A stretch of 64,000 nucleotides of DNA from Phycisphaeraceae bacterium (GTDB taxonomy: Bacteria > Planctomycetota > Phycisphaerae > Phycisphaerales > Phycisphaeraceae): positions 1 through 64,000 of the forward strand of contig PAIY01000186.1 in the NCBI GenBank assembly GCA_002704825.1. Direction: 5' to 3'. The notes under the pieces are model-generated. The model did not search any database and was not told the origin of the DNA. It worked only from the letters and a program-made list of their open reading frames with translations. Positions 1 through 64,000 of this stretch are shown here, piece after piece. The first letter of the stretch is position 1. Each line of letters starts with the position of its first letter. A program made the position numbers and the translations under genes.

Positions 1-115
1 AATCAGACAATACGTCGATGCCATCCAAAGGCTCGGACTCAATCTTGGCGAATAGTTGTGTATAAGGGAAAGGTGTGTCGACGCGGGATTCAGACAACGC
101 AATGTAAACACAAAC

Positions 116-157
116 TTTGAGCAAAACTCAAACAGCAACACGCAGTGTTGCAGCTAT
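116..157 (+). repeat. Double-hairpin repeat, copy 1
   Basis: Two adjacent hairpins: TTTGAG-caaaa-CTCAAA at 116-132, then GCAACAC-gca-GTGTTGC, ending in GCAGCTAT. The last 25 bases (133-157) are identical to 25478-25502. The length of 42 bases matches the other two copies exactly, although the first hairpin has an unrelated sequence, which suggests that structure is conserved more than sequence. It resembles a REP-type intergenic element. Confidence 0.6.
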
Positions 158-214
158 TGCGAGACTGTTAATTGTGACATATCACGCATCGCAAAAAAAA
201 ATGACGATCAGAGA

Positions 215-256
215 ATAGCTGCGACACTTCGTGTCGCTGAAACTGCAAAGCAGTTT
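215..256 (-). repeat. Double-hairpin repeat, copy 2 (inverted)
   Basis: Read on the minus strand, this 42-base copy has hairpins AAACTGC-tt-GCAGTTT and GCGACAC-gaa-GTGTCGC, then GCAGCTAT. It differs from the copy at 25461-25502 at five positions. Two of these are a paired G-C to A-T change that keeps the second stem intact. It lies in opposite orientation to copy 1, 57 bases away, an arrangement like paired REP elements. Confidence 0.6.
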
Positions 257-318
257 ACGACTTCGCAAAATCAATCATCATTCAACATCACAGCAACCGC
301 CAAACAGTCACTCACACG

Positions 319-957
319 TCAGACCGGATCGACACGATCCGGCTCGACAATCATATCGTGTTGTATGTGATTCGTGCTATGTGATTGAACCGCCCCACAC
401 TCCGGACAGGCTGCTTGCTCATCCAAACCTTGCAGGTTGTAGAGACAGTGAACACAAACGCACGATGATGAATTGCGTTGAAGCTTTCGCAACGTACGTG
501 CATGTCTGAAGCGAGACAGGTAAAGCAACCACCAAGCAAAGAAGATCCCATCGAGATACCAAAACGAAATGCGCACTCCGCGAACGATCACAATGCCTTG
601 TTTTCTTGGCCTGTTTACCACCATCGTAGACACACCGGGCATGACTTGTGTATTAAACCGAGTACCAAACAAACTGGCCCCTGAGTTCGTTGCATAGGAA
701 TAGTGCCATTCTGAATAAAACCCATGAGAATTGCGGGTCAGAATTGAGTTGTAAATATACGACAATCCCAAATCACCGTCAGAATACTCAAGCAGTAGTA
801 GATCAGGTGGCCAACCAAAACTTTGATGCAATTGATGAAACTGTGCATCGACATGCGCGACAATCACAACCAGAAGCATGATCGTACACAGGCAAAACTC
901 AGTGCATAACACAGCATATCGCTTGCCCACCGGAATACACGTTTGCTTTGACTTCAT
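319..957 (-). CDS. Membrane protein with C-terminal zinc ribbon
   Basis: A 212-residue protein of unknown function. A hydrophobic segment near residues 17-36 could be a signal anchor, and another near residues 130-147 is a likely membrane helix. The C-terminal part carries two CxxC-type pairs, CVHCLYNL and CPECG, separated by about 16 residues, which is a typical zinc ribbon. Proteins of this style with a terminal CxxC-LYNL-G-L and CPECG are common in planctomycetes (family recollection, not searched). The ATG at 957 has no obvious ribosome binding site. It lies 31 bases downstream of the hydrolase gene on the same strand, so the two may be co-transcribed. I have no basis for a specific role. 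Confidence 0.6.
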   Translation of the reverse strand: MKSKQTCIPVGKRYAVLCTEFCLCTIMLLVVIVAHVDAQFHQLHQSFGWPPDLLLLEYSDGDLGLSYIYNSILTRNSHGFYSEWHYSYATNSGASLFGTRFNTQVMPGVSTMVVNRPRKQGIVIVRGVRISFWYLDGIFFAWWLLYLSRFRHARTLRKLQRNSSSCVCVHCLYNLQGLDEQAACPECGAVQSHSTNHIQHDMIVEPDRVDPV

Positions 958-988
958 ACATCAATGACGAAGCTAAAGCGCCAATGTT

Positions 989-1699
989 TCACCCCATCCC
1001 CCGGGCCAGCAGATGCATCGCAATATTCGTCCCCTGGCTATGTGCCACGATCACCAGATCATCCTCCGGCAAGGTCTTGAGCCAGTGATCCAAGGTCTGT
1101 AACACACTGGGCGCCACCTCACCCGTTGGTTTCCATGAGTAGGTGTAACGCGGTCCCGTAGGTTTGTGATTGGGACGACGACGTCTGACGCGCTTGACGA
1201 TCTGCGGCTTGGCAACGAGATAGTCCCCCAACGCATGTTCAGCTTTGAGTGGATAGACCATCGGCGTCCAGGTCCGCCAGAACTTCAATGAATCCGGCTT
1301 GAAAATCCCTTGATTGGGAACCGCGTCGTAAGTCCCCCAGTAAATCTCCATCGTCTGTGGCTTGTGATGCGGGTACATATTGGTCTTGGGGGCAAGCAGG
1401 ATTACGTGAACCTTGCGATCTGCCATCTCATTTTTCCTGATCCCCGGCAGGACCTCATGCAACCCCAACGCAATCGCATGGGCCTCCCCATCCAGCTTCC
1501 GCTCCGGGTGAAGACAGACCACGTTCTTGGGCTCGGGATAGTATTGCCTGCTCCCCAGTCGGCTGGCGTAGCGTCGGGCAAGGTGTTTGGGCTTGAGCGA
1601 ATCGAGCCCATTGAGCAAAGCTTCGCCAACATAATCGACAAACGGACCGTTGGCGAAGGGCTGATTGTTGATTCCAGATAGTGTCCAGATTTCCGGCAT
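989..1699 (-). CDS. Alpha/beta hydrolase-like protein, C-terminally short
   Basis: The protein ends soon after the motif IVAHSQGTNIA, the G/A-x-S-x-G nucleophile elbow of lipase-like alpha/beta hydrolases. Only about 15 residues follow the serine, so the acid and histidine of a normal triad cannot lie downstream. Either the gene is truncated or the fold is unusual. I chose the ATG at 1699 (MPEIWTLS) because AGGGGGG sits just upstream. An in-frame ATG at 1804 would add 35 residues but has no ribosome binding site and no signal-peptide character. An arginine-rich stretch (RVRRRRP) precedes the elbow. Substrate unknown. Confidence 0.55.
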   Translation of the reverse strand: MPEIWTLSGINNQPFANGPFVDYVGEALLNGLDSLKPKHLARRYASRLGSRQYYPEPKNVVCLHPERKLDGEAHAIALGLHEVLPGIRKNEMADRKVHVILLAPKTNMYPHHKPQTMEIYWGTYDAVPNQGIFKPDSLKFWRTWTPMVYPLKAEHALGDYLVAKPQIVKRVRRRRPNHKPTGPRYTYSWKPTGEVAPSVLQTLDHWLKTLPEDDLVIVAHSQGTNIAMHLLARGMG

Positions 1700-1963
1700 G
1701 GGTCCCCCCTGAATCGAGGTGATCGAATGTGTAACTTCAATTGTGGACAAGTTCCGATAATGCGTCAATATCAATTTAATGCTGAACATGGTTGCAATTC
1801 GCATTTATTGGCAGATTGGGTGCCAATCCAGCTATTTGAGACACAAACTGAACGTTAAGAGCAATTTAAAACCAACACCAAATGTCAATTCAGCACGCTT
1901 CTACAAAATTTTAGCTCCTGGCCATTTGATCTGACAGAACTGGAGGTCTAGTATTACTCAACC

Positions 1964-3085
1964 ATGAAAAACGATTCGGCAAACAGTACGGCAAGTGTTT
2001 TGCAGACCGCACCCACTCGACAGAAAACACGAAACACAAGTGTGAGTATCAAGGATGTGGCGCGGAAGGCAAAGGTCGCCCCCTCCACAGTCTCCGCTGC
2101 TTTGTCGGGCAACGGTCGGATCAGCAACAGTCTGCGTGACAAGGTCACCAAAATCGCTGCGGAGATGAACTACCGCCCGCGCATGGCTGCCCAGCTGCTG
2201 CGGGCCAACAACACCGGCTACATCGGACTGCTCTTTGCAGGTGACAACTCACGCCACACCGATGACGCAGGCAATGCCACCTTCGACTATGCCGGCTGGT
2301 ACACCACACACTTTCTCAGCGCCTGTCAGGCAGAAGGACTCCGCAGCCAGATCGAATTCGTCATGGAAGACGATCAGCCCAACACCGGCATCTCACAACT
2401 GGTTCACGGGGGCATGCTCGATGGCGTCATTGTCGTAGGCATGAACAATCCGGACTGTCGTCTTGCACAACAACTCCGAGAACAAAACAACATCCCTTGG
2501 ATCACCTTCGACGAACCCTCAGAACACTGCGTGCTCTCTGCTGCGGACATGGGCATCGAACAGGCGGTCCAACACCTTGCAGCCTTGGGACACCGCAAAA
2601 TAGCCATGACACATGGCCCGTTGAACTGTGAAATTCACAACGAAGTCAAACAGGGATTCGGTCGTGCGTTAAACCGGTTTGGCATTGAATGCCGCGAAAG
2701 CTGGTCTGCACAGTTTGCCAATGCGACGGGGGAAAACAAAACCAAACAGCTGCAATGGATCACGCAACTGCTCAACGGCAAGGATCGCCCCACTGCCATC
2801 ATCTGTGGTGGTTCGGCAACCGCAGGGATGGTTCTGCATCTGGCAACAGAAATGGACATTTCAATTCCGCGCGACTTAAGCGTCATTGCGGTGGGTTACT
2901 CGCAATTGGCATCCGTGCTCCACCCACGACCGGTGATGATCGAAGCCGACTTCGCAGCCATGATGCGATTGGCATTGGACAATCTACGGGCACGCATTGC
3001 AGACCGCCCGGTCAACGAACCCGTCCAGCGTGTCATGCCCCATCTGACTAATGGTGACACCGTCGCATTGGCCCCTACTGCTTGA
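1964..3085 (+). CDS. LacI-family transcription regulator
   Basis: 373 residues. The first 28 or so are a polar extension. A LacI-type helix-turn-helix follows: VSIKDVARKAKVAPSTVS with hinge helix residues MAAQLLRANN. The remainder is a periplasmic-binding-protein-like sensor ending in PVNEPVQRVMPHL. Family members bind a palindromic operator and release it on binding a sugar. It heads a co-directional run with a pseudopilin 45 bases downstream, then a GH2-like enzyme, a beta-sandwich protein and an oxidoreductase, so it is the likely local controller. A GGAGG lies about 18 bases before the ATG, rather far. This is triad 1 of five in the window. Confidence 0.9.
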   Translation: MKNDSANSTASVLQTAPTRQKTRNTSVSIKDVARKAKVAPSTVSAALSGNGRISNSLRDKVTKIAAEMNYRPRMAAQLLRANNTGYIGLLFAGDNSRHTDDAGNATFDYAGWYTTHFLSACQAEGLRSQIEFVMEDDQPNTGISQLVHGGMLDGVIVVGMNNPDCRLAQQLREQNNIPWITFDEPSEHCVLSAADMGIEQAVQHLAALGHRKIAMTHGPLNCEIHNEVKQGFGRALNRFGIECRESWSAQFANATGENKTKQLQWITQLLNGKDRPTAIICGGSATAGMVLHLATEMDISIPRDLSVIAVGYSQLASVLHPRPVMIEADFAAMMRLALDNLRARIADRPVNEPVQRVMPHLTNGDTVALAPTA

Positions 3086-3130
3086 GTTTTTGGCAGAACA
3101 ATAACAAATCAGAAGATCGAGGAGATCAAT

Positions 3131-3904
3131 ATGAAAGCATGCTGCCCGAACCACACACCGCATCCAGGCACAATACACCGAGCCTTCACGCTCATTGAGT
3201 TGCTGGTGGTCATCTCGATTATTTCGCTGCTCATTGCGATTCTGTTGCCAGCATTGGGTGCAGCACGCAAAACGGCCCGGTCAACCATGTGCCTCAATTC
3301 CCTGCGTTCGTGTGGCATGTCCATGATGTTTTACACCAATGACAACAAGGAGCGTTTCTGTGGCTTGAATCCTTATTTCGCTTCAGGTTCACAGGCCAGT
3401 GCCAGCAACTCCAACGCCCCGCAATTCTGGGTTGCTTACTATCAGAACAAACATGACGACTACAAGAAAAGCTCGTTGATCTGTGCTGATGATGACCGTA
3501 GCAATTACATCCGCAATGCCTCGGGTGTGCACTACGGAGATGCATCGAACTATAACACCTACAACATCAGTTCCAGTTATGCCTCACTGTCCTCACTGGT
3601 CTTTGCATGGCGTCAATCGGATAACACCGTCAATTCGATCCGCCGGGACAGTATTGCCCATCCTTCAAAACGTTCACTCTTTGCTGATGCATGGAATCGT
3701 TTCTACTATTCCAACACCGTTCAGGAATTTTACGCATCACACAACAATGCCTTTAACATGGTCTTTGTGGATGGTCATGCAAGCACTTTCGATGCCGGCA
3801 CCAAGCCCATTGCCAATACCCGTAAACTGGGCTGGTCGGCTCAAGGTATCAGCCGTTTCCCAACGAGCTTGTCCGAAATGCCTTGGAGTAGTGACAGTTA
3901 TTAA
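3131..3904 (+). CDS. Prepilin-like H-X9-DG protein (triad 1)
   Basis: 257 residues. A type IV prepilin/type II pseudopilin N-terminus is plain: a short charged leader, then [17 protein letters not shown] with Phe+1 and Glu+5, followed by [12 protein letters not shown]. The −1 residue is Ala, not the usual Gly. The C-terminal part contains H-X9-DG (SHNNAFNMVFVDGHA), the motif of planctomycete and lentisphaeral prepilin-processing-associated proteins. AGGAG lies 7-11 bases before the ATG. No pilus or secretion genes are nearby. Its place between a regulator and a secreted GH2-like enzyme suggests a surface or export partner for that enzyme; function is otherwise unknown. Confidence 0.85.
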   Translation: MKACCPNHTPHPGTIHRAFTLIELLVVISIISLLIAILLPALGAARKTARSTMCLNSLRSCGMSMMFYTNDNKERFCGLNPYFASGSQASASNSNAPQFWVAYYQNKHDDYKKSSLICADDDRSNYIRNASGVHYGDASNYNTYNISSSYASLSSLVFAWRQSDNTVNSIRRDSIAHPSKRSLFADAWNRFYYSNTVQEFYASHNNAFNMVFVDGHASTFDAGTKPIANTRKLGWSAQGISRFPTSLSEMPWSSDSY

Positions 3905-3958
3905 TCCGGACCTGATGACGTTAACGACGTACACCTAATCCCCAAAAGAGAATCATTC

Positions 3959-6900
3959 ATGAATTGGTCACGTACCCTCAGCGGTTATCTTGCCGCATCC
4001 GTTGTCTGCTGTCTCAGTACTCTTGTCCATGCGGATCAGTTTGTTACCGGTTGGCAGATACAACCGGCCAAGGATGTCGCTGCATTGCCGGGTGATTCGG
4101 ATTGGGCAAAGCTGCCTGTTGGGGAAAGTGACCCGCACAACAACAGTCAGTACGACTGGCGTCATCTGTCCTTCGATAAGTCCGAAATCTCCTGGGCCAA
4201 AGTCCGCCGTGGTGACGTGCATCGTTTGTGGTGGAAAGCCGATTTTGATTTGCAAAAGTCCGACCATGACAAACGGGTCTTCGTTGACTTTGCTCAAATT
4301 CAAGGTGATGCCATCGTCTTCTGCAACGGCAAACGCATCACGGAACTGCAGCGTCCAGGCGGTCAAGTCGAACTCACCCAACACATCACAACAGGCCCAA
4401 CACAACAACTGCTCGTCTACATCACACGCGATTATGCTGGCATTTCCCGCAATTTTGAGCAGGACGTCCTGCGTTACCACGCCCGTCAACTCCGGCGTGA
4501 AATCCCCATGAGTCAATGGGCCATGGGCATCACCGGCCCGGTCACCGTCACCACCATCCCCAACACCACAGGCATTACCGACCTTTATGCCAAGTGTGAT
4601 TGGGATACCAGGACCCTTGCCATCGACGTCGAAACCGACACCCTGCACACGTTGGGTAATGCCATCTTCTCCGCGGTCATCCGTGATCAGGCGGGCAAGG
4701 TCGCATTGCAATTTGATTCGTCACCGTTACCCATCAAGCCAGGTGTCCAGACACATACCATCACCTCCAAATGGGAAAACCCCATCGGTTGGCAGATTGA
4801 TGCGCCGTATCTCTACACCATGCAGGTGTCGATCAAACAAAATAACAACACCATCGACACGTCCGCTCCACAGTCTTTTGGCTTCCGTGATCTGAAAACC
4901 GTTGACAGAGAAATCCACATCAACGGCATCAAAACCCGGCTGCGCACCAGCAGCTTTGTCGGTGGGAAAACCTATGCAGACGTCGCCTTCATGCGCATGA
5001 TGGGTTACAACTTTTTCTACATCCAACCCAACCCCACCGGCTGGTGGCAGAACTGGTCCGAAACCCGTCTCTACAGCAACGACTACCTTCAATACGCAGA
5101 CCAAACCGGTACCGGCCTGAGCTTGCCCATCCCCGGTGTCGACCATCTGCGGGGCACACTGCTCGAAGACGAAGCCGTCAAAGAAGCCTATGTCAAAGAG
5201 CAGCAGGCTTTCGTCCGTCGCTATCGTGGTCACCCCAGCGTGTTGTTCTGGACGGTGGGGATGAACACCATGAACCCGCAGGATGCGATTCATCCCCTGC
5301 CGATGGGCCAGCGTGTGGATTACAGTCACCCCATGGCCGATGTCATCAAGTTCGCCAGTCAGACCGCCAAAGCTGTCGATCCCAACACATTGGTTTACTC
5401 CCACGCCGATGGCAATCAGGGTGATCTCTCAACCTCCAATCTCTACACCAACTTCGCGCCGCTTCAGGGACGTGAAGACTGGCCGATGTACTATGCCCAA
5501 AAAGGTGACATGCCGTTTTGTGCAGTGGAATTCGGCCAACCCATCACCGCCAACTTCATCAAGGGCAAGCAGGTTTACTTTGCAGAGTTCATGGCCAAAG
5601 AGCTAGGCGACATCGTCTACCAACAGGAGTCGGCTGAGGCGTTGGCGAACACCAACGATGTGATCAACAGCCCATGGGCATCGGAAAAATATCTGCCCAA
5701 CTACATGGACACGTACTGGGACTTTCATGGCAAGTTCATGGATCATACCAACCGCGCATGGCGGACCTACGACGTCACCGCATTGGGGTATTACTGGGAC
5801 TTTTCCATCAGCTTCGGCGACCCGCCCGGCTTTGATCCCAAACGTGAAAAAGTGTTCGGCAAGTATGCCAGGTACATCAAAGAAATTCCGAGCGACGTGC
5901 CAGATTGGGTCAACAAAAACTTCTACATCCATCGTCGTGGTCAACAACCGTTGATGTCCTACATCGCAGGCTATCCGACGCACACCGATAAAACCCACGC
6001 CTACTTCTCAGACAGCAAAGTCACCAAGCAACTGGCCTATGTCTGGGACGGCCCGGGCGACACGACCACAACCACCAATTGGCAAGTCACCGACGCTGCA
6101 GGCAAAGTCATCGCCAAAGGCAGCGACACCGCCAACCTCAAGGCCGGTGATATCCAACTGCATCCCATCAGTTTCACCGCTCCCAAAGTCAACAAGCGAT
6201 CTGTCTTGACGGTCAGCATGTCGGTCAAACAAGGTGATAAACAGATTGTTCAAGACCAATCACAGATTGAGATTTTCCCTGCATTTTCAGGCAAAAAGTT
6301 CGACCACAAGATTGCAGTCTTTGACCCGGCAGGCAAAAGCACACCTTGGATCAAAGCTCTTGCAGGTGATGTGAGGATGTGGCAACCCGGTCAAAAAATC
6401 GGCGACATCAAGATGCTGATCATTGGCCGAGAAGCACTCAAAGACTTGAAGACACTGCCCTACACCGCAGCCGACATTGCCAACGGTTTGAACGTTGTGG
6501 TACTTGAACAGTTGCCAGTGGATTGGGAAAAGATGGGCCTAAAAAGTATTGAAGTCGGCACGCGTGTGCTTGAGCCGCGTCTGGTCAAGGACCCGGTGAT
6601 TGATGATTTGAACATGACCGACTTGTCGTATTGGCAGGGTCACGCGGACCTCTTGCCGGAGAATCAACCAGCACGCAGTTACGATCTGCGACGTGCAGCA
6701 AGAGTCAACAACAAGCACGTGGTCGCCCCTGCCATGCTTGAGATTCCCCAGCGTGTGGGCTTTACTCCCCTGCTCGCCGGTGAGTTTGACATGAACTACT
6801 CACCGTTGATTCGCTACCGTCAGGGCAAGGGTTCGATCACGTTCTGCAGCCTGAGCCTGACGGATCGCGTGGGTAAAGCCCCTGTTCCAACACAAATCGC

Positions 6901-8086
6901 TTATCGCCTGCTTGGCTGCATTGCCAAACAACCGACACGTCCAACAGTTCTTGTGAGTAACAATCAATCACTGGCAGAACTCGGTGCAGAGCAAGTACAG
7001 GATGTGTCCAACGGCTTGATGATTCTCAACGGCGTGGATCACACCGTCACCGTAGAACAAATCCGTAGCTTTGCATCGGCAGGCGGTTATGTCCTTATTT
7101 TCCAGGCATCTGACAAACTGCTTAAGGATCTGGGTTACAAAACCCAATCGCTGAGTCTGCACAAAGCGGAACTCTCCGACACTTTGATACAAATGGGTAT
7201 CGGCCCCAACCTCATGCGCTGGCGCGAAGCAATCAAGTCCACCGGTTTTGCTGTAGACGGCCAACCCCAGGGCGCCCAAGTCCTGGCAAGCGGCTTGATG
7301 CTCAACCAACAAGTCGACAGTGGGCAAATCTTCATCGCGCAATTCACCCCCGACATGTTTGACGCCGATGAACCTTACCACACCCAACTCTCCGCCCAAC
7401 GTCTCCGACAACTGGCAAGCCAACTCATCACCGCGATAGGTGGCACACCGTCCATGGAATTGGCAACACGATTAAACACCATCCAATCCGGCGCCCAATT
7501 CCATTGGCTTAAACACTGGCATGTTCTGGGACCCATCAAGGCAGAGGGGGCGGGTGTGCAGGCACTGAATCCGGCTTATCCCGGGCAAAAAGCTGCCATC
7601 GCAGGTGATACCAACCCCAACTTCTACTATCAGCAAGCCGATGGCAGGAACCTCGACTTCCGCAAGACCGTCATGGCCAAGGACAACGGTTATGTCGACA
7701 TCGCTTCCGTCGTCAATCAGGCTGATGGTTACGTCGCCTATGCCACGCGTGAAGTCAACAGTGATGAAAATCGCGCAGCCATCTTCAAGTTGGGTGTCGA
7801 CTATTGGGCCGATGTCTATCTCAACGGCAAGCATGTTTACCGCGCAATCAATCGCAAGGGAGCACCACGTGCCAATGCCATGTCCGTCAAGCTGAATCTG
7901 ACCAAGGGCAAAAACGTCATCACCCTCAAAATCGTCTCCGGCTCGCGCGGCTTTGGCTTCTGGGCCAGCCTCTCGGAAGGTGACTTCAATGAACTGCAAC
8001 AGGAACAACAGGATCAAACCGCAGGCGTCCGACTCTACACGCCGATGCCCCAGCCGTTTGATCCGTATGAGTATCACTACTGGTAA
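3959..8086 (+). CDS. Secreted GH2-like protein, 1375 residues
   Basis: A signal peptide (MNWSRTLSGYLAA...LVHA, cut near residue 25) leads into a GH2-type architecture. There is a sugar-binding jelly roll (about 60-200, with RLWWKADF and FVDFAQIQGDAIVFCNGK), an immunoglobulin-like domain, and a TIM barrel (about 320-650). The C-terminal half is long and ends in a second carbohydrate-binding-like sandwich with DVYLNGKHVYRA near 1290. At the acid/base site, HPSVLFWTVGMNTMNP (about 425-440) stands where active GH2 enzymes have W-S-x-G-N-E, so the catalytic Glu appears to be replaced. A candidate nucleophile is the Glu of CAVEFGQP near residue 524. It may be a divergent enzyme or a binding protein. 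It follows the pseudopilin by 54 bases. Confidence 0.75.
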   Translation: MNWSRTLSGYLAASVVCCLSTLVHADQFVTGWQIQPAKDVAALPGDSDWAKLPVGESDPHNNSQYDWRHLSFDKSEISWAKVRRGDVHRLWWKADFDLQKSDHDKRVFVDFAQIQGDAIVFCNGKRITELQRPGGQVELTQHITTGPTQQLLVYITRDYAGISRNFEQDVLRYHARQLRREIPMSQWAMGITGPVTVTTIPNTTGITDLYAKCDWDTRTLAIDVETDTLHTLGNAIFSAVIRDQAGKVALQFDSSPLPIKPGVQTHTITSKWENPIGWQIDAPYLYTMQVSIKQNNNTIDTSAPQSFGFRDLKTVDREIHINGIKTRLRTSSFVGGKTYADVAFMRMMGYNFFYIQPNPTGWWQNWSETRLYSNDYLQYADQTGTGLSLPIPGVDHLRGTLLEDEAVKEAYVKEQQAFVRRYRGHPSVLFWTVGMNTMNPQDAIHPLPMGQRVDYSHPMADVIKFASQTAKAVDPNTLVYSHADGNQGDLSTSNLYTNFAPLQGREDWPMYYAQKGDMPFCAVEFGQPITANFIKGKQVYFAEFMAKELGDIVYQQESAEALANTNDVINSPWASEKYLPNYMDTYWDFHGKFMDHTNRAWRTYDVTALGYYWDFSISFGDPPGFDPKREKVFGKYARYIKEIPSDVPDWVNKNFYIHRRGQQPLMSYIAGYPTHTDKTHAYFSDSKVTKQLAYVWDGPGDTTTTTNWQVTDAAGKVIAKGSDTANLKAGDIQLHPISFTAPKVNKRSVLTVSMSVKQGDKQIVQDQSQIEIFPAFSGKKFDHKIAVFDPAGKSTPWIKALAGDVRMWQPGQKIGDIKMLIIGREALKDLKTLPYTAADIANGLNVVVLEQLPVDWEKMGLKSIEVGTRVLEPRLVKDPVIDDLNMTDLSYWQGHADLLPENQPARSYDLRRAARVNNKHVVAPAMLEIPQRVGFTPLLAGEFDMNYSPLIRYRQGKGSITFCSLSLTDRVGKAPVPTQIAYRLLGCIAKQPTRPTVLVSNNQSLAELGAEQVQDVSNGLMILNGVDHTVTVEQIRSFASAGGYVLIFQASDKLLKDLGYKTQSLSLHKAELSDTLIQMGIGPNLMRWREAIKSTGFAVDGQPQGAQVLASGLMLNQQVDSGQIFIAQFTPDMFDADEPYHTQLSAQRLRQLASQLITAIGGTPSMELATRLNTIQSGAQFHWLKHWHVLGPIKAEGAGVQALNPAYPGQKAAIAGDTNPNFYYQQADGRNLDFRKTVMAKDNGYVDIASVVNQADGYVAYATREVNSDENRAAIFKLGVDYWADVYLNGKHVYRAINRKGAPRANAMSVKLNLTKGKNVITLKIVSGSRGFGFWASLSEGDFNELQQEQQDQTAGVRLYTPMPQPFDPYEYHYW

Positions 8087-8108
8087 ATTCGCAACAGGAG
8101 TTTTCGCG

Positions 8109-8870
8109 ATGAAAATGAATATCCAATTTGCTCTCACCACGGGCATGCTTTGTTTGACTGCCTGGCTTGGCTGTAGCGGTGTTCTCAAAGCTGATGACAC
8201 CAAACCGTTTGTCGATTTGAATTTTGATGACCAGGTGCCGGGGATGAACTGCGAAGCGCTAAAACGCAATTGGGGCAAGCAGAATGAAGACCTGGTGCTC
8301 ATCGACAATGTGGAGACATATAATGGCCAGGGCAATTGCATGCTCTTTGAACGCAATGAGAAGAACAGTCACTGGGGCGTTGGCAAGAATCTGCCACAGG
8401 AAAAGTATGACTGGTTGAAAATTCAAATCGTCTTCAAATTCGATGGTGCTGCCACCAAAGCCAACGCCGGTCTTGAAGTCCGCGAACACTTCGGCAAACG
8501 ACTGTATCACGCATCGCTGGGTTCGAGCAAAGGCAAAGACCCCATCACCCTGATTGATGGCGGTACTGGTTGGAAGACATCCAATGCCAACCATTTTGAT
8601 CGCAATGTCTGGAACCGTGTCACATGGCTCGTCCCCTCGGTCACTGCCAACGATATGACCATGTATCTGAAACTGGAATCATGGGATGCCAAGCACAGGC
8701 AATGGCAACCCGTTGGCAAAGTCGGATCCATGGCAGCGTCCAAGGTCGAACAACCCTTCGCCCTGTTTCGGATCAATTTCCCCAGCAGCGATGACAGCCT
8801 TAAACTGCGTTTTGATGATCTGAAAATCGAATCGGTGCCGAACGACCAGATCAGTGCGTTGATTCAATAG
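8109..8870 (+). CDS. Secreted beta-sandwich protein
   Basis: 253 residues. The start is the ATG at 8109, which has AGGAG eight bases upstream and opens a signal peptide (MKMNIQFALTTGMLCLTAW, cleavage probably near VLKA-DD). Starts further upstream would lie inside the preceding gene. The mature part begins PFVDLNFDDQVPGMN and contains alternating strands with many aromatic residues (HWGVGKNLP, LRFDDLKIE), which looks like a concanavalin-like jelly roll of the kind that binds or cleaves polysaccharides. I see no catalytic signature. It is 22 bases after the GH2-like gene, so it belongs to the same transcript and probably acts on the same glycan. Confidence 0.65.
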   Translation: MKMNIQFALTTGMLCLTAWLGCSGVLKADDTKPFVDLNFDDQVPGMNCEALKRNWGKQNEDLVLIDNVETYNGQGNCMLFERNEKNSHWGVGKNLPQEKYDWLKIQIVFKFDGAATKANAGLEVREHFGKRLYHASLGSSKGKDPITLIDGGTGWKTSNANHFDRNVWNRVTWLVPSVTANDMTMYLKLESWDAKHRQWQPVGKVGSMAASKVEQPFALFRINFPSSDDSLKLRFDDLKIESVPNDQISALIQ

Positions 8871-8934
8871 TCACAAATGGTGACGAAATTAACCGTCACA
8901 TTGTGAAACATCCAATTGATATCAAATGTTTATC

Positions 8935-8966
8935 AACCGGCAGCATTCCGTTGCCGGTTGTTTTTT
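8935..8966 (+). terminator. Rho-independent terminator after beta-sandwich gene
   Basis: Stem AACCGGCA (8935-8942) pairs with TGCCGGTT (8952-8959) around a nine-base loop. It is followed by GTTTTTT. It closes the LacI-to-beta-sandwich transcript and separates it from the oxidoreductase gene at 9047. Confidence 0.85.
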
Positions 8967-9046
8967 GTACACTGGCATGCAACGGTCAAGCAATTGGCTA
9001 CATTGGTGATGCTTTTTAAAACCAACCCACTGAAGGTGATCGACAC

Positions 9047-10024
9047 ATGAATCCGTTGAAACTAGGTCTTTGGGGCAGAAATGGTCACTCCATCCATGGC
9101 CGCCTTGCCAACTACCCGCAACTCCAGCTCATTGCTGTCGGCGATATGGGCGATGAGGTCCACAATAAACTCAAAGCACAATATCCCGAGTTGATCATCT
9201 GTGAGACTTACGAGCAGATGCTCGCCTTGCCGGGACTTGAGATGGTGACACTCAACAGCCGCGTCCGTGCCAATCAAGCGGATGAGATACTTGCAGCACT
9301 GGCCAAAAACATCCATGTTTACGCGGAAAAACCCTGCGGTGTCACCGAAGCACAACTTGATCAGATCATTGAAGCTTCGCAAAAATCCGACGCCAAATTC
9401 CATGAAATGGCAGGCACGGTGTACGACGCCCCCTACTGGCAGATGAAGCAACTCGTTGCAGAGGGTGTCATCGGAGACGTGGTGCAGGTGCTGGCTCAAA
9501 AGTCCTACCCGATGCACGAACGCCGTCCCAAGTCCGAAGAAATCGACGGTGGTTTGGTTGCTCAGAATGGTGTCCATGCCATGCGATTTGTCGAGCATCT
9601 GACGGGGATCAACGCGACAACTGCCACCGCGATGCAGACGCCGTTGGGTGAAACACGTCCCGACAGTGATCTGCAGATGGCCTGTCATATCACCGGCCAA
9701 TTGGAGAACGGCGGACTCTACACCATCATTGCCAACTATCTCAACCCCACTGGTTTTGGAACATGGGGCAATGAAATGGTTCGCGTGTTTGGCACAAAGG
9801 GGATGATGGAATCCACCGATGCAGGCAAGCGCACCCGCCTGGTGGTCGGTGACAAAGACCATGGTCCGATCGACACCACCACCCCGACGCCGGATTGGCT
9901 GAAAATGGTAATTGATGATTTGATGGGTATTGCCCCCATGCCCATCGACCTGCAGACAGAACTGCATCCCACACGCATGGTGTTACGTGCCAAGGCCGGT
10001 GTTGTGCAGGCGACATTGCCGTAA
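9047..10024 (+). CDS. Gfo/Idh/MocA-family oxidoreductase
   Basis: 325 residues. The N-terminal Rossmann fold starts KLGLWGRNGHSIHGRLANYP, a variant of the usual GxGxxG. The family signature EKP is present in VYAEKPCGV, and Lys of that motif is the usual catalytic or cofactor-contact residue. A C-terminal substrate domain includes GGLVAQNGVHAMRF. Such enzymes oxidise or isomerise sugars and cyclitols with NAD(P). GAAGGTGAT lies upstream of the ATG. The gene follows the GH2-like locus but is behind a terminator, so it probably has its own promoter. The exact substrate cannot be read from sequence. Confidence 0.85.
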   Translation: MNPLKLGLWGRNGHSIHGRLANYPQLQLIAVGDMGDEVHNKLKAQYPELIICETYEQMLALPGLEMVTLNSRVRANQADEILAALAKNIHVYAEKPCGVTEAQLDQIIEASQKSDAKFHEMAGTVYDAPYWQMKQLVAEGVIGDVVQVLAQKSYPMHERRPKSEEIDGGLVAQNGVHAMRFVEHLTGINATTATAMQTPLGETRPDSDLQMACHITGQLENGGLYTIIANYLNPTGFGTWGNEMVRVFGTKGMMESTDAGKRTRLVVGDKDHGPIDTTTPTPDWLKMVIDDLMGIAPMPIDLQTELHPTRMVLRAKAGVVQATLP

Positions 10025-10049
10025 TTGGATGGTGATATGCGCAGGCAAG

Positions 10050-11825
10050 TTATGCTGCCGACTCTTCAACCGACTGTGATTGCTTAAGCCACTTGTTGAG
10101 AATCCCGCGTAAAGCAAGCAGTTTGACCGGCTTGGCCATGAAGTCGTTCATGCCGACATGCATGCAACGTTCGCGGTCCGGCGGTAAGGCGTTGGCGGTC
10201 ATGGCAACGATCGGCAATTGATCCGCGGTGAACTTTTCACGGATCACCTGTGTGGCTTCATAGCCATCCATCACCGGCATCTGGCAGTCCATGAGCACCA
10301 GGTCATAGTGAGTGCTACTGATCAGCTTCACCGCTTCCTGGCCATGCGGAGCCATATCCACCTGGCAGCCGAGTTTCTGCAGCATCACTCGGGCGACGCG
10401 CTGATTGATCACGTTATCCTCAACCACGAGCACCTGTGCATTGAACTGATCCGGGCCAACCTGTTGCTTGACTTCGCTGATGGCTTGTTCGTCGGAGATA
10501 ACATTGACCGGGATGTTGAACTTGAATTGTGAACCTTCGCCTTCAACGCTTTGCACGCTGATTTGGCCATTCATCAGGTCGACAATTTTTCGTGAGATCG
10601 CCAAGCCCAAACCTGTGCCACCAAACTTGCGTGTGGTGGAGATATCAGCTTGTGTGAACATGCTAAACAGATTGCCAATCACGTCCTTGCTGATGCCGAT
10701 GCCTGTATCCGTGACTGAGACATTCAGATCGCAATGGCCTTCATGACCGGGTAATCGGCTGGCTGTTGCATGCAGACAGATCGTGCCCCGGTGAGTGAAT
10801 TTGGTGGCATTGGATGCCAGATTCAAAACAACCTGTCGCAAGCGTACGGGATCGACCATGATATAGCGTGGAACATTTTCATCGATACGGATTTCAAAGC
10901 TGTTGCCGTTCTCTTCGGTCTTGGGTTGAAGAATCAGACGGACATCTTCGAGCAGCGTCATCAAATCACAGGTGACCGGTTCAAGGGTCATCTTGCCTGC
11001 ATCAAGCTTGGAGAAGTCGAGAATATCATCAATGATGGATAGCAAGGCATCACCGCTGCGCTGCACGGTCTGGACATAGCCGCGTTGCTGATCATTCAGT
11101 GGCGTGGTCAGCAGGACATCGGTCATGCCGACGATGCCGTTCATGGGTGTACGGATTTCGTGACTCATGGTGGCCAGGAATTCCGTGCGACTCTTGGCTG
11201 CCTGCTCCGCCTGATTCTTGGCTTTGGCAAGATCGTCATTAACGCCAAGCAGTTGATCGTGAATATGCTTAAGTTCAAGTGTTCGTTGCTCAACCATCTG
11301 TTCCAACTCGCCGCGTTTGAGTGCCGCTTCGGTTGCAAGGTTCCAACGCTTGGTCAGTGCTGCAGCCAACTGTTTGACTTCGACAACATCGAATGGTTTT
11401 TTGAGAATCAGCAGATGATCGGTATCCCCCAACTCACGGACCATGTCGTCCCATGAGTGATCCGAATAGGCGGTGCAGATCACGCAAAGCAGGTTTGAAT
11501 CCACTTCCCAAAGATGCTTGATGGTTTGAACACCATCCCACCCCGGAGGCATGCGCATATCCACAAAGGCCATGGCGTAAGGCATGTCATCGGCCTTGGC
11601 CTGTCGCGCCTTTTCCATCGCTTCCTGACCTTGCAAGGCTGAATCGACCACGTACTTGCGTGCGACATCTTCGCTGGTGTTCACCTTGATCTGCAGCAGC
11701 GCTTCCAAAGCACCACCCTTAACCTGTCCGGGCCTGGACGCACACTGCAGAATCTTACGGAAGTCCGTATGGATGGCCTGATTGTCATCAACAATCAGAA
11801 TGCGGTTATTAAAGTCCTTGTCCAA
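10050..11825 (-). CDS. Hybrid histidine kinase, REC-HK-REC
   Basis: 591 residues, with no membrane segment, so it is soluble. The domain order is: an N-terminal receiver (LIVDDNQ, probable phospho-Asp89 in FVDMRMPPG, and an insert of about 35 residues after the first helix); a coiled coil around 165-215; a HisKA domain with His222 in MSHEIRTPMNG; an ATPase domain (VNLASNATKF, DTGIGI, GGTGLGL); and a C-terminal receiver (LVLMDCQMPVMDG, MTANA, KPV). The start is TTG at 11825, decided by AAAGGAG six bases upstream. No partner regulator is adjacent. The gene converges on the oxidoreductase with a 25-base gap. Its input would come from another kinase acting on the first receiver. Confidence 0.92.
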   Translation of the reverse strand: MDKDFNNRILIVDDNQAIHTDFRKILQCASRPGQVKGGALEALLQIKVNTSEDVARKYVVDSALQGQEAMEKARQAKADDMPYAMAFVDMRMPPGWDGVQTIKHLWEVDSNLLCVICTAYSDHSWDDMVRELGDTDHLLILKKPFDVVEVKQLAAALTKRWNLATEAALKRGELEQMVEQRTLELKHIHDQLLGVNDDLAKAKNQAEQAAKSRTEFLATMSHEIRTPMNGIVGMTDVLLTTPLNDQQRGYVQTVQRSGDALLSIIDDILDFSKLDAGKMTLEPVTCDLMTLLEDVRLILQPKTEENGNSFEIRIDENVPRYIMVDPVRLRQVVLNLASNATKFTHRGTICLHATASRLPGHEGHCDLNVSVTDTGIGISKDVIGNLFSMFTQADISTTRKFGGTGLGLAISRKIVDLMNGQISVQSVEGEGSQFKFNIPVNVISDEQAISEVKQQVGPDQFNAQVLVVEDNVINQRVARVMLQKLGCQVDMAPHGQEAVKLISSTHYDLVLMDCQMPVMDGYEATQVIREKFTADQLPIVAMTANALPPDRERCMHVGMNDFMAKPVKLLALRGILNKWLKQSQSVEESAA

Positions 11826-12136
11826 GACAGGCTCCTTTGCTTATCGCCCCGAAATCATCAAGCCTCACCAGACGGGTTGATGCTTCCATCCCCTGGTGTT
11901 AATCGTTCGTACTTGAAAAAGATCGGTAAAACAGACGATATGAATCAGCATCAGTTCTGAAAAACTGGAAGTCCAAACCCCATAAAAGTTGCCCAATCGT
12001 TGCAGGCCGAATCGCAAGACCGATAAACATGGCTCATGAACCATTGCTCATCAGCAATTCATGAACATCAAAAAACACGGCTGCATCCATCTGGACACAG
12101 CCGTGTTATTTGCTTGTGATTTGTTATTGGTGCGTT
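11826..12136. other. Intergenic region between kinase and fabI
   Basis: No gene is seen. It contains the ribosome binding site and presumed promoter of the minus-strand kinase, and the fabI terminator at its right end. Nothing else stands out. Confidence 0.6.
12071..12107 (-). terminator. Terminator of fabI
   Basis: Perfect ten-base stem AACACGGCTG (12074-12083) and CAGCCGTGTT (12098-12107). On the minus strand it is followed by a run of T. It lies about 30 bases past the fabI stop codon. Confidence 0.85.
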
Positions 12137-12928
12137 TTACAGACCGACGATGCTAAAACCAGCATCGACGTGAATATTTTCGCCGGTCACACCGGTCGAC
12201 AGGTCGCTGACCAGGTAGACTGCCGTGCCACCGACTTCTTCGCCGGTGATATTGCGCTTCATGGCAGCCTTGCGTTCCTGGTGTTCAAACATATCGGAGA
12301 TGCCACCGACTGCCGATGCTGCAAGCGTCCGCAGCGGACCACCGGAGATGGTGTTGACGCGAATCTTGTTTTCGCCTTCCCCCAGATCAAAGGCCAGATA
12401 CTTGGCGGTGTGCTCCAAAGCGGCCTTGGCGACCCCCATGATGTTGTAACCGGGGACAACCTTCTCACCACCGTAGTAACTCATCGCCAGGATGCTGCCA
12501 CCGTCGGGCATGATGTCCTTGGCACGCTGACCCATGGCAAGCAGTGAGTAAGCGCTGATGTCCATCGCCTGAGCCCAGGCTTGGCGGGTGGTCTTGTGGA
12601 AGTTGCCGAGCTTGAGGAATTCACGGTCGGCAAAGGCGACGGCATGGATCACGAAATCGATCTTGCCAAAGTCTGCCTTGAGCTTATCGAAAACGGCATC
12701 GAGATCTTCATCCTTGGACACATCGCAGGGCATCAACCACGGATCTGAAACGCCCAGCTCTTCGACGGCACTGCGACAGCGACGCTCCATCTTGCCCTTG
12801 GGATCGGGCAAATGCGTAAAGGCACATTCGGCTCCGTGAGCGATTAATTCCTTGGTAATGAACCATGCATAGCTGCGGTCATTGGCGATACCGAACACAA
12901 TGCCACGTTTGCCGTCAAGTAAACCCAT
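12137..12928 (-). CDS. fabI: Enoyl-[acyl-carrier-protein] reductase FabI
   Basis: 263 residues, normal FabI length. It catalyses the last reducing step of each fatty-acid elongation round using NAD(P)H. The Rossmann start GIVFGIANDRSYAWFITKEL and the core AMSYYGGEKVVPGYNIMGVAKAALE are typical. The catalytic pair reads Tyr161-x6-Lys168. The end NIHVDAGFSIVG is also characteristic. GGAGA lies eight bases before the ATG. It is a single gene with its own terminator. The long polar segment around residues 40-60 (PDPKGKMERRCRSAV) is slightly unusual but keeps the fold. Confidence 0.93.
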   Translation of the reverse strand: MGLLDGKRGIVFGIANDRSYAWFITKELIAHGAECAFTHLPDPKGKMERRCRSAVEELGVSDPWLMPCDVSKDEDLDAVFDKLKADFGKIDFVIHAVAFADREFLKLGNFHKTTRQAWAQAMDISAYSLLAMGQRAKDIMPDGGSILAMSYYGGEKVVPGYNIMGVAKAALEHTAKYLAFDLGEGENKIRVNTISGGPLRTLAASAVGGISDMFEHQERKAAMKRNITGEEVGGTAVYLVSDLSTGVTGENIHVDAGFSIVGL

Positions 12929-13048
12929 TATCTGTTCTCCATAGTTGCTATTTGGAAGCCAGATAGTTTACATTCAATCCACACATTTTGCATATCGGGC
13001 AGCCGATTACCGCTTGCGGTTCAGCTCAATCGACAATGCAAGGGAAAT

Positions 13049-13954
13049 TCAAACATAGCCCAACTCGTGGAGCATCGCCCCCCCCAGTTCCATGAACACC
13101 GCTTCGGACTTCTCGTCGAAATGGTTCTTCCAATCACCGGTGACACCTTTACGGAAGAAGCTGCCCCGGTCTTCCTCACCGCCCTGCCGTCCCTTGGCCA
13201 GATTCTTGAATGACGCAGCTTCCAGACAATGCTGCACGGACGATTGATTGGCATCGACTCCCAAAAACTGGAACAGTCGCGTGGTCACTTCCGGGGCATC
13301 GGCATGGAGGTCTTCATACTTGAGTTCAAAGTAGCGATCAGGAAACTGCTTGCCAAACGCACGGGCCTGATTGATGTAGGGAAGCCAGTGATGCTGAATC
13401 AGATAACGGATGTATGTGGGCATGTCCGGGAAATTCTGCTTGAACTTGTCACCGGAAAATCGAATGTTGTGAAACCACCCGGAGACCGCTACATCACGAC
13501 CGTCACGGATGATCTGCACCACTTTGCAGTTCGGGAAATACTTGTTGAGCACCGGCAAGGTCATCGCATGTTCCGGCGTCTTCTCACCAATGAGTTTCAC
13601 ATCCGGCTTGTCTTTGATCCATGGGCTGACCAGGGCACCGATGGCTGTGAGATACAGGTAATCCAGCTGCACCTGATTGAACATCAACGCATTGTGATCA
13701 CCCAGTTGAGCGTTGCGATATTTGATCTGTTCATTGAATGCGCCAAGCGCCTGATTGAATGCAGGTGCAAGGACATTACCGAACACGGCCTCGCCACGAC
13801 AGATCATCTCCGGGTGGTAATCGAGAATTTTCTCAAGCCACGTCGTGCCGGACTTTTGGCAACCAACGACAAAAAAGAACTGTTTTTCCAGTACTTTTTT
13901 GATCTGGTCATGCAGTTGATCGTAAACGTGAATCAGGGATGTGCTTTGGGACAT
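13049..13954 (-). CDS. PAPS-dependent sulfotransferase
   Basis: About 301 residues. It carries the sulfotransferase signatures: a 5'-phosphosulfate loop QKSGTTWLEKIL near the N-terminus, the 3'-phosphate motif IIRDGRDVAVSGW, and the C-terminal RKGVTGDWKNHF loop. These enzymes move sulfate from PAPS to a sugar, lipid or protein hydroxyl. I prefer the ATG at 13954 (MSQSTSL). A TTG nine codons earlier overlaps the asparagine synthase stop and would also be possible. The gene directly follows the asparagine synthase on the same strand, so the two form an operon and probably modify one product. The acceptor is unknown. Confidence 0.88.
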   Translation of the reverse strand: MSQSTSLIHVYDQLHDQIKKVLEKQFFFVVGCQKSGTTWLEKILDYHPEMICRGEAVFGNVLAPAFNQALGAFNEQIKYRNAQLGDHNALMFNQVQLDYLYLTAIGALVSPWIKDKPDVKLIGEKTPEHAMTLPVLNKYFPNCKVVQIIRDGRDVAVSGWFHNIRFSGDKFKQNFPDMPTYIRYLIQHHWLPYINQARAFGKQFPDRYFELKYEDLHADAPEVTTRLFQFLGVDANQSSVQHCLEAASFKNLAKGRQGGEEDRGSFFRKGVTGDWKNHFDEKSEAVFMELGGAMLHELGYV

Positions 13955-13977
13955 CAAGTTAATCTTTCTTTTCCAAT

Positions 13978-16332
13978 TCAATGCAATTCACAGCGGACCA
14001 CCAGCGCGGCTTTGACTTCCGAGAGATTGATCACCTGGTGACCTGCAATGGTACCCAAGGTTGCAATCTGCTGAAGCAAGGCCTGAACCTGCGCCTGTTC
14101 ATTGGCTGCAAATGGGATTAAGCAAACCAACCGTTTGCCGGCATAATGTTTAGCCAACAGTTGGTTGGCAAGCTTATCCAACCCGACCATGATTGTCCCG
14201 GCAACCTGAAGTCCACTGACTTCTTCGGGTTGTTTTGCATCCACCGGTTGCGTATTGGTCAAGGATACAACCTGCGATTCAGGCCAATCATCCGGGGCCA
14301 GCATGCGGGTGATCGCCTTGCCGGACGCCTGAAAAGCCCTTGAAAACCAGCCATTTTCGTCACCAACAAGTAACACGTGATCATCAGGTTCAAAGTGATT
14401 GAACATGTGATTCACCAGTCGGGTTTCGTTGAGTGTCTCCTGCTGAATCATCAACGTCCCACGATGCCAAAGGTGATCCTGTTCGTTAGCAGGGATCTGA
14501 AAACCCGCTGCTTCCAGGGGTAGGTCCGGCTGGATGTAGTCTGCGTATTTCTCACACCACCTGGTAAACATCAAACTGTAAAACACGGGCATGGTGTGTT
14601 GCTGGGTGAACTGCCCTGCCTGCAAAAACGCCTGCCATTGTGGATCGAAAAGTTGTTTGGTCCAATTGCGTGTCTGCGTAAACATCTGCCCGAGCTTGGG
14701 AGCAGCCTGCACGATCCATTGTCCCAGTGGTGGCGTAAACCCACGCTTGGGTCGGTCGATCGCTTCGATCGGGCCATAGCGTTTGGCCAACTCAAAGAGA
14801 ATCCATTTGTACTGTTTGCCCTGAACTTTCATGGATGTTGGCAGGGATAACATGAAATTCACCACCCGCCAATCGAGCATCGGATTGCGTGCTTCAAGCG
14901 ATGCTGCCATGGTCATGCGTTCTTCAACACAGACAAGATAGTCGGGCAAATTGGTTTTGACATCAGCGTAAAGTGCCTGATTTAAGGTATCAAAATGCTT
15001 ATGCCGCATCCAGAATGCACCGACATGCGTGCTGCCGGTGACTGATTTGAGCAGCATCTGCCGCATGTCATTGGCATACATGCCTTGACGTGCGCCGGGC
15101 CAGGGCAACAGGTTGGTTCTTAGCAGATACGAAGCAAGGTGGTCCATGGAAGACGGTTTGATTTTGTCATTCGTACTTGCCACCGCCCAGTTGTATCGTC
15201 CTTCGTAACCCGCTGCCAATTCGTCACCGCCCTGCCCGGAGAGTACGACGGTGAGTTGTTCTCGACATAACTGAGCCAACCGACGCATGGGGAACATCGC
15301 GAAGTTGGCGAAGGGTTCGTCAAAGTACGTCGACACATCATCGACCAGTTCCAGGAAGTCCCCCAGCGAGACCACTTTTTCGTTGTACTCGCAATGGTGA
15401 TGTGCGGCGGTCATTTTTGCATAAGGCAACTCGTTGAAGCGCGGGTCATCACTGTCAAAGCCGATGCTGAATGTCTTGAGCGGGACATTGCCCATGGCCT
15501 TGGCGGCCATCGCGGTCATGAGCGTGGAATCAATCCCACCTGAAAGTAGACACCCAAACGGCACGTCCGCAATGAGTCGTTTATGCACCGCATCACTGAG
15601 TAATTCATCAAGTTGATCAATCGCCTGTGTCGGATCATTGGGAACCTCCACCGGCGAGTAATCCCAGTAACTGCTAACCGTATGCTCCCAACTGACAGCG
15701 TCGAGTTTGAGACTGCAGCCTGCGGGGAGTTTGTGAATGTTCTTGAAGATGGTTCGTGGCGAGAGAATGTAACCGCGTGCAAAATACTGGTCGATGGCAA
15801 TGGGATCGAGGAGGAATTTACGCTCCAAAAACCGGAGGATCGCCTTGAGTTCGCTGGCAAAAACGCAGCATTGCTCGTCCTTGAACCAATACAAGGGCTT
15901 TTGACCCAAACGATCCCGAGCCATGATCAATGTTCGCGCCTTGGTATCCCAGTGGGCAAAGGCAAACATGCCATTGAAATGTTCAAGGGCATCAAGTCCA
16001 TCGACATTCAGCAGCTTGAAAAGCACTTCGGTATCGCAGGCAGTTTCGATGGGTAGACCACGTTTTTTGCAGGTCTTTTGGAGCGCTTGAAAATTGTAGA
16101 TTTCGCCGTTGTAGACCAGTGTAAATCGGTCATCGACCATGGGTTGCTGACCGTGTTTCAGGTCCAGCACACTCAGTCGGCGATGCGCCAGACCAACGCC
16201 GCCCGACGCATCAAGCCATACCCCCGATTCGTCCGGGCCGCGATGGGCAAGGGTCTCCCGAGCTGCAATCAGACGCGACCGATCCACAGCCTGGTCGGGG
16301 TTTTTGAAGATGACGCCGACAAATCCACACAT
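13978..16332 (-). CDS. asnB: Asparagine synthase (glutamine-hydrolysing) with extra C-terminal domain
   Basis: 784 residues, against about 600-640 for usual AsnB. Cys2 (MCGFVGVI) is the glutaminase nucleophile; NGEIYNF and RGPDESG are the other Ntn markers. The synthetase part carries the ATP-pyrophosphatase loop SGGIDST (264-270) and SGQGGDEL. After about residue 620 comes an extra section with DHVLLVGDENGWFSRAFQ, which looks like a decayed Rossmann/methyltransferase-like fold; this is inference. AsnB homologues in surface-glycan clusters often amidate sugars or peptides rather than aspartate. The sulfotransferase next to it supports such a role. No strong ribosome binding site is visible at the ATG. 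Confidence 0.85.
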   Translation of the reverse strand: MCGFVGVIFKNPDQAVDRSRLIAARETLAHRGPDESGVWLDASGGVGLAHRRLSVLDLKHGQQPMVDDRFTLVYNGEIYNFQALQKTCKKRGLPIETACDTEVLFKLLNVDGLDALEHFNGMFAFAHWDTKARTLIMARDRLGQKPLYWFKDEQCCVFASELKAILRFLERKFLLDPIAIDQYFARGYILSPRTIFKNIHKLPAGCSLKLDAVSWEHTVSSYWDYSPVEVPNDPTQAIDQLDELLSDAVHKRLIADVPFGCLLSGGIDSTLMTAMAAKAMGNVPLKTFSIGFDSDDPRFNELPYAKMTAAHHHCEYNEKVVSLGDFLELVDDVSTYFDEPFANFAMFPMRRLAQLCREQLTVVLSGQGGDELAAGYEGRYNWAVASTNDKIKPSSMDHLASYLLRTNLLPWPGARQGMYANDMRQMLLKSVTGSTHVGAFWMRHKHFDTLNQALYADVKTNLPDYLVCVEERMTMAASLEARNPMLDWRVVNFMLSLPTSMKVQGKQYKWILFELAKRYGPIEAIDRPKRGFTPPLGQWIVQAAPKLGQMFTQTRNWTKQLFDPQWQAFLQAGQFTQQHTMPVFYSLMFTRWCEKYADYIQPDLPLEAAGFQIPANEQDHLWHRGTLMIQQETLNETRLVNHMFNHFEPDDHVLLVGDENGWFSRAFQASGKAITRMLAPDDWPESQVVSLTNTQPVDAKQPEEVSGLQVAGTIMVGLDKLANQLLAKHYAGKRLVCLIPFAANEQAQVQALLQQIATLGTIAGHQVINLSEVKAALVVRCELH

Positions 16333-16532
16333 ATTGGAGTTATCGGCCGGTGATGCGATGGAGGATGAAAAAGCCCCGGAAGTTGTGAGGTTGGGAGTTT
16401 ATTGGGATTGTCAACCGTTTGCTGTTAAGCGCGTCAGGCGAGATACGCCAAGATCATGGCGTTCATTGGATTCAAGCAGCGCTAAACCGCAAGCAGTTTT
16501 CAGATTGACTCCCTAATTCCTATGTACCTAAT

Positions 16533-16564
16533 AAAACAACCCGGTGTTGCGGATCACCGGGTTG
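16533..16564 (-). terminator. Second terminator after flagellin 1
   Basis: Ten-base stem CAACCCGGTG (16537-16546) and CACCGGGTTG (16555-16564), followed on the minus strand by TTTTAT. It lies about 50 bases beyond the first terminator and probably gives a tight stop between flagellin and the next operon. Confidence 0.75.
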
Positions 16565-16611
16565 CTTAAAAACATTTTCAATTGTCGAATCACTGCCCTC
16601 ACTGGAGAATA

Positions 16612-16645
16612 AAAACGGAGCGAGGGTCGTCCGGACCCTCGCTCC
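16612..16645 (-). terminator. First terminator after flagellin 1
   Basis: Twelve-base GC-rich stem GGAGCGAGGGTC (16617-16628) and GACCCTCGCTCC (16634-16645), followed on the minus strand by GTTTTT. Very strong, as expected for an abundant transcript. Confidence 0.88.
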
Positions 16646-16711
16646 TGCATCAGTGATCGGATGCCCGCGGGACTGCGGACATGCCTAAGACTGTGACGTA
16701 TACCTTGATGA

Positions 16712-18211
16712 TTAGCCAAGCAGTGAGAGCACGGAGTTCGGCTGCTGATTGGCAATACCAAGGACGTTGGTCGATGCGTTAACGAGGATCTGGCTACGTG
16801 TGAGTTCGGCGGTTTCGGCAGCAAAGTCCGTATCGCGGATGCTGCTTTCGGCGGCCGAGGTATTTTCAAGTGCGACGCCCAAGTTACGTGAGGTGGCACC
16901 AATCACATTGGATTGGAAGGCACCAATACGCCCACGCAGGTTCGAGACGGAACTGATGGCAATATTGACAATCTTCTGGGCAACTTCAAGGTCACCGTCA
17001 ACGAGATTGGCTGCGTTACCTGAGCCAAGGTCATTGAGGAAACCGATGTCACTATCGCCAAGTTTACGGGCAGCCACGTTCTGGATGCCTATTGAAGCCT
17101 GGTTGGTGATATTGACTTGCGGGCCGAGGTTGAACTTGGCACCCCCACCGGTGATGGTAAAGGCAGTAATGGTCTGCAATGCGTTGGAACCGCTGGCCTC
17201 ATCCAATTCGATTTCCATATCCAGGAAGTCGGTGGCGATACGTGCGGTACGCCCATCGCTGGTGGCTGCAATACCGTTGATGATGGCACCCACGTCCTGA
17301 CCTTCGTCACGGATGGGGTTGTTGATGGCACCGAATGCGGTAGCTGAACCGGCAACGGCCGTGTTTTCATCACCAGCCGACAGCAGGTAGACACCACCGG
17401 CTTGACCTGCGACGTTCACCACGTCGAAGGATACGAACTCATTTGAACCGTACTCGATGCTCTTGAGCACAAGACCGGTACCTGAGGTCGCAGCCGAAAC
17501 GCCAGTGGTCTGCTTGAAGGTATTGATGGCTTCAGCGATCGAAGCGCGACTTGTACCTGATGCGAAGGAGAATTCACGGCTACCCTTGGAACCGGCGATT
17601 TCAAAGGTGAAGGTATCCGTGGTATTGGTCAGATCCAACTGGTCGGCAGTGGACAGGAACAGACCGGCGTGCTGTGCAGAAGCAGTGACAACCACTTCCA
17701 CGGTGCGTGTTTCGTTGTGTGAAAGCTTGGCAGCATTGATCTTGAAGCTGTTGACTTCAGGTGCCTGTGCCGAGATGGTGAAGTCAAACGTACCGTTAAG
17801 CAGTTTGACGCCTTCAAAGCTGGTGGCTTCGGCGATACGATCGATGGTTTGAAGGATGGAGTCCACCTGAAGCTGATTGGCTTCTTTTTCCTCGACGGAC
17901 AGACCAGCATCGTTTGCTGATTCACCGACAAGGCTCTGGACTTCCAGAAGCAGTGCGTTGATTTCCTGAAGACCGCCTTCAGCGATGTTCATCACCTGGT
18001 CAGCACGTTCGGTGTTGGTGATGGCTGCTGAGATGGCTGCCTTTTCAGAACGCAGGTTTTCACTGGCGATCAAGCCTGCTGGGTCATCCTTACCACGGTT
18101 GATGGCAAGGCCGGTGCTCAGACGCTCGAGACTGGTGTTCAGCGAGTTGTTCTGCTGAGTCAGAATCCGTTGCGAGATGAGCGAGTTGACGTTGGTGTTG
18201 ATGCGACTCAT
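16712..18211 (-). CDS. Flagellin 1
   Basis: 499 residues. The start is the ATG at 18211 (MSRINTNVNSLISQ), with GGAGG about nine bases upstream. The conserved D0/D1 N-terminus (SLERLSTGLAINRGKDDPAGLIASENL) and C-terminus (AAESSIRDTDFAAETAELTRSQIL, ending in LLG) polymerise into the flagellar filament. A variable middle of about 200 residues with repeated short strands (SAQHAGLFLSTADQLDLTN) forms the exposed domains. It is a close paralogue of the flagellin at 18765-20255, in tandem on the same strand. A sigma-28-like promoter lies about 300 bases upstream and two terminators follow. No flagellar assembly genes lie in the window. Confidence 0.93.
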   Translation of the reverse strand: MSRINTNVNSLISQRILTQQNNSLNTSLERLSTGLAINRGKDDPAGLIASENLRSEKAAISAAITNTERADQVMNIAEGGLQEINALLLEVQSLVGESANDAGLSVEEKEANQLQVDSILQTIDRIAEATSFEGVKLLNGTFDFTISAQAPEVNSFKINAAKLSHNETRTVEVVVTASAQHAGLFLSTADQLDLTNTTDTFTFEIAGSKGSREFSFASGTSRASIAEAINTFKQTTGVSAATSGTGLVLKSIEYGSNEFVSFDVVNVAGQAGGVYLLSAGDENTAVAGSATAFGAINNPIRDEGQDVGAIINGIAATSDGRTARIATDFLDMEIELDEASGSNALQTITAFTITGGGAKFNLGPQVNITNQASIGIQNVAARKLGDSDIGFLNDLGSGNAANLVDGDLEVAQKIVNIAISSVSNLRGRIGAFQSNVIGATSRNLGVALENTSAAESSIRDTDFAAETAELTRSQILVNASTNVLGIANQQPNSVLSLLG

Positions 18212-18513
18212 GGTGTCGGTCCTCCGTGATCTTTTTGAGCACATTGCTCGTTGTTATGTCCGGCATCCATGCCTTGAACGTTTGTCCCGAATCACTCCGA
18301 TCCGTACTGATGCGTGTACACAGAACTCTCAAAACAAGCGGCCGGCCGTGACCTGCTGGTGTGACTGACTGCGTGAGCTTTGGTTTCGTTCTTGTCTAGC
18401 TCAGTGACAGGGTCAGGGACCAGTTTGTTTTTTCGAATCCTGAGAACTCTCGTTCCGCTACTGTTTTTCGGGAAGTCACGGGCAAAACAAACAGCGTCCG
18501 TTTCGAAAGTTTC

Positions 18514-18540
18514 TTATCGGACCACGGCAAGTCCATTTTC
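18514..18540 (-). promoter_or_regulatory. Putative sigma-28 promoter of flagellin 1
   Basis: On the minus strand the boxes read GAAAATGG, 11 bases, TCCGATAA. The flagellar sigma factor (FliA) consensus is TAAAGTTT-N11-GCCGATAA, so the −10 box matches seven of eight and the spacing is exact. The −35 match is weaker. Confidence 0.5.
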
Positions 18541-18694
18541 ATTTTTCACACACCCGAACCAGAGCAAAAAACCCCTGAAAACAAGTCATTTTTTAATATT
18601 TACAGGAATTGACGCGCAACTGAACACAACAAAGGAAATCACGTCTTAAAACATCCACGTTGGTCTGATAATGATAAAACCGGACGGCGCGCAT

Positions 18695-18727
18695 AAAAAA
18701 ACACGGCAGCCGCAGGGACTGCCGTGT
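18695..18727 (-). terminator. Terminator of flagellin 2
   Basis: Stem ACACGGCAG (18701-18709) and CTGCCGTGT (18719-18727), followed on the minus strand by at least six T. It lies about 40 bases beyond the flagellin 2 stop. Confidence 0.88.
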
Positions 18728-18764
18728 AGAAAAAGGTCGAATTGTCGAAGGAAACTTTTCGGTT

Positions 18765-20255
18765 TTAGCCGAGCAGACCCAGGACAGATTGCGGGCGAGC
18801 GTTGGACATGGCCACCACATTCGTTGCCGCGGAGACCAGAATCTGGTTGCGGGTCAGGGATGCGGTTTCTTCGGCGAAGTCGGTATCGCGGATGGCGGAT
18901 TCGGCTGCCGAGGTGTTTTCGTAGGCAATGTTCAACGAGTTGATGGTTGCACCAATCACGTTACTCTGAACCGAACCGAGGCGACCACGCATCTTGGAGA
19001 TGCTATCAATGGCATTGTCAACGATCTTCTGAGCGTCATCGAGGTTGTCACTGAGCAGTGAGTTGGTACCACCTGATGCCAGTGAGTCCAGATAACCATC
19101 GGCGGAGTTACCAATGTTTCGGGTTGCCACACTCTGCATACCAATGCGAATCTGGTTACCGACGTTGATATCCGGGCCGATGTTGAAGGTTGCACCACCA
19201 CCACTGACCGTCAGGGCAGCCACGGCACCGGTTGCGGTCGCCTGGCCGGTGGTCAGTGTCATTTCCATGTCCAGACCTTCTGAACTCACGGAAAGTGTAC
19301 GACCATTACCGCGGGCAGTCATACCGTTGACTGAAGCAGCAACGTCCTGACCTTCATCACGGATTGCAGCGTTGACAGCAGTGTAGGCGACGGCACTACC
19401 GGGGGTCGCTTCGGTTTCGTCCACCGTTGACAGTGTATAGACACCGCCTGCCTGACCGGCTGCATTGGTGACATTGAAGGACACAAATTCATCCGAACCA
19501 TATTCCATGCTCTTGATCACCACACCGGTGCCGGAAGTTGCGGCAGAAACGCCGGTCACATCCTTGAACTGGTTGATGGCGGTGACCATCTGAGCCTGCG
19601 TGGTACCGGAGGAGAAGGAAAATTCACGGGTCCCTTCCGTACCACCGATTTCAACGGTGAAGCTGTCAGTGGCATTGGTCAGGTCCAACTGGCCATTGGT
19701 CGAGAGGAACAGACCGGCATGCTGAGCTGAAGCCGTAACGACGGCCTGAACGGCAACGCTACCACCAGCTTCAAACTTGGCGGCATTGATCTGATAATCA
19801 TCGACCAGCACAGACTGGACCTGGAAGTCCTGACTGCCGTTAAGCAACTTCACGTCACCAAAGCTGGTGGTTGAAGAGATACGGTCGATGGTCTGAAGAA
19901 TCTGGTCAACCTGGAACTGGTTGGCTTCTTTTTCTTCCGTGGATAGACCGGTGTCGTTGGCGGTTTCACTGACAAGACCCTGCAATTCGGTGAGCAGGCT
20001 CTGTACTTCGTTTAAGCCACCTTCAGCAATGTTGATGACCTGGTCGGCACGCTCGGCGTTACCGATGGCTGCTGTGATCTTTTCCTGGTCTGAGCGAAGC
20101 TTTTCGCTGGCGATCAGACCTGCGGGGCCGTCGGAACCACGATTGATCTTCAGGCCGGTACTCAGACGTTCGAGAGATTGACTGAGGCTCTTGTTATTGG
20201 TTTGCAAAATACGTTGACCGATGAGTGAACTGACGTTGGTGTTGATTGTAGTCAT
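18765..20255 (-). CDS. Flagellin 2
   Basis: 496 residues. The frame is open further upstream, but the true start is the ATG at 20255 (MTTINTNVSSLIGQ), which has GGGAGAA eight bases upstream and matches the flagellin N-terminus. The conserved ends (LERLSTGLKINRGSDGPAGL; AAESAIRDTDFAEETASLTRNQIL; final LLG) and the middle domain closely follow flagellin 1, so the two arose by tandem duplication. Each has its own terminator, so they can be expressed separately. Two flagellins may form different parts of one filament or switch with conditions. Confidence 0.93.
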   Translation of the reverse strand: MTTINTNVSSLIGQRILQTNNKSLSQSLERLSTGLKINRGSDGPAGLIASEKLRSDQEKITAAIGNAERADQVINIAEGGLNEVQSLLTELQGLVSETANDTGLSTEEKEANQFQVDQILQTIDRISSTTSFGDVKLLNGSQDFQVQSVLVDDYQINAAKFEAGGSVAVQAVVTASAQHAGLFLSTNGQLDLTNATDSFTVEIGGTEGTREFSFSSGTTQAQMVTAINQFKDVTGVSAATSGTGVVIKSMEYGSDEFVSFNVTNAAGQAGGVYTLSTVDETEATPGSAVAYTAVNAAIRDEGQDVAASVNGMTARGNGRTLSVSSEGLDMEMTLTTGQATATGAVAALTVSGGGATFNIGPDINVGNQIRIGMQSVATRNIGNSADGYLDSLASGGTNSLLSDNLDDAQKIVDNAIDSISKMRGRLGSVQSNVIGATINSLNIAYENTSAAESAIRDTDFAEETASLTRNQILVSAATNVVAMSNARPQSVLGLLG

Positions 20256-20861
20256 TTGAGTTTTCTCCCAGGGCTGGTGGCGATGGCAACCATGACACGA
20301 TGAACCTTTCGAGTTACTTAATTGAGTCCAGTGTTGCCTTTTCTTCGAGTCTTGATCGCCAGGAGCCTCCTGTTGGTAAAGACGACCCTGTCTAAGTTTC
20401 ATCCAACAACGCCCGGGGCCTCCGCCCGTAACGCCTGAGTCAGAAGCCCGCAGGGTACTCAGCGCTTCTGACTGTCACATGTTGTTGTGCGGTTGCAAGC
20501 CGCTGGTTTAAACCGTTGACCACTCGGAAACATCCGGCTCCGGTGTGGCTGGAAATGAAAATCGACGATTTGCATCAATGAAATCAGGAACCATGAGAGA
20601 AACAATGCCAAATATCACTTAGGCGCATGTCATGTTCATCACAGTCGAAAAACACGCAAAATACCGCACAAAACGCACAAACTCACACACCGCATCCAGA
20701 AAGAACAAGACGCGCAACCGTCACAATCGCGCACGGCGTTACAACATGAAAAAAGATGCCGACCACGGGGCCGACATCTTTCGAATGACGCTATCTTTCA
20801 ATATGAATCTGTCCAGTCACACATTTCACAAGCAGATCAAGACCCGGAGATCAATACGCAC
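20256..20861. other. Intergenic region upstream of flagellin 2
   Basis: No convincing gene in about 600 bases. It holds the leader and presumed promoter of flagellin 2, for which I found no clear sigma-28 match, and the terminator of the large beta-helix gene at 20749-20781. Confidence 0.6.
20749..20781 (-). terminator. Terminator of the LEPRxLLS protein gene
   Basis: On the minus strand a 13-base stem with two G-T wobbles (outer arms AAAGATG and CATCTTT, 20752-20781) has a four-base loop and is followed by TTTTTT. It lies about 80 bases past the stop at 20862. Confidence 0.82.
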
Positions 20862-23800
20862 TTAAACGCTCGGCAAGGGATTATCGTTGTCAAAACCCAA
20901 ACCGGCATAACTTGCATCCTGTGCATCAAACGCATCATCAATCATGTCCCAGATCACCGACGTCCCCAGGAAATAACGCCCATCACCGTCAGAATCATCC
21001 AGATCATCTGCATCAACATAAAGTGGATTTGTTGTCGTGTTGGTCAAACCATCGCTGGCTTTACCAAAAAGTTTGACGTTGGCAGACGAATAGCTGATCC
21101 GAGCTGCATGACTGAAATATTTCCCCGCAGTCCAATCCTTGGCAGCCGTGTTGGTGTTGGAGAAAATCGTGTTGGAGATATATGCCTGGGTGAGACCGGA
21201 TGTACCGCCACTGTCGATTTCAATGCCGGTGGAGACATTGTGTATTGTGGAATTGGTCAGCGTGATCACCGCATTGGGATCAAGCCAGATGCCAGCCCCG
21301 CCCTGTGTGCCTGATGACCATTTATAAGTCCAGGCTGAGAGGATGTTGTCCATGACGATATCGACATTGCCCCAGATGCGGTAGTTGCGATAGTTGCCCA
21401 TCGCGACGGTGTTGACGAACTGAACATGATGTGCCTTGACATCGAAACCACCATCGGTGTTGTTGAAGGCTTTGGCTCCGTAGTAATAGATGTACTCGTT
21501 GCCGGCTTCGGCGGTATAACCATCGGCATTCCAATATCCGCTGCCGTTGTCATCATGAGCGCCCTGGCCAGTGGTGTTGACATAATAGATGTGACGATTG
21601 GGCGCATTACTTGAATCCACCTTGTACACCTCAAATCCGATGGCATAGCGTTCGCCGTCCCATGCCTGGCCACCGGCGTCAGCAAGGACATTGGTGATCA
21701 CCACATTTTCCATTCCATCGCGAAGTCGAACGCCCCGTTTTTCAAAACCGACAATCGAGCTGTCGGTGATGGTGACATTGCTCGAACCGTCACCATCACT
21801 GCCCTGAGCGCCACCGTCAATGACAAAGCCTTCACGGACTGCGGTCACGTGGACATTGCTGATATGGATATCCCAATCGACCAGCGTACTCACCGCTTTG
21901 CCGGAGTTGTTGAGGTAGATGCCGTTCTCGAAATGGGTGATGTTGATATTCTGAATCTTGATATGCCCAACACCATTATCCACCTGAATCCCGCGGCGAT
22001 AGGTCGAGCCCGATCCCTTGGTCCATGAGCCGTTGAGCGTCGGGAACACACCATTGCTGTCCGCCACGCCGACGAGTGATTTGTATCGCACTTCACCGTT
22101 GACGACATCACCGCCGGAGTCCAGATCGAAGGTGAGATTAAAGAAGTTACTTCCCTGAAGTGCCGTTGAGTTAATCAGGAACAAGGTCTGGCCGGGGCTC
22201 AGACTGTTCCATGCCGCTTCGAGTTCAGTCATATTTGCTATGCCCAACGGACTGTTGACCGACGAGCCGTCACCGGTACCCCCTGCCATGACATAGATGC
22301 CCGCGACCGCGCGTTGGAGCACGATCTGACTGTTGGCTGCGTCATGCACAATCGCAAAACCGTCTGGCAAATCAGACACATTGCCAAAGATGCTGGTACT
22401 GTCGGTGATGACGCTGCCGCCACCGGAGTAGTCCACGAGGACATAGCTGTCGTTGACCAGTGTTGCTGGATCAATGCTGCCGCTGCCGGTGTTGGATTCG
22501 AAGTTCAGGTTCATCTGTGAAATATCAAGCGTACCTTCGTTAACAATGAACTTGGATTGTTCGACACCCCCGCCGGACTTATGGCCAAGGTTAAAGTCGA
22601 AGGTGGAGAGATAAGCCAATGTGCCTGTTCCGGTCTTGTTGACCTGGAACGTTCGCCCACCGGTGGTGACCGCGCCTTCGAAAGTGATATCGCCATCGGC
22701 TTCAATGGTGTGGGTATAAATGGAGTCCTTATCGCCACTGGTATTGGCGTATGAGCCAAGGATCAGTTCACCGTTGCCGAGATTGCGTGCGGTGAAATTG
22801 CTGTGACCTTTGAGCAGTGAATTGATTTCCTGATCGTTGGACACACCGTCTTCCACGACGACAGAGAAGATATCAAAGCGCTGTCCATTGATGGTGTGCG
22901 AGAAAGCGCCGTCCATGAAATTGAGTTGGTTGATGACGACATTGCTTGAGAGCGTGATGGTGGTGTTCTGACTGAGATTGCCAAAGTATGCGGTGTCACC
23001 ACTGCCGGGGATGTCATCACCAACCCAGTTTTCAGCGGTTTGCCAACTGCCACTGGTATCACCGATCCATTGACCGGGAATGCCCTGAATTTCGCGGAGA
23101 AGAATCTGCTTGTTGGCGGTGTCATGATAAATCTCAAAACCGTCTGGCAGCCCTGCAACACTGCCGAAGATGTTGGTTGAATCAACAGTCACATCACCGC
23201 CGGTGTAATCGACGAGAACGTAGCTGCTTTGGGTAAGTGTTGCTGGATCAATCGCACCACTGCTGGTGTTGTTTTCCAGGTTCAGCGTCATCTGCGAGAT
23301 ATCCAGCGTGCCTGCATTGACGGTGAACTTGGATTGCTCCACGTTGCCGCCGGCGAGATGCCCGATGTTAAAGTCGAAGGTGGATTGATAGGTGAGTGTG
23401 CCATCGCCATTTTTGACGACCTGAAACGTTCGACCGCCAGTGGTGACCGCACTGCGGTAGGTCACGTCGCCTGCTGCATTGATCGTGTGCGTGTAGGTCG
23501 CGCTTTGATCTCCGCCGGTGTTGGAAAAGGACCCCAGCAATAGGTCAGCCGAGCCGTTGTTGGTGACGGAAAAGCTGCCGTTGTTCTTGAGCAGTGTGTT
23601 GACAGTTTGATCCTCAGTCACCCCACTGTCCACGACCACGGAGTTGATATCAAAGCGCTTACTCGAAAGCGTGTACGCCGATGCACCGGAGACGAAATTC
23701 AATTGGGAAATGGTGACATTGTTTGAAAGTGTGATGGCGGTGTTGGTTGCATTGCCATCGAACGTGGCAATATCACCGCTGGCAGGCAAGGTGTCATTCT

Positions 23801-23951
23801 CCCAGTTGGTTGCTGTACTCCATGCACCACTGACGCCCCCTTCCCACATCACCGCTGAGAGTAGTTGGCGGGGTTCGAGATTCTGGACGAAAACCGGGTG
23901 ATGACGACGACGTGATTTTTCCCGACGTGCAAGGCGAAATAGACGTTTCAT
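20862..23951 (-). CDS. LEPRxLLS-leader beta-helix protein, PL9 pectate-lyase-like
   Basis: 1029 residues. The start is the ATG at 23951 with GGAG upstream; the open frame above it begins with GTG and is not supported. The basic leader RLARREKSRRRHHPVFVQ runs into LEPRQLLS (25-32), the LEPR-xLL sorting motif of planctomycete surface proteins. Two copies follow of an autotransporter-type strand repeat (SGAWSTATNWENDTLPASGD and SGSWQTAENWVGDDIPGSGD). The second half is a right-handed parallel beta-helix. NADGYTAE and AFNNTDGGFDVKA (about 800-835) resemble the calcium-binding and catalytic region of PL9 pectate lyases, with one Asp replaced by Gly. The end is acidic (DADDLDDSDGDGR). A secreted anionic-polysaccharide lyase is likely but not proven. 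Confidence 0.75.
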   Translation of the reverse strand: MKRLFRLARREKSRRRHHPVFVQNLEPRQLLSAVMWEGGVSGAWSTATNWENDTLPASGDIATFDGNATNTAITLSNNVTISQLNFVSGASAYTLSSKRFDINSVVVDSGVTEDQTVNTLLKNNGSFSVTNNGSADLLLGSFSNTGGDQSATYTHTINAAGDVTYRSAVTTGGRTFQVVKNGDGTLTYQSTFDFNIGHLAGGNVEQSKFTVNAGTLDISQMTLNLENNTSSGAIDPATLTQSSYVLVDYTGGDVTVDSTNIFGSVAGLPDGFEIYHDTANKQILLREIQGIPGQWIGDTSGSWQTAENWVGDDIPGSGDTAYFGNLSQNTTITLSSNVVINQLNFMDGAFSHTINGQRFDIFSVVVEDGVSNDQEINSLLKGHSNFTARNLGNGELILGSYANTSGDKDSIYTHTIEADGDITFEGAVTTGGRTFQVNKTGTGTLAYLSTFDFNLGHKSGGGVEQSKFIVNEGTLDISQMNLNFESNTGSGSIDPATLVNDSYVLVDYSGGGSVITDSTSIFGNVSDLPDGFAIVHDAANSQIVLQRAVAGIYVMAGGTGDGSSVNSPLGIANMTELEAAWNSLSPGQTLFLINSTALQGSNFFNLTFDLDSGGDVVNGEVRYKSLVGVADSNGVFPTLNGSWTKGSGSTYRRGIQVDNGVGHIKIQNINITHFENGIYLNNSGKAVSTLVDWDIHISNVHVTAVREGFVIDGGAQGSDGDGSSNVTITDSSIVGFEKRGVRLRDGMENVVITNVLADAGGQAWDGERYAIGFEVYKVDSSNAPNRHIYYVNTTGQGAHDDNGSGYWNADGYTAEAGNEYIYYYGAKAFNNTDGGFDVKAHHVQFVNTVAMGNYRNYRIWGNVDIVMDNILSAWTYKWSSGTQGGAGIWLDPNAVITLTNSTIHNVSTGIEIDSGGTSGLTQAYISNTIFSNTNTAAKDWTAGKYFSHAARISYSSANVKLFGKASDGLTNTTTNPLYVDADDLDDSDGDGRYFLGTSVIWDMIDDAFDAQDASYAGLGFDNDNPLPSV

Positions 23952-24366
23952 GCGAACTCCAAAGTAAGATGTGGACAAAGTTGGCGCAGCGACAGCATGC
24001 ACCGGATTGGCTGAAAATTTCCGTGAACTCTGAATGTCAATTGCCCGGGGCACAGTGAAATGTTGTTTGATCCATCCATCGACCGTGCGAGATCGAATAC
24101 ATGCCACTGGATTTCGTCAGAATGACGCAACCGACACTGTGTTGGGAGGAAATTAATCAGCACAGATATAAACAGTCAACAGTTTTTTGACATTTTTTCA
24201 AACAAGTCTGCTGAGTTCCAATCAAGCCTTGATCACAAAGAATGCCGGACGTGGGAATTGAACTCCCAACTCCTTTAAACCTATACTCATAGGCCCAAGC
24301 TCCATAGTGGACTTGCCGTTAAACGACTCCCGCCTTCACTCGCACACTTTCCGAAAGAGATTTGAA
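23952..24366. other. Divergent intergenic region
   Basis: About 415 bases between the minus-strand beta-helix gene and the plus-strand esterase, so it should contain both promoters. A tRNA-like fragment sits at 24244-24334. Nothing else is recognisable. Confidence 0.55.
24244..24334 (-). other. tRNA-like sequence lacking a matched acceptor stem
   Basis: On the minus strand there is a good T-arm, TGGGA-GTTCAAT-TCCCA, and a D-loop-like CGTTTAACGGCAA. Between them lie two hairpins, one with stem CCTAT/ATAGG. However, the 3' segment CGTCCGG after the T-arm finds no complementary 5' acceptor strand, and the anticodon loop cannot be placed with seven bases. It could be a decayed tRNA or a coincidental structured sequence. 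It is not called as a functional tRNA. Confidence 0.25.
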
Positions 24367-25446
24367 ATGTTGATCAAACGTAACACAGGTCTATCGATTT
24401 TGTTTGTCACGCTGCTGACCAGTTTGGCAACCATGGTCCAGGCGGTTGAGACCAAAGCGGTTGGCCCCAATGATCCGAGGCTGCAATACGTCGGGCGATT
24501 TACCAGCGACTTCACATCATCATGGACCGGCAGCACGGTGCGTTGTCACTTTGAAGGCACGTACATCGCTGCCAAGCTCATCACGTCAAGCAAAAAGATT
24601 TCCTATGCTGTCATCGTTGATGGCAAACCCACCAAGACGATCATGGTCACCCCCGAGTCCTCGTATTATGTGCTGGCGGAGAATCTGGCTGCAGGCGAAC
24701 ACACCGTTGAACTGTTCCGCCGTTGCGAAGCATATTTCGGTACCGTCCGTTTTGAGGGTTTTGAAGTCGACAAGACAGCCAAGCTGCTGCCGGTGACCGT
24801 TGCCAAGCGCAAGCTGATGGTCATCGGTGATTCGATCACTTGTGCCTATGGCAGTGAAGCCACCGACAAAGCGCAGGGCAACACCGCGGAGAACGAAAAC
24901 GGCTACATGTCCTACGCAGCCATCACCGCACGCCATGTCGAGGCGGACATCATGATGGTCTGCTGGTCGGGCCGTGGGATGTATCGCAATCGTGGGATCA
25001 ATGACAAGCCCGGTTATGAAACCATGCCTGTGCTGTTTGATCGCATCATCCCGCAGGACAAAAACTCCACGTGGAAACGCGACAGCTACAAGCCCGATGT
25101 GGTCATCATTAACCTGGGCACCAATGACCTGTTTCGCGGGAAGGATCAAAAGCCGGCATTGACCATGGATCACTATCTCGGTGCGTATCGGCAGATGGTT
25201 GCCAAACTCAAAGCAAACTATCCAGGCGTGCAAATCTTTGCCTGCATCGGCCCCATGGCACAACAGCCGATCAGTGACTGGTTAACCGCGTATCAAAGCG
25301 AAGACGATGCTGTCCACACCGTCATCTTCCCCGGCTACAACGGAGTCCAGGAAGACATCGGCGGACACTGGCACCCGTCCAACATCAAGATGGTGAAAAT
25401 GGCGGATCAACTCACCGGTGAGATCAAGACGGTGATGAAGTGGTGA
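24367..25446 (+). CDS. Secreted CE2-like SGNH carbohydrate esterase
   Basis: 359 residues. The start is the ATG at 24367 with AAAGAGA upstream; it opens a signal peptide (MLIKRNTGLSILFVTLLTSL...VQA). An N-terminal jelly roll (about 30-145, DPRLQYVGRFTSDFTSSWTG; LAAGEHTVELFRR) precedes an SGNH hydrolase: nucleophile Ser in VIGDSITCAYG, block III LGTNDLFRG, and the closing GHWHPS that supplies His. This two-domain order is that of CE2 esterases, which remove acetyl groups from xylan or other glycans. It works outside the cell and fits the polysaccharide theme. The gene is monocistronic with a terminator behind it. Confidence 0.82.
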   Translation: MLIKRNTGLSILFVTLLTSLATMVQAVETKAVGPNDPRLQYVGRFTSDFTSSWTGSTVRCHFEGTYIAAKLITSSKKISYAVIVDGKPTKTIMVTPESSYYVLAENLAAGEHTVELFRRCEAYFGTVRFEGFEVDKTAKLLPVTVAKRKLMVIGDSITCAYGSEATDKAQGNTAENENGYMSYAAITARHVEADIMMVCWSGRGMYRNRGINDKPGYETMPVLFDRIIPQDKNSTWKRDSYKPDVVIINLGTNDLFRGKDQKPALTMDHYLGAYRQMVAKLKANYPGVQIFACIGPMAQQPISDWLTAYQSEDDAVHTVIFPGYNGVQEDIGGHWHPSNIKMVKMADQLTGEIKTVMKW

Positions 25447-25460
25447 ATAAGTGAAACGAC

Positions 25461-25502
25461 AAACTGCTTCACAGTTTCAGCAACACGCAGTGTTGCAGCT
25501 AT
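25461..25502 (+). repeat. Double-hairpin repeat, copy 3
   Basis: The 42-base copy has hairpins AAACTG-cttca-CAGTTT and GCAACAC-gca-GTGTTGC, then GCAGCTAT. It shares 37 of 42 bases with the reverse of 215-256 and 25 consecutive bases with 133-157. It lies 14 bases after the esterase stop codon. Confidence 0.6.
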
Positions 25503-25530
25503 GAATCATCTAGCGAAAAAAATGACTAAC

Positions 25531-25565
25531 AAAAAACACAGCGTCGATGGATGCGGTGTTTTTTT
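25531..25565. terminator. Bidirectional terminator
   Basis: Arms AAAAAACAC and GTGTTTTTTT, with GC/GC pairing after one mismatch, give U-tracts in both directions. It sits between the convergent esterase and the glycosyltransferase/regulator gene and can serve both. Confidence 0.75.
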
Positions 25566-25590
25566 AGTTTGAATTGTTTGTCGTTGAAGA

Positions 25591-26790
25591 CTACTCGTCG
25601 GACTGTTCGCGTTTTTCGATGTCCTGGATGTAGGCCATGGTGCGGTCAAGTTCACGCTTGAGGTGACGGACACGCAGCAGTGACTTCACACGGGTGAGCA
25701 GTTCGAGTTTGTTGACGGGCTTGGTGACAAAGTCATCGGTGCCGGACTCGACGCCGCGTTCGATGTCGCCCAGTTCGTTGAGTGCGGTGACCATCATGAT
25801 CGGAATCGCGCGGGTGTTGGGGTCTTCCTTGAGTTTGGTGCAGACTTCAAAACCACTCATGCGTGGCATCATCACGTCCAAGAGAATCAGGTCGGGCATG
25901 GGTTCGTCGTTGTTCTCGATCCACTGCATGGCTTCCAAACCATCGTAGGCCACGAACGTTTTGCAGCCGAGTTCTTCGAGATAAGCCTGCATCAGTTCCA
26001 CGTTCTGAGCATTGTCATCGACAATGAGAATGGTGGAAGTGGAAAGGTCCATCTGATCCGAAGCGTTTTCCTGGGCTGGTGATTGTGATGTTGTATTCAT
26101 ATCTAGTTGATCCTCACAGATCGCGTCAAGTTGTTCCCGCAACGCGATCAAGTCTGCATCATGCGTCTCCGTCAGGCGGTGTCGCAGTGAGGCAAGGTCT
26201 TCTGGGGTGTCGACATCGTACCAATGTGCCCCACTGGCCAGATCGATTCGGGCGTCACGTGCTGCCTGAATCGTCTGATGGTACACGTTTGCGCTGCCCC
26301 AGTCGATCCCCATTAGCAATTGTGGGAAGAATTGGCTGGCGGCCAGCGTCCAATAACCACCGTCGGCAACAGGGCCCACCACGGCGTCGGCACGGGTGAG
26401 AATCTGGATCATATTTTCCAGGTCCACACGCGGCACATCAGGGCTATCCACGCCAAAGAACATCACCGGCCCTTTGCCGATGCGTCCCCAGACGGTTTCA
26501 AGTCGTTGGCCGAGGTCGCCATCCCCCTGATCGAGCAATTCCCAGGGCTCATGGGGTAACGCACTGGGCCATGCAGCAGGACCGCCATCGACTGCCAAGC
26601 CGAAACGGACGGGATAATCCTGAATGGGGCTGAAAATTTTCACCAACCGCGTCATGACACAGGACATGAGAGCTTGATGGATCTTGGCCGCCTGCTGGTC
26701 GGTCATATCCCCGATGAGGCGCGTCTTGACCTTGCCGGCAATGGGAGGCCGGGTCATGACAACAATCCATAAAATCTTTTTTTCACCCAT
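25591..26790 (-). CDS. TIGR04282-type glycosyltransferase fused to response-regulator receiver
   Basis: 399 residues from the ATG at 26790 (MGEKKILW); a TTG four codons earlier is possible. Residues 1-200 are a DUF2064/TIGR04282 nucleotide-sugar-transferase-like domain (MTRPPIAGKVKTRL, FFGVDSPDVP, GPVADGGYWTLA, WYDVDTPEDL). Residues 250-370 are a CheY-like receiver (ILIVDDNAQN, phospho-Asp in LILLDVMMPRMSG, KPVNKLEL) with a coiled-coil tail. The joining segment contains MNTTSQ at 26100 with GAGGA about 12 bases upstream, so the receiver may also be made alone from an internal start. No stop codon separates the halves. I know of no established role for such a fusion. Confidence 0.75.
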   Translation of the reverse strand: MGEKKILWIVVMTRPPIAGKVKTRLIGDMTDQQAAKIHQALMSCVMTRLVKIFSPIQDYPVRFGLAVDGGPAAWPSALPHEPWELLDQGDGDLGQRLETVWGRIGKGPVMFFGVDSPDVPRVDLENMIQILTRADAVVGPVADGGYWTLAASQFFPQLLMGIDWGSANVYHQTIQAARDARIDLASGAHWYDVDTPEDLASLRHRLTETHDADLIALREQLDAICEDQLDMNTTSQSPAQENASDQMDLSTSTILIVDDNAQNVELMQAYLEELGCKTFVAYDGLEAMQWIENNDEPMPDLILLDVMMPRMSGFEVCTKLKEDPNTRAIPIMMVTALNELGDIERGVESGTDDFVTKPVNKLELLTRVKSLLRVRHLKRELDRTMAYIQDIEKREQSDE

Positions 26791-27138
26791 CTTAGCGTCC
26801 AAATTGCCCGTTGGCCGACTGGTCGATTACCGTACTGTCAACACGCCTATCGACCAAACGCGCCCAAGTTCTGCATGATTGGTGGGTGAGATGTGGCATC
26901 CCGATCAATCGTTATAGGCCGTGATCCTGAGCATGAACAACGATCAAGACATCACGGTGCGACTTGTCAGATCAAAATCCTAGCTTACAATGATCCTCTA
27001 CATTTTTCAGGCACCAGTGTGCTTTTATGCAACTGTGAATGCAACCTGGGATGATCGATACGCGTAAATACTACCAGAGCAGCAGGTCTGATGATCTGAT
27101 CGCTGCTTGGTTTTGGATACTAGGGACTGATTGACACG
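26791..27138. other. Divergent intergenic region
   Basis: About 350 bases between divergent genes. It should contain both promoters. No gene, repeat or clear promoter pair was recognised. Confidence 0.5.
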
Positions 27139-27612
27139 ATGACACAGAACCTCACACCCGCCCTGCCCTGGCAAAATCGCTGGACAACACCGACCCTCGA
27201 AAGCCTGCTTTCGCCACTGAACCCTCAGCACAGCGCGGTGTTCACCGATTTGATGAAGGATCTGGAACAGTACGAAGACGTCACCTACGAATTCCACTGG
27301 TACGGCCCGAGTTGGAACTGGACGCTCGAATACTACTTCATCAATCCCAAGGCCAAGGACAAAAAAGGTTCGACGCTTTGTTATCTTGTCCCCAATGTTA
27401 ACGGCCCGGTGGTCTGTGTGACCATGGATGACGGACAGATGGAAGCCATGCCGATGCGTCGTCTGAATCGCATGATCCGTGAAGCGCTCAAGAGTGCCAA
27501 GTCTGCGGTGCAACTGCACTGGTGCACCTGGACACCCACCACCAACGCCGAGATCGGTCACCTGGCAGACCTGATCAAACGCAAGTACAAGCTGGTCACC
27601 GGCGAGAAATAA
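27139..27612 (+). CDS. DUF3788-like small protein
   Basis: 157 residues, cytosolic, with no signal peptide. Features such as HWYGPSWNWTLEYYF, GSTLCYLVPN and a basic C-terminus (LIKRKYKLVTGEK) resemble the DUF3788 group of small uncharacterised proteins; this is from memory of the family pattern. The ATG has only a weak AGGGA about 12 bases upstream. It stands alone, followed by the inverted dispersed repeats. No function is assigned. Confidence 0.6.
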   Translation: MTQNLTPALPWQNRWTTPTLESLLSPLNPQHSAVFTDLMKDLEQYEDVTYEFHWYGPSWNWTLEYYFINPKAKDKKGSTLCYLVPNVNGPVVCVTMDDGQMEAMPMRRLNRMIREALKSAKSAVQLHWCTWTPTTNAEIGHLADLIKRKYKLVTGEK

Positions 27613-27707
27613 CTCCGCTGATACATCCTACGTTTTATTTGTGAATCATAATGGATGGCAACGCGCCAATCGGTTGGTGATCGCATTTTACGCGCTGATG
27701 CGATTGT

Positions 27708-27876
27708 GTTTTCTTGCCAGGGAGCTTCGCCCCCCGGACCCCCTGTCGAAGTTGGACTGTCATGGCAAGTGGATTGCCTGCTTGCATTCAATTGATGGAG
27801 GACCAAACTTGCGATGGGGCTCTGCCCCAAACCCCGCCAACGGGCAGCCGTTGGATCGCTGCCCCCGGAAGTGGGG
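27708..27876 (+). repeat. Dispersed repeat, copy A
   Basis: Begins GTTTTCTTGCCAGGGAGC and contains the blocks TTCGCCCCCCGGACCCCCTGTC and GATGGGGCTCTGCCCCAAACC. The conserved outer blocks flank a diverged centre. GGGGCTCTGCCCC is a hairpin on its own. The reverse strand of 28001-28174 matches in the same order. No coding capacity. Confidence 0.75.
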
Positions 27877-28000
27877 TTAATCAAGTGATTCAGAACATCA
27901 TCTCACAACATGTTAATCGGACGATGTACATGCCAAGCGTGTTGGTGTTCAAACAGGTGTCCGAAAAACCGTTTCACCCATGGTAACCAAACGACGAAGG

Positions 28001-28174
28001 CCAAAGCCCTTCCTGGGGGACGTGATCCAGCGACGGAACGCTGGCGGGGTTTGGGGCAGAGCCCCATCTTATGTTCGTCTTCAATTCATTTAAATGCAAC
28101 AGAGCAACATAACTTGCCTGAACAAACCAAACTAGACAGGGGGTCCGGGGGGCGAAGCTCCCTGGCCAGAAAAC
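28001..28174 (-). repeat. Dispersed repeat, copy B (inverted)
   Basis: Read on the minus strand it begins GTTTTCTGGCCAGGGAGC and repeats the conserved blocks of copy A, including GATGGGGCTCTGCCCCAAACC. The middle section has diverged. Together the copies form a large inverted repeat that could fold in DNA or RNA. The compact size, hairpins and lack of genes suggest a non-autonomous element of MITE or REP type. Confidence 0.75.
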
Positions 28175-28477
28175 CATTGACCTATCACGCTAATCACCTA
28201 GCGAACTGGCCAAATCACGTTCCTACCCATTCCCAATTCTGAACGCCTCAACGACGACGATTCCGATGACATTTACCATGATTCAGCAATTTTTGCGCAT
28301 TGTGCGTCAAAATTGCACACCACAAACCGAATTATCCGATGATTTCTTTGCTAGCCGTGATACACTGTCCGGCAAGCTTGTTATTGGACGCCTGACTTGA
28401 ACCGTGAAGTCATCCTTTTCCTGCAGGTTCCAACCGTATTTACCGCCGCAGACGCCAAGATCAGTAGGGAGCTGAAC

Positions 28478-29275
28478 GTGGAGTCATCTTCAAGGAAGTT
28501 AACCCGACGCCAGATGTTGCTGGCATCATTGGGCGCCCTCGCCGCTGGATGCAGCGAAGCGCCGCTTATCGTCCAACAGCGCCCGCGCCCCAGTTGGCCG
28601 ACACAGATGCCCCAACCGCGCCACGATTACACCACCAGCTATCAGTCTTACAAACCCCTGCCTCAGCCGACGCAACCTGCAACGCCGACTTACCCACCGA
28701 CGCCACAACCCGCGCCGACTTTCACGACTCCCAAGCCCTCAAGCAGCTACGCGTCAAGCTACAACTCCCCCAACATTATCTCCCGTTCATCCTGGGCCAA
28801 GATGTCGACCAACACCAGTCGCGTCGATGCCATGAACGGCATTAATCGCATCACCCTGCACCATGAAGGCTGGCATACCGTCAACTTCACCGACATGAAC
28901 ACCACCATGGAACGCCTTCAGCACATCCAACGCTTCCATATGAAAGAACGCGGCTGGGGTGATGTCGGCTACCACTACATCATTGACCGTGCAGGTCGCG
29001 TCTGGGAAGCCCGCCCTCTCAAGTATCAGGGAGCCCACGTTGCTGACCAGAACGAACACAACGTCGGCATCATGCTCCTGGGGAACTTCGAAAAACAGTC
29101 CCCCTCCAATATCCAACTCGCATCCGCCCAATCCATGGTCGGTTCAATCATGAGCCAATACCGCGTGCCTGTGCATCGCGTCTACACCCACCAGGAACTC
29201 AAGCCCACCCAATGCCCCGGCCGATTCCTGCAACCCAGACTCGTTGCCATGCGTCAGTCGGGTTACCTGGGCTAA
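28478..29275 (+). CDS. Tat-exported lipoprotein N-acetylmuramoyl-L-alanine amidase (PGRP-like)
   Basis: 265 residues. The GTG at 28478 is chosen: GGGAG lies about six bases upstream and the product begins with a twin-arginine signal, KLTRRQMLLASLGALAAGC, whose Cys could be lipidated. A Pro-rich linker (about 30-80) leads to an Amidase_2/PGRP domain. Zinc ligands are probably the His of ITLHHEG, His of VYTHQEL and Cys of PTQCPGRF, with the Tyr of VGYHYIID also typical. Such enzymes cut the lactyl-peptide bond in peptidoglycan. It is probably anchored outside the cytoplasmic membrane for wall turnover. A TTG start at 28397 would spoil the signal. Confidence 0.85.
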   Translation: MESSSRKLTRRQMLLASLGALAAGCSEAPLIVQQRPRPSWPTQMPQPRHDYTTSYQSYKPLPQPTQPATPTYPPTPQPAPTFTTPKPSSSYASSYNSPNIISRSSWAKMSTNTSRVDAMNGINRITLHHEGWHTVNFTDMNTTMERLQHIQRFHMKERGWGDVGYHYIIDRAGRVWEARPLKYQGAHVADQNEHNVGIMLLGNFEKQSPSNIQLASAQSMVGSIMSQYRVPVHRVYTHQELKPTQCPGRFLQPRLVAMRQSGYLG

Positions 29276-29280
29276 ACAAA

Positions 29281-29562
29281 GTGGCAGGATCATCAAGTCA
29301 ATACCGCCAAGCCCTGAATCAAATTCAACAGGTTCTATTGGAGCATTGGGATCCGATTGGTGTAGGCCATGAAGTAGCTGGGCGAGATGAATACGACAGC
29401 TTTATCCCTATGATTTATCGCATGCTTCATGCAGCATCCGACGAATCGACCATATCGGAATATTTGCTGAAAATTGAAACAGAACAATTCGGTCTTATGC
29501 CCAATCCCGATCGCAATCTTCACGTCGCCCGTCTATTAATCAAATTGAATATCAACAAGTGA
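29281..29562 (+). CDS. Small DUF1871-like protein
   Basis: 93 residues from a GTG at 29281, five bases after the amidase stop. The pattern ALNQIQQVLLEHWDPIGVG, DEYDSFIPMIYRML and YLLKIETEQFGL is that of small acidic proteins of the DUF1871 type, which are of unknown function and often scattered singly in genomes. Start uncertain: no strong ribosome binding site; translation could be coupled to the amidase gene. No catalytic residues recognised. Confidence 0.6.
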   Translation: MAGSSSQYRQALNQIQQVLLEHWDPIGVGHEVAGRDEYDSFIPMIYRMLHAASDESTISEYLLKIETEQFGLMPNPDRNLHVARLLIKLNINK

Positions 29563-29674
29563 TAAGCACCAGTCTTACAGCCCGATAATCTGTTTTCTGA
29601 GCAGGATTTAACCCCACATCCACAAGCAACAACTCACAAAGCTGACAGTTTTTTGAAAAGTCCTGTTCAGCAAC

Positions 29675-29702
29675 TTGCCACACCTAAAAATATCTGTATA
29701 CT
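29675..29702 (+). promoter_or_regulatory. Sigma-70-type promoter of tRNA-Glu
   Basis: TTGCCA (29675-29680), 16 bases, TATACT (29697-29702). Five of six match in each box. It lies about 68 bases upstream of the tRNA. Confidence 0.65.
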
Positions 29703-29769
29703 GTTCCGTCTAACAAGTCCTGACCAGATCTGACTGCCCAAAGCAGTTGGTGAAACAAAACTTGAAGTT

Positions 29770-29844
29770 GGTCCCTTCGTCTAGCCTGGTCCAGGACGCC
29801 AGGTTTTCATCCTGGAAACACGGGTTCAAATCCCGTAGGGATCA
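29770..29844 (+). tRNA. tRNA-Glu (anticodon TTC)
   Basis: 75 bases. The acceptor GGTCCCT pairs with AGGGATC (one G-T). The anticodon arm is CCAGG-TTTTCAT-CCTGG with anticodon TTC. The T-arm is ACGGG-TTCAAAT-CCCGT. The D-arm begins GTCTAG as usual for tRNA-Glu. The CCA end is not encoded. A promoter lies upstream and a terminator at 29853. Confidence 0.93.
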
Positions 29845-29852
29845 CTTTCCTT

Positions 29853-29887
29853 AAACCGCTTTGGCAACCCGTCAAAGCGGTTTTTTT
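29853..29887 (+). terminator. Terminator of tRNA-Glu
   Basis: Eleven-base stem AAACCGCTTTG (29853-29863) and CAAAGCGGTTT (29873-29883), followed by T. It lies nine bases after the tRNA. Confidence 0.88.
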
Positions 29888-29931
29888 ATGTGCGTGTACA
29901 ATTGGGTACTGCATATAAACGGGGAATCAAT

Positions 29932-30867
29932 ATGACCACATCTGCAACGCATGCGATCACCGGGGCGTTTGGGTATTCGGGCAAGTACATTGCCAAGCGA
30001 TTGCTCGAAGACGGACATCACGTGGTAACGTTGACCCAATCACCTGATCGTCCTCATCCGTTTGGGGATCGAGTGACTGCAATGCCACTTTGTTTTGATG
30101 ATCCGAAGCGACTGACGCAACAACTTGATGGCGTGGACGTACTCTATATCACCTATTGAGTGCGCTTTAATCATCGTCAATTTACATATGCTCAAGCTAT
30201 CCAGAACACGCTTCGATTATTCGAGGCTGCAAAGCATGCAGGTGTCCGTCGGGTAGTGTATGTGAGCATTAGCAATCCCTCGGAAGACTCAAAAATGGAA
30301 TACTTCCGGGGCAAAGCCAAACTCGAAAAAGCGCTTGCTGCATCCGGTCTATCCCATGCGATTCTCCGACCGACTGTACTCTTTGGTCGGGAGGATATTC
30401 TAGTGAACAACATTGCATGGACACTGCGTAAGCTGCCTGTCTTCGGCGTGTTTGGTGATGGGCAATATCGCGTCCAACCCATCCATGTTGATGACCTGGC
30501 AAGACTGGCGGTGGAGCTGGGGCAAGGCAGTGAAAATATCATGGTCAATGCCAACGGGCCTGAGACGTTTACGTATCGGCAGATGGTTGAGATGATCCGG
30601 GATGAATTAAATATCAAGTGCCAGGTGATCCGCGTGCCTTCGCGATTGGCCCATGTGATTGGTTCTGTCGTGGGGAAAATCGTTGGTGATGTCACGATCA
30701 CGTGGGATGAAATCCTGGCATTGAGAAATGAGTTGCTGTATGCGGACACGCAACCCACAGGCAAAATTAAACTCACAGACTATGTGCGTGAACATGCAGA
30801 TGAATTGGGGCAGCATTATCACAGCGAAGTTGCTCGACGTCTTGATCGCGATCGTGCTTATGTTTGA
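29932..30867 (+). pseudogene. NmrA-like NAD(P)-binding protein interrupted by an in-frame TGA
   Basis: The ATG at 29932 (GGGGAA seven bases upstream) opens an atypical short-chain-dehydrogenase fold: ITGAFGYSGKYIAKRLLEDGH. The frame stops at TGA 30157-30159 after VDVLYITY, then resumes in the same frame with VRFNHRQFTYAQAI and runs intact to 30867 (VYVSISNPSED, YFRGKAKLEKAL, HAILRPTVLFG). Homologues commonly read TYW-VRF here, so TGA replaces a Trp codon TGG by one base. The rest shows no further damage. It is either a recent nonsense mutation, a sequencing error, or read-through. The family includes NmrA-like regulators and NDUFA9-like proteins. Confidence 0.8.
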
Positions 30868-30992
30868 GTTCACGAATCAGTATCACGCTGCTGGAGCAGT
30901 TATGGTAGACTGCTTGCCCCCCCGCTTGTGATCACGCTTTGCGTGTGATCATGCCTGAATCTTTACCCACAAAATGATTGGAGCCTTTACCG

Positions 30993-31598
30993 ATGTGGAA
31001 AGCATTGAACAGTCCCATTGTCGTTGTCATTGTTGCAGCAGTCCTGTTAGCCGTGGTGATGCAGATGCGTAAGCCGCGACTGGCTGGGGAGCTTCGCGGG
31101 GTGTATGAGGAGTTGATGCACATTGCTGAAGATGGCGCATCCGATGCCAGGAAGACCAAGGCGATTCAAGACTTCGCCCAGGAGATTGCCAAGCAGATGC
31201 GTGAGGGTTTTTCTGCGGGTTTCAAAGCTGCGACAGGCGAGAAGGAAAACAAGGACGTTGCTTTTCTGGCGGTTCAGGAAAAGCTTCAAATCCAGGGACT
31301 CAAGTCGGTCCCTTCACAGTGGGGTAATCGTCAGCGTCACCTTGGCACGTTGATCAACAACTCCGACAAGCCCATTGGTCAGATTCACCTGCATGTGACG
31401 TACAAGCGTGAAGGTGAGTTGATTGACGTGGAGAACAAGTGGCTTAATGACATCAAGATTCTCAAGCCCGGTCAATCCTTTGCCTTTGAGATTGAGCGTA
31501 GCCTGCCACGCGAACTCAAGGGCGAGGAACTTGAAGCGTTCACTGCCGACTCAGTGGACGTGATGGTCAGCGGCTTTGATATTAAGAAGCTCGATTAA
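30993..31598 (+). CDS. Single-pass membrane protein with FxLYD-like domain
   Basis: 201 residues from the ATG at 30993 with GGAG ten bases upstream. An N-terminal membrane helix (NSPIVVVIVAAVLLAVVMQM) is followed by a charged, possibly coiled region (30-95) and a beta-domain with RHLGTLINNSDKPIGQIHLHVTY and ILKPGQSFAFEIER. That pattern, a domain that describes bond-like pairs of strands after a helix, resembles FxLYD-type extracytoplasmic domains. Probably anchored in the membrane with its domain outside. No partner is evident and the function is unknown. Confidence 0.65.
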   Translation: MWKALNSPIVVVIVAAVLLAVVMQMRKPRLAGELRGVYEELMHIAEDGASDARKTKAIQDFAQEIAKQMREGFSAGFKAATGEKENKDVAFLAVQEKLQIQGLKSVPSQWGNRQRHLGTLINNSDKPIGQIHLHVTYKREGELIDVENKWLNDIKILKPGQSFAFEIERSLPRELKGEELEAFTADSVDVMVSGFDIKKLD

Positions 31599-31792
31599 GT
31601 CCGCGATTGTCTTATCGGACAACTGGACGATATGCTGGCTGCCAAGGACGATTCAACGCGTCCCAATAACATGACGCCTTGGATGAATTGCTGCATATTC
31701 ACCTTGTCACGTCCACATTCATAGCAATGTCACCGCCCCATGGAACCGACATTATTCAAGTCCCAATGTTTACATGAGGACTTGACAGTACA

Positions 31793-32248
31793 ATGAATCG
31801 GCTACGACGCTATCAATCCATGGGTCGATGGACCCTCCGAGCGGTTCTTTTCGGTGGGGTACTTTTAGTCTGCTCATTTGTCTTTGACTGGGATTACTAC
31901 GAAAGCATTCACATCTTTCTGGAAGAACTCGATCATTTCGAGTTGGATGAAATCCTGCTGATGGGCGGTCCCGTCGCCCTCGGTGTTCTGCTGGGTATTG
32001 TTCATGCCAAGAATCTCAAGCAGCAGCAGATCAAACTTTACGAACAGCACCTTGAGACACTCGGCCAAACCCTGCACAGTGCCCAGGACATCATCAACAA
32101 TTTCCTTAACAGCATTCAGCTCTACATTCTCAAAGCTCACGATCAAAAGCTTGATCCAAGTGACATTGAAAGTCTTGAAAACCTCATCGAACACACCGCC
32201 CAACGACTCAATCACCTTGAAAAGCCCCTGCTCGAAAAGAACCAATAA
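31793..32248 (+). CDS. Small membrane protein with kinase-dimerisation-like helix pair
   Basis: 151 residues. There are two membrane segments (about 15-32 and 54-70), then a long helical C-terminus: LYEQHLETLGQTLHSAQDIINNFLNSIQLYIL followed by LENLIEHTAQRLNHLEKPLL. The arrangement resembles the dimerisation helices of sensor kinases (H-x-x-x-N-N-x-L), but the histidine is Ala-Gln-Asp here and no ATPase domain follows. It may be a membrane-bound signalling partner or a remnant. GAGGA lies about 12 bases before the ATG. No clear operon. Confidence 0.6.
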   Translation: MNRLRRYQSMGRWTLRAVLFGGVLLVCSFVFDWDYYESIHIFLEELDHFELDEILLMGGPVALGVLLGIVHAKNLKQQQIKLYEQHLETLGQTLHSAQDIINNFLNSIQLYILKAHDQKLDPSDIESLENLIEHTAQRLNHLEKPLLEKNQ

Positions 32249-32502
32249 CCCGCCAAAGCGTCCAAAGCGAATCATGAGTAACCGGCGTCACGATCCCGTG
32301 TCCAAGCCTCTGAGGATCATAACAGTAGCATCATAAAGCCGTCTTAAGTGATCCCAAGCGTTTTGTAGGGTTCGAAAACAATACAAAAACAAGCCGTTAC
32401 GGCGTTTTTCATGCCATCCCAATACGACCATTAAGCATTGATATTTATCAACTTAACAAACATTTAAATCGACTTCATATTTTTTGTATTTCAACACTTG
32501 AC

Positions 32503-32540
32503 TTTCATATCAAACGAGCATTGAATTGAATGATATGAAA
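32503..32540. promoter_or_regulatory. Operator candidate at the GntR/LacI-type regulator (triad 2)
   Basis: Inverted arms TTTCATATC (32503-32511) and GATATGAAA (32532-32540), nine perfect bases, 20 bases apart. The second arm covers the start codon. A TTGACT just left of the first arm could be a −35 box. It looks like an autoregulatory site. Confidence 0.5.
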
Positions 32541-33653
32541 TCAGTCGAGAGCCATACCAAATCCCGATATCAGCAGATTGCTGACGATCTGCGGCAGCAG
32601 ATTCTGCATGGGCAAACCGGACCCGGGGAAAAGTTGCCGACGTTTGATGATCTGGTCACGATGTTCGACACCAGCCGATCCATCGTGCAGATGGCGATCG
32701 GTCAATTACGTGATCAGGGCTTTGTGCGATCAGACGGGCGTCGTGGGATGTTTGTTGCCGACTATCCGCCCCATCTATTCCGCTACGGCATCCTGTTTCC
32801 CGGTCATCCCGGTGATGCGTTCTGGTCCCGGTTTAACATTGCGCTGTGTCAGGAAGCAACCCGCCTTGCTGCCCAGACGCCGGGGTATCGGTTTGAGTTT
32901 TACTACGATTTGCACAAGAACGCTCAGACACCGGGTGTGGATCTGTTGCTTGATGATGTGAAACAACAAACGCTGGCGGGACTGATCGTCATGCCGTTTT
33001 GTGATCACGTCCTGAAGCTCCCACACGTTGCCCACAGCGACATTCCCGTGTTACATCTGTTCGGTTCAACTGAATCCGAACGCCTGCCATCACTGACGAC
33101 GGATCACAGCAACCATTTGACCAACAGTGTTCTACCCAAACTCAAAGCCACGGGCGCCCAACGTGTCGCCGCGTTAAGCATGGCAGAGCATCCTTCAGCG
33201 GAGTTGCTGGGCATGATTCACGCTGCCGGATTGCAGACACGTAAATCGTGGATTCAGTATGTCAGCCGCGATTATCCTGAGACGATTCGCCGGATCGTCT
33301 GGCTGCTTTACGAGTTGCCAGCCGATCAACGACCTGACGGCATTTTGATTCTCGATGACAACCTCATCGAACATGTCATGCTTGGCTTAAACGACTGTGA
33401 ATTGAAAGTCGGTAAAGACGTGCATGTGTTTGCCCAGAACAACTGGCCATGTGAAAGTCCGAACATGCTGCCGATCCATCGGTTTGGCGTGCATACCGGA
33501 CAGTTACTCATCAAAGCCTGTCGCCTGATTGATGACATGCGTCAAGGTAAAAGTATCCCTGAATTCCAGAGCATGCCCTCGTGGTTTGAAAAAGAATTAC
33601 CCAAGTCCGTATCCTTTGACGACGAGCTCCCGCCCTGCATTGAGCAGGAGTAG
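32535..33653 (+). CDS. GntR-type regulator with LacI-like sensor (triad 2)
   Basis: 372 residues from the ATG at 32535; a TTG three codons earlier is less likely. Residues 8-75 are a GntR winged helix (SRYQQIADDLRQQILHGQ, GEKLPTFDDLVTMFDTSRSIVQMAIGQLRDQGFV). The rest is a periplasmic-binding-protein-like sensor (YGILFPGHPGD; LAGLIVMPF; PDGILILDDNLIEH), the GntR plus LacI-sensor arrangement used for sugar-responsive repressors. It precedes two pseudopilins and a GH5-like enzyme in one direction with gaps of about 35-52 bases. It is the likely local controller, responding to a product of that enzyme. Confidence 0.88.
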   Translation: MKSVESHTKSRYQQIADDLRQQILHGQTGPGEKLPTFDDLVTMFDTSRSIVQMAIGQLRDQGFVRSDGRRGMFVADYPPHLFRYGILFPGHPGDAFWSRFNIALCQEATRLAAQTPGYRFEFYYDLHKNAQTPGVDLLLDDVKQQTLAGLIVMPFCDHVLKLPHVAHSDIPVLHLFGSTESERLPSLTTDHSNHLTNSVLPKLKATGAQRVAALSMAEHPSAELLGMIHAAGLQTRKSWIQYVSRDYPETIRRIVWLLYELPADQRPDGILILDDNLIEHVMLGLNDCELKVGKDVHVFAQNNWPCESPNMLPIHRFGVHTGQLLIKACRLIDDMRQGKSIPEFQSMPSWFEKELPKSVSFDDELPPCIEQE

Positions 33654-33704
33654 TTCATCAGTTTTCTTCACGCAAAAATGACCCAACACACAAGGAGTTG
33701 TGTT

Positions 33705-34361
33705 ATGCACTTATTCTCTGTCCACTACAAAGCCTTCACGCTGATCGAACTGTTGGTCGTGATCTCGATCATCTCCTTGCTGATTGCGATTCTGTTACCT
33801 GCATTGAGTTCAGCGCGCAAGACGGCCCAACGTGCTTCATGCATGTCATGTCAACGTCAATCCGTCCAGGTACTCATGCAGTACAACATTGACTTTCTGC
33901 GTGGTGATACCTGGCTGACGGGTGCGGACCAATACAATGGGAACGTTGAGTATTGGGGTCGTCGTGTGGTTGAAGCCGATTACCTGCCGAACATGAATGT
34001 CCTGCAATGTCCGAGTTGGGATAACCAGCAGACTGCTGGCAGCAAGTACAAGCCGACGTTTGGTGTGCGTGATCGCTTGAATTGGAATGTGCCGACCTAC
34101 ACCCCCTTCGAGATGCCGACTCCCGCCAGTAGCTTTGCCGTCGGCGGAGATAGCATTGAATACCAAACTTACTACGACACCGGCCATCCCCAGAACGGAC
34201 GGCTTGATGGCAACATCGGTCGCATTCACCTGCGACATCTGGGAAGCGCCAACATTTTTTATGGTGATGGTCACGTCTCTGCCGTGCCTGCTGCAGACTT
34301 CCCCCTAATCACCCCCACGTCAGAAAACTTCATGTTTCAGTCTGCGGTTGTTTTCAAGTAA
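33705..34361 (+). CDS. Prepilin-like H-X9-DG protein (triad 2, first)
   Basis: 218 residues. The start is the ATG at 33705, decided by AAGGAG seven bases upstream; the ATG at 33678 would add nine residues with no site. The leader HLFSVHYKA is followed by [16 protein letters not shown], with Phe+1 and Glu+5 and Ala at −1. The C-terminal H-X9-DG is RHLGSANIFYGDGHV, and PQNGRLDGNIGRIHLRH precedes it. It is a close sister of the next gene, sharing the layout GGDSI...PQNGRLDG...H-X9-DG. The two probably form a pair serving the same enzyme. Confidence 0.85.
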   Translation: MHLFSVHYKAFTLIELLVVISIISLLIAILLPALSSARKTAQRASCMSCQRQSVQVLMQYNIDFLRGDTWLTGADQYNGNVEYWGRRVVEADYLPNMNVLQCPSWDNQQTAGSKYKPTFGVRDRLNWNVPTYTPFEMPTPASSFAVGGDSIEYQTYYDTGHPQNGRLDGNIGRIHLRHLGSANIFYGDGHVSAVPAADFPLITPTSENFMFQSAVVFK

Positions 34362-34396
34362 TCCCATTTTGCTTCCCTCTCAAATCGAGGCCAACC

Positions 34397-35041
34397 ATGT
34401 CCACAAACAGACGTCAACGCCAAGCCTTCACCCTCATCGAATTGCTGGTCGTAATCTCAATTATCGCATTGTTGATCGCCATCCTCTTGCTAGCTTTGGC
34501 CAAGGCAAGACAGGCCGCCCAGACCACCAGTTGCATGACGCGTCAACGTCAGGCGTGCATGATGCTCACGCAATACAACATGGAACACATGGACGGTGAC
34601 ACGTGGCTGCCGGGCTACAACTATCAGAGCAAGTACTGGACGTACTTCATCATGAAAGCCGGGTACGTCACAGACCGCACCATCACACGGTGTCCCAGTT
34701 GGCCGATTCACTCCAATCGCAGTCAGGATATGCAGGCCTTTGGTGTGCGTACCCGATACAGCAGCAGTAAATCAGATAACACCTACTACGACGTCCCACA
34801 GCCTGCCAGCGATTTCCCGATTGGTGGTGATTCGATTCAAAGTGCCTACGACTCGTTGTACCCACAGAATGGGCGTCTTGACGGCTTTGCCAATCGCATT
34901 CACCTGCGACACAACCGTAATGCCAACATCTTCTTTGCTGACGGTCACGTGGTCACCATGCCCGAAGATGCACTGCGAACCATGTCTCCCAACAGTACCA
35001 AGTTCATGTTCCGTGGCCCGCGCTATTGGCCCGCCCCCTGA
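34397..35041 (+). CDS. Prepilin-like H-X9-DG protein (triad 2, second)
   Basis: 214 residues. The leader STNRRQRQA ends before [16 protein letters not shown], with Phe+1, Glu+5 and Ala at −1. The C-terminal motif is RHNRNANIFFADGHV. It shares MTRQRQACMMLTQYN, IGGDSI and PQNGRLDG with the preceding gene, evidence of local duplication. This is the only triad with two pseudopilins. It is 35 bases after its sister and 52 bases before the GH5-like gene. Exported and anchored or assembled by a prepilin peptidase system encoded elsewhere, by family inference. Confidence 0.85.
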   Translation: MSTNRRQRQAFTLIELLVVISIIALLIAILLLALAKARQAAQTTSCMTRQRQACMMLTQYNMEHMDGDTWLPGYNYQSKYWTYFIMKAGYVTDRTITRCPSWPIHSNRSQDMQAFGVRTRYSSSKSDNTYYDVPQPASDFPIGGDSIQSAYDSLYPQNGRLDGFANRIHLRHNRNANIFFADGHVVTMPEDALRTMSPNSTKFMFRGPRYWPAP

Positions 35042-35093
35042 ACCTGTATGTGAACCATATCCAATACAATTAATTTCTTACTTGAGGATTTCC

Positions 35094-37691
35094 ATGAAAC
35101 GTCACACTGTCTCATACCTGTTGGCAAGTCTGCTTATCTGCTCTCTGTTGCCACAACTTCATGCACAGGACACGTCACCGATTCTCACGCGTCCGATCAT
35201 GGAACTCTACCCCAGGGGTCCGATCAGTGGCGGTCTGTCGCGCTATGGCAATATGCTTGTTCAGACACTTGAAGAGAACAATGAAAAACACATTGGCTTT
35301 GAACAACCATCTGGCGGTGGCCATTGGCTGATCCGCTGGTTTGCCAATCACAAAATCTTTTCACTCAGTTCTCTGCCAGTCTCAGACGATCTGCATCTGG
35401 CCATCGAAGTCCGCAGTGAGAAGACGACCGACGTGCAGATGGTCGTGGACTGGAAAGCCGATGACCGCCCGTTGAACAAGTTGGTCTCCAGGAGTGATTT
35501 GCTCAAGCTTGAAGCTGGTCAATGGCAGACCGTCACCCTGCCGATCCCCGCGATCGACAAGGCTGCCAAACTGCGTGGCCTGTTTGTGCAAATGTCCAAG
35601 CCCGGCAAGTATGCCATCCGTTCGATCCACTTCGTCGTGCCCAGCAAAATGCAGACTCAGCCAATCTCACGTGATGTTTTCTACCGTCAAAACAGCGTTA
35701 AACTCACCGGTCATACCGTTGCCAACATCCCCGTGGTCCACCTGCAGATTGTCATGGACGAGGAAGACGGCAAGCATGTCGTGGTCGAGAAAAACATTGC
35801 CACCAACGACAACCAATTCACCTACACCCTCAAAGCAGATCAACTCCAACCCGGCAAGCTCTACCATGTCCAATGGCGCACCCAAGCTGGCGATCCAAAC
35901 GTCATCGACCAACCCGTCTTTGCTTACCATCAGTTCACCGGCAAGCAACTACCCACCGCATCCATCGACAACGGCAAGCTCATCGCAGACGGCAAAAAAC
36001 TCGGCTTCGTCGGACTCAATTACACCAAGTTCCAACTCGGATACTCAAACAAAACCGACTTTGAAAAACTTACCCGACACCTGGTCCAACTTCAGGATTG
36101 GGGCGTCAACTGCGTCCGCCTGACGCTGAACATGATGATGATCCAACCCCAGCAAGGCGTGTATCCCGAAGACCCCGAATATGCTCAGATCATCAAAGCA
36201 CACAATCTCGATCCACGCTTCATCGAACTGCTGGACTATCACGTCAAACTCGCTGGTGAACTGGGCATCTACACCATCTTCGATTGGCATGAATACGGGA
36301 CACGCCCCTATCGCTACTTTGTCGGGGGTCAGCCGGAGGACAAGAAAAAAGGCAAGCCCGGCACGGCATTGGCATGGCTGGCACCCGACAACCGCACGCC
36401 GGTTTCGTTCGACTATTCCAACAAGCTTCACCGCACCGCCCTGCTGGATTGTCACACGTGGCTTGCCAAACATTTCAAAGCCAACCCCAACATCCTTGGC
36501 ATTGAAGTCCCCTTCAACGAACCGCATGACGCCTTTGCAGCAGTCGAAACCAATCTCCGCAAAATGATCGACGAAACCGCCAAAGCGGTAAAGCTTCAAG
36601 ACCCCGACCGACTTTGCTTCGGGATGACCAGCAGCTACTCCCATGACAATGCAACACCAACCAGCACTTGGCTGATCCCCGATCGCATTGATGGATTGGG
36701 CAGTCACTTTTACATGGCCAATGGTCCGATTGATCTGCGTCAGGATCACAAACAGCGTAAGCATCCGTGGCTATGCCGCATTGTCGACGAGACCTTCTAT
36801 CTCGGTACACCTGCGGTTCTCATGCCCTACGCAACACAGCTTTACCCGCAATACAACGGCGAAGACGGTGATCATGGTTACAAGGATTTTCTGCCGGATA
36901 TCGATGAAGCCATCGCATCTCGGATGATGGTCGAAAACGGCATGGTCACCAACTGGCTTGCAGGCCAGGTCGGATACCTGCTGTGGACGATGCATGAAAC
37001 CGGTGATTTCAAAAAGTTCAGTCAGCCCGTCTACGAAGGTCTGTTCAAAAAATACGCACCATTGTTCAAAGCTGGACCGTTGGATCGCAGCAGTAGTGAT
37101 GTGCTTTTCATCCAAAACCCGGCAGCAGCAAAAATTGCCAACGGCCACAACTACAGTTGCGTCCCCATCGCCAAGCTGGCCATCGACCTGCATCTTGATC
37201 CAGTGCATTACATGACGGATGACCAGTACATCACCGTCGGTGTCGCCCGTTATGCCAAGGGTCTTGAACAGGTCATGGAAGGTTCACGAGACCTGTCATA
37301 CAAAGCAATTATTCTCGACACCCGCAACTGTGATCAGCGTGTGGTCAAAGCGGTCCAGAAAATGAAAATCCCAACACTCATCTCCGACGATATCAGCAAG
37401 GTGACCAACGATGAGTTGGCCATGTTCCTCCGTGATGCAGGTGTTGCAGTGGATACCCAAACGCCAACAAGCATCCACCTGGGTGTCGGGCCGGAACATG
37501 TCGTGCTCTACAATCACTCGGGTGAAAAAGTCACTGCAAACGCCTATCCGCGCGTGAACCGCGAAAGCCAATTCAAACTCGTTACCGCTGATGGCAAACC
37601 AATCTTCACCGGAACCAGCAACCAATTGCAAAGCGATGGCGTTGCAGTGAGCATCGAACCCCGCACCGCATTGATCCTGCAAATCCAGTAA
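35094..37691 (+). CDS. Secreted GH5-like glycoside hydrolase (triad 2)
   Basis: 865 residues from the ATG at 35094 (GAGGAT upstream), which opens a signal peptide MKRHTVSYLLASLLIC...LHA. An N-terminal beta-domain (about 30-190) precedes a TIM barrel (about 300-640) with DWGVNCVRLTLNMMMIQP, YTIFDWHEYG and GIEVPFNEPHD near 473, the GH5/clan A acid/base motif. The spot where the nucleophile Glu should be, GTPAVLMPYATQ near 571, has no Glu. It may be inactive, or the nucleophile lies elsewhere. The C-terminal 230 residues are beta-rich. Substrate unknown; it follows two pseudopilins and a regulator. Confidence 0.72.
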   Translation: MKRHTVSYLLASLLICSLLPQLHAQDTSPILTRPIMELYPRGPISGGLSRYGNMLVQTLEENNEKHIGFEQPSGGGHWLIRWFANHKIFSLSSLPVSDDLHLAIEVRSEKTTDVQMVVDWKADDRPLNKLVSRSDLLKLEAGQWQTVTLPIPAIDKAAKLRGLFVQMSKPGKYAIRSIHFVVPSKMQTQPISRDVFYRQNSVKLTGHTVANIPVVHLQIVMDEEDGKHVVVEKNIATNDNQFTYTLKADQLQPGKLYHVQWRTQAGDPNVIDQPVFAYHQFTGKQLPTASIDNGKLIADGKKLGFVGLNYTKFQLGYSNKTDFEKLTRHLVQLQDWGVNCVRLTLNMMMIQPQQGVYPEDPEYAQIIKAHNLDPRFIELLDYHVKLAGELGIYTIFDWHEYGTRPYRYFVGGQPEDKKKGKPGTALAWLAPDNRTPVSFDYSNKLHRTALLDCHTWLAKHFKANPNILGIEVPFNEPHDAFAAVETNLRKMIDETAKAVKLQDPDRLCFGMTSSYSHDNATPTSTWLIPDRIDGLGSHFYMANGPIDLRQDHKQRKHPWLCRIVDETFYLGTPAVLMPYATQLYPQYNGEDGDHGYKDFLPDIDEAIASRMMVENGMVTNWLAGQVGYLLWTMHETGDFKKFSQPVYEGLFKKYAPLFKAGPLDRSSSDVLFIQNPAAAKIANGHNYSCVPIAKLAIDLHLDPVHYMTDDQYITVGVARYAKGLEQVMEGSRDLSYKAIILDTRNCDQRVVKAVQKMKIPTLISDDISKVTNDELAMFLRDAGVAVDTQTPTSIHLGVGPEHVVLYNHSGEKVTANAYPRVNRESQFKLVTADGKPIFTGTSNQLQSDGVAVSIEPRTALILQIQ

Positions 37692-37723
37692 CGCAAGAAC
37701 AACACAACATATCCACACAACGG

Positions 37724-37754
37724 GCACCGGATTCACATCCGGTGCTCTTTTTTT
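37724..37754 (+). terminator. Terminator of triad 2
   Basis: Nine-base stem GCACCGGAT (37724-37732) and ATCCGGTGC (37737-37745), then TCTTTTTTT. Strong. Confidence 0.9.
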
Positions 37755-37782
37755 GGTGATTAATACGAAAAGGATTTACTCA

Positions 37783-37867
37783 CGTCATTCCCGCGCAGGC
37801 GGGAATCCAGTGGCATTCAGTGCACGCTTGCAGGTTCCACTGGACTCCCGCCTGCGCGGGAGTGACG
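37783..37867. repeat. Palindromic repeat, type CGTCATTCCCGC
   Basis: An 85-base imperfect palindrome with arms beginning CGTCATTCCCGCGCAGGCGG and ending CCTGCGCGGGAGTGACG. The element resembles a widely scattered bacterial intergenic palindrome family with cores CCCGCGCAGGCGGG, known from many phyla. Non-coding, between convergent genes. Confidence 0.75.
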
Positions 37868-37918
37868 AAAGGTGGCGATGGCCTTTGCATTGGTAAAGGT
37901 GAAATGCACAGAGATCGC

Positions 37919-39121
37919 TTAAAACGTCACTGCCACATGTTCGATGAGGGTGCCTTTGGCGAGTTCTCGGTTGTTGCCATCGGCATCGTGGTAGACGACT
38001 TTCAGGCCATCGGTGTAGACGTAGCTGCCATCGGAGCAGATGTCGAAACTCAGGACGTGGTCTTGTAATACCGTTTGATTGCCAGCAGCATCCTGTTTGA
38101 CCAACTCCCAATCCTTGGGGGCGAGAACAGAATCAGTGTCGCGTTTGGCTTTGTCTTCCTGCTGCATTTGGAGCAGTCGGCCGGCAACGAGCATCCGTCG
38201 GGCATCCGGGCCTTTCTTGCGCATGGCACCGGCGGCGCTGAGATGCTTGCCGGTGACGAAATGGCTGATGGTGTCGAGTAGCCAATACAGCGTCACACAC
38301 AGGCGAATGGGAAAGAGGAGAATGTCCTTGAGGATTTGCCAGGGTGATATGCGTGTGCGGTTGTCGATGGATTTGTAGGGTCGGCGGATGAAATAGAGTG
38401 TGCCATCGGCAAGCATTCGCGGATGGAAACAGTCGTACCCGTCCTGCTCAACGAGTGTCTCGAGTTTGTTTGCATCCATGTCGATGGACTTGATGGCATA
38501 GGGGCTCATGTCCACGGGAAAGCCATGTTCGTCACGGGCGATGCCAGCGGATTGGTAAACGAAGGTTCGACCTTTGCCGCGAACCCAACGCGGTGCGTCG
38601 TCGTAGGAATCGCCTTCGGTGCACTCGGCCATCTTCCCGCCTGAAGCGCGCATGGTGACCAGGTTGGCTGAGCCGTCTTCGTAACCGATGCTGCACACTG
38701 CCAGGTCTTCTTCGGGATGGACCGCCATTTGTCGGATTTGGAGATTTTGTTTGTGTGCGATGCGGTCTTCGGAATCGGACTTGAGGTTGTAGCGAAAGAC
38801 CCCGCCGATGGTCTGGGTGTTCAGTGCGTAGAAGATTTCGCCGGACTGCTGACCGATGCACACCGCGGCGATATTTTCCATGCGCGTGTTGCCAGCCAGT
38901 GCAGCACCACGGACCTGTGCAATGGCCTGCCAATCCTGCTGGGCGGTGACGTTCCACATCATGCCCTGGCTTTTCCAACTTGAGCGTTGATTGTCACGGT
39001 TGCGACGATCGAGCAACTCCTGGAGGAAGTGGCTTTGGATGAGTTTGACATCTTTCCCGGAAGGTTTGTGGTAAAGCTTACCTTCGGCCAGATACGCTAT
39101 TTCAGGATCAGGCGTAGACAT
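37919..39121 (-). CDS. Uncharacterised protein with WD40/TolB-like pattern
   Basis: 400 residues, cytosolic N-terminus, one hydrophobic stretch near 265-285 (ILLFPIRLCVTLYWLLD). Runs of strands such as GEIFYALNTQTIGGVFRYNL, FVYQSAGIARDEHG and GTLYFIRRPYKS suggest a beta-propeller of the TolB/PD40 kind, with the polypeptide then ending in FDICSDGSYVYTDGLKVVYHD. There is no catalytic motif. Such propellers usually bind partners or glycans. ATG at 39121. It is isolated between convergent palindromic repeats. No function is assigned. Confidence 0.55.
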   Translation of the reverse strand: MSTPDPEIAYLAEGKLYHKPSGKDVKLIQSHFLQELLDRRNRDNQRSSWKSQGMMWNVTAQQDWQAIAQVRGAALAGNTRMENIAAVCIGQQSGEIFYALNTQTIGGVFRYNLKSDSEDRIAHKQNLQIRQMAVHPEEDLAVCSIGYEDGSANLVTMRASGGKMAECTEGDSYDDAPRWVRGKGRTFVYQSAGIARDEHGFPVDMSPYAIKSIDMDANKLETLVEQDGYDCFHPRMLADGTLYFIRRPYKSIDNRTRISPWQILKDILLFPIRLCVTLYWLLDTISHFVTGKHLSAAGAMRKKGPDARRMLVAGRLLQMQQEDKAKRDTDSVLAPKDWELVKQDAAGNQTVLQDHVLSFDICSDGSYVYTDGLKVVYHDADGNNRELAKGTLIEHVAVTF

Positions 39122-39180
39122 GGTTGAGATTATAGCTTGGTTTGGAAATCAGGTGTTTGCATCGTGAAACATTATGATTT

Positions 39181-39265
39181 AACCACAGAGGCACAGAGCC
39201 CGAAAAAAAGCAAGACATCCACGCTTTGTGAATGCCTTGCTCTGTGTCTCTGTGACTCTGTGGTT
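39181..39265. repeat. Palindromic repeat, type CACAGAG
   Basis: Arms AACCACAGAG (39181-39190) and CTCTGTGGTT (39256-39265) enclose further CACAGAG/CTCTGTG pieces. This AACCACAGAG...CTCTGTGGTT shape is another commonly scattered bacterial palindrome. It sits between two minus-strand genes. Confidence 0.7.
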
Positions 39266-39295
39266 CATACTTTTGTATATGACCAGAAAGTTAAT

Positions 39296-40438
39296 TTACA
39301 GTTGCACTTCCTTACCCGTCTTGGCGGACTCGTAAATCGCGCCGAGGATTTGGATCATGTGCACGCCGTCCTGCGGGACGAACATGGGTTTGTCTCGGCC
39401 CATGAGCACGTCAACCCAGTGGTTGAGGTACAGGCCGTGGGTCGCCCAGACATTGGTGGGAACCTGAGGGAGAATATCACAGAGCATGCCTTCAATCTCG
39501 GTGAAAAGCTTGAGGGGTTGGCTTGAGTCCAGACAAGCGCCGGACTTTTCACCACGCAGCTCGACGAAGTTCTTTTCCTGTTCAATGTTGCTTGCCCATG
39601 AGAATTCGATTTGCAGTGAGGCGCCGTTATCAAATCGGACAAAGCCCATGGCCAGGTCTTCGACATCGAATGTGCCATCGGCTTGGGCGCGACCGAACTG
39701 ACTGTGTGCCGAATCGCCTGCCACGTCAGAGTTGGCAAATTTGCAGTAGGTCGAACCGGAGACAGCGACGGGACGGGGATTGCCCATCAGCCAGATGGCC
39801 AGGTCGATCATGTGGACACCCAGGTCGATGAGCGGGCCACCGCCGGAGAGTTCTTTGGTGGTGAACCAACCACCCTTGCCGGGGATACCACGACGACGAA
39901 TCCAACCGACACGGCCGGCATAGATGTCACCCATGTTGCCTGCTGCGATGTACTTCTTGAGGAACTGGGAGTCCGGACGCATGCGGTTGTTGCGCATGAC
40001 CATCAGGGTCTTGCCACTGGCTTTGGCGGCATCGGCCATCCGCTGAGCTTCCTTGGGACTCACCGCGTCGGGCTTCTCACACATGACATGCTTGCCGGCT
40101 TCCAGCGCGGCAATGGCAATCTCACTGTGGAACTTGTTGGGCGTGCAGATGTCCACCGCATCAACGGACTTGATCTTGAGAATGTCTTTGTAGTTCTTGC
40201 AGGTTTTGTCGATACCGTATTCCTTACCCAACGCCTTGGCCTTGGATTCTTCGATATCGCATAACGCAACGAGCTTGACATCCGGGTTCTCATTGAGCGG
40301 CTTGACGTGGACCGCTTTGAAGATGTTACCCGTGCCGATGGCAGCAACACTCAGTTGCTTGGGCGTGGACTTTTTCTTGGATGTTGACTTCTTCTTGGAA
40401 GCGGACTTCTTGTCGGACGGTTTACTGGATTTAGCCAT
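39296..40438 (-). CDS. Gfo/Idh/MocA-family oxidoreductase with basic tail
   Basis: 380 residues from the ATG at 40438 (AAAGG eight bases upstream). The first 27 residues are a lysine/serine-rich tail (KKSASKKKSTSKKKSTPK), unusual for this family. The Rossmann motif is VAAIGTGNIFKAVH and the family EKP is in HVMCEKPDAVS. It ends with a substrate domain containing LSGGGPLIDLGVHMIDLAIWLMG, the typical H-x-x-D signature. Substrate is probably a sugar derivative. Next to it is a divergent small membrane protein (72-base gap) and, beyond, the heparinase-like gene, so it may help metabolise lyase products. Confidence 0.85.
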   Translation of the reverse strand: MAKSSKPSDKKSASKKKSTSKKKSTPKQLSVAAIGTGNIFKAVHVKPLNENPDVKLVALCDIEESKAKALGKEYGIDKTCKNYKDILKIKSVDAVDICTPNKFHSEIAIAALEAGKHVMCEKPDAVSPKEAQRMADAAKASGKTLMVMRNNRMRPDSQFLKKYIAAGNMGDIYAGRVGWIRRRGIPGKGGWFTTKELSGGGPLIDLGVHMIDLAIWLMGNPRPVAVSGSTYCKFANSDVAGDSAHSQFGRAQADGTFDVEDLAMGFVRFDNGASLQIEFSWASNIEQEKNFVELRGEKSGACLDSSQPLKLFTEIEGMLCDILPQVPTNVWATHGLYLNHWVDVLMGRDKPMFVPQDGVHMIQILGAIYESAKTGKEVQL

Positions 40439-40511
40439 GGGAATACCTTTAAAAATCAGATTGGTTGAAAGTCTACGTTTATGTGAATCGGACTGCAAGG
40501 TCAGATGAGGT

Positions 40512-40898
40512 ATGATAATCAATATGAACACCAGCAAGTTGCAATCCGATGAAAAGTCCGCAGAAACAGGGGCCGATTCGCCGCGTCAACCGACACGTGA
40601 TCCCATGCAACGCCCGCTGTTGGTGGACTTAATCGGTGTGATCACCGGGATTCTCATGTTCCTGGCAGTCGGACTATGGTTTACCAGACTCTATGCCCCC
40701 AATAGCCAGATGCTCGAATTGAGCAACCTGGTCCATCGCAGCTTTGGGCTCTTTGCCGGCTTGTGGTTGATTTTGTATGTCACATGGTTTGTGACCTCGA
40801 GCAAGCAGCGAAAAAAGAATCTCCAATCGCATCGTCAACAGGCCAACGACAATTACCAGTTGGGGCAGGTTCGCAAAGAGATTGATTCAAGACGATAA
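40512..40898 (+). CDS. Small two-helix membrane protein
   Basis: 128 residues. Two membrane helices are seen (about 38-57 and 76-95: LVDLIGVITGILMFLAVGLWF, RSFGLFAGLWLILYVTWFV), with polar ends and a basic C-terminus. The ATG at 40512 is close behind GAGG; a second ATG at 40524 (MNTSKLQ) is equally possible. It overlaps nothing and ends 49 bases before the heparinase-like gene, so the two may be co-transcribed. Function unknown. Confidence 0.6.
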   Translation: MIINMNTSKLQSDEKSAETGADSPRQPTRDPMQRPLLVDLIGVITGILMFLAVGLWFTRLYAPNSQMLELSNLVHRSFGLFAGLWLILYVTWFVTSSKQRKKNLQSHRQQANDNYQLGQVRKEIDSRR

Positions 40899-40947
40899 TG
40901 GCCAACCAAAGTATCGTCGAACCTGCCATCCCCTGAAAGATCGACCC

Positions 40948-42852
40948 ATGAAGTGCCTTGTCCTGTTCCTGAGTTTAATCATTTGTATTGCCCATCCCAT
41001 GTCATCTGCCCAAGCTCAAACCGATGAATCGTCACTGAAACTTCCCCGGACCTTGCCTGCTCATCCGAGACTGATGCTCACGCCTTCGGTCAAAGCGCGG
41101 GTTGCCAGGCTTCTTGAAACGGATGCCAAGGCACAGCAGTTTTTTGAGCGGATTCATCAAGGCGCCAAACTCATCGCCAAGACGCCCCCCATCGTGCGTA
41201 AGCTTGAAGGCGACAAACGCAAGCGCATGCTTGGTACAGCACGTCTTGCGCTGCACAACATTGTCACCATGGGTCTCTCGCATGCCTTTGCACCCGATGA
41301 TGCCATGCGCGATCGCATCATCGCCGAGATGCTCAGTGCGGTGGACTTTGTCGATTGGCACCCAAGCCATTTTCTGGACACCTCGGAAATGACGCTGGCG
41401 ATCGCGCTGGGTTATGACTGGTTATACGACGAACTATCCGAAGCACAACGCCAAACCATCCGTAACGGGATCATCCGGCTTGGATTGGAAGCTGCACTGA
41501 CCAACACCGGCGGTTTGAAATGGGATAACAACTGGAACCAGGTCCGTCATGGCTCACTCTCTGCCGGGGCGTTGGCGGTCTATGAAGATGCACCGAAGTT
41601 GGCGAAGCAAATCCTGGAGCAGGCCAAAGACAACTACCAACGGGCGCTGCATGTGTATCGTGGTGGTGGTGTCTACCCGGAAGGCCCGGTCTATTGGCAT
41701 TACGGGACAAGCTTTTCATGGGTGATGGCAGCCTGCCTCAACTCCGCGACAGGGGATGACTGGGGCATTCTCAATTCGCCGGGGTTTGCAGAGAGTTTCG
41801 AGTACGTCAAACAGGTGACCACCCCCACCGGACTGCTGTTTAACTATGCTGACTGTAACCGGGGCCCGATTGATCAGCCGATTCACATCTGGGCTGGCGC
41901 CATGCTTGATCGACCGGACTACATTCAGTTCGGCATCGACAGTATGAACCGCTACTTCAAACATGTTGGCGTTCGCGGCCCACGCCTTACCCCCTTGGCC
42001 CTGCTCTGGTATCACCCCACAGGTGACCTTGAACCGACGCATGGTCCGAGTTGCTATGTCGGGGAAGGTGAGAAGGTGAAAATTGCCACCATCCGATCCG
42101 CATGGGACGATCCCAAGGCAAGCTTCATCGGCATCAAAGGCGGTCATATTCGCGTCAATCACGGGCATATGGATATCGGCTCCTTCGTCATCGAAGCTGA
42201 CGGCGTCCGATGGGCTGAAGACCTGGGCATGGAAAAGGAAATCTATGACCGCAAGGACAGCTGGGGCACCGACCAGAACGCTCACCGTTGGACGTACCTG
42301 CGTGCCAACAACATGGGGCATAACACGCTGACCCTCGGCGGTAAACTTCAGGATGTCGATGGCATGAATCCCATCATCTCCCATGGTCAGAATAATGCCA
42401 TGCAATTTGCGGTCCTGGATATGTCCAATGCATATCAGGGTCAGGCTGCATCCATCCAACGCGGCATTGCCATCCTCAATGACAAGTCCATGATCGTACA
42501 GGATGACTGGAAGCAGATGACAGCGGACCACGATCTGCTTTGGACCATGCTCACCATGGCTGACGACATCCAGCTCTCGGAAGATAAACAACTCGCCACC
42601 CTCACCGAACATGGCAAGACATTGCGTGTGTCGATTCGCCAGGGTGTCAATGCGACGTTCCAGGTCCGTGACGCAGCACCAGCAACCAAGGCAGAAGACC
42701 CCAACAAGGGTTACCAGCGCCTGCTCATCCGCATCCCTGCTCCTCAAACCAACGGCTCATTGATCGTGCATTTTGTCCCCGGCAGTGTCGACTCGACTAC
42801 ACCCCCAAAGCCCCTGAAAATCGACCAATGGCAAACTTCAAACGCCCCGTAA
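40948..42852 (+). CDS. Secreted heparinase II/III-like polysaccharide lyase
   Basis: 634 residues from the ATG at 40948, which starts a signal peptide (MKCLVLFLSLIICIAH...AQA). An alpha-helical toroid fills about 50-330 (HPRLMLTP, NNWNQVRHGSLSAGALAVYE, YPEGPVYWHYGTSFSW) and a beta-sandwich follows with RVNHGHMDIGSFVIEADGVRWAEDLG near 400 and HNTLTL near 457. This is the heparinase II/III-like architecture of PL15/17/21-type lyases, which split uronic-acid polysaccharides by elimination. Precise substrate cannot be told. It is a paralogue of 45388-47283. No pseudopilin directly precedes it. Confidence 0.82.
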   Translation: MKCLVLFLSLIICIAHPMSSAQAQTDESSLKLPRTLPAHPRLMLTPSVKARVARLLETDAKAQQFFERIHQGAKLIAKTPPIVRKLEGDKRKRMLGTARLALHNIVTMGLSHAFAPDDAMRDRIIAEMLSAVDFVDWHPSHFLDTSEMTLAIALGYDWLYDELSEAQRQTIRNGIIRLGLEAALTNTGGLKWDNNWNQVRHGSLSAGALAVYEDAPKLAKQILEQAKDNYQRALHVYRGGGVYPEGPVYWHYGTSFSWVMAACLNSATGDDWGILNSPGFAESFEYVKQVTTPTGLLFNYADCNRGPIDQPIHIWAGAMLDRPDYIQFGIDSMNRYFKHVGVRGPRLTPLALLWYHPTGDLEPTHGPSCYVGEGEKVKIATIRSAWDDPKASFIGIKGGHIRVNHGHMDIGSFVIEADGVRWAEDLGMEKEIYDRKDSWGTDQNAHRWTYLRANNMGHNTLTLGGKLQDVDGMNPIISHGQNNAMQFAVLDMSNAYQGQAASIQRGIAILNDKSMIVQDDWKQMTADHDLLWTMLTMADDIQLSEDKQLATLTEHGKTLRVSIRQGVNATFQVRDAAPATKAEDPNKGYQRLLIRIPAPQTNGSLIVHFVPGSVDSTTPPKPLKIDQWQTSNAP

Positions 42853-42957
42853 TCTGACATCCCCAACACATGGCAAAATGGCTTGACGTGGTTTCTTGAC
42901 CGCGTTGACATGGCTCTGCTCAAATCCTGTGCAGACCTCAATTCAGCAAGACCATTT

Positions 42958-43041
42958 CTCACGCCAAGCCCGCAAAGTCGCAAAGAAAAGCTCGCAATGA
43001 ATCACTTGGCGGCTCTGCGTCTTGAGCGAAGCGGGCGTGAG
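42958..43041. repeat. Palindromic repeat, type CTCACGCC
   Basis: Arms CTCACGCC (42958-42965) and GGCGTGAG (43034-43041) bound an 84-base element with inner AAGCCCGCAAAGTCGC and TTGGCGGCTCTGCG, partly complementary. The pattern recalls the scattered CACGCCAAGCCGCAAAG...GGCGTGAG element. Non-coding. Confidence 0.65.
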
Positions 43042-43233
43042 GATGGTTTGAGCCAAGGGGTTCTAAAGAACCTGTTGAAATCGATACAACGCACCTTTAA
43101 ATGTATGGACATTTAAGCCCATTTCAGGCATCCATTGTCTTTTTCCTGAACATTGCAGCCAAAGCTTTAAAATAGCATTAATAGATAAAAATTAACACTT
43201 TAAATGAATAAAAACACGGCTTTCGCCCTCGCA

Positions 43234-43266
43234 TTTGTACATCTTCAATTGCCAAATATGTACAAA
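43234..43266. promoter_or_regulatory. Operator candidate of the GntR regulator (triad 3)
   Basis: Nine-base inverted arms TTTGTACAT (43234-43242) and ATGTACAAA (43258-43266), 15 bases apart, with flanking near-matches (CA and TG). It lies 55-87 bases before the regulator start, where an autorepressor would bind. Confidence 0.6.
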
Positions 43267-43320
43267 ATGTTTGACTCATTTGAAGGCGACTCATAGAACT
43301 AGCCAGAAGGTTTACAGCAA

Positions 43321-44529
43321 ATGGCAACGACTCAATCGCAAAGCAAAATCACGGTGATGACGCCTTCGTCGGAACAACGACGTAGCGGGCCCCTGCACAA
43401 GTGGCTTGCCAGCGAGATCCGAAATCATGTCCGCGAGCACAACCTCGGGCCGGGTACACCCCTGGAACCGGAAGTGGAGATTGCCCAGCGGTACCAGGTC
43501 AGCCGTGGCACGGTGCGTCAGGCGATGGCAACACTTGTCCACGAAGGCCTCATCGATCGCATTGCCGGTCGCGGTTCGTTTATCCGTGATCATCAAGCTG
43601 AGCCTTCCAACGCCGAATCCAAACCCAACTGGGCCGGGATCACCGCCAAGACCCATCGCATTCGGGTGTTGGTTGACTGCCCGCATCAACCCCACCCCGG
43701 ACACATCGTGCTGACCCAGAGCATTGACGGGCTGGGGCAATTTGCCAGCCAAACCAATGGTAGTATCAAACTCACCTTCGAATACCATGGCGTCAGTCAC
43801 GTCAATGATCCGGCAGCACACGCATTCATGAAACAGGATGACTGTGAAGGCATGATCATTCTCCCGGTGACACAGGAATGCGTGCAGTTCGTCAACGAAA
43901 TGGGCAAACCTGACAAACCCACCGCGGTGCTCTATCGCCGGGTCACCAATCCACATGTCCACCGCTTTGCACTGGACAATTCGGCAGGTGCCTATCAGGC
44001 GACGGACTATCTGCTGCGTCAAGGACACCGACGCATCGGCATGTTGATTCTGACCTGGCCACTGGCTTGGCCCAGTACGCTCAAGCGTTTGGATGGTTAC
44101 CGTCAGGCGATGCGAGAAGCCGGGTGTGAAAGCCCCGCGCTTGTTGCCATGGCCAATGATGCCAAGAACATGACCGAAATCAAAACCGCCTGTCGCCAGC
44201 TTCTGGGACAAGCCAATCCCCCTACTGCAATCCTGGTCAACAACTACAACAACCTTCGACCGACCCTTGAGACGATGGCGGAAATGAACCTGCGTGTGGG
44301 GGAGGATGTCTCGCTGATCTGTATCGATGAATCCGAACTGGCGATGAATCACGACCCGCAGATCAGCGTCGTCCATATGCCCCTTGCACACAATGCCATC
44401 CGGGCGATGAATCACCTGTACCATGCCATACTCAACGACCAACCCCCGGGGCCTGAAGTGATGACGTATCCCGAATTACGCCTGCGTCAATCATGCTCCC
44501 CGATTCAGACACTTGATCAACTCAAATGA
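43321..44529 (+). CDS. GntR-type regulator with LacI-like sensor (triad 3)
   Basis: 402 residues. The GntR winged helix spans about 22-90 ([61 protein letters not shown]). A LacI/GalR-like sensor follows ([39 protein letters not shown]). The palindrome at 43234-43266 is a good operator candidate. GAAGG lies upstream of the ATG. Downstream are a pseudopilin 23 bases away, a heparinase-like lyase and a sodium symporter, all co-directional, so the gene probably controls their uptake and degradation system in response to a lyase product. Confidence 0.9.
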
Positions 44530-44552
44530 CATTTGCCCAAAGGACAAACAGG

Positions 44553-45347
44553 ATGTCAAACCGCACAAAACAAGCCGCGTTCACACTCATTGAATTACTC
44601 GTGGTCATCTCGATCATCTCACTGTTGATCAGCATCCTGTTACCTGCATTGGGTGCAGCAAGACAAGCTGCCCAATCCACCAAGTGTCTATCCAATCTCA
44701 AACAGATCGGCACGATGCATGTCATGTATGACGGGGACACCGGCACGTTGCCCATCGCGGGTGAATACAGCTCGACATTAAGCAAAATGTACAAGAGTTG
44801 GAACTGGCGTTACTACACCCAGGACTACACCCAATCCTACGGCGTCTTTGACTGCCCTTCACTCAACAATGCCACCGGCGTCACCCAACTGCTTGAAAAC
44901 ACCGATAACTATGCCACCGAAAGTAGCAGCCAATGGTCACGCTGGATGTACTGCGAATATGGTGTCTCGGTGAACAACCTTTTTGGCAGCTTCCGGTACT
45001 CCACAACCGGTGGCGGGAATGCCAATTCGCCTTTTACCGACTCATTCAATCCAGCCCGACTTGCAGACCTGCAGCGCCCCTCGAAGATCTTCAGCACCAT
45101 GGATACCGACGTGTTCAATGCCACCGAACCCCATGGTTTCTACACTGTCACCGACTGGCGTGCAGCCCCGACGGCTTATGGTGAAGTCATCCCCGGCGCC
45201 CGTCATGCCAGCGCGGTCAATGTCTCCTGGGCCGACGGGCATGCCAGCCCCATGAAAGTGGGCGATGTCACCGATCCCTACAATACCGGCATGTCCAGCA
45301 ACACCACGCCCGTTGATGGCATCAACTATTGGAACCGTTACAACTGA
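44553..45347 (+). CDS. Prepilin-like H-X9-DG protein (triad 3)
   Basis: 264 residues from the ATG at 44553 with AAAGGA about ten bases upstream. Another ATG at 44526 overlaps the regulator's stop and would add nine residues. The leader SNRTKQAA precedes [16 protein letters not shown], with Glu+5 and Ala at −1. H-X9-DG is [16 protein letters not shown] disulfide is possible between the Cys of KCLSNLKQ and FDCPSLNN. It lies 40 bases before the heparinase-like gene. It probably supports binding, delivery or sensing of that lyase's substrate. Confidence 0.85.
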
Positions 45348-45387
45348 TTCACGCATCCTGCCATCGCCATAACAAAGTATCCCAATC

Positions 45388-47283
45388 ATGAAAATCAATC
45401 TCCCTATCACGCTGATCAGCCTGTTGCTGATCATGGCAGGTCCGTTGCATGCACAATCGCAAGACCAGCCATCGCCCCAGCAGCAAAAGCTCATCACACA
45501 AACACTGCCACCCCATCCGCGTCTGATGCTCACGCCGGACGTCAGGCAACGTGTCGCGAAAGTGATCGCAACCGACCCATGGGGGCAACGTTTTTTCCAG
45601 CGCATCAAACTCGGCGCTTTTGCAGTACGCGACTTGCCGGTCATCCAACGCAAACTCGTGGGCAACAACTTCAAACGCATGCTCGGCACCTCGCGTGATG
45701 CGATGCATAACATTTTCACCATGGGTCTTGCCAACGCCTTCCAACCTGACAAACAACTGCGTGATCGCATGGTCGAAGAAATGATCAGCATTGCCAACTT
45801 CGAAGATTGGCATCCAAAACATTTTCTGGACACTGCGGAAATGACCCTGACCATGGCGGTCGGATATGACTGGCTGTATCACGAAATGACAGAGCAGGAA
45901 CGGCAAATCATCCGCGACGCCATCATCAACCATGGTCTGAAAACAGCCCTCAAACACAAGGGTGGGCTGAGTACCAACAACAACTGGAACCAGATCCGTC
46001 ACGGCTCATTGATCGCAGGTGCCCTGGCGGTCTACGAACACGAACCGGAACTTGCTGAAGAAATTCTCCAACAGGCTCACAAGTATTACCAACGTGCCCT
46101 GGCATCGTATGAAGGTGGCATCTATCCCGAAGGGCCAAGCTATTGGGGGTATGGCACAAGCTTCTCCTTCCTCATGTCCGCCTGTCTTCAATCCGCAACC
46201 GGTGACGACTGGGGCATCACAAAAAGCCCCGGTTTTTACGAGAGTTTTGATTTCGTCCTCCAGACCACGGCCCCGAGTAAAAAGCTCTTTAACTTCGCCG
46301 ACTGCTCCGAAGGACCGATGCATCTGCCGATTCACATGTGGGCAGGCGAAGTCTACAACCGCCCGGACTTCACGACGGTGAGTATGGCAAGTTTCAATCG
46401 CTACCTTGACCGCGTGGACACCACCAGCTTCCGCATCAATCCCTTGGCACTGCTCTGGTATCACCCCATCACCGATGCCAACGCAGCAACGCCCCCCACG
46501 CTCTATGTCGGTCAAGGTAAGAAAGTCCACCTGGCAACCATGCGTAGCAGCTGGGATGACAACGCCAGCTTCATCGGCATCAAGGCAGGCGAAATCCGAG
46601 TCAATCATGGGCATATGGATATCGGCTCATTCATCATCGAAGCTGACGGCGTCCGCTGGGCAACCGACCTGGGCGCTGAACGCAAAATCTATGACGGACG
46701 CGATGCCTGGTCAACCGCACAGGACAGTAAACGCTGGTCCTACTTCCGCGTCAATAACTTCAGTCACAACACGCTGACACTTGGCAATCACATTCAAAAC
46801 GTCTCAGGTGCTAACCCTGTCATTGCCAGTAAACAGGATGACTCCGGTACCTTTGCAGTCATCGACATGTCCAACGCATATGACGGTCAAGCCAAACAAA
46901 TCCATCGTGGTATTGCCGTGATGTCTGATAAAACCATGCTGGTCCAGGATGACTATCAAGGCATTGATCCGACGATGCAACTGCGTTGGAACATGATGAC
47001 CCAGACGCACATCAGCATCGCAGGCGATGGCAAGACAGCCACACTTGAACGTGGCGGCCAGACCATGCAGGCCAAGCTACTCCAACCTGCCAACGCTCAA
47101 TTCATCATCACCGACGCAACCCCGCCGACCGATGTCGAAAACCCCAACAAGGGTTATCAACGGTTAACCGTCATCCTCCCCGCCCCGGTCTCCGACGGGT
47201 CTTTGACGGTGGCGTTTATCCCTGGTTCCGTGAAGTCCCCCCATGAACCAGAACTCAAAAACCTGTCGGATTGGTGTGAGTAA
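45388..47283 (+). CDS. Secreted heparinase II/III-like polysaccharide lyase (triad 3)
   Basis: 631 residues with a signal peptide (MKINLPITLISLLLIMAG...LHA). It is a full-length paralogue of 40948-42852 with the same markers: HPRLMLTPDV, NNNWNQIRHGS, YPEGPSYWGYGTSFSF, RVNHGHMDIGSFIIEADGVRW and HNTLTLG. The two genes flank the triad 3 regulator and pseudopilin, which suggests a tandem duplication followed by acquisition of the regulator or pseudopilin. The lyase makes unsaturated oligosaccharides by elimination, family knowledge; the polymer is unknown. It sits 40 bases after the pseudopilin and 36 bases before the symporter. Confidence 0.85.
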   Translation: MKINLPITLISLLLIMAGPLHAQSQDQPSPQQQKLITQTLPPHPRLMLTPDVRQRVAKVIATDPWGQRFFQRIKLGAFAVRDLPVIQRKLVGNNFKRMLGTSRDAMHNIFTMGLANAFQPDKQLRDRMVEEMISIANFEDWHPKHFLDTAEMTLTMAVGYDWLYHEMTEQERQIIRDAIINHGLKTALKHKGGLSTNNNWNQIRHGSLIAGALAVYEHEPELAEEILQQAHKYYQRALASYEGGIYPEGPSYWGYGTSFSFLMSACLQSATGDDWGITKSPGFYESFDFVLQTTAPSKKLFNFADCSEGPMHLPIHMWAGEVYNRPDFTTVSMASFNRYLDRVDTTSFRINPLALLWYHPITDANAATPPTLYVGQGKKVHLATMRSSWDDNASFIGIKAGEIRVNHGHMDIGSFIIEADGVRWATDLGAERKIYDGRDAWSTAQDSKRWSYFRVNNFSHNTLTLGNHIQNVSGANPVIASKQDDSGTFAVIDMSNAYDGQAKQIHRGIAVMSDKTMLVQDDYQGIDPTMQLRWNMMTQTHISIAGDGKTATLERGGQTMQAKLLQPANAQFIITDATPPTDVENPNKGYQRLTVILPAPVSDGSLTVAFIPGSVKSPHEPELKNLSDWCE

Positions 47284-47319
47284 AACCACTGTATTTCAAG
47301 TATCAAAGTGAACTGACCC

Positions 47320-49098
47320 ATGCGTATTGAAGTCGTTACCATTATCGTCTACCTGTTGTTGATGCTTGTCATTGGCGTGGTTGTCCAGCGTATGAACAAG
47401 GACGTGAGCGACTACTTCCGCAACGGATGTCGCGGCCAATGGTGGCTTGTTGGTGCCAGCGCGTTTATGACCATGTTCAGTGCGTGGACGTTCACTGGCG
47501 CTGCAGGTGTCGCCTTTACTGCGGGATGGAGTGCGATGATTATTTTCATTGCCAACTTCGTCGGCTTTATGCTCAACTTCATGTTCCTTGCGCCCTGGTT
47601 TCGACAACTGCGAGCGACCACCGCGCCGGAAGTCATCCGCGATCGCTTCGGGATCACGACACAGCAATTCTATGCATGGGCTTCGATTCCGACAGGTTTG
47701 TTTTACGCGTCATTGCATCTGTATGGGCTTGCGATTTTCAGTTCATCGGTGTTTGGCCTGCCGATCAACGCGGTGATCATTGGTGTCGGGTTGGTGGTGT
47801 TGATTTATGCAACCACCGGCGGGAGTTGGGCGGTGATGAGTTCGGACTTCCTGCAGTTTTTGATTCTCATGCCGATGACACTTTTACTTGCATTTCTAGC
47901 CATCAAAGCTTGCGGCGGGATTGACGGCTTTTTCGATTTGGTTAAGCAAAAGCAACTCACCACCGAGTTCCAAATCATCAACAGTCCCGAGCAATTCTCC
48001 GGCGAGAAGTTCTCCATGCTCTGGGCGATTGCCATAAGCACCCAACTGATCTTCGGTGCCAACACGCTTAACTCCGCCCCACGTTATTTCGCGGTTAAAG
48101 ACGGACGTGAAGCACGCAAGGCCGCTTTGCTTGCAGCGATCATGATGTTGCTGGGGTCGGTGATCTGGTTCATCCCGCCGATGGTTGGGCGATTGCTTTT
48201 TGAAGACCAGATCAACGCGGTCGACATCACCACCCCCGCCGAAGCAGCCTATGCGATCACGAGCATGAAGCTGCTCCCCGTGGGGATGACAGGCTTGATG
48301 GTGGTTGCGATGTTCTCAGCAACGATGAGTTCGATGGACAGTGGACTCAACCGTAATGCCGCCATTTTCACCAAGGACATTTACCCGGCATGGTGCAGTC
48401 TCCGGGGCAAAAAACCACTGGAAGACAAGGCACTTTTACGTCTTGGCCAAGGGTATTCCATGATCATGGGCGTGGTGATCATCTGTCTTGCCAGCTACTT
48501 TGCCAACGTCACCACGGATGGCATTTTTGTGATCATGAATAATATCGGTGCGCTGCTTGGCATCCCCATGGCCGTCCCGACCATGCTTGCGATCTTCATC
48601 CGGCGTGCCCCCTGGTGGAGTGCGATTTTCTCTGCCTGTTGTTCACTGTGTGTTTCAGCGTACAGCTTGATGCTTGAAGAGCCGATGCTCTTTCATGTGA
48701 AGGTCTTCACCATCCTGGGCGTGGGTTGCGTGGCTTTCCTGCTGACCCTGCCCTTCTGGTCAACAAGCAGTCCGGCCTACCGTGAAAAGGTCGTAGCATT
48801 CTTCAAGAAGATGCACACCCCCATCGACTTTGAAAAAGAAATCGGCCAGGCAAATGATTCGACGCAGCTCCGGATTGTTGGCATGTTCGCACTGATCATC
48901 GGCATCCTGATTCACCTGCTGTGCTTTGTCCCCAATCCCATGAGTGATCGCCTGGGGATTGTGTTCGTCGGCATGACACTGGTGAGTATCGGCAGCTTGA
49001 TGATCATGGTTGGCAGGAAACTTGACCGACAGAACCAGCAACAAATCAATCGCGCATCAGGCGATAATGACGCGGCGTCTGATTCGTCTCACGCTTAA
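47320..49098 (+). CDS. Sodium:solute symporter (SSS family)
   Basis: 592 residues with about 13 membrane helices, normal for SSS proteins. The helix-rich N-terminus (VYLLLMLVIGVVVQRMNKDVSDYF), TGGSWAVMSSDFLQF and FSATMSSMDSGLNRNAAIF (core helix with Ser residues that bind sodium) are typical. It probably imports the mono- or disaccharide made by the lyase, using the sodium gradient. The last 53 bases overlap the 3' end of the convergent AraC-type gene. It is the only transporter in the window, and the likely final gene of triad 3. Confidence 0.88.
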   Translation: MRIEVVTIIVYLLLMLVIGVVVQRMNKDVSDYFRNGCRGQWWLVGASAFMTMFSAWTFTGAAGVAFTAGWSAMIIFIANFVGFMLNFMFLAPWFRQLRATTAPEVIRDRFGITTQQFYAWASIPTGLFYASLHLYGLAIFSSSVFGLPINAVIIGVGLVVLIYATTGGSWAVMSSDFLQFLILMPMTLLLAFLAIKACGGIDGFFDLVKQKQLTTEFQIINSPEQFSGEKFSMLWAIAISTQLIFGANTLNSAPRYFAVKDGREARKAALLAAIMMLLGSVIWFIPPMVGRLLFEDQINAVDITTPAEAAYAITSMKLLPVGMTGLMVVAMFSATMSSMDSGLNRNAAIFTKDIYPAWCSLRGKKPLEDKALLRLGQGYSMIMGVVIICLASYFANVTTDGIFVIMNNIGALLGIPMAVPTMLAIFIRRAPWWSAIFSACCSLCVSAYSLMLEEPMLFHVKVFTILGVGCVAFLLTLPFWSTSSPAYREKVVAFFKKMHTPIDFEKEIGQANDSTQLRIVGMFALIIGILIHLLCFVPNPMSDRLGIVFVGMTLVSIGSLMIMVGRKLDRQNQQQINRASGDNDAASDSSHA

Positions 49099-49888
49099 AA
49101 ACACGATGAAAATGACGCAGATCTTCAAACCCGCTGCGTGATGCAACCTGACGCATGTCCATGTCCGTATGACGCAGTAATCCCATGGCAGTACGCAACC
49201 GTGCTTCAAGTAACAGTTGGCGAAACGATCGTCCGAATGTCTCCTGCACCACATGACTGGTGCGACTTTCCGTTAAGCCCAACACCTTGGCTAACTGAGA
49301 CAGGTAAACCTGCTCATGTGTATGGTGGTGAAGCACAAACGTCTGAATGATGATCCGACGCTGTGCGGTTGAAGCATCATCAGCCTTGCGGGGAAGGTCA
49401 ATGGACTTAAGCTGCACCAACCAATCTTTGAGTCTCGCTGCCAATTGATGCAGATGCTCAAAGATCTGAATGGACTCGGATTCATCAACCTTTGAAACAT
49501 TCACTTGCCCCAACACCGGCAAGCGCGTCGGCTTGATGGAAACATTCAAATCCCTGGCAGGCAAGCGTATCCCCGCAAAGAGCAGCATCTGTAAAGACTG
49601 ATCCGAAATCACCGGCACGACCCACTCCACAAAACCGGCATGGCAGATATGAACACGCCCCTCCGGTTGCTCGATCAACTGCTCTTGCAACTTCACACCT
49701 TCAAATGCCAGACACTTTTCGCCACGTTGTGAGTATTTCACAGCATTGCACTGGGGAATGTCATGGCGGAAACGCTCCGGTGGCAGAAAGGCCCATAGCC
49801 TCCCGGTTAAATCATGCACCGTCACCCGTAACTGATGCACCTGGTCGAACACTTCAATGGCATGTTGTGGGATCGCGTAAAAGTCCAT
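49046..49888 (-). CDS. AraC-family regulator with PocR-like sensor
   Basis: 280 residues. Residues 1-150 resemble the PocR-type sensory domain (ERFRHDIPQC, GEKCLAFEG, HICHAGFVEWVVPV), which holds Cys/His residues and binds a small ligand. The C-terminal 100 residues are an AraC/XylS DNA-binding pair (VYLSQLAKVLGLTESRTSHVVQETFG; MDMRQVASRSGFEDLRHFHRVFKRETNQTPRHYR). It overlaps the symporter end by 53 bases on the opposite strand and is divergent from the FAD oxidoreductase (75-base gap), which it may control. The ATG is at 49888. Confidence 0.87.
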   Translation of the reverse strand: MDFYAIPQHAIEVFDQVHQLRVTVHDLTGRLWAFLPPERFRHDIPQCNAVKYSQRGEKCLAFEGVKLQEQLIEQPEGRVHICHAGFVEWVVPVISDQSLQMLLFAGIRLPARDLNVSIKPTRLPVLGQVNVSKVDESESIQIFEHLHQLAARLKDWLVQLKSIDLPRKADDASTAQRRIIIQTFVLHHHTHEQVYLSQLAKVLGLTESRTSHVVQETFGRSFRQLLLEARLRTAMGLLRHTDMDMRQVASRSGFEDLRHFHRVFKRETNQTPRHYRLMRD

Positions 49889-49963
49889 TGAGACAGAATA
49901 GCATAAAAAGCCCCTTTATCAGCAACTCACGCCACGTAATTTTAAACTTGACATCCTAAACTC

Positions 49964-51361
49964 ATGATCATGAAAACCTACGAATTTAAACGCCAAATCA
50001 CAATTGAAAAACCCTATGACCTTGTTGTCTGTGGAGGTGGACCCGCTGGATGCTCAGCAGCAATCGCCGCAGGTCGACTTGGCGCCAAGGTGCTGCTCAT
50101 TGATGGTGTCGGCTGTTTGGGAGGTATGGGCAGCAGCGGTCTGGTCACCGCATTTGATCCCATGGCAAACGGGCAAGTCGGACTGGTACGCGGCATCATG
50201 GGCGAGATTGTCCAACGTGTTCACGACCGTGGCTTCACCGGCCCCCACGTCACGCCGGAGTTCTGGGGCAAGAATTATCATTGCTGGACGCCATTCAATG
50301 CTGAGGGATACAAACTCATACTCGATGAAATGTGTGCAGAAGCAGGTGTTGAAGTACGGTTCTTCACGCGCGTGATTGATGTCGATGCTGCCGACAAAGC
50401 TGTCAACGGGATCATCATCAACAACATCGAAGGTCATCAATATGTCCCGGCCAGTATGTTCATCGATGCCACCGGCGACGCGGTACTTGCGGATCTGTGT
50501 GGCGTAGCGTGTCGTGAAGCTGGACGTGATACAGCCAACATCATGCCCCCGACACTCTGTTCGGTGATGAGCCATATTGACTGGACACGTGCACAAAAGG
50601 ACCACACTCAAACCGGTGCTTCGGATCAACAAAAATATTTGAACCAGGCCATCGAGGACGCCTTCTTCTCACATACGGATCGACACATGCCCGGGCTATT
50701 CAAGATCAGTCCATCCATGGCAGCACTCAATGCCGGTCACGTGTTCAAGATGAATGCACTGAACTGTCGCAGCCTCTCCGATGGTATGGCCCGCGGACGT
50801 CAGTTGGCACAGGAATACCTGGCGTTCTACCGCAAGTATGTCCCAGGTTGTGAGAACATGGAACATGCAACGACAGCCAATCTCATGGGCGTGCGCGAGT
50901 CTCGGCGAATCGTCGGTGAGTATGAACTGAACATCCATGACTACCTAGCAAGGCGACAATTCCCCGATCAGATTGGCGTGTTCAACAAAGCAGTCGACAT
51001 TCACGTATACGATGACTCACCGGAAGAATATGCCCGATTTTGCGAGGAATATCAGGATCGGGGGCGTCTTGCCCCCGGTGAATGCTTCGGGATTCCCTAT
51101 GGCATTCTCGTCCCCAAAAGTTGGCAGAATCTCTGGACGGCAGGTCGGTGTGCCAGCAGTGATGTCCAGGTGCATGGCTCAATTCGCGTTCAACCCGCAG
51201 CAAGCATGATGGGGCAAGCTGCTGGTACCGCTGCGGTGCAATGTCTGCGAACAGGACAGATCGCATGTGAACTGAATACCGCCCAACTCATCGAACAGTT
51301 GCGCAAGGACCACGCCTACCTGCCACAGTCGGATTTATCTCAAACCATGACACGTCACTGA
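49964..51361 (+). CDS. FAD-dependent oxidoreductase (FAD_oxidored type)
   Basis: 465 residues. The dinucleotide motif DLVVCGGGPAGCSAAIAAGRLGAK binds FAD, followed by LIDGVGCLGGMGSSGLVTAFDP, and FIDATGDAVLADLCG near 170-185 is the second nucleotide contact. It ends AASMMGQAAGTAAVQCLRTG. The family includes oxidases of uncertain substrate found in polysaccharide-degrading clusters of planctomycetes and Bacteroidetes. There are two possible starts, ATG 49964 and ATG 49970. It is divergent from the AraC gene and convergent with a GH5-like gene at a 17-base gap. Confidence 0.85.
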   Translation: MIMKTYEFKRQITIEKPYDLVVCGGGPAGCSAAIAAGRLGAKVLLIDGVGCLGGMGSSGLVTAFDPMANGQVGLVRGIMGEIVQRVHDRGFTGPHVTPEFWGKNYHCWTPFNAEGYKLILDEMCAEAGVEVRFFTRVIDVDAADKAVNGIIINNIEGHQYVPASMFIDATGDAVLADLCGVACREAGRDTANIMPPTLCSVMSHIDWTRAQKDHTQTGASDQQKYLNQAIEDAFFSHTDRHMPGLFKISPSMAALNAGHVFKMNALNCRSLSDGMARGRQLAQEYLAFYRKYVPGCENMEHATTANLMGVRESRRIVGEYELNIHDYLARRQFPDQIGVFNKAVDIHVYDDSPEEYARFCEEYQDRGRLAPGECFGIPYGILVPKSWQNLWTAGRCASSDVQVHGSIRVQPAASMMGQAAGTAAVQCLRTGQIACELNTAQLIEQLRKDHAYLPQSDLSQTMTRH

Positions 51362-51378
51362 CACGACGAATAACAGCA

Positions 51379-53526
51379 TTAAGGCACGATCAACTCATAC
51401 ACCATGACAGCCTGCTCGCCGTGTTTGGTATTGAGTTGCATATTGATCTGTTTGCCATCGCAATTGAGATCAACGGAAGACAGACGCTTGCCGCTACAGT
51501 CCAACGCATAAGCTTTGAACTGTGATGCATTGTGATTTTCAAAACGCAATGTCGCCTGACTGTCACGTACGAGTAATGGCAGTGACCCCACCTGTTTGAG
51601 GAGTTGGCGTTTGTCGGTCGCAAAGACGCTGCCAGTATTCTGCACATCTGAAAGATGCAACACCAGGATGCGTTCACTTTGCTCAAGCGGTTTGTCATCT
51701 GCCGACGCCAGGTAAATGACGACAGGTAAATCGTCCTTGTTTTCAAGGGTTATTTTGCCGAACTGTTCCTTGCTCCTGGCTTTGAGAATCGCGCATGTCA
51801 GTTGGGATGTCTGAATGGACATTTTGCCGACCCAGTTGTGAATGGCAATCTCACCGGTTTGCGAAAGGTAGTTACCTTTGCGTGTGTCGACCTGACTGTC
51901 CCCCAGGGCTTTTTTGATGTCCGTGTGATTTTCAAGGATATTCTGACGTGCGATACCGACACTGCCGTCGGTTGAGACGATGGCATCGACCTTGGGCGTG
52001 TTGGTTTTGTCGCGTGCATCGTAACTACCGATCTGCACTGCCAAACCGAGTTTGGTGAAGCTGCTGTCAAACTGCCCATGATTCCAGGAACCACTCTTGG
52101 GATTTTTCAGATCGGTTTCGGTGACCGCATAGGCCAGGCGACTCTTGGCAGGAGCAACCTTGTTGCGACGGAAGCAGTCGATAATGATGCGTTCGGAAAG
52201 CCACATGATCGGGTCTTTGGCCGTATCGAAACGGTGCATGGGTTGGTTGCCGAAGATCGCATTATCCCTGTGTGCAAAGGCAAAACGATACATGGCATCC
52301 CAATCCTGCAAGGCTGCAAGCCCTCCCATCACCGGACCGGCCTCGGCGCGATAGCGATTGGGGAAAGTGAAGTTGTATTCGGTGACCATGAACGGCTTAC
52401 CAAAGATGCGCGAGCCCATGATGGTGCGCGGGACAGGATAGGCTTCACTCATACCGGTGGTGTTACGATATTTTTCGGGCAAGCCCCAACTGCCACGGGG
52501 AAATTGGGGATGATCCCAATAGCCGTGATTGTCCACGACGCCCATGACTTGTCGGGTGGGTGTGACATGGTATTGCCCGAGCATGTTGGCATCGGTGAGA
52601 TATGCATCACATCCCAGATCACGGACGACCTTCTGAGATTTGAGAAACGTCTTTAGCTGGATATCCGCATCAAACTGTGTCCGCCATGCTTTGCGGTCTT
52701 CGCCGACAACATCCGCTTTCCCCTTGTTTTTCAGGTATTTTTCGAATGCTGCATCGACTTGTTGCTTGACCAATTGGTTGCTTCGACGATAATTCTGCGG
52801 CGCATTATTTTCATTGGTCATGCAAATCGCAAAAAGTGCTGGATCATCTTTCCATGCGATGCCCGTGTAAGGATTGACGTGATTGAGCAGGTTGGTTGCG
52901 AACGTTGCCCAATTTTTATAAGCATCATCATTGACCATCATCAGTACTTTGAAACTGGCGGGGTCCAATTTTTCAAAGCCGGGAATTTCATTGGGAGCGA
53001 AGATGCGCGAGACAAAGAGATCAATGGTGATGTACATGCCCTGCTGTTTCATCTCGTAAAACAGTTCATCAAGGCGATCCATGTTTTCATCAAGCTTGGT
53101 GGAGTCGCCTGATTCATGCGATGTGATTTCACGATCAAAGTGATGAAAGCGGACGGTGTTGTACCCCATCATGCGGAAGGTTCTGGCTAACGCTTTGCAC
53201 TGATCCGAAGGCAGAATGTTTGCTGAGAAGCAGAGATTATTGCCATAGAGTCGGATGCGTTGGTTGTTGTTCTGCGTTGCAAAGTGCCCGTCTTTGTTGA
53301 TCACAATACGACCGTGTTTACCAGCCGGTGCATCGACGGTGTGCGACAGGTCAAGCGCGCTGCCTGCTTCGATGACGGGGGTAAATGGTAGTGGCGTCCA
53401 ACCCTTGCCCTGCTCCACCGTTTCGGAAACGGCATCGCGGACCCCCGCATAGGACATTTGCGTCAAAGCCAGACATGAAAACAAACAAAGGGATAAACAC
53501 AATGATCGACGCATCATAGACTCCAT
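51379..53526 (-). CDS. Secreted GH5-like glycoside hydrolase (triad 4)
   Basis: 715 residues from the ATG at 53526. An in-frame ATG three codons later at 53517 has GGAG four bases upstream, so the exact start is open. A signal peptide is evident (RRSLCLSLCLFSCLALTQMSYA). The TIM barrel shows RLYGNNLCFSANILPS, YNTVRFHHFD, AICMTNENNAP with acid/base Glu near 238, and GKPFMVTEYNFTF with nucleophile Glu near 382, so both catalytic residues are kept. The C-terminal 200 residues look beta-rich and may bind carbohydrate. It is the third gene of the minus-strand triad 4 with LacI and pseudopilin. Confidence 0.82.
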   Translation of the reverse strand: MESMMRRSLCLSLCLFSCLALTQMSYAGVRDAVSETVEQGKGWTPLPFTPVIEAGSALDLSHTVDAPAGKHGRIVINKDGHFATQNNNQRIRLYGNNLCFSANILPSDQCKALARTFRMMGYNTVRFHHFDREITSHESGDSTKLDENMDRLDELFYEMKQQGMYITIDLFVSRIFAPNEIPGFEKLDPASFKVLMMVNDDAYKNWATFATNLLNHVNPYTGIAWKDDPALFAICMTNENNAPQNYRRSNQLVKQQVDAAFEKYLKNKGKADVVGEDRKAWRTQFDADIQLKTFLKSQKVVRDLGCDAYLTDANMLGQYHVTPTRQVMGVVDNHGYWDHPQFPRGSWGLPEKYRNTTGMSEAYPVPRTIMGSRIFGKPFMVTEYNFTFPNRYRAEAGPVMGGLAALQDWDAMYRFAFAHRDNAIFGNQPMHRFDTAKDPIMWLSERIIIDCFRRNKVAPAKSRLAYAVTETDLKNPKSGSWNHGQFDSSFTKLGLAVQIGSYDARDKTNTPKVDAIVSTDGSVGIARQNILENHTDIKKALGDSQVDTRKGNYLSQTGEIAIHNWVGKMSIQTSQLTCAILKARSKEQFGKITLENKDDLPVVIYLASADDKPLEQSERILVLHLSDVQNTGSVFATDKRQLLKQVGSLPLLVRDSQATLRFENHNASQFKAYALDCSGKRLSSVDLNCDGKQINMQLNTKHGEQAVMVYELIVP

Positions 53527-53581
53527 GATGTTGAATGGTTAAAGATTTGATCGCGGCTGTGTGGATCACATGCGCGATGGA

Positions 53582-54352
53582 TTAGTTTTCTTTGAACAGT
53601 TGCCCACCGATGAGTGACCAACTGGCATTGTTGGGGTTGGTGCCCTTGTAGAGATCAAACGCATCGACACCTTTGTAGGTTGCGCCATGCCCATCGACGA
53701 AAGCAACGTTATGCGTTTCCTGATGCCAGGTCACCGGACCTTCGTTGATGTTATCCATTGCAAACTTGCCAAGGATGTTGTTGTTGGCTTTCCATTGATC
53801 GGGATGTTCACCAATCAAACCCAGTTTGCCGGGGGTGAGGACTTCACTGACGCGACTGGGGTCCTGCAGATAGACAGGATTGGTCGCAACGGTATTGATA
53901 CTGACCATGACTTGACGGTTGACGGTGTAACCGCGATAGACACTGTAAGAAACGACATCCAAATAGGCCCCCTCTGGAAAGTCCGGGCAACCGAAGACTT
54001 CGCTGCGACCACGTTGGTCATTGGTTGGCAGGTTCATGTCATAGTTCTGCCCGAGGTACAGGGTTTCAAGCCGATTACGCCAAGTGATTTTGGTCCCGGA
54101 GTAACTTGCTGAATAGGTCAGACCGATCGGGAAATACTCTTTAAAATCCGTGCAATACGTGCTGGTTACCAGGCTCAACTGACGCTGGTTGTTCATGCAG
54201 GCCATTTGACGCGCACGCGCACGGGCTGCTCCCAATGCAGGCAAGAGGATCGAAATCAACAAACTGATGATGGAAATCACCACAAGCAATTCGATGAGTG
54301 TGAATGCATCAGGCTTTGATGGCATGGGGGTGGTAGATTCTGGCGTGTTCAT
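53582..54352 (-). CDS. Prepilin-like H-X9-DG protein (triad 4)
   Basis: 256 residues. The start is the ATG at 54352 with AAGGAG seven bases upstream. Leader NTPESTTPMPSKPDA precedes [16 protein letters not shown], with Phe+1, Glu+5 and Ala at −1. H-X9-DG is HQETHNVAFVDGHG. Its first 44 bases overlap the 3' end of the LacI gene, so translation is probably coupled. It is 55 bases before the GH5-like gene. The overlap is unique among the five triads and argues that regulator and pseudopilin are kept together. Confidence 0.87.
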   Translation of the reverse strand: MNTPESTTPMPSKPDAFTLIELLVVISIISLLISILLPALGAARARARQMACMNNQRQLSLVTSTYCTDFKEYFPIGLTYSASYSGTKITWRNRLETLYLGQNYDMNLPTNDQRGRSEVFGCPDFPEGAYLDVVSYSVYRGYTVNRQVMVSINTVATNPVYLQDPSRVSEVLTPGKLGLIGEHPDQWKANNNILGKFAMDNINEGPVTWHQETHNVAFVDGHGATYKGVDAFDLYKGTNPNNASWSLIGGQLFKEN

Positions 54353-55241
54353 GTTTATCTCCTTCATTAAGCCGTTGATCCAAAAGGTCGACAGCCATTT
54401 CAGCGATGACTTTGACATCCAATTGCACAGTCCAATTCCCCCAAAGCTGACGATTCCCGTCACAGCCAATCACCTTGACGCGTTTGCCCATCTCCGGTTC
54501 GTGGGCATGCATCAAGGTGATCAGGTCCGCTGCAAAGGGATCGTTGACACAAAACACCGCATCGACCTGCGGGTTGGATTTGAGATGGTTCAGTGTGGCT
54601 AACGGGTCATGCAACACGACCGGGCGTTGCCTGGCAACAAACTCAAAGGCTTGATGGACTGACCGGAATTTCTGCTGTTCATTGACATGCCATTGCTCAA
54701 GATCACAACCGAAAACAATGTTGCCAACCCCCTGCTGTTTGAGATCCATCAAGATGGTCTGGTAGGCGGAGGCAAAATCAAAATGCACATCCGAGGCAAG
54801 CTCGGGACGTGGCTCGCGGTTGTTGATGGTGACAATCGGGCCGGACTGCGCCAGGTCATCCAAACTCTCAGAGAGGGCTTGAGAGACAATCGACCCACAG
54901 GCACAGGCTGCGACGTTGATGTCCTTGATGTGGTCATGGCCGATGCAGGCGATACCGACGTAGCCTTTATCTGCCAGCGCTTTGATGACCGCCTGAGCCA
55001 GGGCACCGAAATATGGGTTTTCCAACTGCATGATGCCAAGGGTGACAATGTTGGTCTGCTTCTTTCGGAGTCCACGCGCCATCATGCTGGGTTGGTAGTT
55101 AAGTTCCGCGGCTGCTTCGAGAACACGTTCGCGCAGATAGCTTCTCACGGACCGGTCATTGTTAAAGACCTTGCTTGCCGTGGCGATGGCGACATTGGCT
55201 TTCTTGGCAACTTTGGCGAGTGTCATCAGCTGGAACTCCAT
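54309..55241 (-). CDS. LacI-family regulator (triad 4)
   Basis: 310 residues. The HTH is MTLAKVAKKANVAIATASKVFNN near the N-terminus with hinge residues SMMARGLRKKQ. A LacI-like sensor follows (IVTLGIMQLENPYFGALAQAV; CVNDPFAADLI; VKVIGCDGN). A 22-base perfect palindrome lies 30 bases upstream (55271-55292). The gene is divergent from another LacI gene (triad 5), with two distinct palindromes between them. Its 3' end overlaps the pseudopilin start. A related half-site, TAGTATC, appears upstream of the sulfatases at 61106-61160. Confidence 0.9.
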   Translation of the reverse strand: MEFQLMTLAKVAKKANVAIATASKVFNNDRSVRSYLRERVLEAAAELNYQPSMMARGLRKKQTNIVTLGIMQLENPYFGALAQAVIKALADKGYVGIACIGHDHIKDINVAACACGSIVSQALSESLDDLAQSGPIVTINNREPRPELASDVHFDFASAYQTILMDLKQQGVGNIVFGCDLEQWHVNEQQKFRSVHQAFEFVARQRPVVLHDPLATLNHLKSNPQVDAVFCVNDPFAADLITLMHAHEPEMGKRVKVIGCDGNRQLWGNWTVQLDVKVIAEMAVDLLDQRLNEGDKHEHARIYHPHAIKA

Positions 55242-55270
55242 GCGACCCTCAAAAAATAGAATCGATTATA

Positions 55271-55292
55271 AAAATAGTATCGATACTATTTT
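55271..55292. promoter_or_regulatory. Operator candidate of the triad 4 LacI regulator
   Basis: A 22-base perfect palindrome: AAAATAGTATC joined to GATACTATTTT. It is 30 bases upstream of the minus-strand LacI start. Perfect symmetry with central CG is typical of LacI-family operators. Confidence 0.7.
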
Positions 55293-55359
55293 CAAAATCA
55301 ACATTTCTGCTGAAAAAATATTCAATTCATCCTTGATCATGCCAATTACCTGCCTATTA

Positions 55360-55390
55360 TGTCTACGTAGACAATGTGTCCACGTAGACA
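55360..55390. promoter_or_regulatory. Tandem operator candidate of the triad 5 LacI regulator
   Basis: Two 14-base palindromes TGTCTACGTAGACA (55360-55373, perfect) and TGTCCACGTAGACA (55377-55390, one mismatch) with 17 bases between centres. They end 14 bases before the ATG at 55404. Tandem sites would bind two dimers and repress strongly. Confidence 0.75.
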
Positions 55391-55403
55391 AAACGAGGTC
55401 AAA

Positions 55404-56462
55404 ATGTCCATTCTTGAAGAAGTTGCCAAACAAGCCGGGGTTTCAACGCGGACAGTCACGCGCGTGATGCGTGGGGACACCAAGGAGCGTTGGCCAAGTG
55501 CCATGGCTCGGGCGGAGAAGATCCGTCGGATTGCCCGCGAGCTTGGGTACCGGCCCAACAGTTCGGCGTCGGCGATTCGCAAGGGTCGGTTTGATTGCCT
55601 GGGTTTGTTGCTCAGCGCGGATGAAGGTCGAAGTAACTTGCCACCTTTACTGCTTGATGGGATTCATGACGAGTTGCTTGAACGGCAGATGCATTTGACG
55701 CTCGCCAAGCTGCCCGATCAGGAGTTGGTGGAAGCTGGCGCCTTCCCGCGGATTTTGCAGGAATGTTGCTGTGACGGCTTGCTGGTCAACTACACCGACC
55801 GCATTCCCCATGCCATGCTCAAACGACTGGACGAAGACCCTGTGCCTTCAATGTGGCTGAACTGCAAACTCAAGCAGGACTGCATTCACTATGACGATTA
55901 CCAGGCAGGTGTCGATGCGACCCAGCGGTTAATTGAACTGGGGCATCGACGAATTGCCTATCTGGACTTTACGCAGTTTCATCTTCAACCTGACAGTCAC
56001 TATAGTCGCGTGGATCGCCATGCGGGTTATGTGTCAACGATGCTGCAAGCCGGTTTGACACCTACCCCACGGGATCAGTTTGCTGGCATCCATGGCAAAG
56101 GCAGGCTCACTGCCATCTGTCAATTACTCCAATCATCCAATCGCCCCACCGCCATCATCAGCTATGACGCGCCGCATCGCGTGTTGCTTGCAGCTGCCAT
56201 GTCGGGCTTGTCCCTGCCACATGATTTGTCTCTGATCAGCTTCGATGAACAACTCACGCAAGGCAGTAGCAGCGAACAAGGCGAAGACTATATCGGCATT
56301 GATGTGAGTTGCATGCGTTTACCGACTGCTCTGGCTGGTCAACGCGCGGTTGAATTATTGCTTGAAAAGATTGAACACCCCAACCAAAGCATCGCGCCCT
56401 GCGTCCTGCCATTGACATGGGATGCAGGTCAGACGATCGCTTCGGTTCGTGAACACCAATAA
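55404..56462 (+). CDS. LacI-family regulator (triad 5)
   Basis: 352 residues from the ATG at 55404 with GAGGT six bases upstream. The HTH is SILEEVAKQAGVSTRTVTRVMRG and is unusual in following with DTKERWPSAMARAEKI, a longer loop before RIARELGYRPNSSASAIRKG. The sensor domain holds CLGLLLSADEGR and PTAIISYDAPHRV. The tandem palindromes at 55360-55390 lie just upstream. It is divergent from triad 4 LacI. Downstream are a pseudopilin (37 bases) and a GH5-like enzyme (43 bases). Confidence 0.9.
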   Translation: MSILEEVAKQAGVSTRTVTRVMRGDTKERWPSAMARAEKIRRIARELGYRPNSSASAIRKGRFDCLGLLLSADEGRSNLPPLLLDGIHDELLERQMHLTLAKLPDQELVEAGAFPRILQECCCDGLLVNYTDRIPHAMLKRLDEDPVPSMWLNCKLKQDCIHYDDYQAGVDATQRLIELGHRRIAYLDFTQFHLQPDSHYSRVDRHAGYVSTMLQAGLTPTPRDQFAGIHGKGRLTAICQLLQSSNRPTAIISYDAPHRVLLAAAMSGLSLPHDLSLISFDEQLTQGSSSEQGEDYIGIDVSCMRLPTALAGQRAVELLLEKIEHPNQSIAPCVLPLTWDAGQTIASVREHQ

Positions 56463-56499
56463 CACGAGAACTCCGCAAACTTATCCAAAGGAATGACAG

Positions 56500-57138
56500 A
56501 TGGCAATGACTTTGCGAACGCATCGAAGCCAAGGCTTTACGCTCATCGAATTACTGGTGGTCATCTCCATCGTTTCGCTGCTGATTGCCATCCTCCTGCC
56601 GGCTTTGGGTAAAGCGCGACAAGCTGCCTATAAAACCAGTTGTTTAAGCCAACTCCGTCAACAAGGACTGGCGTATCACATGTACATGGGTGACTACGAC
56701 GGCTGGACATGGAAAAGCACCGCTGGTGATGACAACTACCTGCTGACCAAGTCCAACTGGCAAAGCACAGGCCTGCTCATCGGTGGCGGATACCTGCGGA
56801 CCGGCAAAGTATTCGGCTGCCCTGCCGTCAAAGCGCGTGTCTATCGACACTACATCGACAAGCCCATCGATCCATTCCCCGGTTACTGGTACTCGGACTA
56901 CATGCACCGATTGGGCAACACCTACTACGGCCCGGTGAGTATGGAACAAACACCCGGTCGGGCACTCGAAGCGGACAACCCCCGCGTCGATTGGACCGGC
57001 CATGAAACCCTCTACCACGTGGATGGCTCGAACGTACTCTACATCGGCGGTCATGCCAAATTCATCAGTGACCGTGATGCCCCACCCGCGCAAGACTCCA
57101 ACGAAGCACGCAACTGGTTTAAGAACTACTGCGAATAA
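56500..57138 (+). CDS. Prepilin-like protein (triad 5)
   Basis: 212 residues; AAAGGA eight bases before the ATG. The leader [11 protein letters not shown] ends in the canonical Gly, then [16 protein letters not shown] with Glu+5. In place of H-X9-DG it has H-X9-GG ([15 protein letters not shown]), the one copy in the window that departs from the motif. The other five have Ala at −1 and DG. It contains [14 protein letters not shown] and [14 protein letters not shown], rich in aromatic residues that could bind sugar. It lies between the LacI regulator and the GH5-like gene. Confidence 0.85.
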
Positions 57139-57181
57139 CGATTCAACCTATTTAACATCCATTGGCCTTAAGGAGACTCAC

Positions 57182-59134
57182 GTGATTTTTAAAAATCTCC
57201 AACACCTGTTCGTCTGCACACTCACACTCGTCTTGCTGACAACATTACCAACACATGCCCAAAGCATTGAACGGTTAACCGTCAAAGGCAATGCCTTTGT
57301 CAACAGCCAGGGCCAACCGATCCGACTGTGGGGTGTGAATCTGGTTGCACTCTATCCGACCATGCAGCAAGCCCAGCATATCGCAAGTGAATTGGCGAAT
57401 CATCAATTCAACCTCGCTCGCCCGCATCACATGATGCGCCCGTCGCGCGATTGGGTGTGGGGTTCGAAAATTTTCACACTCAATGATTACGAACAAGGCA
57501 ACACCCGCAAGCCCAACAAAGAAGCGTGGGATCGCTTCGACTACCTTAATGCCCAATTGAAAGAAAAAGGCATTTACCTGATGTTTGCTGGGCGATGGAG
57601 TCGGACCTATCTGCCGTATGACGTGGACGTACTGGACACCACGGAGGAAGATGCAGCCAAGTGGATCATGGCGATGGACGAACTGAATAAACGCCATTGG
57701 AAGAAGAACATTGACGCACGCAAACTCCTGCCACTGGTCGATGAGCGTTGTGCGGCATTAGACAGTGAGTTCATCAAGCAGACGTTAACGCACGTCAACC
57801 CGTACACGAAAGTCGCTTATGTCGATGACCCACAGGTACTCACGTATGAGATCACCAACGAGTATTCGTCGGAGTATGTTCTGATCTGTCACAACGATTT
57901 ACCCCGGTATTTCCAGGATAAACTCGTCGCCATGTGGAACACCTTTGCCAAAGACGCCGGACTTGCGGAAGCTGGTGATCTTTACAATGCCAGGACAGAT
58001 GAGCAGAAAAAAGTCCGTGCTGACTTCTTCCGCAATCTGGATGAGCAGTATTTCATCAAGGTCAAAAAGATGATGCGTGATCTTGGCTATCAAGGCGCGA
58101 TCACCTATTCCAACCTCTGGCGTGGTGAGTCTGCGTTGCAGATGCATGCTGAACATGCTGACTACATTGAAGACCATGCGTATGTGAACCCGCGCGTTGC
58201 TGACAGTCGTGAAGACTTCATGTACAGCAAAGCCAAAACCATTCTTGCTGACAAGCCCTACATTCTCGGTGAGTTCAATGAATCAGAATGGAAAACCAAA
58301 ACCGAAGGTCCTTACCGTTCACAGTTGGCTCTGGCGGCGGCGGCCTATGGTGTGCATCAAGGTGTTGACGGGTTTGTCTGGTTTGCCTGGCAGCATGGTG
58401 ATCGTGATCTGGACAAAGACGGCAATGCCAAGAAGCCGTCACGAGATCCGCACATCGGCACGATGGTCGCTGACAACATGATGCGCGATCACATGCGAAC
58501 GGCTGGCATGCTCTATCGCAACGGTCTTGTTGATCCTGCGAAAAAACAAATCCGTTTCACCGTCGGCAAGCCACATGTCGGGGCGGACTACAACGCATTG
58601 ATGAAACCCAAGAACCAATTCAAACCCGGCTACCAATCCATCCATGCGTTCGGCAAAACATTCGACGAACCCTCGCCCGTCATGATCACCAAATCATGGA
58701 TGCGTTCCGAGCCAGACTCCCCCATCGTCAGTGATACGAATCAGATCATCAAAGACCTCAATGCCAAGCAACTCAAAGTCATCGCCCCCAAAGCCGAAGC
58801 TTTCAGCGGCGACATGGCTGGCAGTGATGTCAACGACCAATACCAACATCTGTCACTGGGCAAGCAGTCCGGCTTTGCAACCGTCATCCTCATCGCGGCA
58901 GACAACCAACCCATCACCCAATCCAAACACCTGATCATCAGTCGGACCATTCTGGATGACAAGCAGGCTGAGGTCGACGCCCTGCCGATCTCCATCAAGC
59001 AGGTGTCCGGCTCGAATGTGCAATTCAAAATCACCCGCCCGCAAAGTCAGGTCCTCGAACTCAAAGCCGACGCCAAGATGACGGTCACCCTGCCCGACAC
59101 TGGTTGGCATGAGGCGGAATTGATCGTCCAATAA
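57182..59134 (+). CDS. Secreted GH5-like glycoside hydrolase (triad 5)
   Basis: 650 residues from a GTG at 57182, decided by AAGGAG six bases upstream and by the signal peptide it opens (FKNLQHLFVCTLTLVLLTTL...HAQ). The frame is open further up but lacks a site. A TIM barrel is seen: IRLWGVNLVALYP, ITNEYSSEYV with acid/base Glu near 226, KPYILGEFNESEW with nucleophile Glu near 364. The end of the barrel is GFVWFAWQHGDRD. Both catalytic residues are present. A C-terminal beta-domain of about 200 residues follows. It is the third gene of triad 5. Confidence 0.82.
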   Translation: MIFKNLQHLFVCTLTLVLLTTLPTHAQSIERLTVKGNAFVNSQGQPIRLWGVNLVALYPTMQQAQHIASELANHQFNLARPHHMMRPSRDWVWGSKIFTLNDYEQGNTRKPNKEAWDRFDYLNAQLKEKGIYLMFAGRWSRTYLPYDVDVLDTTEEDAAKWIMAMDELNKRHWKKNIDARKLLPLVDERCAALDSEFIKQTLTHVNPYTKVAYVDDPQVLTYEITNEYSSEYVLICHNDLPRYFQDKLVAMWNTFAKDAGLAEAGDLYNARTDEQKKVRADFFRNLDEQYFIKVKKMMRDLGYQGAITYSNLWRGESALQMHAEHADYIEDHAYVNPRVADSREDFMYSKAKTILADKPYILGEFNESEWKTKTEGPYRSQLALAAAAYGVHQGVDGFVWFAWQHGDRDLDKDGNAKKPSRDPHIGTMVADNMMRDHMRTAGMLYRNGLVDPAKKQIRFTVGKPHVGADYNALMKPKNQFKPGYQSIHAFGKTFDEPSPVMITKSWMRSEPDSPIVSDTNQIIKDLNAKQLKVIAPKAEAFSGDMAGSDVNDQYQHLSLGKQSGFATVILIAADNQPITQSKHLIISRTILDDKQAEVDALPISIKQVSGSNVQFKITRPQSQVLELKADAKMTVTLPDTGWHEAELIVQ

Positions 59135-59162
59135 GTCACCAATTTCCATCCAAACAGCTCTG

Positions 59163-59196
59163 AACAAGCACCTGTGTCAAAACGGGTGCTTGTTTT
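59163..59196 (+). terminator. Terminator of triad 5
   Basis: Ten-base stem AACAAGCACC (59163-59172) and GGTGCTTGTT (59185-59194), then TT. It separates triad 5 from the fumarase gene. Confidence 0.82.
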
Positions 59197-59311
59197 GCCA
59201 ATATGGGTTACGTTTTTACCCAATGTCAACATTCGATCAAAAGACCAACTTCCGCTATTATGGAGAGCTTGTCGTTCGTCCGTTGTTTTAACCCAATCAA
59301 GGAGCCGACCC

Positions 59312-60928
59312 ATGCCCGGCTATCAATATGAACCCGTCATTCAACCCGGCAAAGACACCACTGAGTATCGTTGCCTGACCCAGGACTATGTCTCCACCGT
59401 CCAGTTGGGTGACAAGTCATTCCTGCAAGTCGATCCTGAAGGTCTGAAGCTTTTAGCCAAGCAGGCTTTCACCGACATTGCCTTCTACTTCCGCCCTGCT
59501 CATCTGGCGCAGTTGGCTGAGGAGTTCAAAGATCCCGAAGCCTCCGACAATGATCGCTTCGTGATTTTGACCCACCTGCAAAACGCGGTGGTCTCCGCTG
59601 CAGGCCAACTGCCTTCCTGTCAGGACACCGGCACGGCCATCATCATGGGCAAGAAAGGTCAGTATGTTTTGACCGAAGCCGATGATGCTGAAGCGCTGTC
59701 CATGGGTGTGTATGACACCTACCAGGAACGCAACCTGCGTTACTCGCAGATCGCGCCGCTTGAGATGTTCAAAGAAAAGAACACGGCTTGTAATCTGCCA
59801 GCCCAGGTTGATCTCTATGCGACCACGGGTGATGAATACAAATTCCTGTTCGTTGCCAAGGGTGGCGGCTCAGCCAACAAGACCTTCCTGTACCAGCAGA
59901 CGCCTGCAGTCCTCAATGAGAAGGACATGCTTGCGTTCCTCGAAACACACATCAAGGACTTCGGCACCAGCGCCTGCCCGCCTTACCACATTGCCATCGT
60001 GGTCGGCGGTACCTCGGCAGAAGAGAACCTCAAGATCGCCAAGTATGCTTCGACGAAGTATCTGGACAACATGCCCACCACTGGCAACGAAGCCGGCCGC
60101 GCCTTCCGCGATCTGGACATGGAAGCCAAGGTACTCAAACTCGCTCAGAAGTCCGGCATCGGTGCTCAATTCGGTGGCAAGTACATGGCTCACGATGTCC
60201 GTGTCATCCGTATGCCCCGTCATGCTGCGTCCTGCCCCATCGGGTTGGCGGTCTCCTGCTCAGCAGACCGTAACATCAAAGGCAAGATCACCAAAGACGG
60301 CATCTTCCTCGAAAAGCTCGAAACCGAACCTCAGAAATATCTGCCCACCGATATCGCAGAAGACGCCCCGCCGGTGAAGATCGACTTGTCCATCGGTATG
60401 GATAAGGTTCGCGAATTGCTCACCAAGTTCCCGATCAAGACCCGCCTGTCAATCACCGGCACGATCATCGTCGCCCGCGATGCAGCCCACGCCCGTATCC
60501 GGGAAATGCTCGAAGCTGGCGAACCGATGCCCGACTACTTCAAGGATTACCCGATCTATTATGCAGGTCCGGCCAAGACTCCCGAAGGCATGGCGTCCGG
60601 CTCGTTCGGCCCGACCACGGCTGGCCGCATGGACGCCTTCGTCGATCCATTCCAGGCACAGGGTGGTTCACTGGTGATGATCGCCAAGGGCAACCGCTCC
60701 AAGGCCGTCACCGATGCCTGCAACAAGTACGGCGGATTCTATCTGGGTTCCATCGGTGGTCCGGCAGCCATCCTTGCCCAGGACAACATCAAGAAGGTCG
60801 AAGTCGTCGCCTTCGAGGAGTTGGGTATGGAAGCCGTCCGCAAGATCGACGTCGTCAACTTCCCCGCGTTCATCATCGTCGATGACAAGGGCAACGACTT
60901 CTTCGCTGAACTCACCCCCGAACACTAA
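59312..60928 (+). CDS. Class I fumarate hydratase (single chain)
   Basis: 538 residues from the ATG at 59312 (AAGGAG upstream); the frame is open to 59174 but without support. It converts fumarate to malate in the TCA cycle with a [4Fe-4S] cluster. The three cluster cysteines are probably Cys103 (PSCQDTGT), Cys222 (SACPPYH) and Cys316 (AVSCSADRN). The N-terminal catalytic and C-terminal domains are in one chain, as in FumA/FumB. The codon use, with many preferred C-ending codons, suggests high expression. No operon partner; flanked by terminators on both sides. Confidence 0.92.
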
Positions 60929-61010
60929 CCCCCGGAAGTTCCCCGGAAGTGATCCCCATCCCGTTCTGTGTATGGGCGATTGCTTCTCACGACACAACTT
61001 GTGAAATTGA

Positions 61011-61044
61011 AACGGAAGGTCAAATCATTGGCCTTCCGTTTTTT
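61011..61044 (+). terminator. Terminator of fumarase
   Basis: Stem AACGGAAGGT (61011-61020) and GCCTTCCGTT (61031-61040), one wobble, then TTTT. It follows the fumarase stop by about 80 bases. Confidence 0.85.
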
Positions 61045-61105
61045 CATGTCCCATGGCAATCGTTTCTCACTTAAAACACCAATCCGTCTTTGACGTGATC
61101 GACGC

Positions 61106-61160
61106 AATTGATACTATGAAAGACCATAAAAATATCGAAGCAACCAAGCTAGTATCAATT
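61106..61160. promoter_or_regulatory. Operator-like inverted half-sites upstream of sulfatases
   Basis: Inverted 11-base arms AATTGATACTA (61106-61116) and TAGTATCAATT (61150-61160). They share TAGTATC/GATACTA with the palindrome at 55271-55292. They lie 50-100 bases before the sulfatase start. A LacI-type regulator of this locus could bind both. Confidence 0.45.
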
Positions 61161-61208
61161 TCGATATTCGACATACACATCATTCTGAATCAGTGAAAGA
61201 AGTCCTGC

Positions 61209-62561
61209 ATGGTCGACAACAAACCCAAGCCCCGCAAGCATCCGAACATCATCTGGGTCTTCGGTGATCAACACCGGGCACAGGCTTTGGGATGCAGCGG
61301 CGATCCCAATGTTCACACGCCCAATATTGACCGCCTTGCTTCCGAAGGTTTGTCACTCAACGGCATCGGTGGCTGCCCGTTGTGCTGCCCTTACCGCGGT
61401 TCACTACTCACCAGCAAGTACCCGCACCAGATGGTCCCCGGCCATGAATACCCCATGCCCGACGGCACCAAGACAGTTGCACATCCATTCAATGATGCCG
61501 GCTATCACACCGCCTATATCGGCAAATGGCATGTCGACGGACATCACGAACGAGACGGCCGCGGCGCATTGGCATTCATCAAGCCTCATCGTCGTGGTGG
61601 TTTCAAACAGTGGCTTGGTTTTGAAAACAACAACAGTCAATGGGACTGCTGGGTGCACGGTCATGATGACAAAGGTAATGAGATCGAACACTACCGCCTG
61701 CCGACCTATGAAACCGATGCACTGACGGACCTCACACTCGACTACATCAAAGAGCGCAAGGAAGATGAGCAACCGTTCTTCTGCGTGCTCTCGGTTCAAC
61801 CGCCGCATGATCCGTATGTGAGTCCTGAAGAATTCCAGGGCCGACACACACCCGGTGATTTGAAGTTCCGACCCAACGTGCCGGACATCAAATCCATTCG
61901 TGATGTCGCTTCGCGTGAACTGGCTGGATATTACGGCATGATCGAGAATCTGGATCACAACCTCGGCCGCATCCGCGACCTGCTTTGGGACCTTGAGATG
62001 ATCGAAGACACGCACATCATCTTCTTCTCCGACCACGGTGATATGCATGGCAGTCAAGGCCAATTCCGCAAGACCAATCCATTTGAAGAAGCCATCCGCG
62101 TCCCCATGATTCTCGGTGGTACCAACCCCCGCTACGGCACCCGCAACGGTCGCATGGATTACCTCGTCAATCACGTGGACATGGCCCCCACCACGCTGGG
62201 ATTATGCAACATCGACGTCCCCGACTGGATGGATGGCACAGACTACTCGGCATTGCGTTCGACTGATCCAATCAATGACGAGGACTATCCCGATTCGGCG
62301 TTTCTCCAACTTGTCGTGCCAACCAAACATGGTGCTTCAACCGATCGACCGTGGCGCGGCATTGTCACACGTGATGGTTGGAAGTACGTCTGCCTGGAGC
62401 ATCAACCCTGGCTGCTGTTCAACCTCAATGAAGATCCGTACGAACAAGCCAATCATGCACACAACTCGGCATATGGCGCCAAACGTCGAGAATTACAGGA
62501 TCAACTTGAGGCCTGGATCAAGAAGACTGGCGACGAATTCCCCCTGCCCCAGGATATTTAA
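61209..62561 (+). CDS. Type I sulfatase
   Basis: 450 residues. NIIWVFGDQHRAQALGC starts the alkaline-phosphatase-like core. The C-x-P-x-R maturation motif is Cys59-Cys-Pro-Tyr-Arg63, where Cys59 is turned into formylglycine. Calcium ligands and substrate residues are in FFSDHGDMHG and the GKWHVDGHH segment. It removes sulfate from glycans. There is no signal peptide, so it may act in the cytoplasm on imported oligosaccharides; this is inference. The ATG has AAAGAAG upstream. The second sulfatase begins 42 bases downstream. Confidence 0.88.
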   Translation: MVDNKPKPRKHPNIIWVFGDQHRAQALGCSGDPNVHTPNIDRLASEGLSLNGIGGCPLCCPYRGSLLTSKYPHQMVPGHEYPMPDGTKTVAHPFNDAGYHTAYIGKWHVDGHHERDGRGALAFIKPHRRGGFKQWLGFENNNSQWDCWVHGHDDKGNEIEHYRLPTYETDALTDLTLDYIKERKEDEQPFFCVLSVQPPHDPYVSPEEFQGRHTPGDLKFRPNVPDIKSIRDVASRELAGYYGMIENLDHNLGRIRDLLWDLEMIEDTHIIFFSDHGDMHGSQGQFRKTNPFEEAIRVPMILGGTNPRYGTRNGRMDYLVNHVDMAPTTLGLCNIDVPDWMDGTDYSALRSTDPINDEDYPDSAFLQLVVPTKHGASTDRPWRGIVTRDGWKYVCLEHQPWLLFNLNEDPYEQANHAHNSAYGAKRRELQDQLEAWIKKTGDEFPLPQDI

Positions 62562-62603
62562 TTCAACTTCAACTCTATTTGTCTACAGACTGGAAACGCA
62601 AAC

Positions 62604-64000
62604 ATGGCTGACAAACCCAATCTGCTTTTGATCACCTCCGACCAGCAACACTGGTTCACCCTTGGCATCAACAATCCCAAGATCAAGACGCCTAACCTTG
62701 ATCGTCTTGCCAAGATGGGCACCAACTTCACGCGTGCCTACTGCCCCAACCCGACATGCACCCCCACGCGTGCCACGCTGATCACGGGTCAGTATCCGTC
62801 ACAGCACGGTGCTTTTACACTGGGGACCAAGCTCCCGGAAAACGTGCCAACGCTCGGTGAATATCTGCATGACGAAGGCTACTGGACCGCATTGGTCGGC
62901 AAGGCTCACTTCCAGCCGCTGTTCAGTCATCCCGAACTGGACTGCGAAAGTGTTGAGTCATACCCACTGCTGCGTGACCTGGAATTCTGGAAGACGTTCA
63001 ATGACAAGCACACGCCTTGGTATGGTTTTGATTATGTCGAAACCTGTCGCAACCACACCGACGAAGGTCATGCCGGCCAGCACTACGGTATCTGGCTCGA
63101 AGAGCAGGGGCTGACCGACTGGAAAGAATACTTCGGCCCGCGCAATGACAAGGTTAAAGACAGCAACTGGTCCAAGAGTCCGACACAGAACAAGACCACC
63201 CATTGGGAACTGCCTGAAGAACTGCACTACACCGCATGGACCGGTAAGCGCACCATCGCTGCAATCGAAAAAGCCAAAGCAGACAACAAACCGTTCTTCA
63301 TCTGGTCAAGCTATCACGATCCGCATCCGCCCTATGCTGTGAGTGAACCGTGGGCAAGCATGTACAACCCTCAAGACATGGAACCGGGTGAGTTTGTCGA
63401 AGGTGAATTCGACAAGATGCCCCCGCCACACAACATGACCCGTGAAGACAAACCTGACTTCTCGGTGTACAACAAGGACGGTAAAGGCAATCACGGTTAC
63501 CAGCGTCACGTGCATGAACGCAAGTGGATGCAGGAAATGATGGCATGCTACTACGGCATGATCAGCTTCATGGACCACTGGATCGGCCAGACACTCGACG
63601 CGCTGGAAGAAAACGGCATGATCGACAACACCATGATCGTCTTTACCTCCGATCACGGTCACTTCCTCGGTCAGCATGGTTTGCTTGCCAAGGGGCCGTT
63701 CCACTATGACGATGTCATCCGCGTGCCGATGATCGCTGCGTGGAAGGATCATATCCCCGCAGGCAAAGAGACCGATGATGTGCAATCCCTCGTCGACTAT
63801 GCCCCGACCTTCTGCGCTGCAGCCGGTATGGATGTTCCCCGCAGCATGTCCGGCAAGAACGTACTTGCCAACTGGACTGACGGTGAAGAAGTCCGCGATT
63901 ATGCCATCGTCGAAAACCATCACCAGGTCGGCCCGGAAGTCCACCTGCGGACCCTCATCCATAAGGGCTATAAGCTGACCATCTACCGCGGTCGTGATTG
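62604..64000 (+). CDS. Type I sulfatase, cut by the window end
   Basis: At least 465 residues, with no stop before the window ends. Start ATG 62604 (MADKPNLLLITSDQQHWF). The maturation motif is Cys52-Thr-Pro-Thr-Arg56 (PTCTPTRATLITGQYP). VGKAHF and FTSDHGHFLGQHG give the metal and sulfate-binding residues. There is no signal peptide, as in its neighbour. The two share little beyond the core, so they probably cut different sulfate esters. The C-terminal domain is partly outside the window. Confidence 0.88.
   Translation, partial: MADKPNLLLITSDQQHWFTLGINNPKIKTPNLDRLAKMGTNFTRAYCPNPTCTPTRATLITGQYPSQHGAFTLGTKLPENVPTLGEYLHDEGYWTALVGKAHFQPLFSHPELDCESVESYPLLRDLEFWKTFNDKHTPWYGFDYVETCRNHTDEGHAGQHYGIWLEEQGLTDWKEYFGPRNDKVKDSNWSKSPTQNKTTHWELPEELHYTAWTGKRTIAAIEKAKADNKPFFIWSSYHDPHPPYAVSEPWASMYNPQDMEPGEFVEGEFDKMPPPHNMTREDKPDFSVYNKDGKGNHGYQRHVHERKWMQEMMACYYGMISFMDHWIGQTLDALEENGMIDNTMIVFTSDHGHFLGQHGLLAKGPFHYDDVIRVPMIAAWKDHIPAGKETDDVQSLVDYAPTFCAAAGMDVPRSMSGKNVLANWTDGEEVRDYAIVENHHQVGPEVHLRTLIHKGYKLTIYRGRD

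Follow-up and report, generated by a model that had tools for sequence, protein, structure and literature searches.

A DUF2064 domain fused to a response-regulator receiver in a genus of Phycisphaeraceae, and its mostly unfused relatives

Introduction

Does a gene that joins a putative nucleotidyl- or glycosyltransferase-like domain to a response-regulator receiver encode an enzyme that is switched by phosphorylation, or is the fusion a local accident or a looser form of partnership? The question is raised by a gene found in the first 64,000 nucleotides of contig PAIY01000186.1 (assembly GCA_002704825.1) of a Phycisphaeraceae bacterium, a stretch of DNA that is referred to below as the window. 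Receivers attached to metabolic enzymes are known yet thinly studied. Response regulators with enzymatic outputs are already in print, and one paper (PMC5847659) describes MTH_548, in which a receiver is fused to a BcsA-like glycosyltransferase. MTH_548 and the window protein are alike in carrying a receiver and a sugar-related enzyme on one chain; they differ in that the enzyme here is DUF2064 rather than PF13641, the host is a member of the Planctomycetota rather than a methanogen, and most of the relatives carry an unfused adjacent pair. A receiver-enzyme fusion is a known kind of protein, and the particular combination of DUF2064 with a receiver was not found in print: among the titles returned by literature searches on DUF2064 and TIGR04282, there was no paper on DUF2064 in a receiver-linked role; DUF2064 gave no title, and the two for TIGR04282 were on unrelated subjects.

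Results

A single frame encodes a DUF2064 domain and a receiver

The gene occupies 25591-26790 of the minus strand, running from an ATG at 26790 to a TAG at 25593-25591 and coding for 399 amino acids within a single open frame spanning 25594-26802. The original prediction, which gave no strand, had described an uninterrupted frame joining a TIGR04282/DUF2064 domain to a receiver with all of its phosphorylation residues, and this was borne out by Pfam, NCBIfam and residue alignment; on the plus strand there are several stop codons across 25591-26790. The DUF2064 half (26101-26790, minus strand; residues 1-230) scored 75.2 bits against PF09837 (gathering cut-off 25.8) and passed the TIGR04282 cut-off of 134 bits by a small margin, with 145.4 and 147.6 bits in two NCBIfam searches. 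The receiver (25594-26058, minus strand; residues ~250-399) scored 98.3 bits against Response_reg PF00072 (gathering cut-off 30.2). Residues D258, D259, D305, T335 and K357 of the receiver, in the numbering of the 399-residue protein, are invariant in all of the 44 or 45 rows that have letters at those columns, and the DUF2064 signatures K22-T-R-L, D115-S-P-D-V-P, D143-G-G and D192-V-D194 are near invariant across the 45 loci that we aligned. At one unfused locus (L062 of genome G033), DUF2064 is without several of the signature residues and the adjoining receiver is intact.

Comparison with the TIGR04282/DUF2064 family, as represented by 3CGX from Desulfovibrio desulfuricans, showed that the window protein is alike in domain boundaries, signature residues and fold and that it differs in being fused to a receiver; it scores just above the TIGR04282 cut-off, whereas the receiver-linked relatives in G024, G017 and G033 fall below it. 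TIGR04282 is associated with an arsenosugar-type partner, TIGR04283, whose presence speaks to function and has no part in membership as judged by score. None of 16 matches to TIGR04283 in the window genome (88.9% complete) was over the cut-off, and an arsenosugar context through this partner was rejected.

A promoter scan gave one promoter-like site, on the plus strand and at chance level. A terminator scan gave four sites against 1.5 expected, two of which overlap on the plus strand between the fused gene and a convergent esterase gene.

The fused frame is kept throughout the genus

It can be seen that each of the four genus genomes has the fused frame without interruption, with 411, 411, 409 and 412 codons from stop to stop, and that one of these genomes is a complete chromosome (CP087563.1). 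A response regulator with an enzyme-type domain in a single frame is thus kept in four of four genomes, whose DUF2064 domains share 62-96% pairwise identity. Within the genus, dN/dS by Nei-Gojobori counts was 0.10-0.17 in the DUF2064 half and 0.01-0.05 in the receiver, which are rough figures as dS is saturated in the farther pairs. These low ratios indicate that both halves of the fusion are being kept under purifying selection.

A local frameshift or an assembly error is ruled out by the presence of the fused frame in four genomes, one of them complete. We consider it vanishingly unlikely that the window genome lost its stop codon to a sequencing or assembly error; such an error would agree with the two genes seen in relatives and with the single stop codon that sets the nearest relative apart (see below), but could hardly recur at the above levels of divergence. 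We conclude that the DUF2064-receiver fusion is real.

Most relatives carry DUF2064 and the receiver as adjacent genes

A DUF2064 match was found in 63 of the 400 genomes of the order. The relatives examined as sequence comprise 45 loci from 44 of these genomes, G123 contributing two; in a further four (G004, G014, G266 and G394) DUF2064 and the receiver are adjacent as judged by coordinates, in seven (G026, G041, G045, G049, G061, G289 and G317) they are on different contigs, and the other eight are outside the arrangement counts. At all 45 loci the receiver comes next after DUF2064 on the same strand. The two are fused at nine loci, namely those of G000-G003 (G000 being the window genome), G012, G024, G068, G040 and G125, which rules out a fusion limited to a single genome, and at the remaining 36 they are separate adjacent genes. 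In half of the separate pairs (18/36) the receiver ATG overlaps the TGA of DUF2064 in an ATGA pattern. A check of the fusion in related genomes, as the original prediction had proposed, thus gave a divided answer: separate genes in relatives, which it had taken as a pointer to a local frameshift, are indeed the common state, but the frameshift itself does not hold, since four genomes are fused and purifying selection acts on both halves.

In a tree built from both domains, G019 is sister to the genus (support 100/97). Its junction reads AAG GAA TAG TCT GAA ATG, with the TAG nine bases before the receiver ATG, and the corresponding sequences are AAG GAA TAT AAA TCT ATG in G002, AAG GAC AAT ATA GAC ATG in G003 and GAG GAT CAA CTA GAT ATG in G000 and G001. 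The codon aligned to the in-frame TAG of G019 is therefore CAA, AAT or TAT in the genus. G019 was counted as separate, its open-frame length of 407 being obtained by reading through the TAG. As a single TAG before the receiver ATG distinguishes G019, these junctions indicate that the fusion in the genus arose by loss of the stop that had ended DUF2064 nine bases ahead of the receiver start. Five changes between the fused and separate states are required on the tree, at least four of which are forced by well-supported branches. The direction of change would be fusion and not splitting, to judge from the majority state. Repeated separate mergers point to teamwork of DUF2064 and the receiver, without proving it.

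An internal ATG marks the junction

The original prediction also pointed to an internal ATG, accompanied by GAGGA, from which free receiver could be made. Both elements are present on the minus strand (26098-26115, the ATG at 26100-26098 and the Shine-Dalgarno-like GAGGA at 26115-26111), and the ATG is homologous to the position at which the free receiver starts in unfused relatives; the spacing of 10 nucleotides is on the long side. The junction ATG is kept in eight of the nine fused genes, the exception being G068, which has no internal ATG. Shine-Dalgarno energies, calculated against an assumed 16S tail, were scored at 43 of the 45 loci (G068 and G282 have no ATG start and were left out). 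The eight fused genes had a mean of -5.1 kcal/mol against -2.5 kcal/mol for a control set of 499 ATGs from elsewhere within DUF2064 frames (Mann-Whitney p 0.0026, with rows that are related to one another). From the internal ATG onwards, the sequence MNTTSQ is identical in the four genus genomes, and the flanking residues vary. An ATGA at the old start of fused genes was not taken as proof, because a second codon starting with A is common. A free receiver made from the ATG at 26100 is a plausible second product. G068 appears to make the receiver as a fusion only, so the free form would not always be kept.

A linker predicted to be disordered joins the two domains

Structure prediction with AF2 used an alignment of 65 of 81 possible rows (the window protein, the eight other fused proteins, 32 of 36 separate DUF2064 proteins and 24 of 36 separate receivers) and gave a mean pLDDT of 93.2 and a pTM of 0.65; DUF2064 alone without an alignment reached a mean pLDDT of only 37.5. 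The predicted DUF2064 half matched 3CGX over 217 residues (Z 25.3, 2.6 A, 26% identity), in a VIA-align match list that was filled by receivers and so hardly probed any DUF2064 relative besides 3CGX. On this fold match, which places it with CofC-like proteins of the GT-A fold, the DUF2064 half is a putative CofC-like nucleotidyl- or glycosyltransferase-like enzyme, 3CGX itself being named as putative. The receiver matched PleD over 139 residues (Z 22.3, 44% identity), and CheY-like receivers also matched. It shares with PleD, DivK and CheY-like receivers the fold and the phosphorylation residues, and with PleD the extension of the last helix, which here is a 38-residue helix (residues 361-398) that terminates the protein; it differs from them in having neither a GGDEF nor a DNA-binding output and in having its partner enzyme at the N-terminus.

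Between the two domains is a linker (26059-26097, minus strand; residues 232-244) with pLDDT below 50, which is predicted to be disordered and is the fastest-changing segment of the protein. The relative orientation of the domains in the model is uncertain, as the pTM indicates. Taken together, the disordered linker and the uncertain orientation favour a tether over rigid allosteric control as far as the model goes.

Within the order the receiver is far more widespread than DUF2064

Of the 400 order genomes, 366 have the receiver, including 257 of the 262 of high quality, and it is single-copy in nearly all of the genomes listed (E 1e-26 or better). Across the phylum, own order included, it was found in 43 of 246 genomes at E 1e-35 or better, and at the 20 loci that we looked at in other classes it is a free gene of ~150 codons. 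Among the titles returned by literature searches, no described function was found for this order-wide receiver; the present analysis brings to attention an orphan receiver that is present throughout an order and recognisable in other planctomycete classes. No DUF2064 was seen near 20 other receiver loci of the order, mostly in genomes without a DUF2064 match, even at an HMM E of 1. As the receiver mostly occurs without DUF2064, it is the conserved partner, for which the coupling to DUF2064 is optional.

TIGR04282 was found in 127 of 246 planctomycete genomes (E 1e-10 or better). In the single-contig genomes G466, G445, G574, G546 and G422 from elsewhere in the phylum it is far apart from the receiver, and linkage of the two therefore looks like a feature of the order. 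The window genome has one DUF2064 match and one receiver match at E 1e-26 or better, so that neither protein has a detected source other than the fused gene, although at 88.9% completeness there may be an unseen copy.

In the window and in part of its family, flagellin genes follow downstream

Two tandem flagellin genes are found downstream of the fusion on the same strand (18765-20402 and 16712-18244), followed by genes for an asparagine-synthetase-like protein (13978-16332), a sulfotransferase (13049-13981) and an SDR reductase (12137-12928), which may have a part in decorating the cell surface or the flagellins, and then by a hybrid kinase gene. Between the flagellins and the fusion there is a 1081-residue frame (20862-24107, minus strand) that contains an internal repeat and matches nothing in Pfam above the cut-off. 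Upstream of the fusion is a divergent DUF3788 gene (27139-27612), and DUF3788-like proteins, as judged by eye, adjoin the receiver in G030, G018, G010, G183 and G091.

This neighbourhood suggests that the pair might serve flagellin modification or motility, with DUF2064 making or transferring a flagellin sugar at times set by the receiver. Besides the two flagellins and the sulfotransferase and asparagine-synthetase-like genes of the window, such a role would agree with a same-strand flagellin gene starting less than 900 nucleotides downstream of the receiver at 14 of the 30 loci of family f1 that carry the pair, and with one within ~2 kb at five of nine f1 loci without DUF2064. Against it, no flagellin was found near the pair at 13 loci of family f3 and two of f5 (in a comparison where several loci had little downstream sequence), and the gaps of ~350-860 nucleotides suggest separate transcripts. 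Moreover, flagellin is present in 125 of 151 genomes of the order, and in all 20 listed of the 26 genomes without it the receiver is kept, which rules out a flagellar function as the sole role of the receiver. We regard a flagellin role for the pair as doubtful; motility is a lead for the window's family, but it cannot be the only role of the receiver.

Discussion

Our preferred explanation, to which we would assign a probability of roughly 0.6, is that the fused gene derives from an older arrangement in the order, a unit of two genes in which DUF2064 is directly followed by a highly conserved single-domain receiver, that the stop codon between them was lost in the ancestor of the genus, and that DUF2064 is a client enzyme leashed to the phosphorylated receiver. 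A soluble histidine kinase would phosphorylate D305, and the receiver would then alter its partner surface, perhaps as a dimer of the kind that PleD receivers form. DUF2064 would be held beside the receiver by the flexible leash, and signalling would shift its place or local concentration rather than twist its active site. The old start at 26100 would still make some free receiver, which would carry out the order-wide job of the receiver independently of DUF2064.

A serious rival, although on balance an unlikely one, is that coupled genes were merged harmlessly when a stop codon was lost and read-through became neutral, phosphorylation being irrelevant to DUF2064 and the receiver doing its separate job either as a free product of the old start or with DUF2064 as a tolerated passenger. 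A receiver that mostly occurs without DUF2064, an old start kept in eight of nine fused genes and a linker predicted to be disordered are all compatible with such an accident, and in the genus one stop loss would have been enough. It accounts less well for the five changes of state on the tree, for G068, which appears to have dispensed with the free form, and for a pair that stays together in families f1, f3 and f5 while most of the recurring genes on its flanks are family-specific (the latter from family tallies of the smaller clusters, in a clustering that includes antisense frames of the pair itself). The original prediction had favoured direct allosteric control, in which a phosphorylated receiver would switch the active site of DUF2064 on the same chain. 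Such control would make sense of one polypeptide that has the receiver residues in full as well as intact DUF2064 signatures, and there are precedents in other receivers attached to metabolic enzymes, but no fixed interface is predicted across the linker, and the unfused pairs at 36 of 45 loci show that the covalent link is not needed. We consider it improbable.

A more elaborate history can also be drawn, in which the receiver took the same enzyme as partner throughout: the two would have begun as an overlapping pair and been merged into one polypeptide on four to five occasions, the old start being retained so that tethered and free receiver are both made, and in f1 sugar transfer would be coupled to the neighbouring flagellins. 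Taken as a whole it is only a tentative proposal and unlikely to hold in every part. The relatives, whose two parts may be apart, touching or fused, make up a natural series for asking what a covalent link adds, and G019, set apart by one stop codon, offers a comparison with the genus at close range.

As for the kinase that the preferred explanation calls for, two further families of the class have a soluble histidine kinase gene next to, and divergent from, the receiver gene. Matches to this kinase were found in 24 of the 41 genomes searched (E 1e-32 or better), and its relative in the window genome (G000:C129, 42% identity; locus L119, 1411-3252) is followed by a gene for a CheX phosphatase. 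On gene position and similarity, G000:C129 is a candidate kinase for the receiver and should be taken as a lead only. In G551 and G454 (L111 and L112), a small conserved protein of 97-127 amino acids is encoded just ahead of the receiver gene, between it and the divergent kinase gene.
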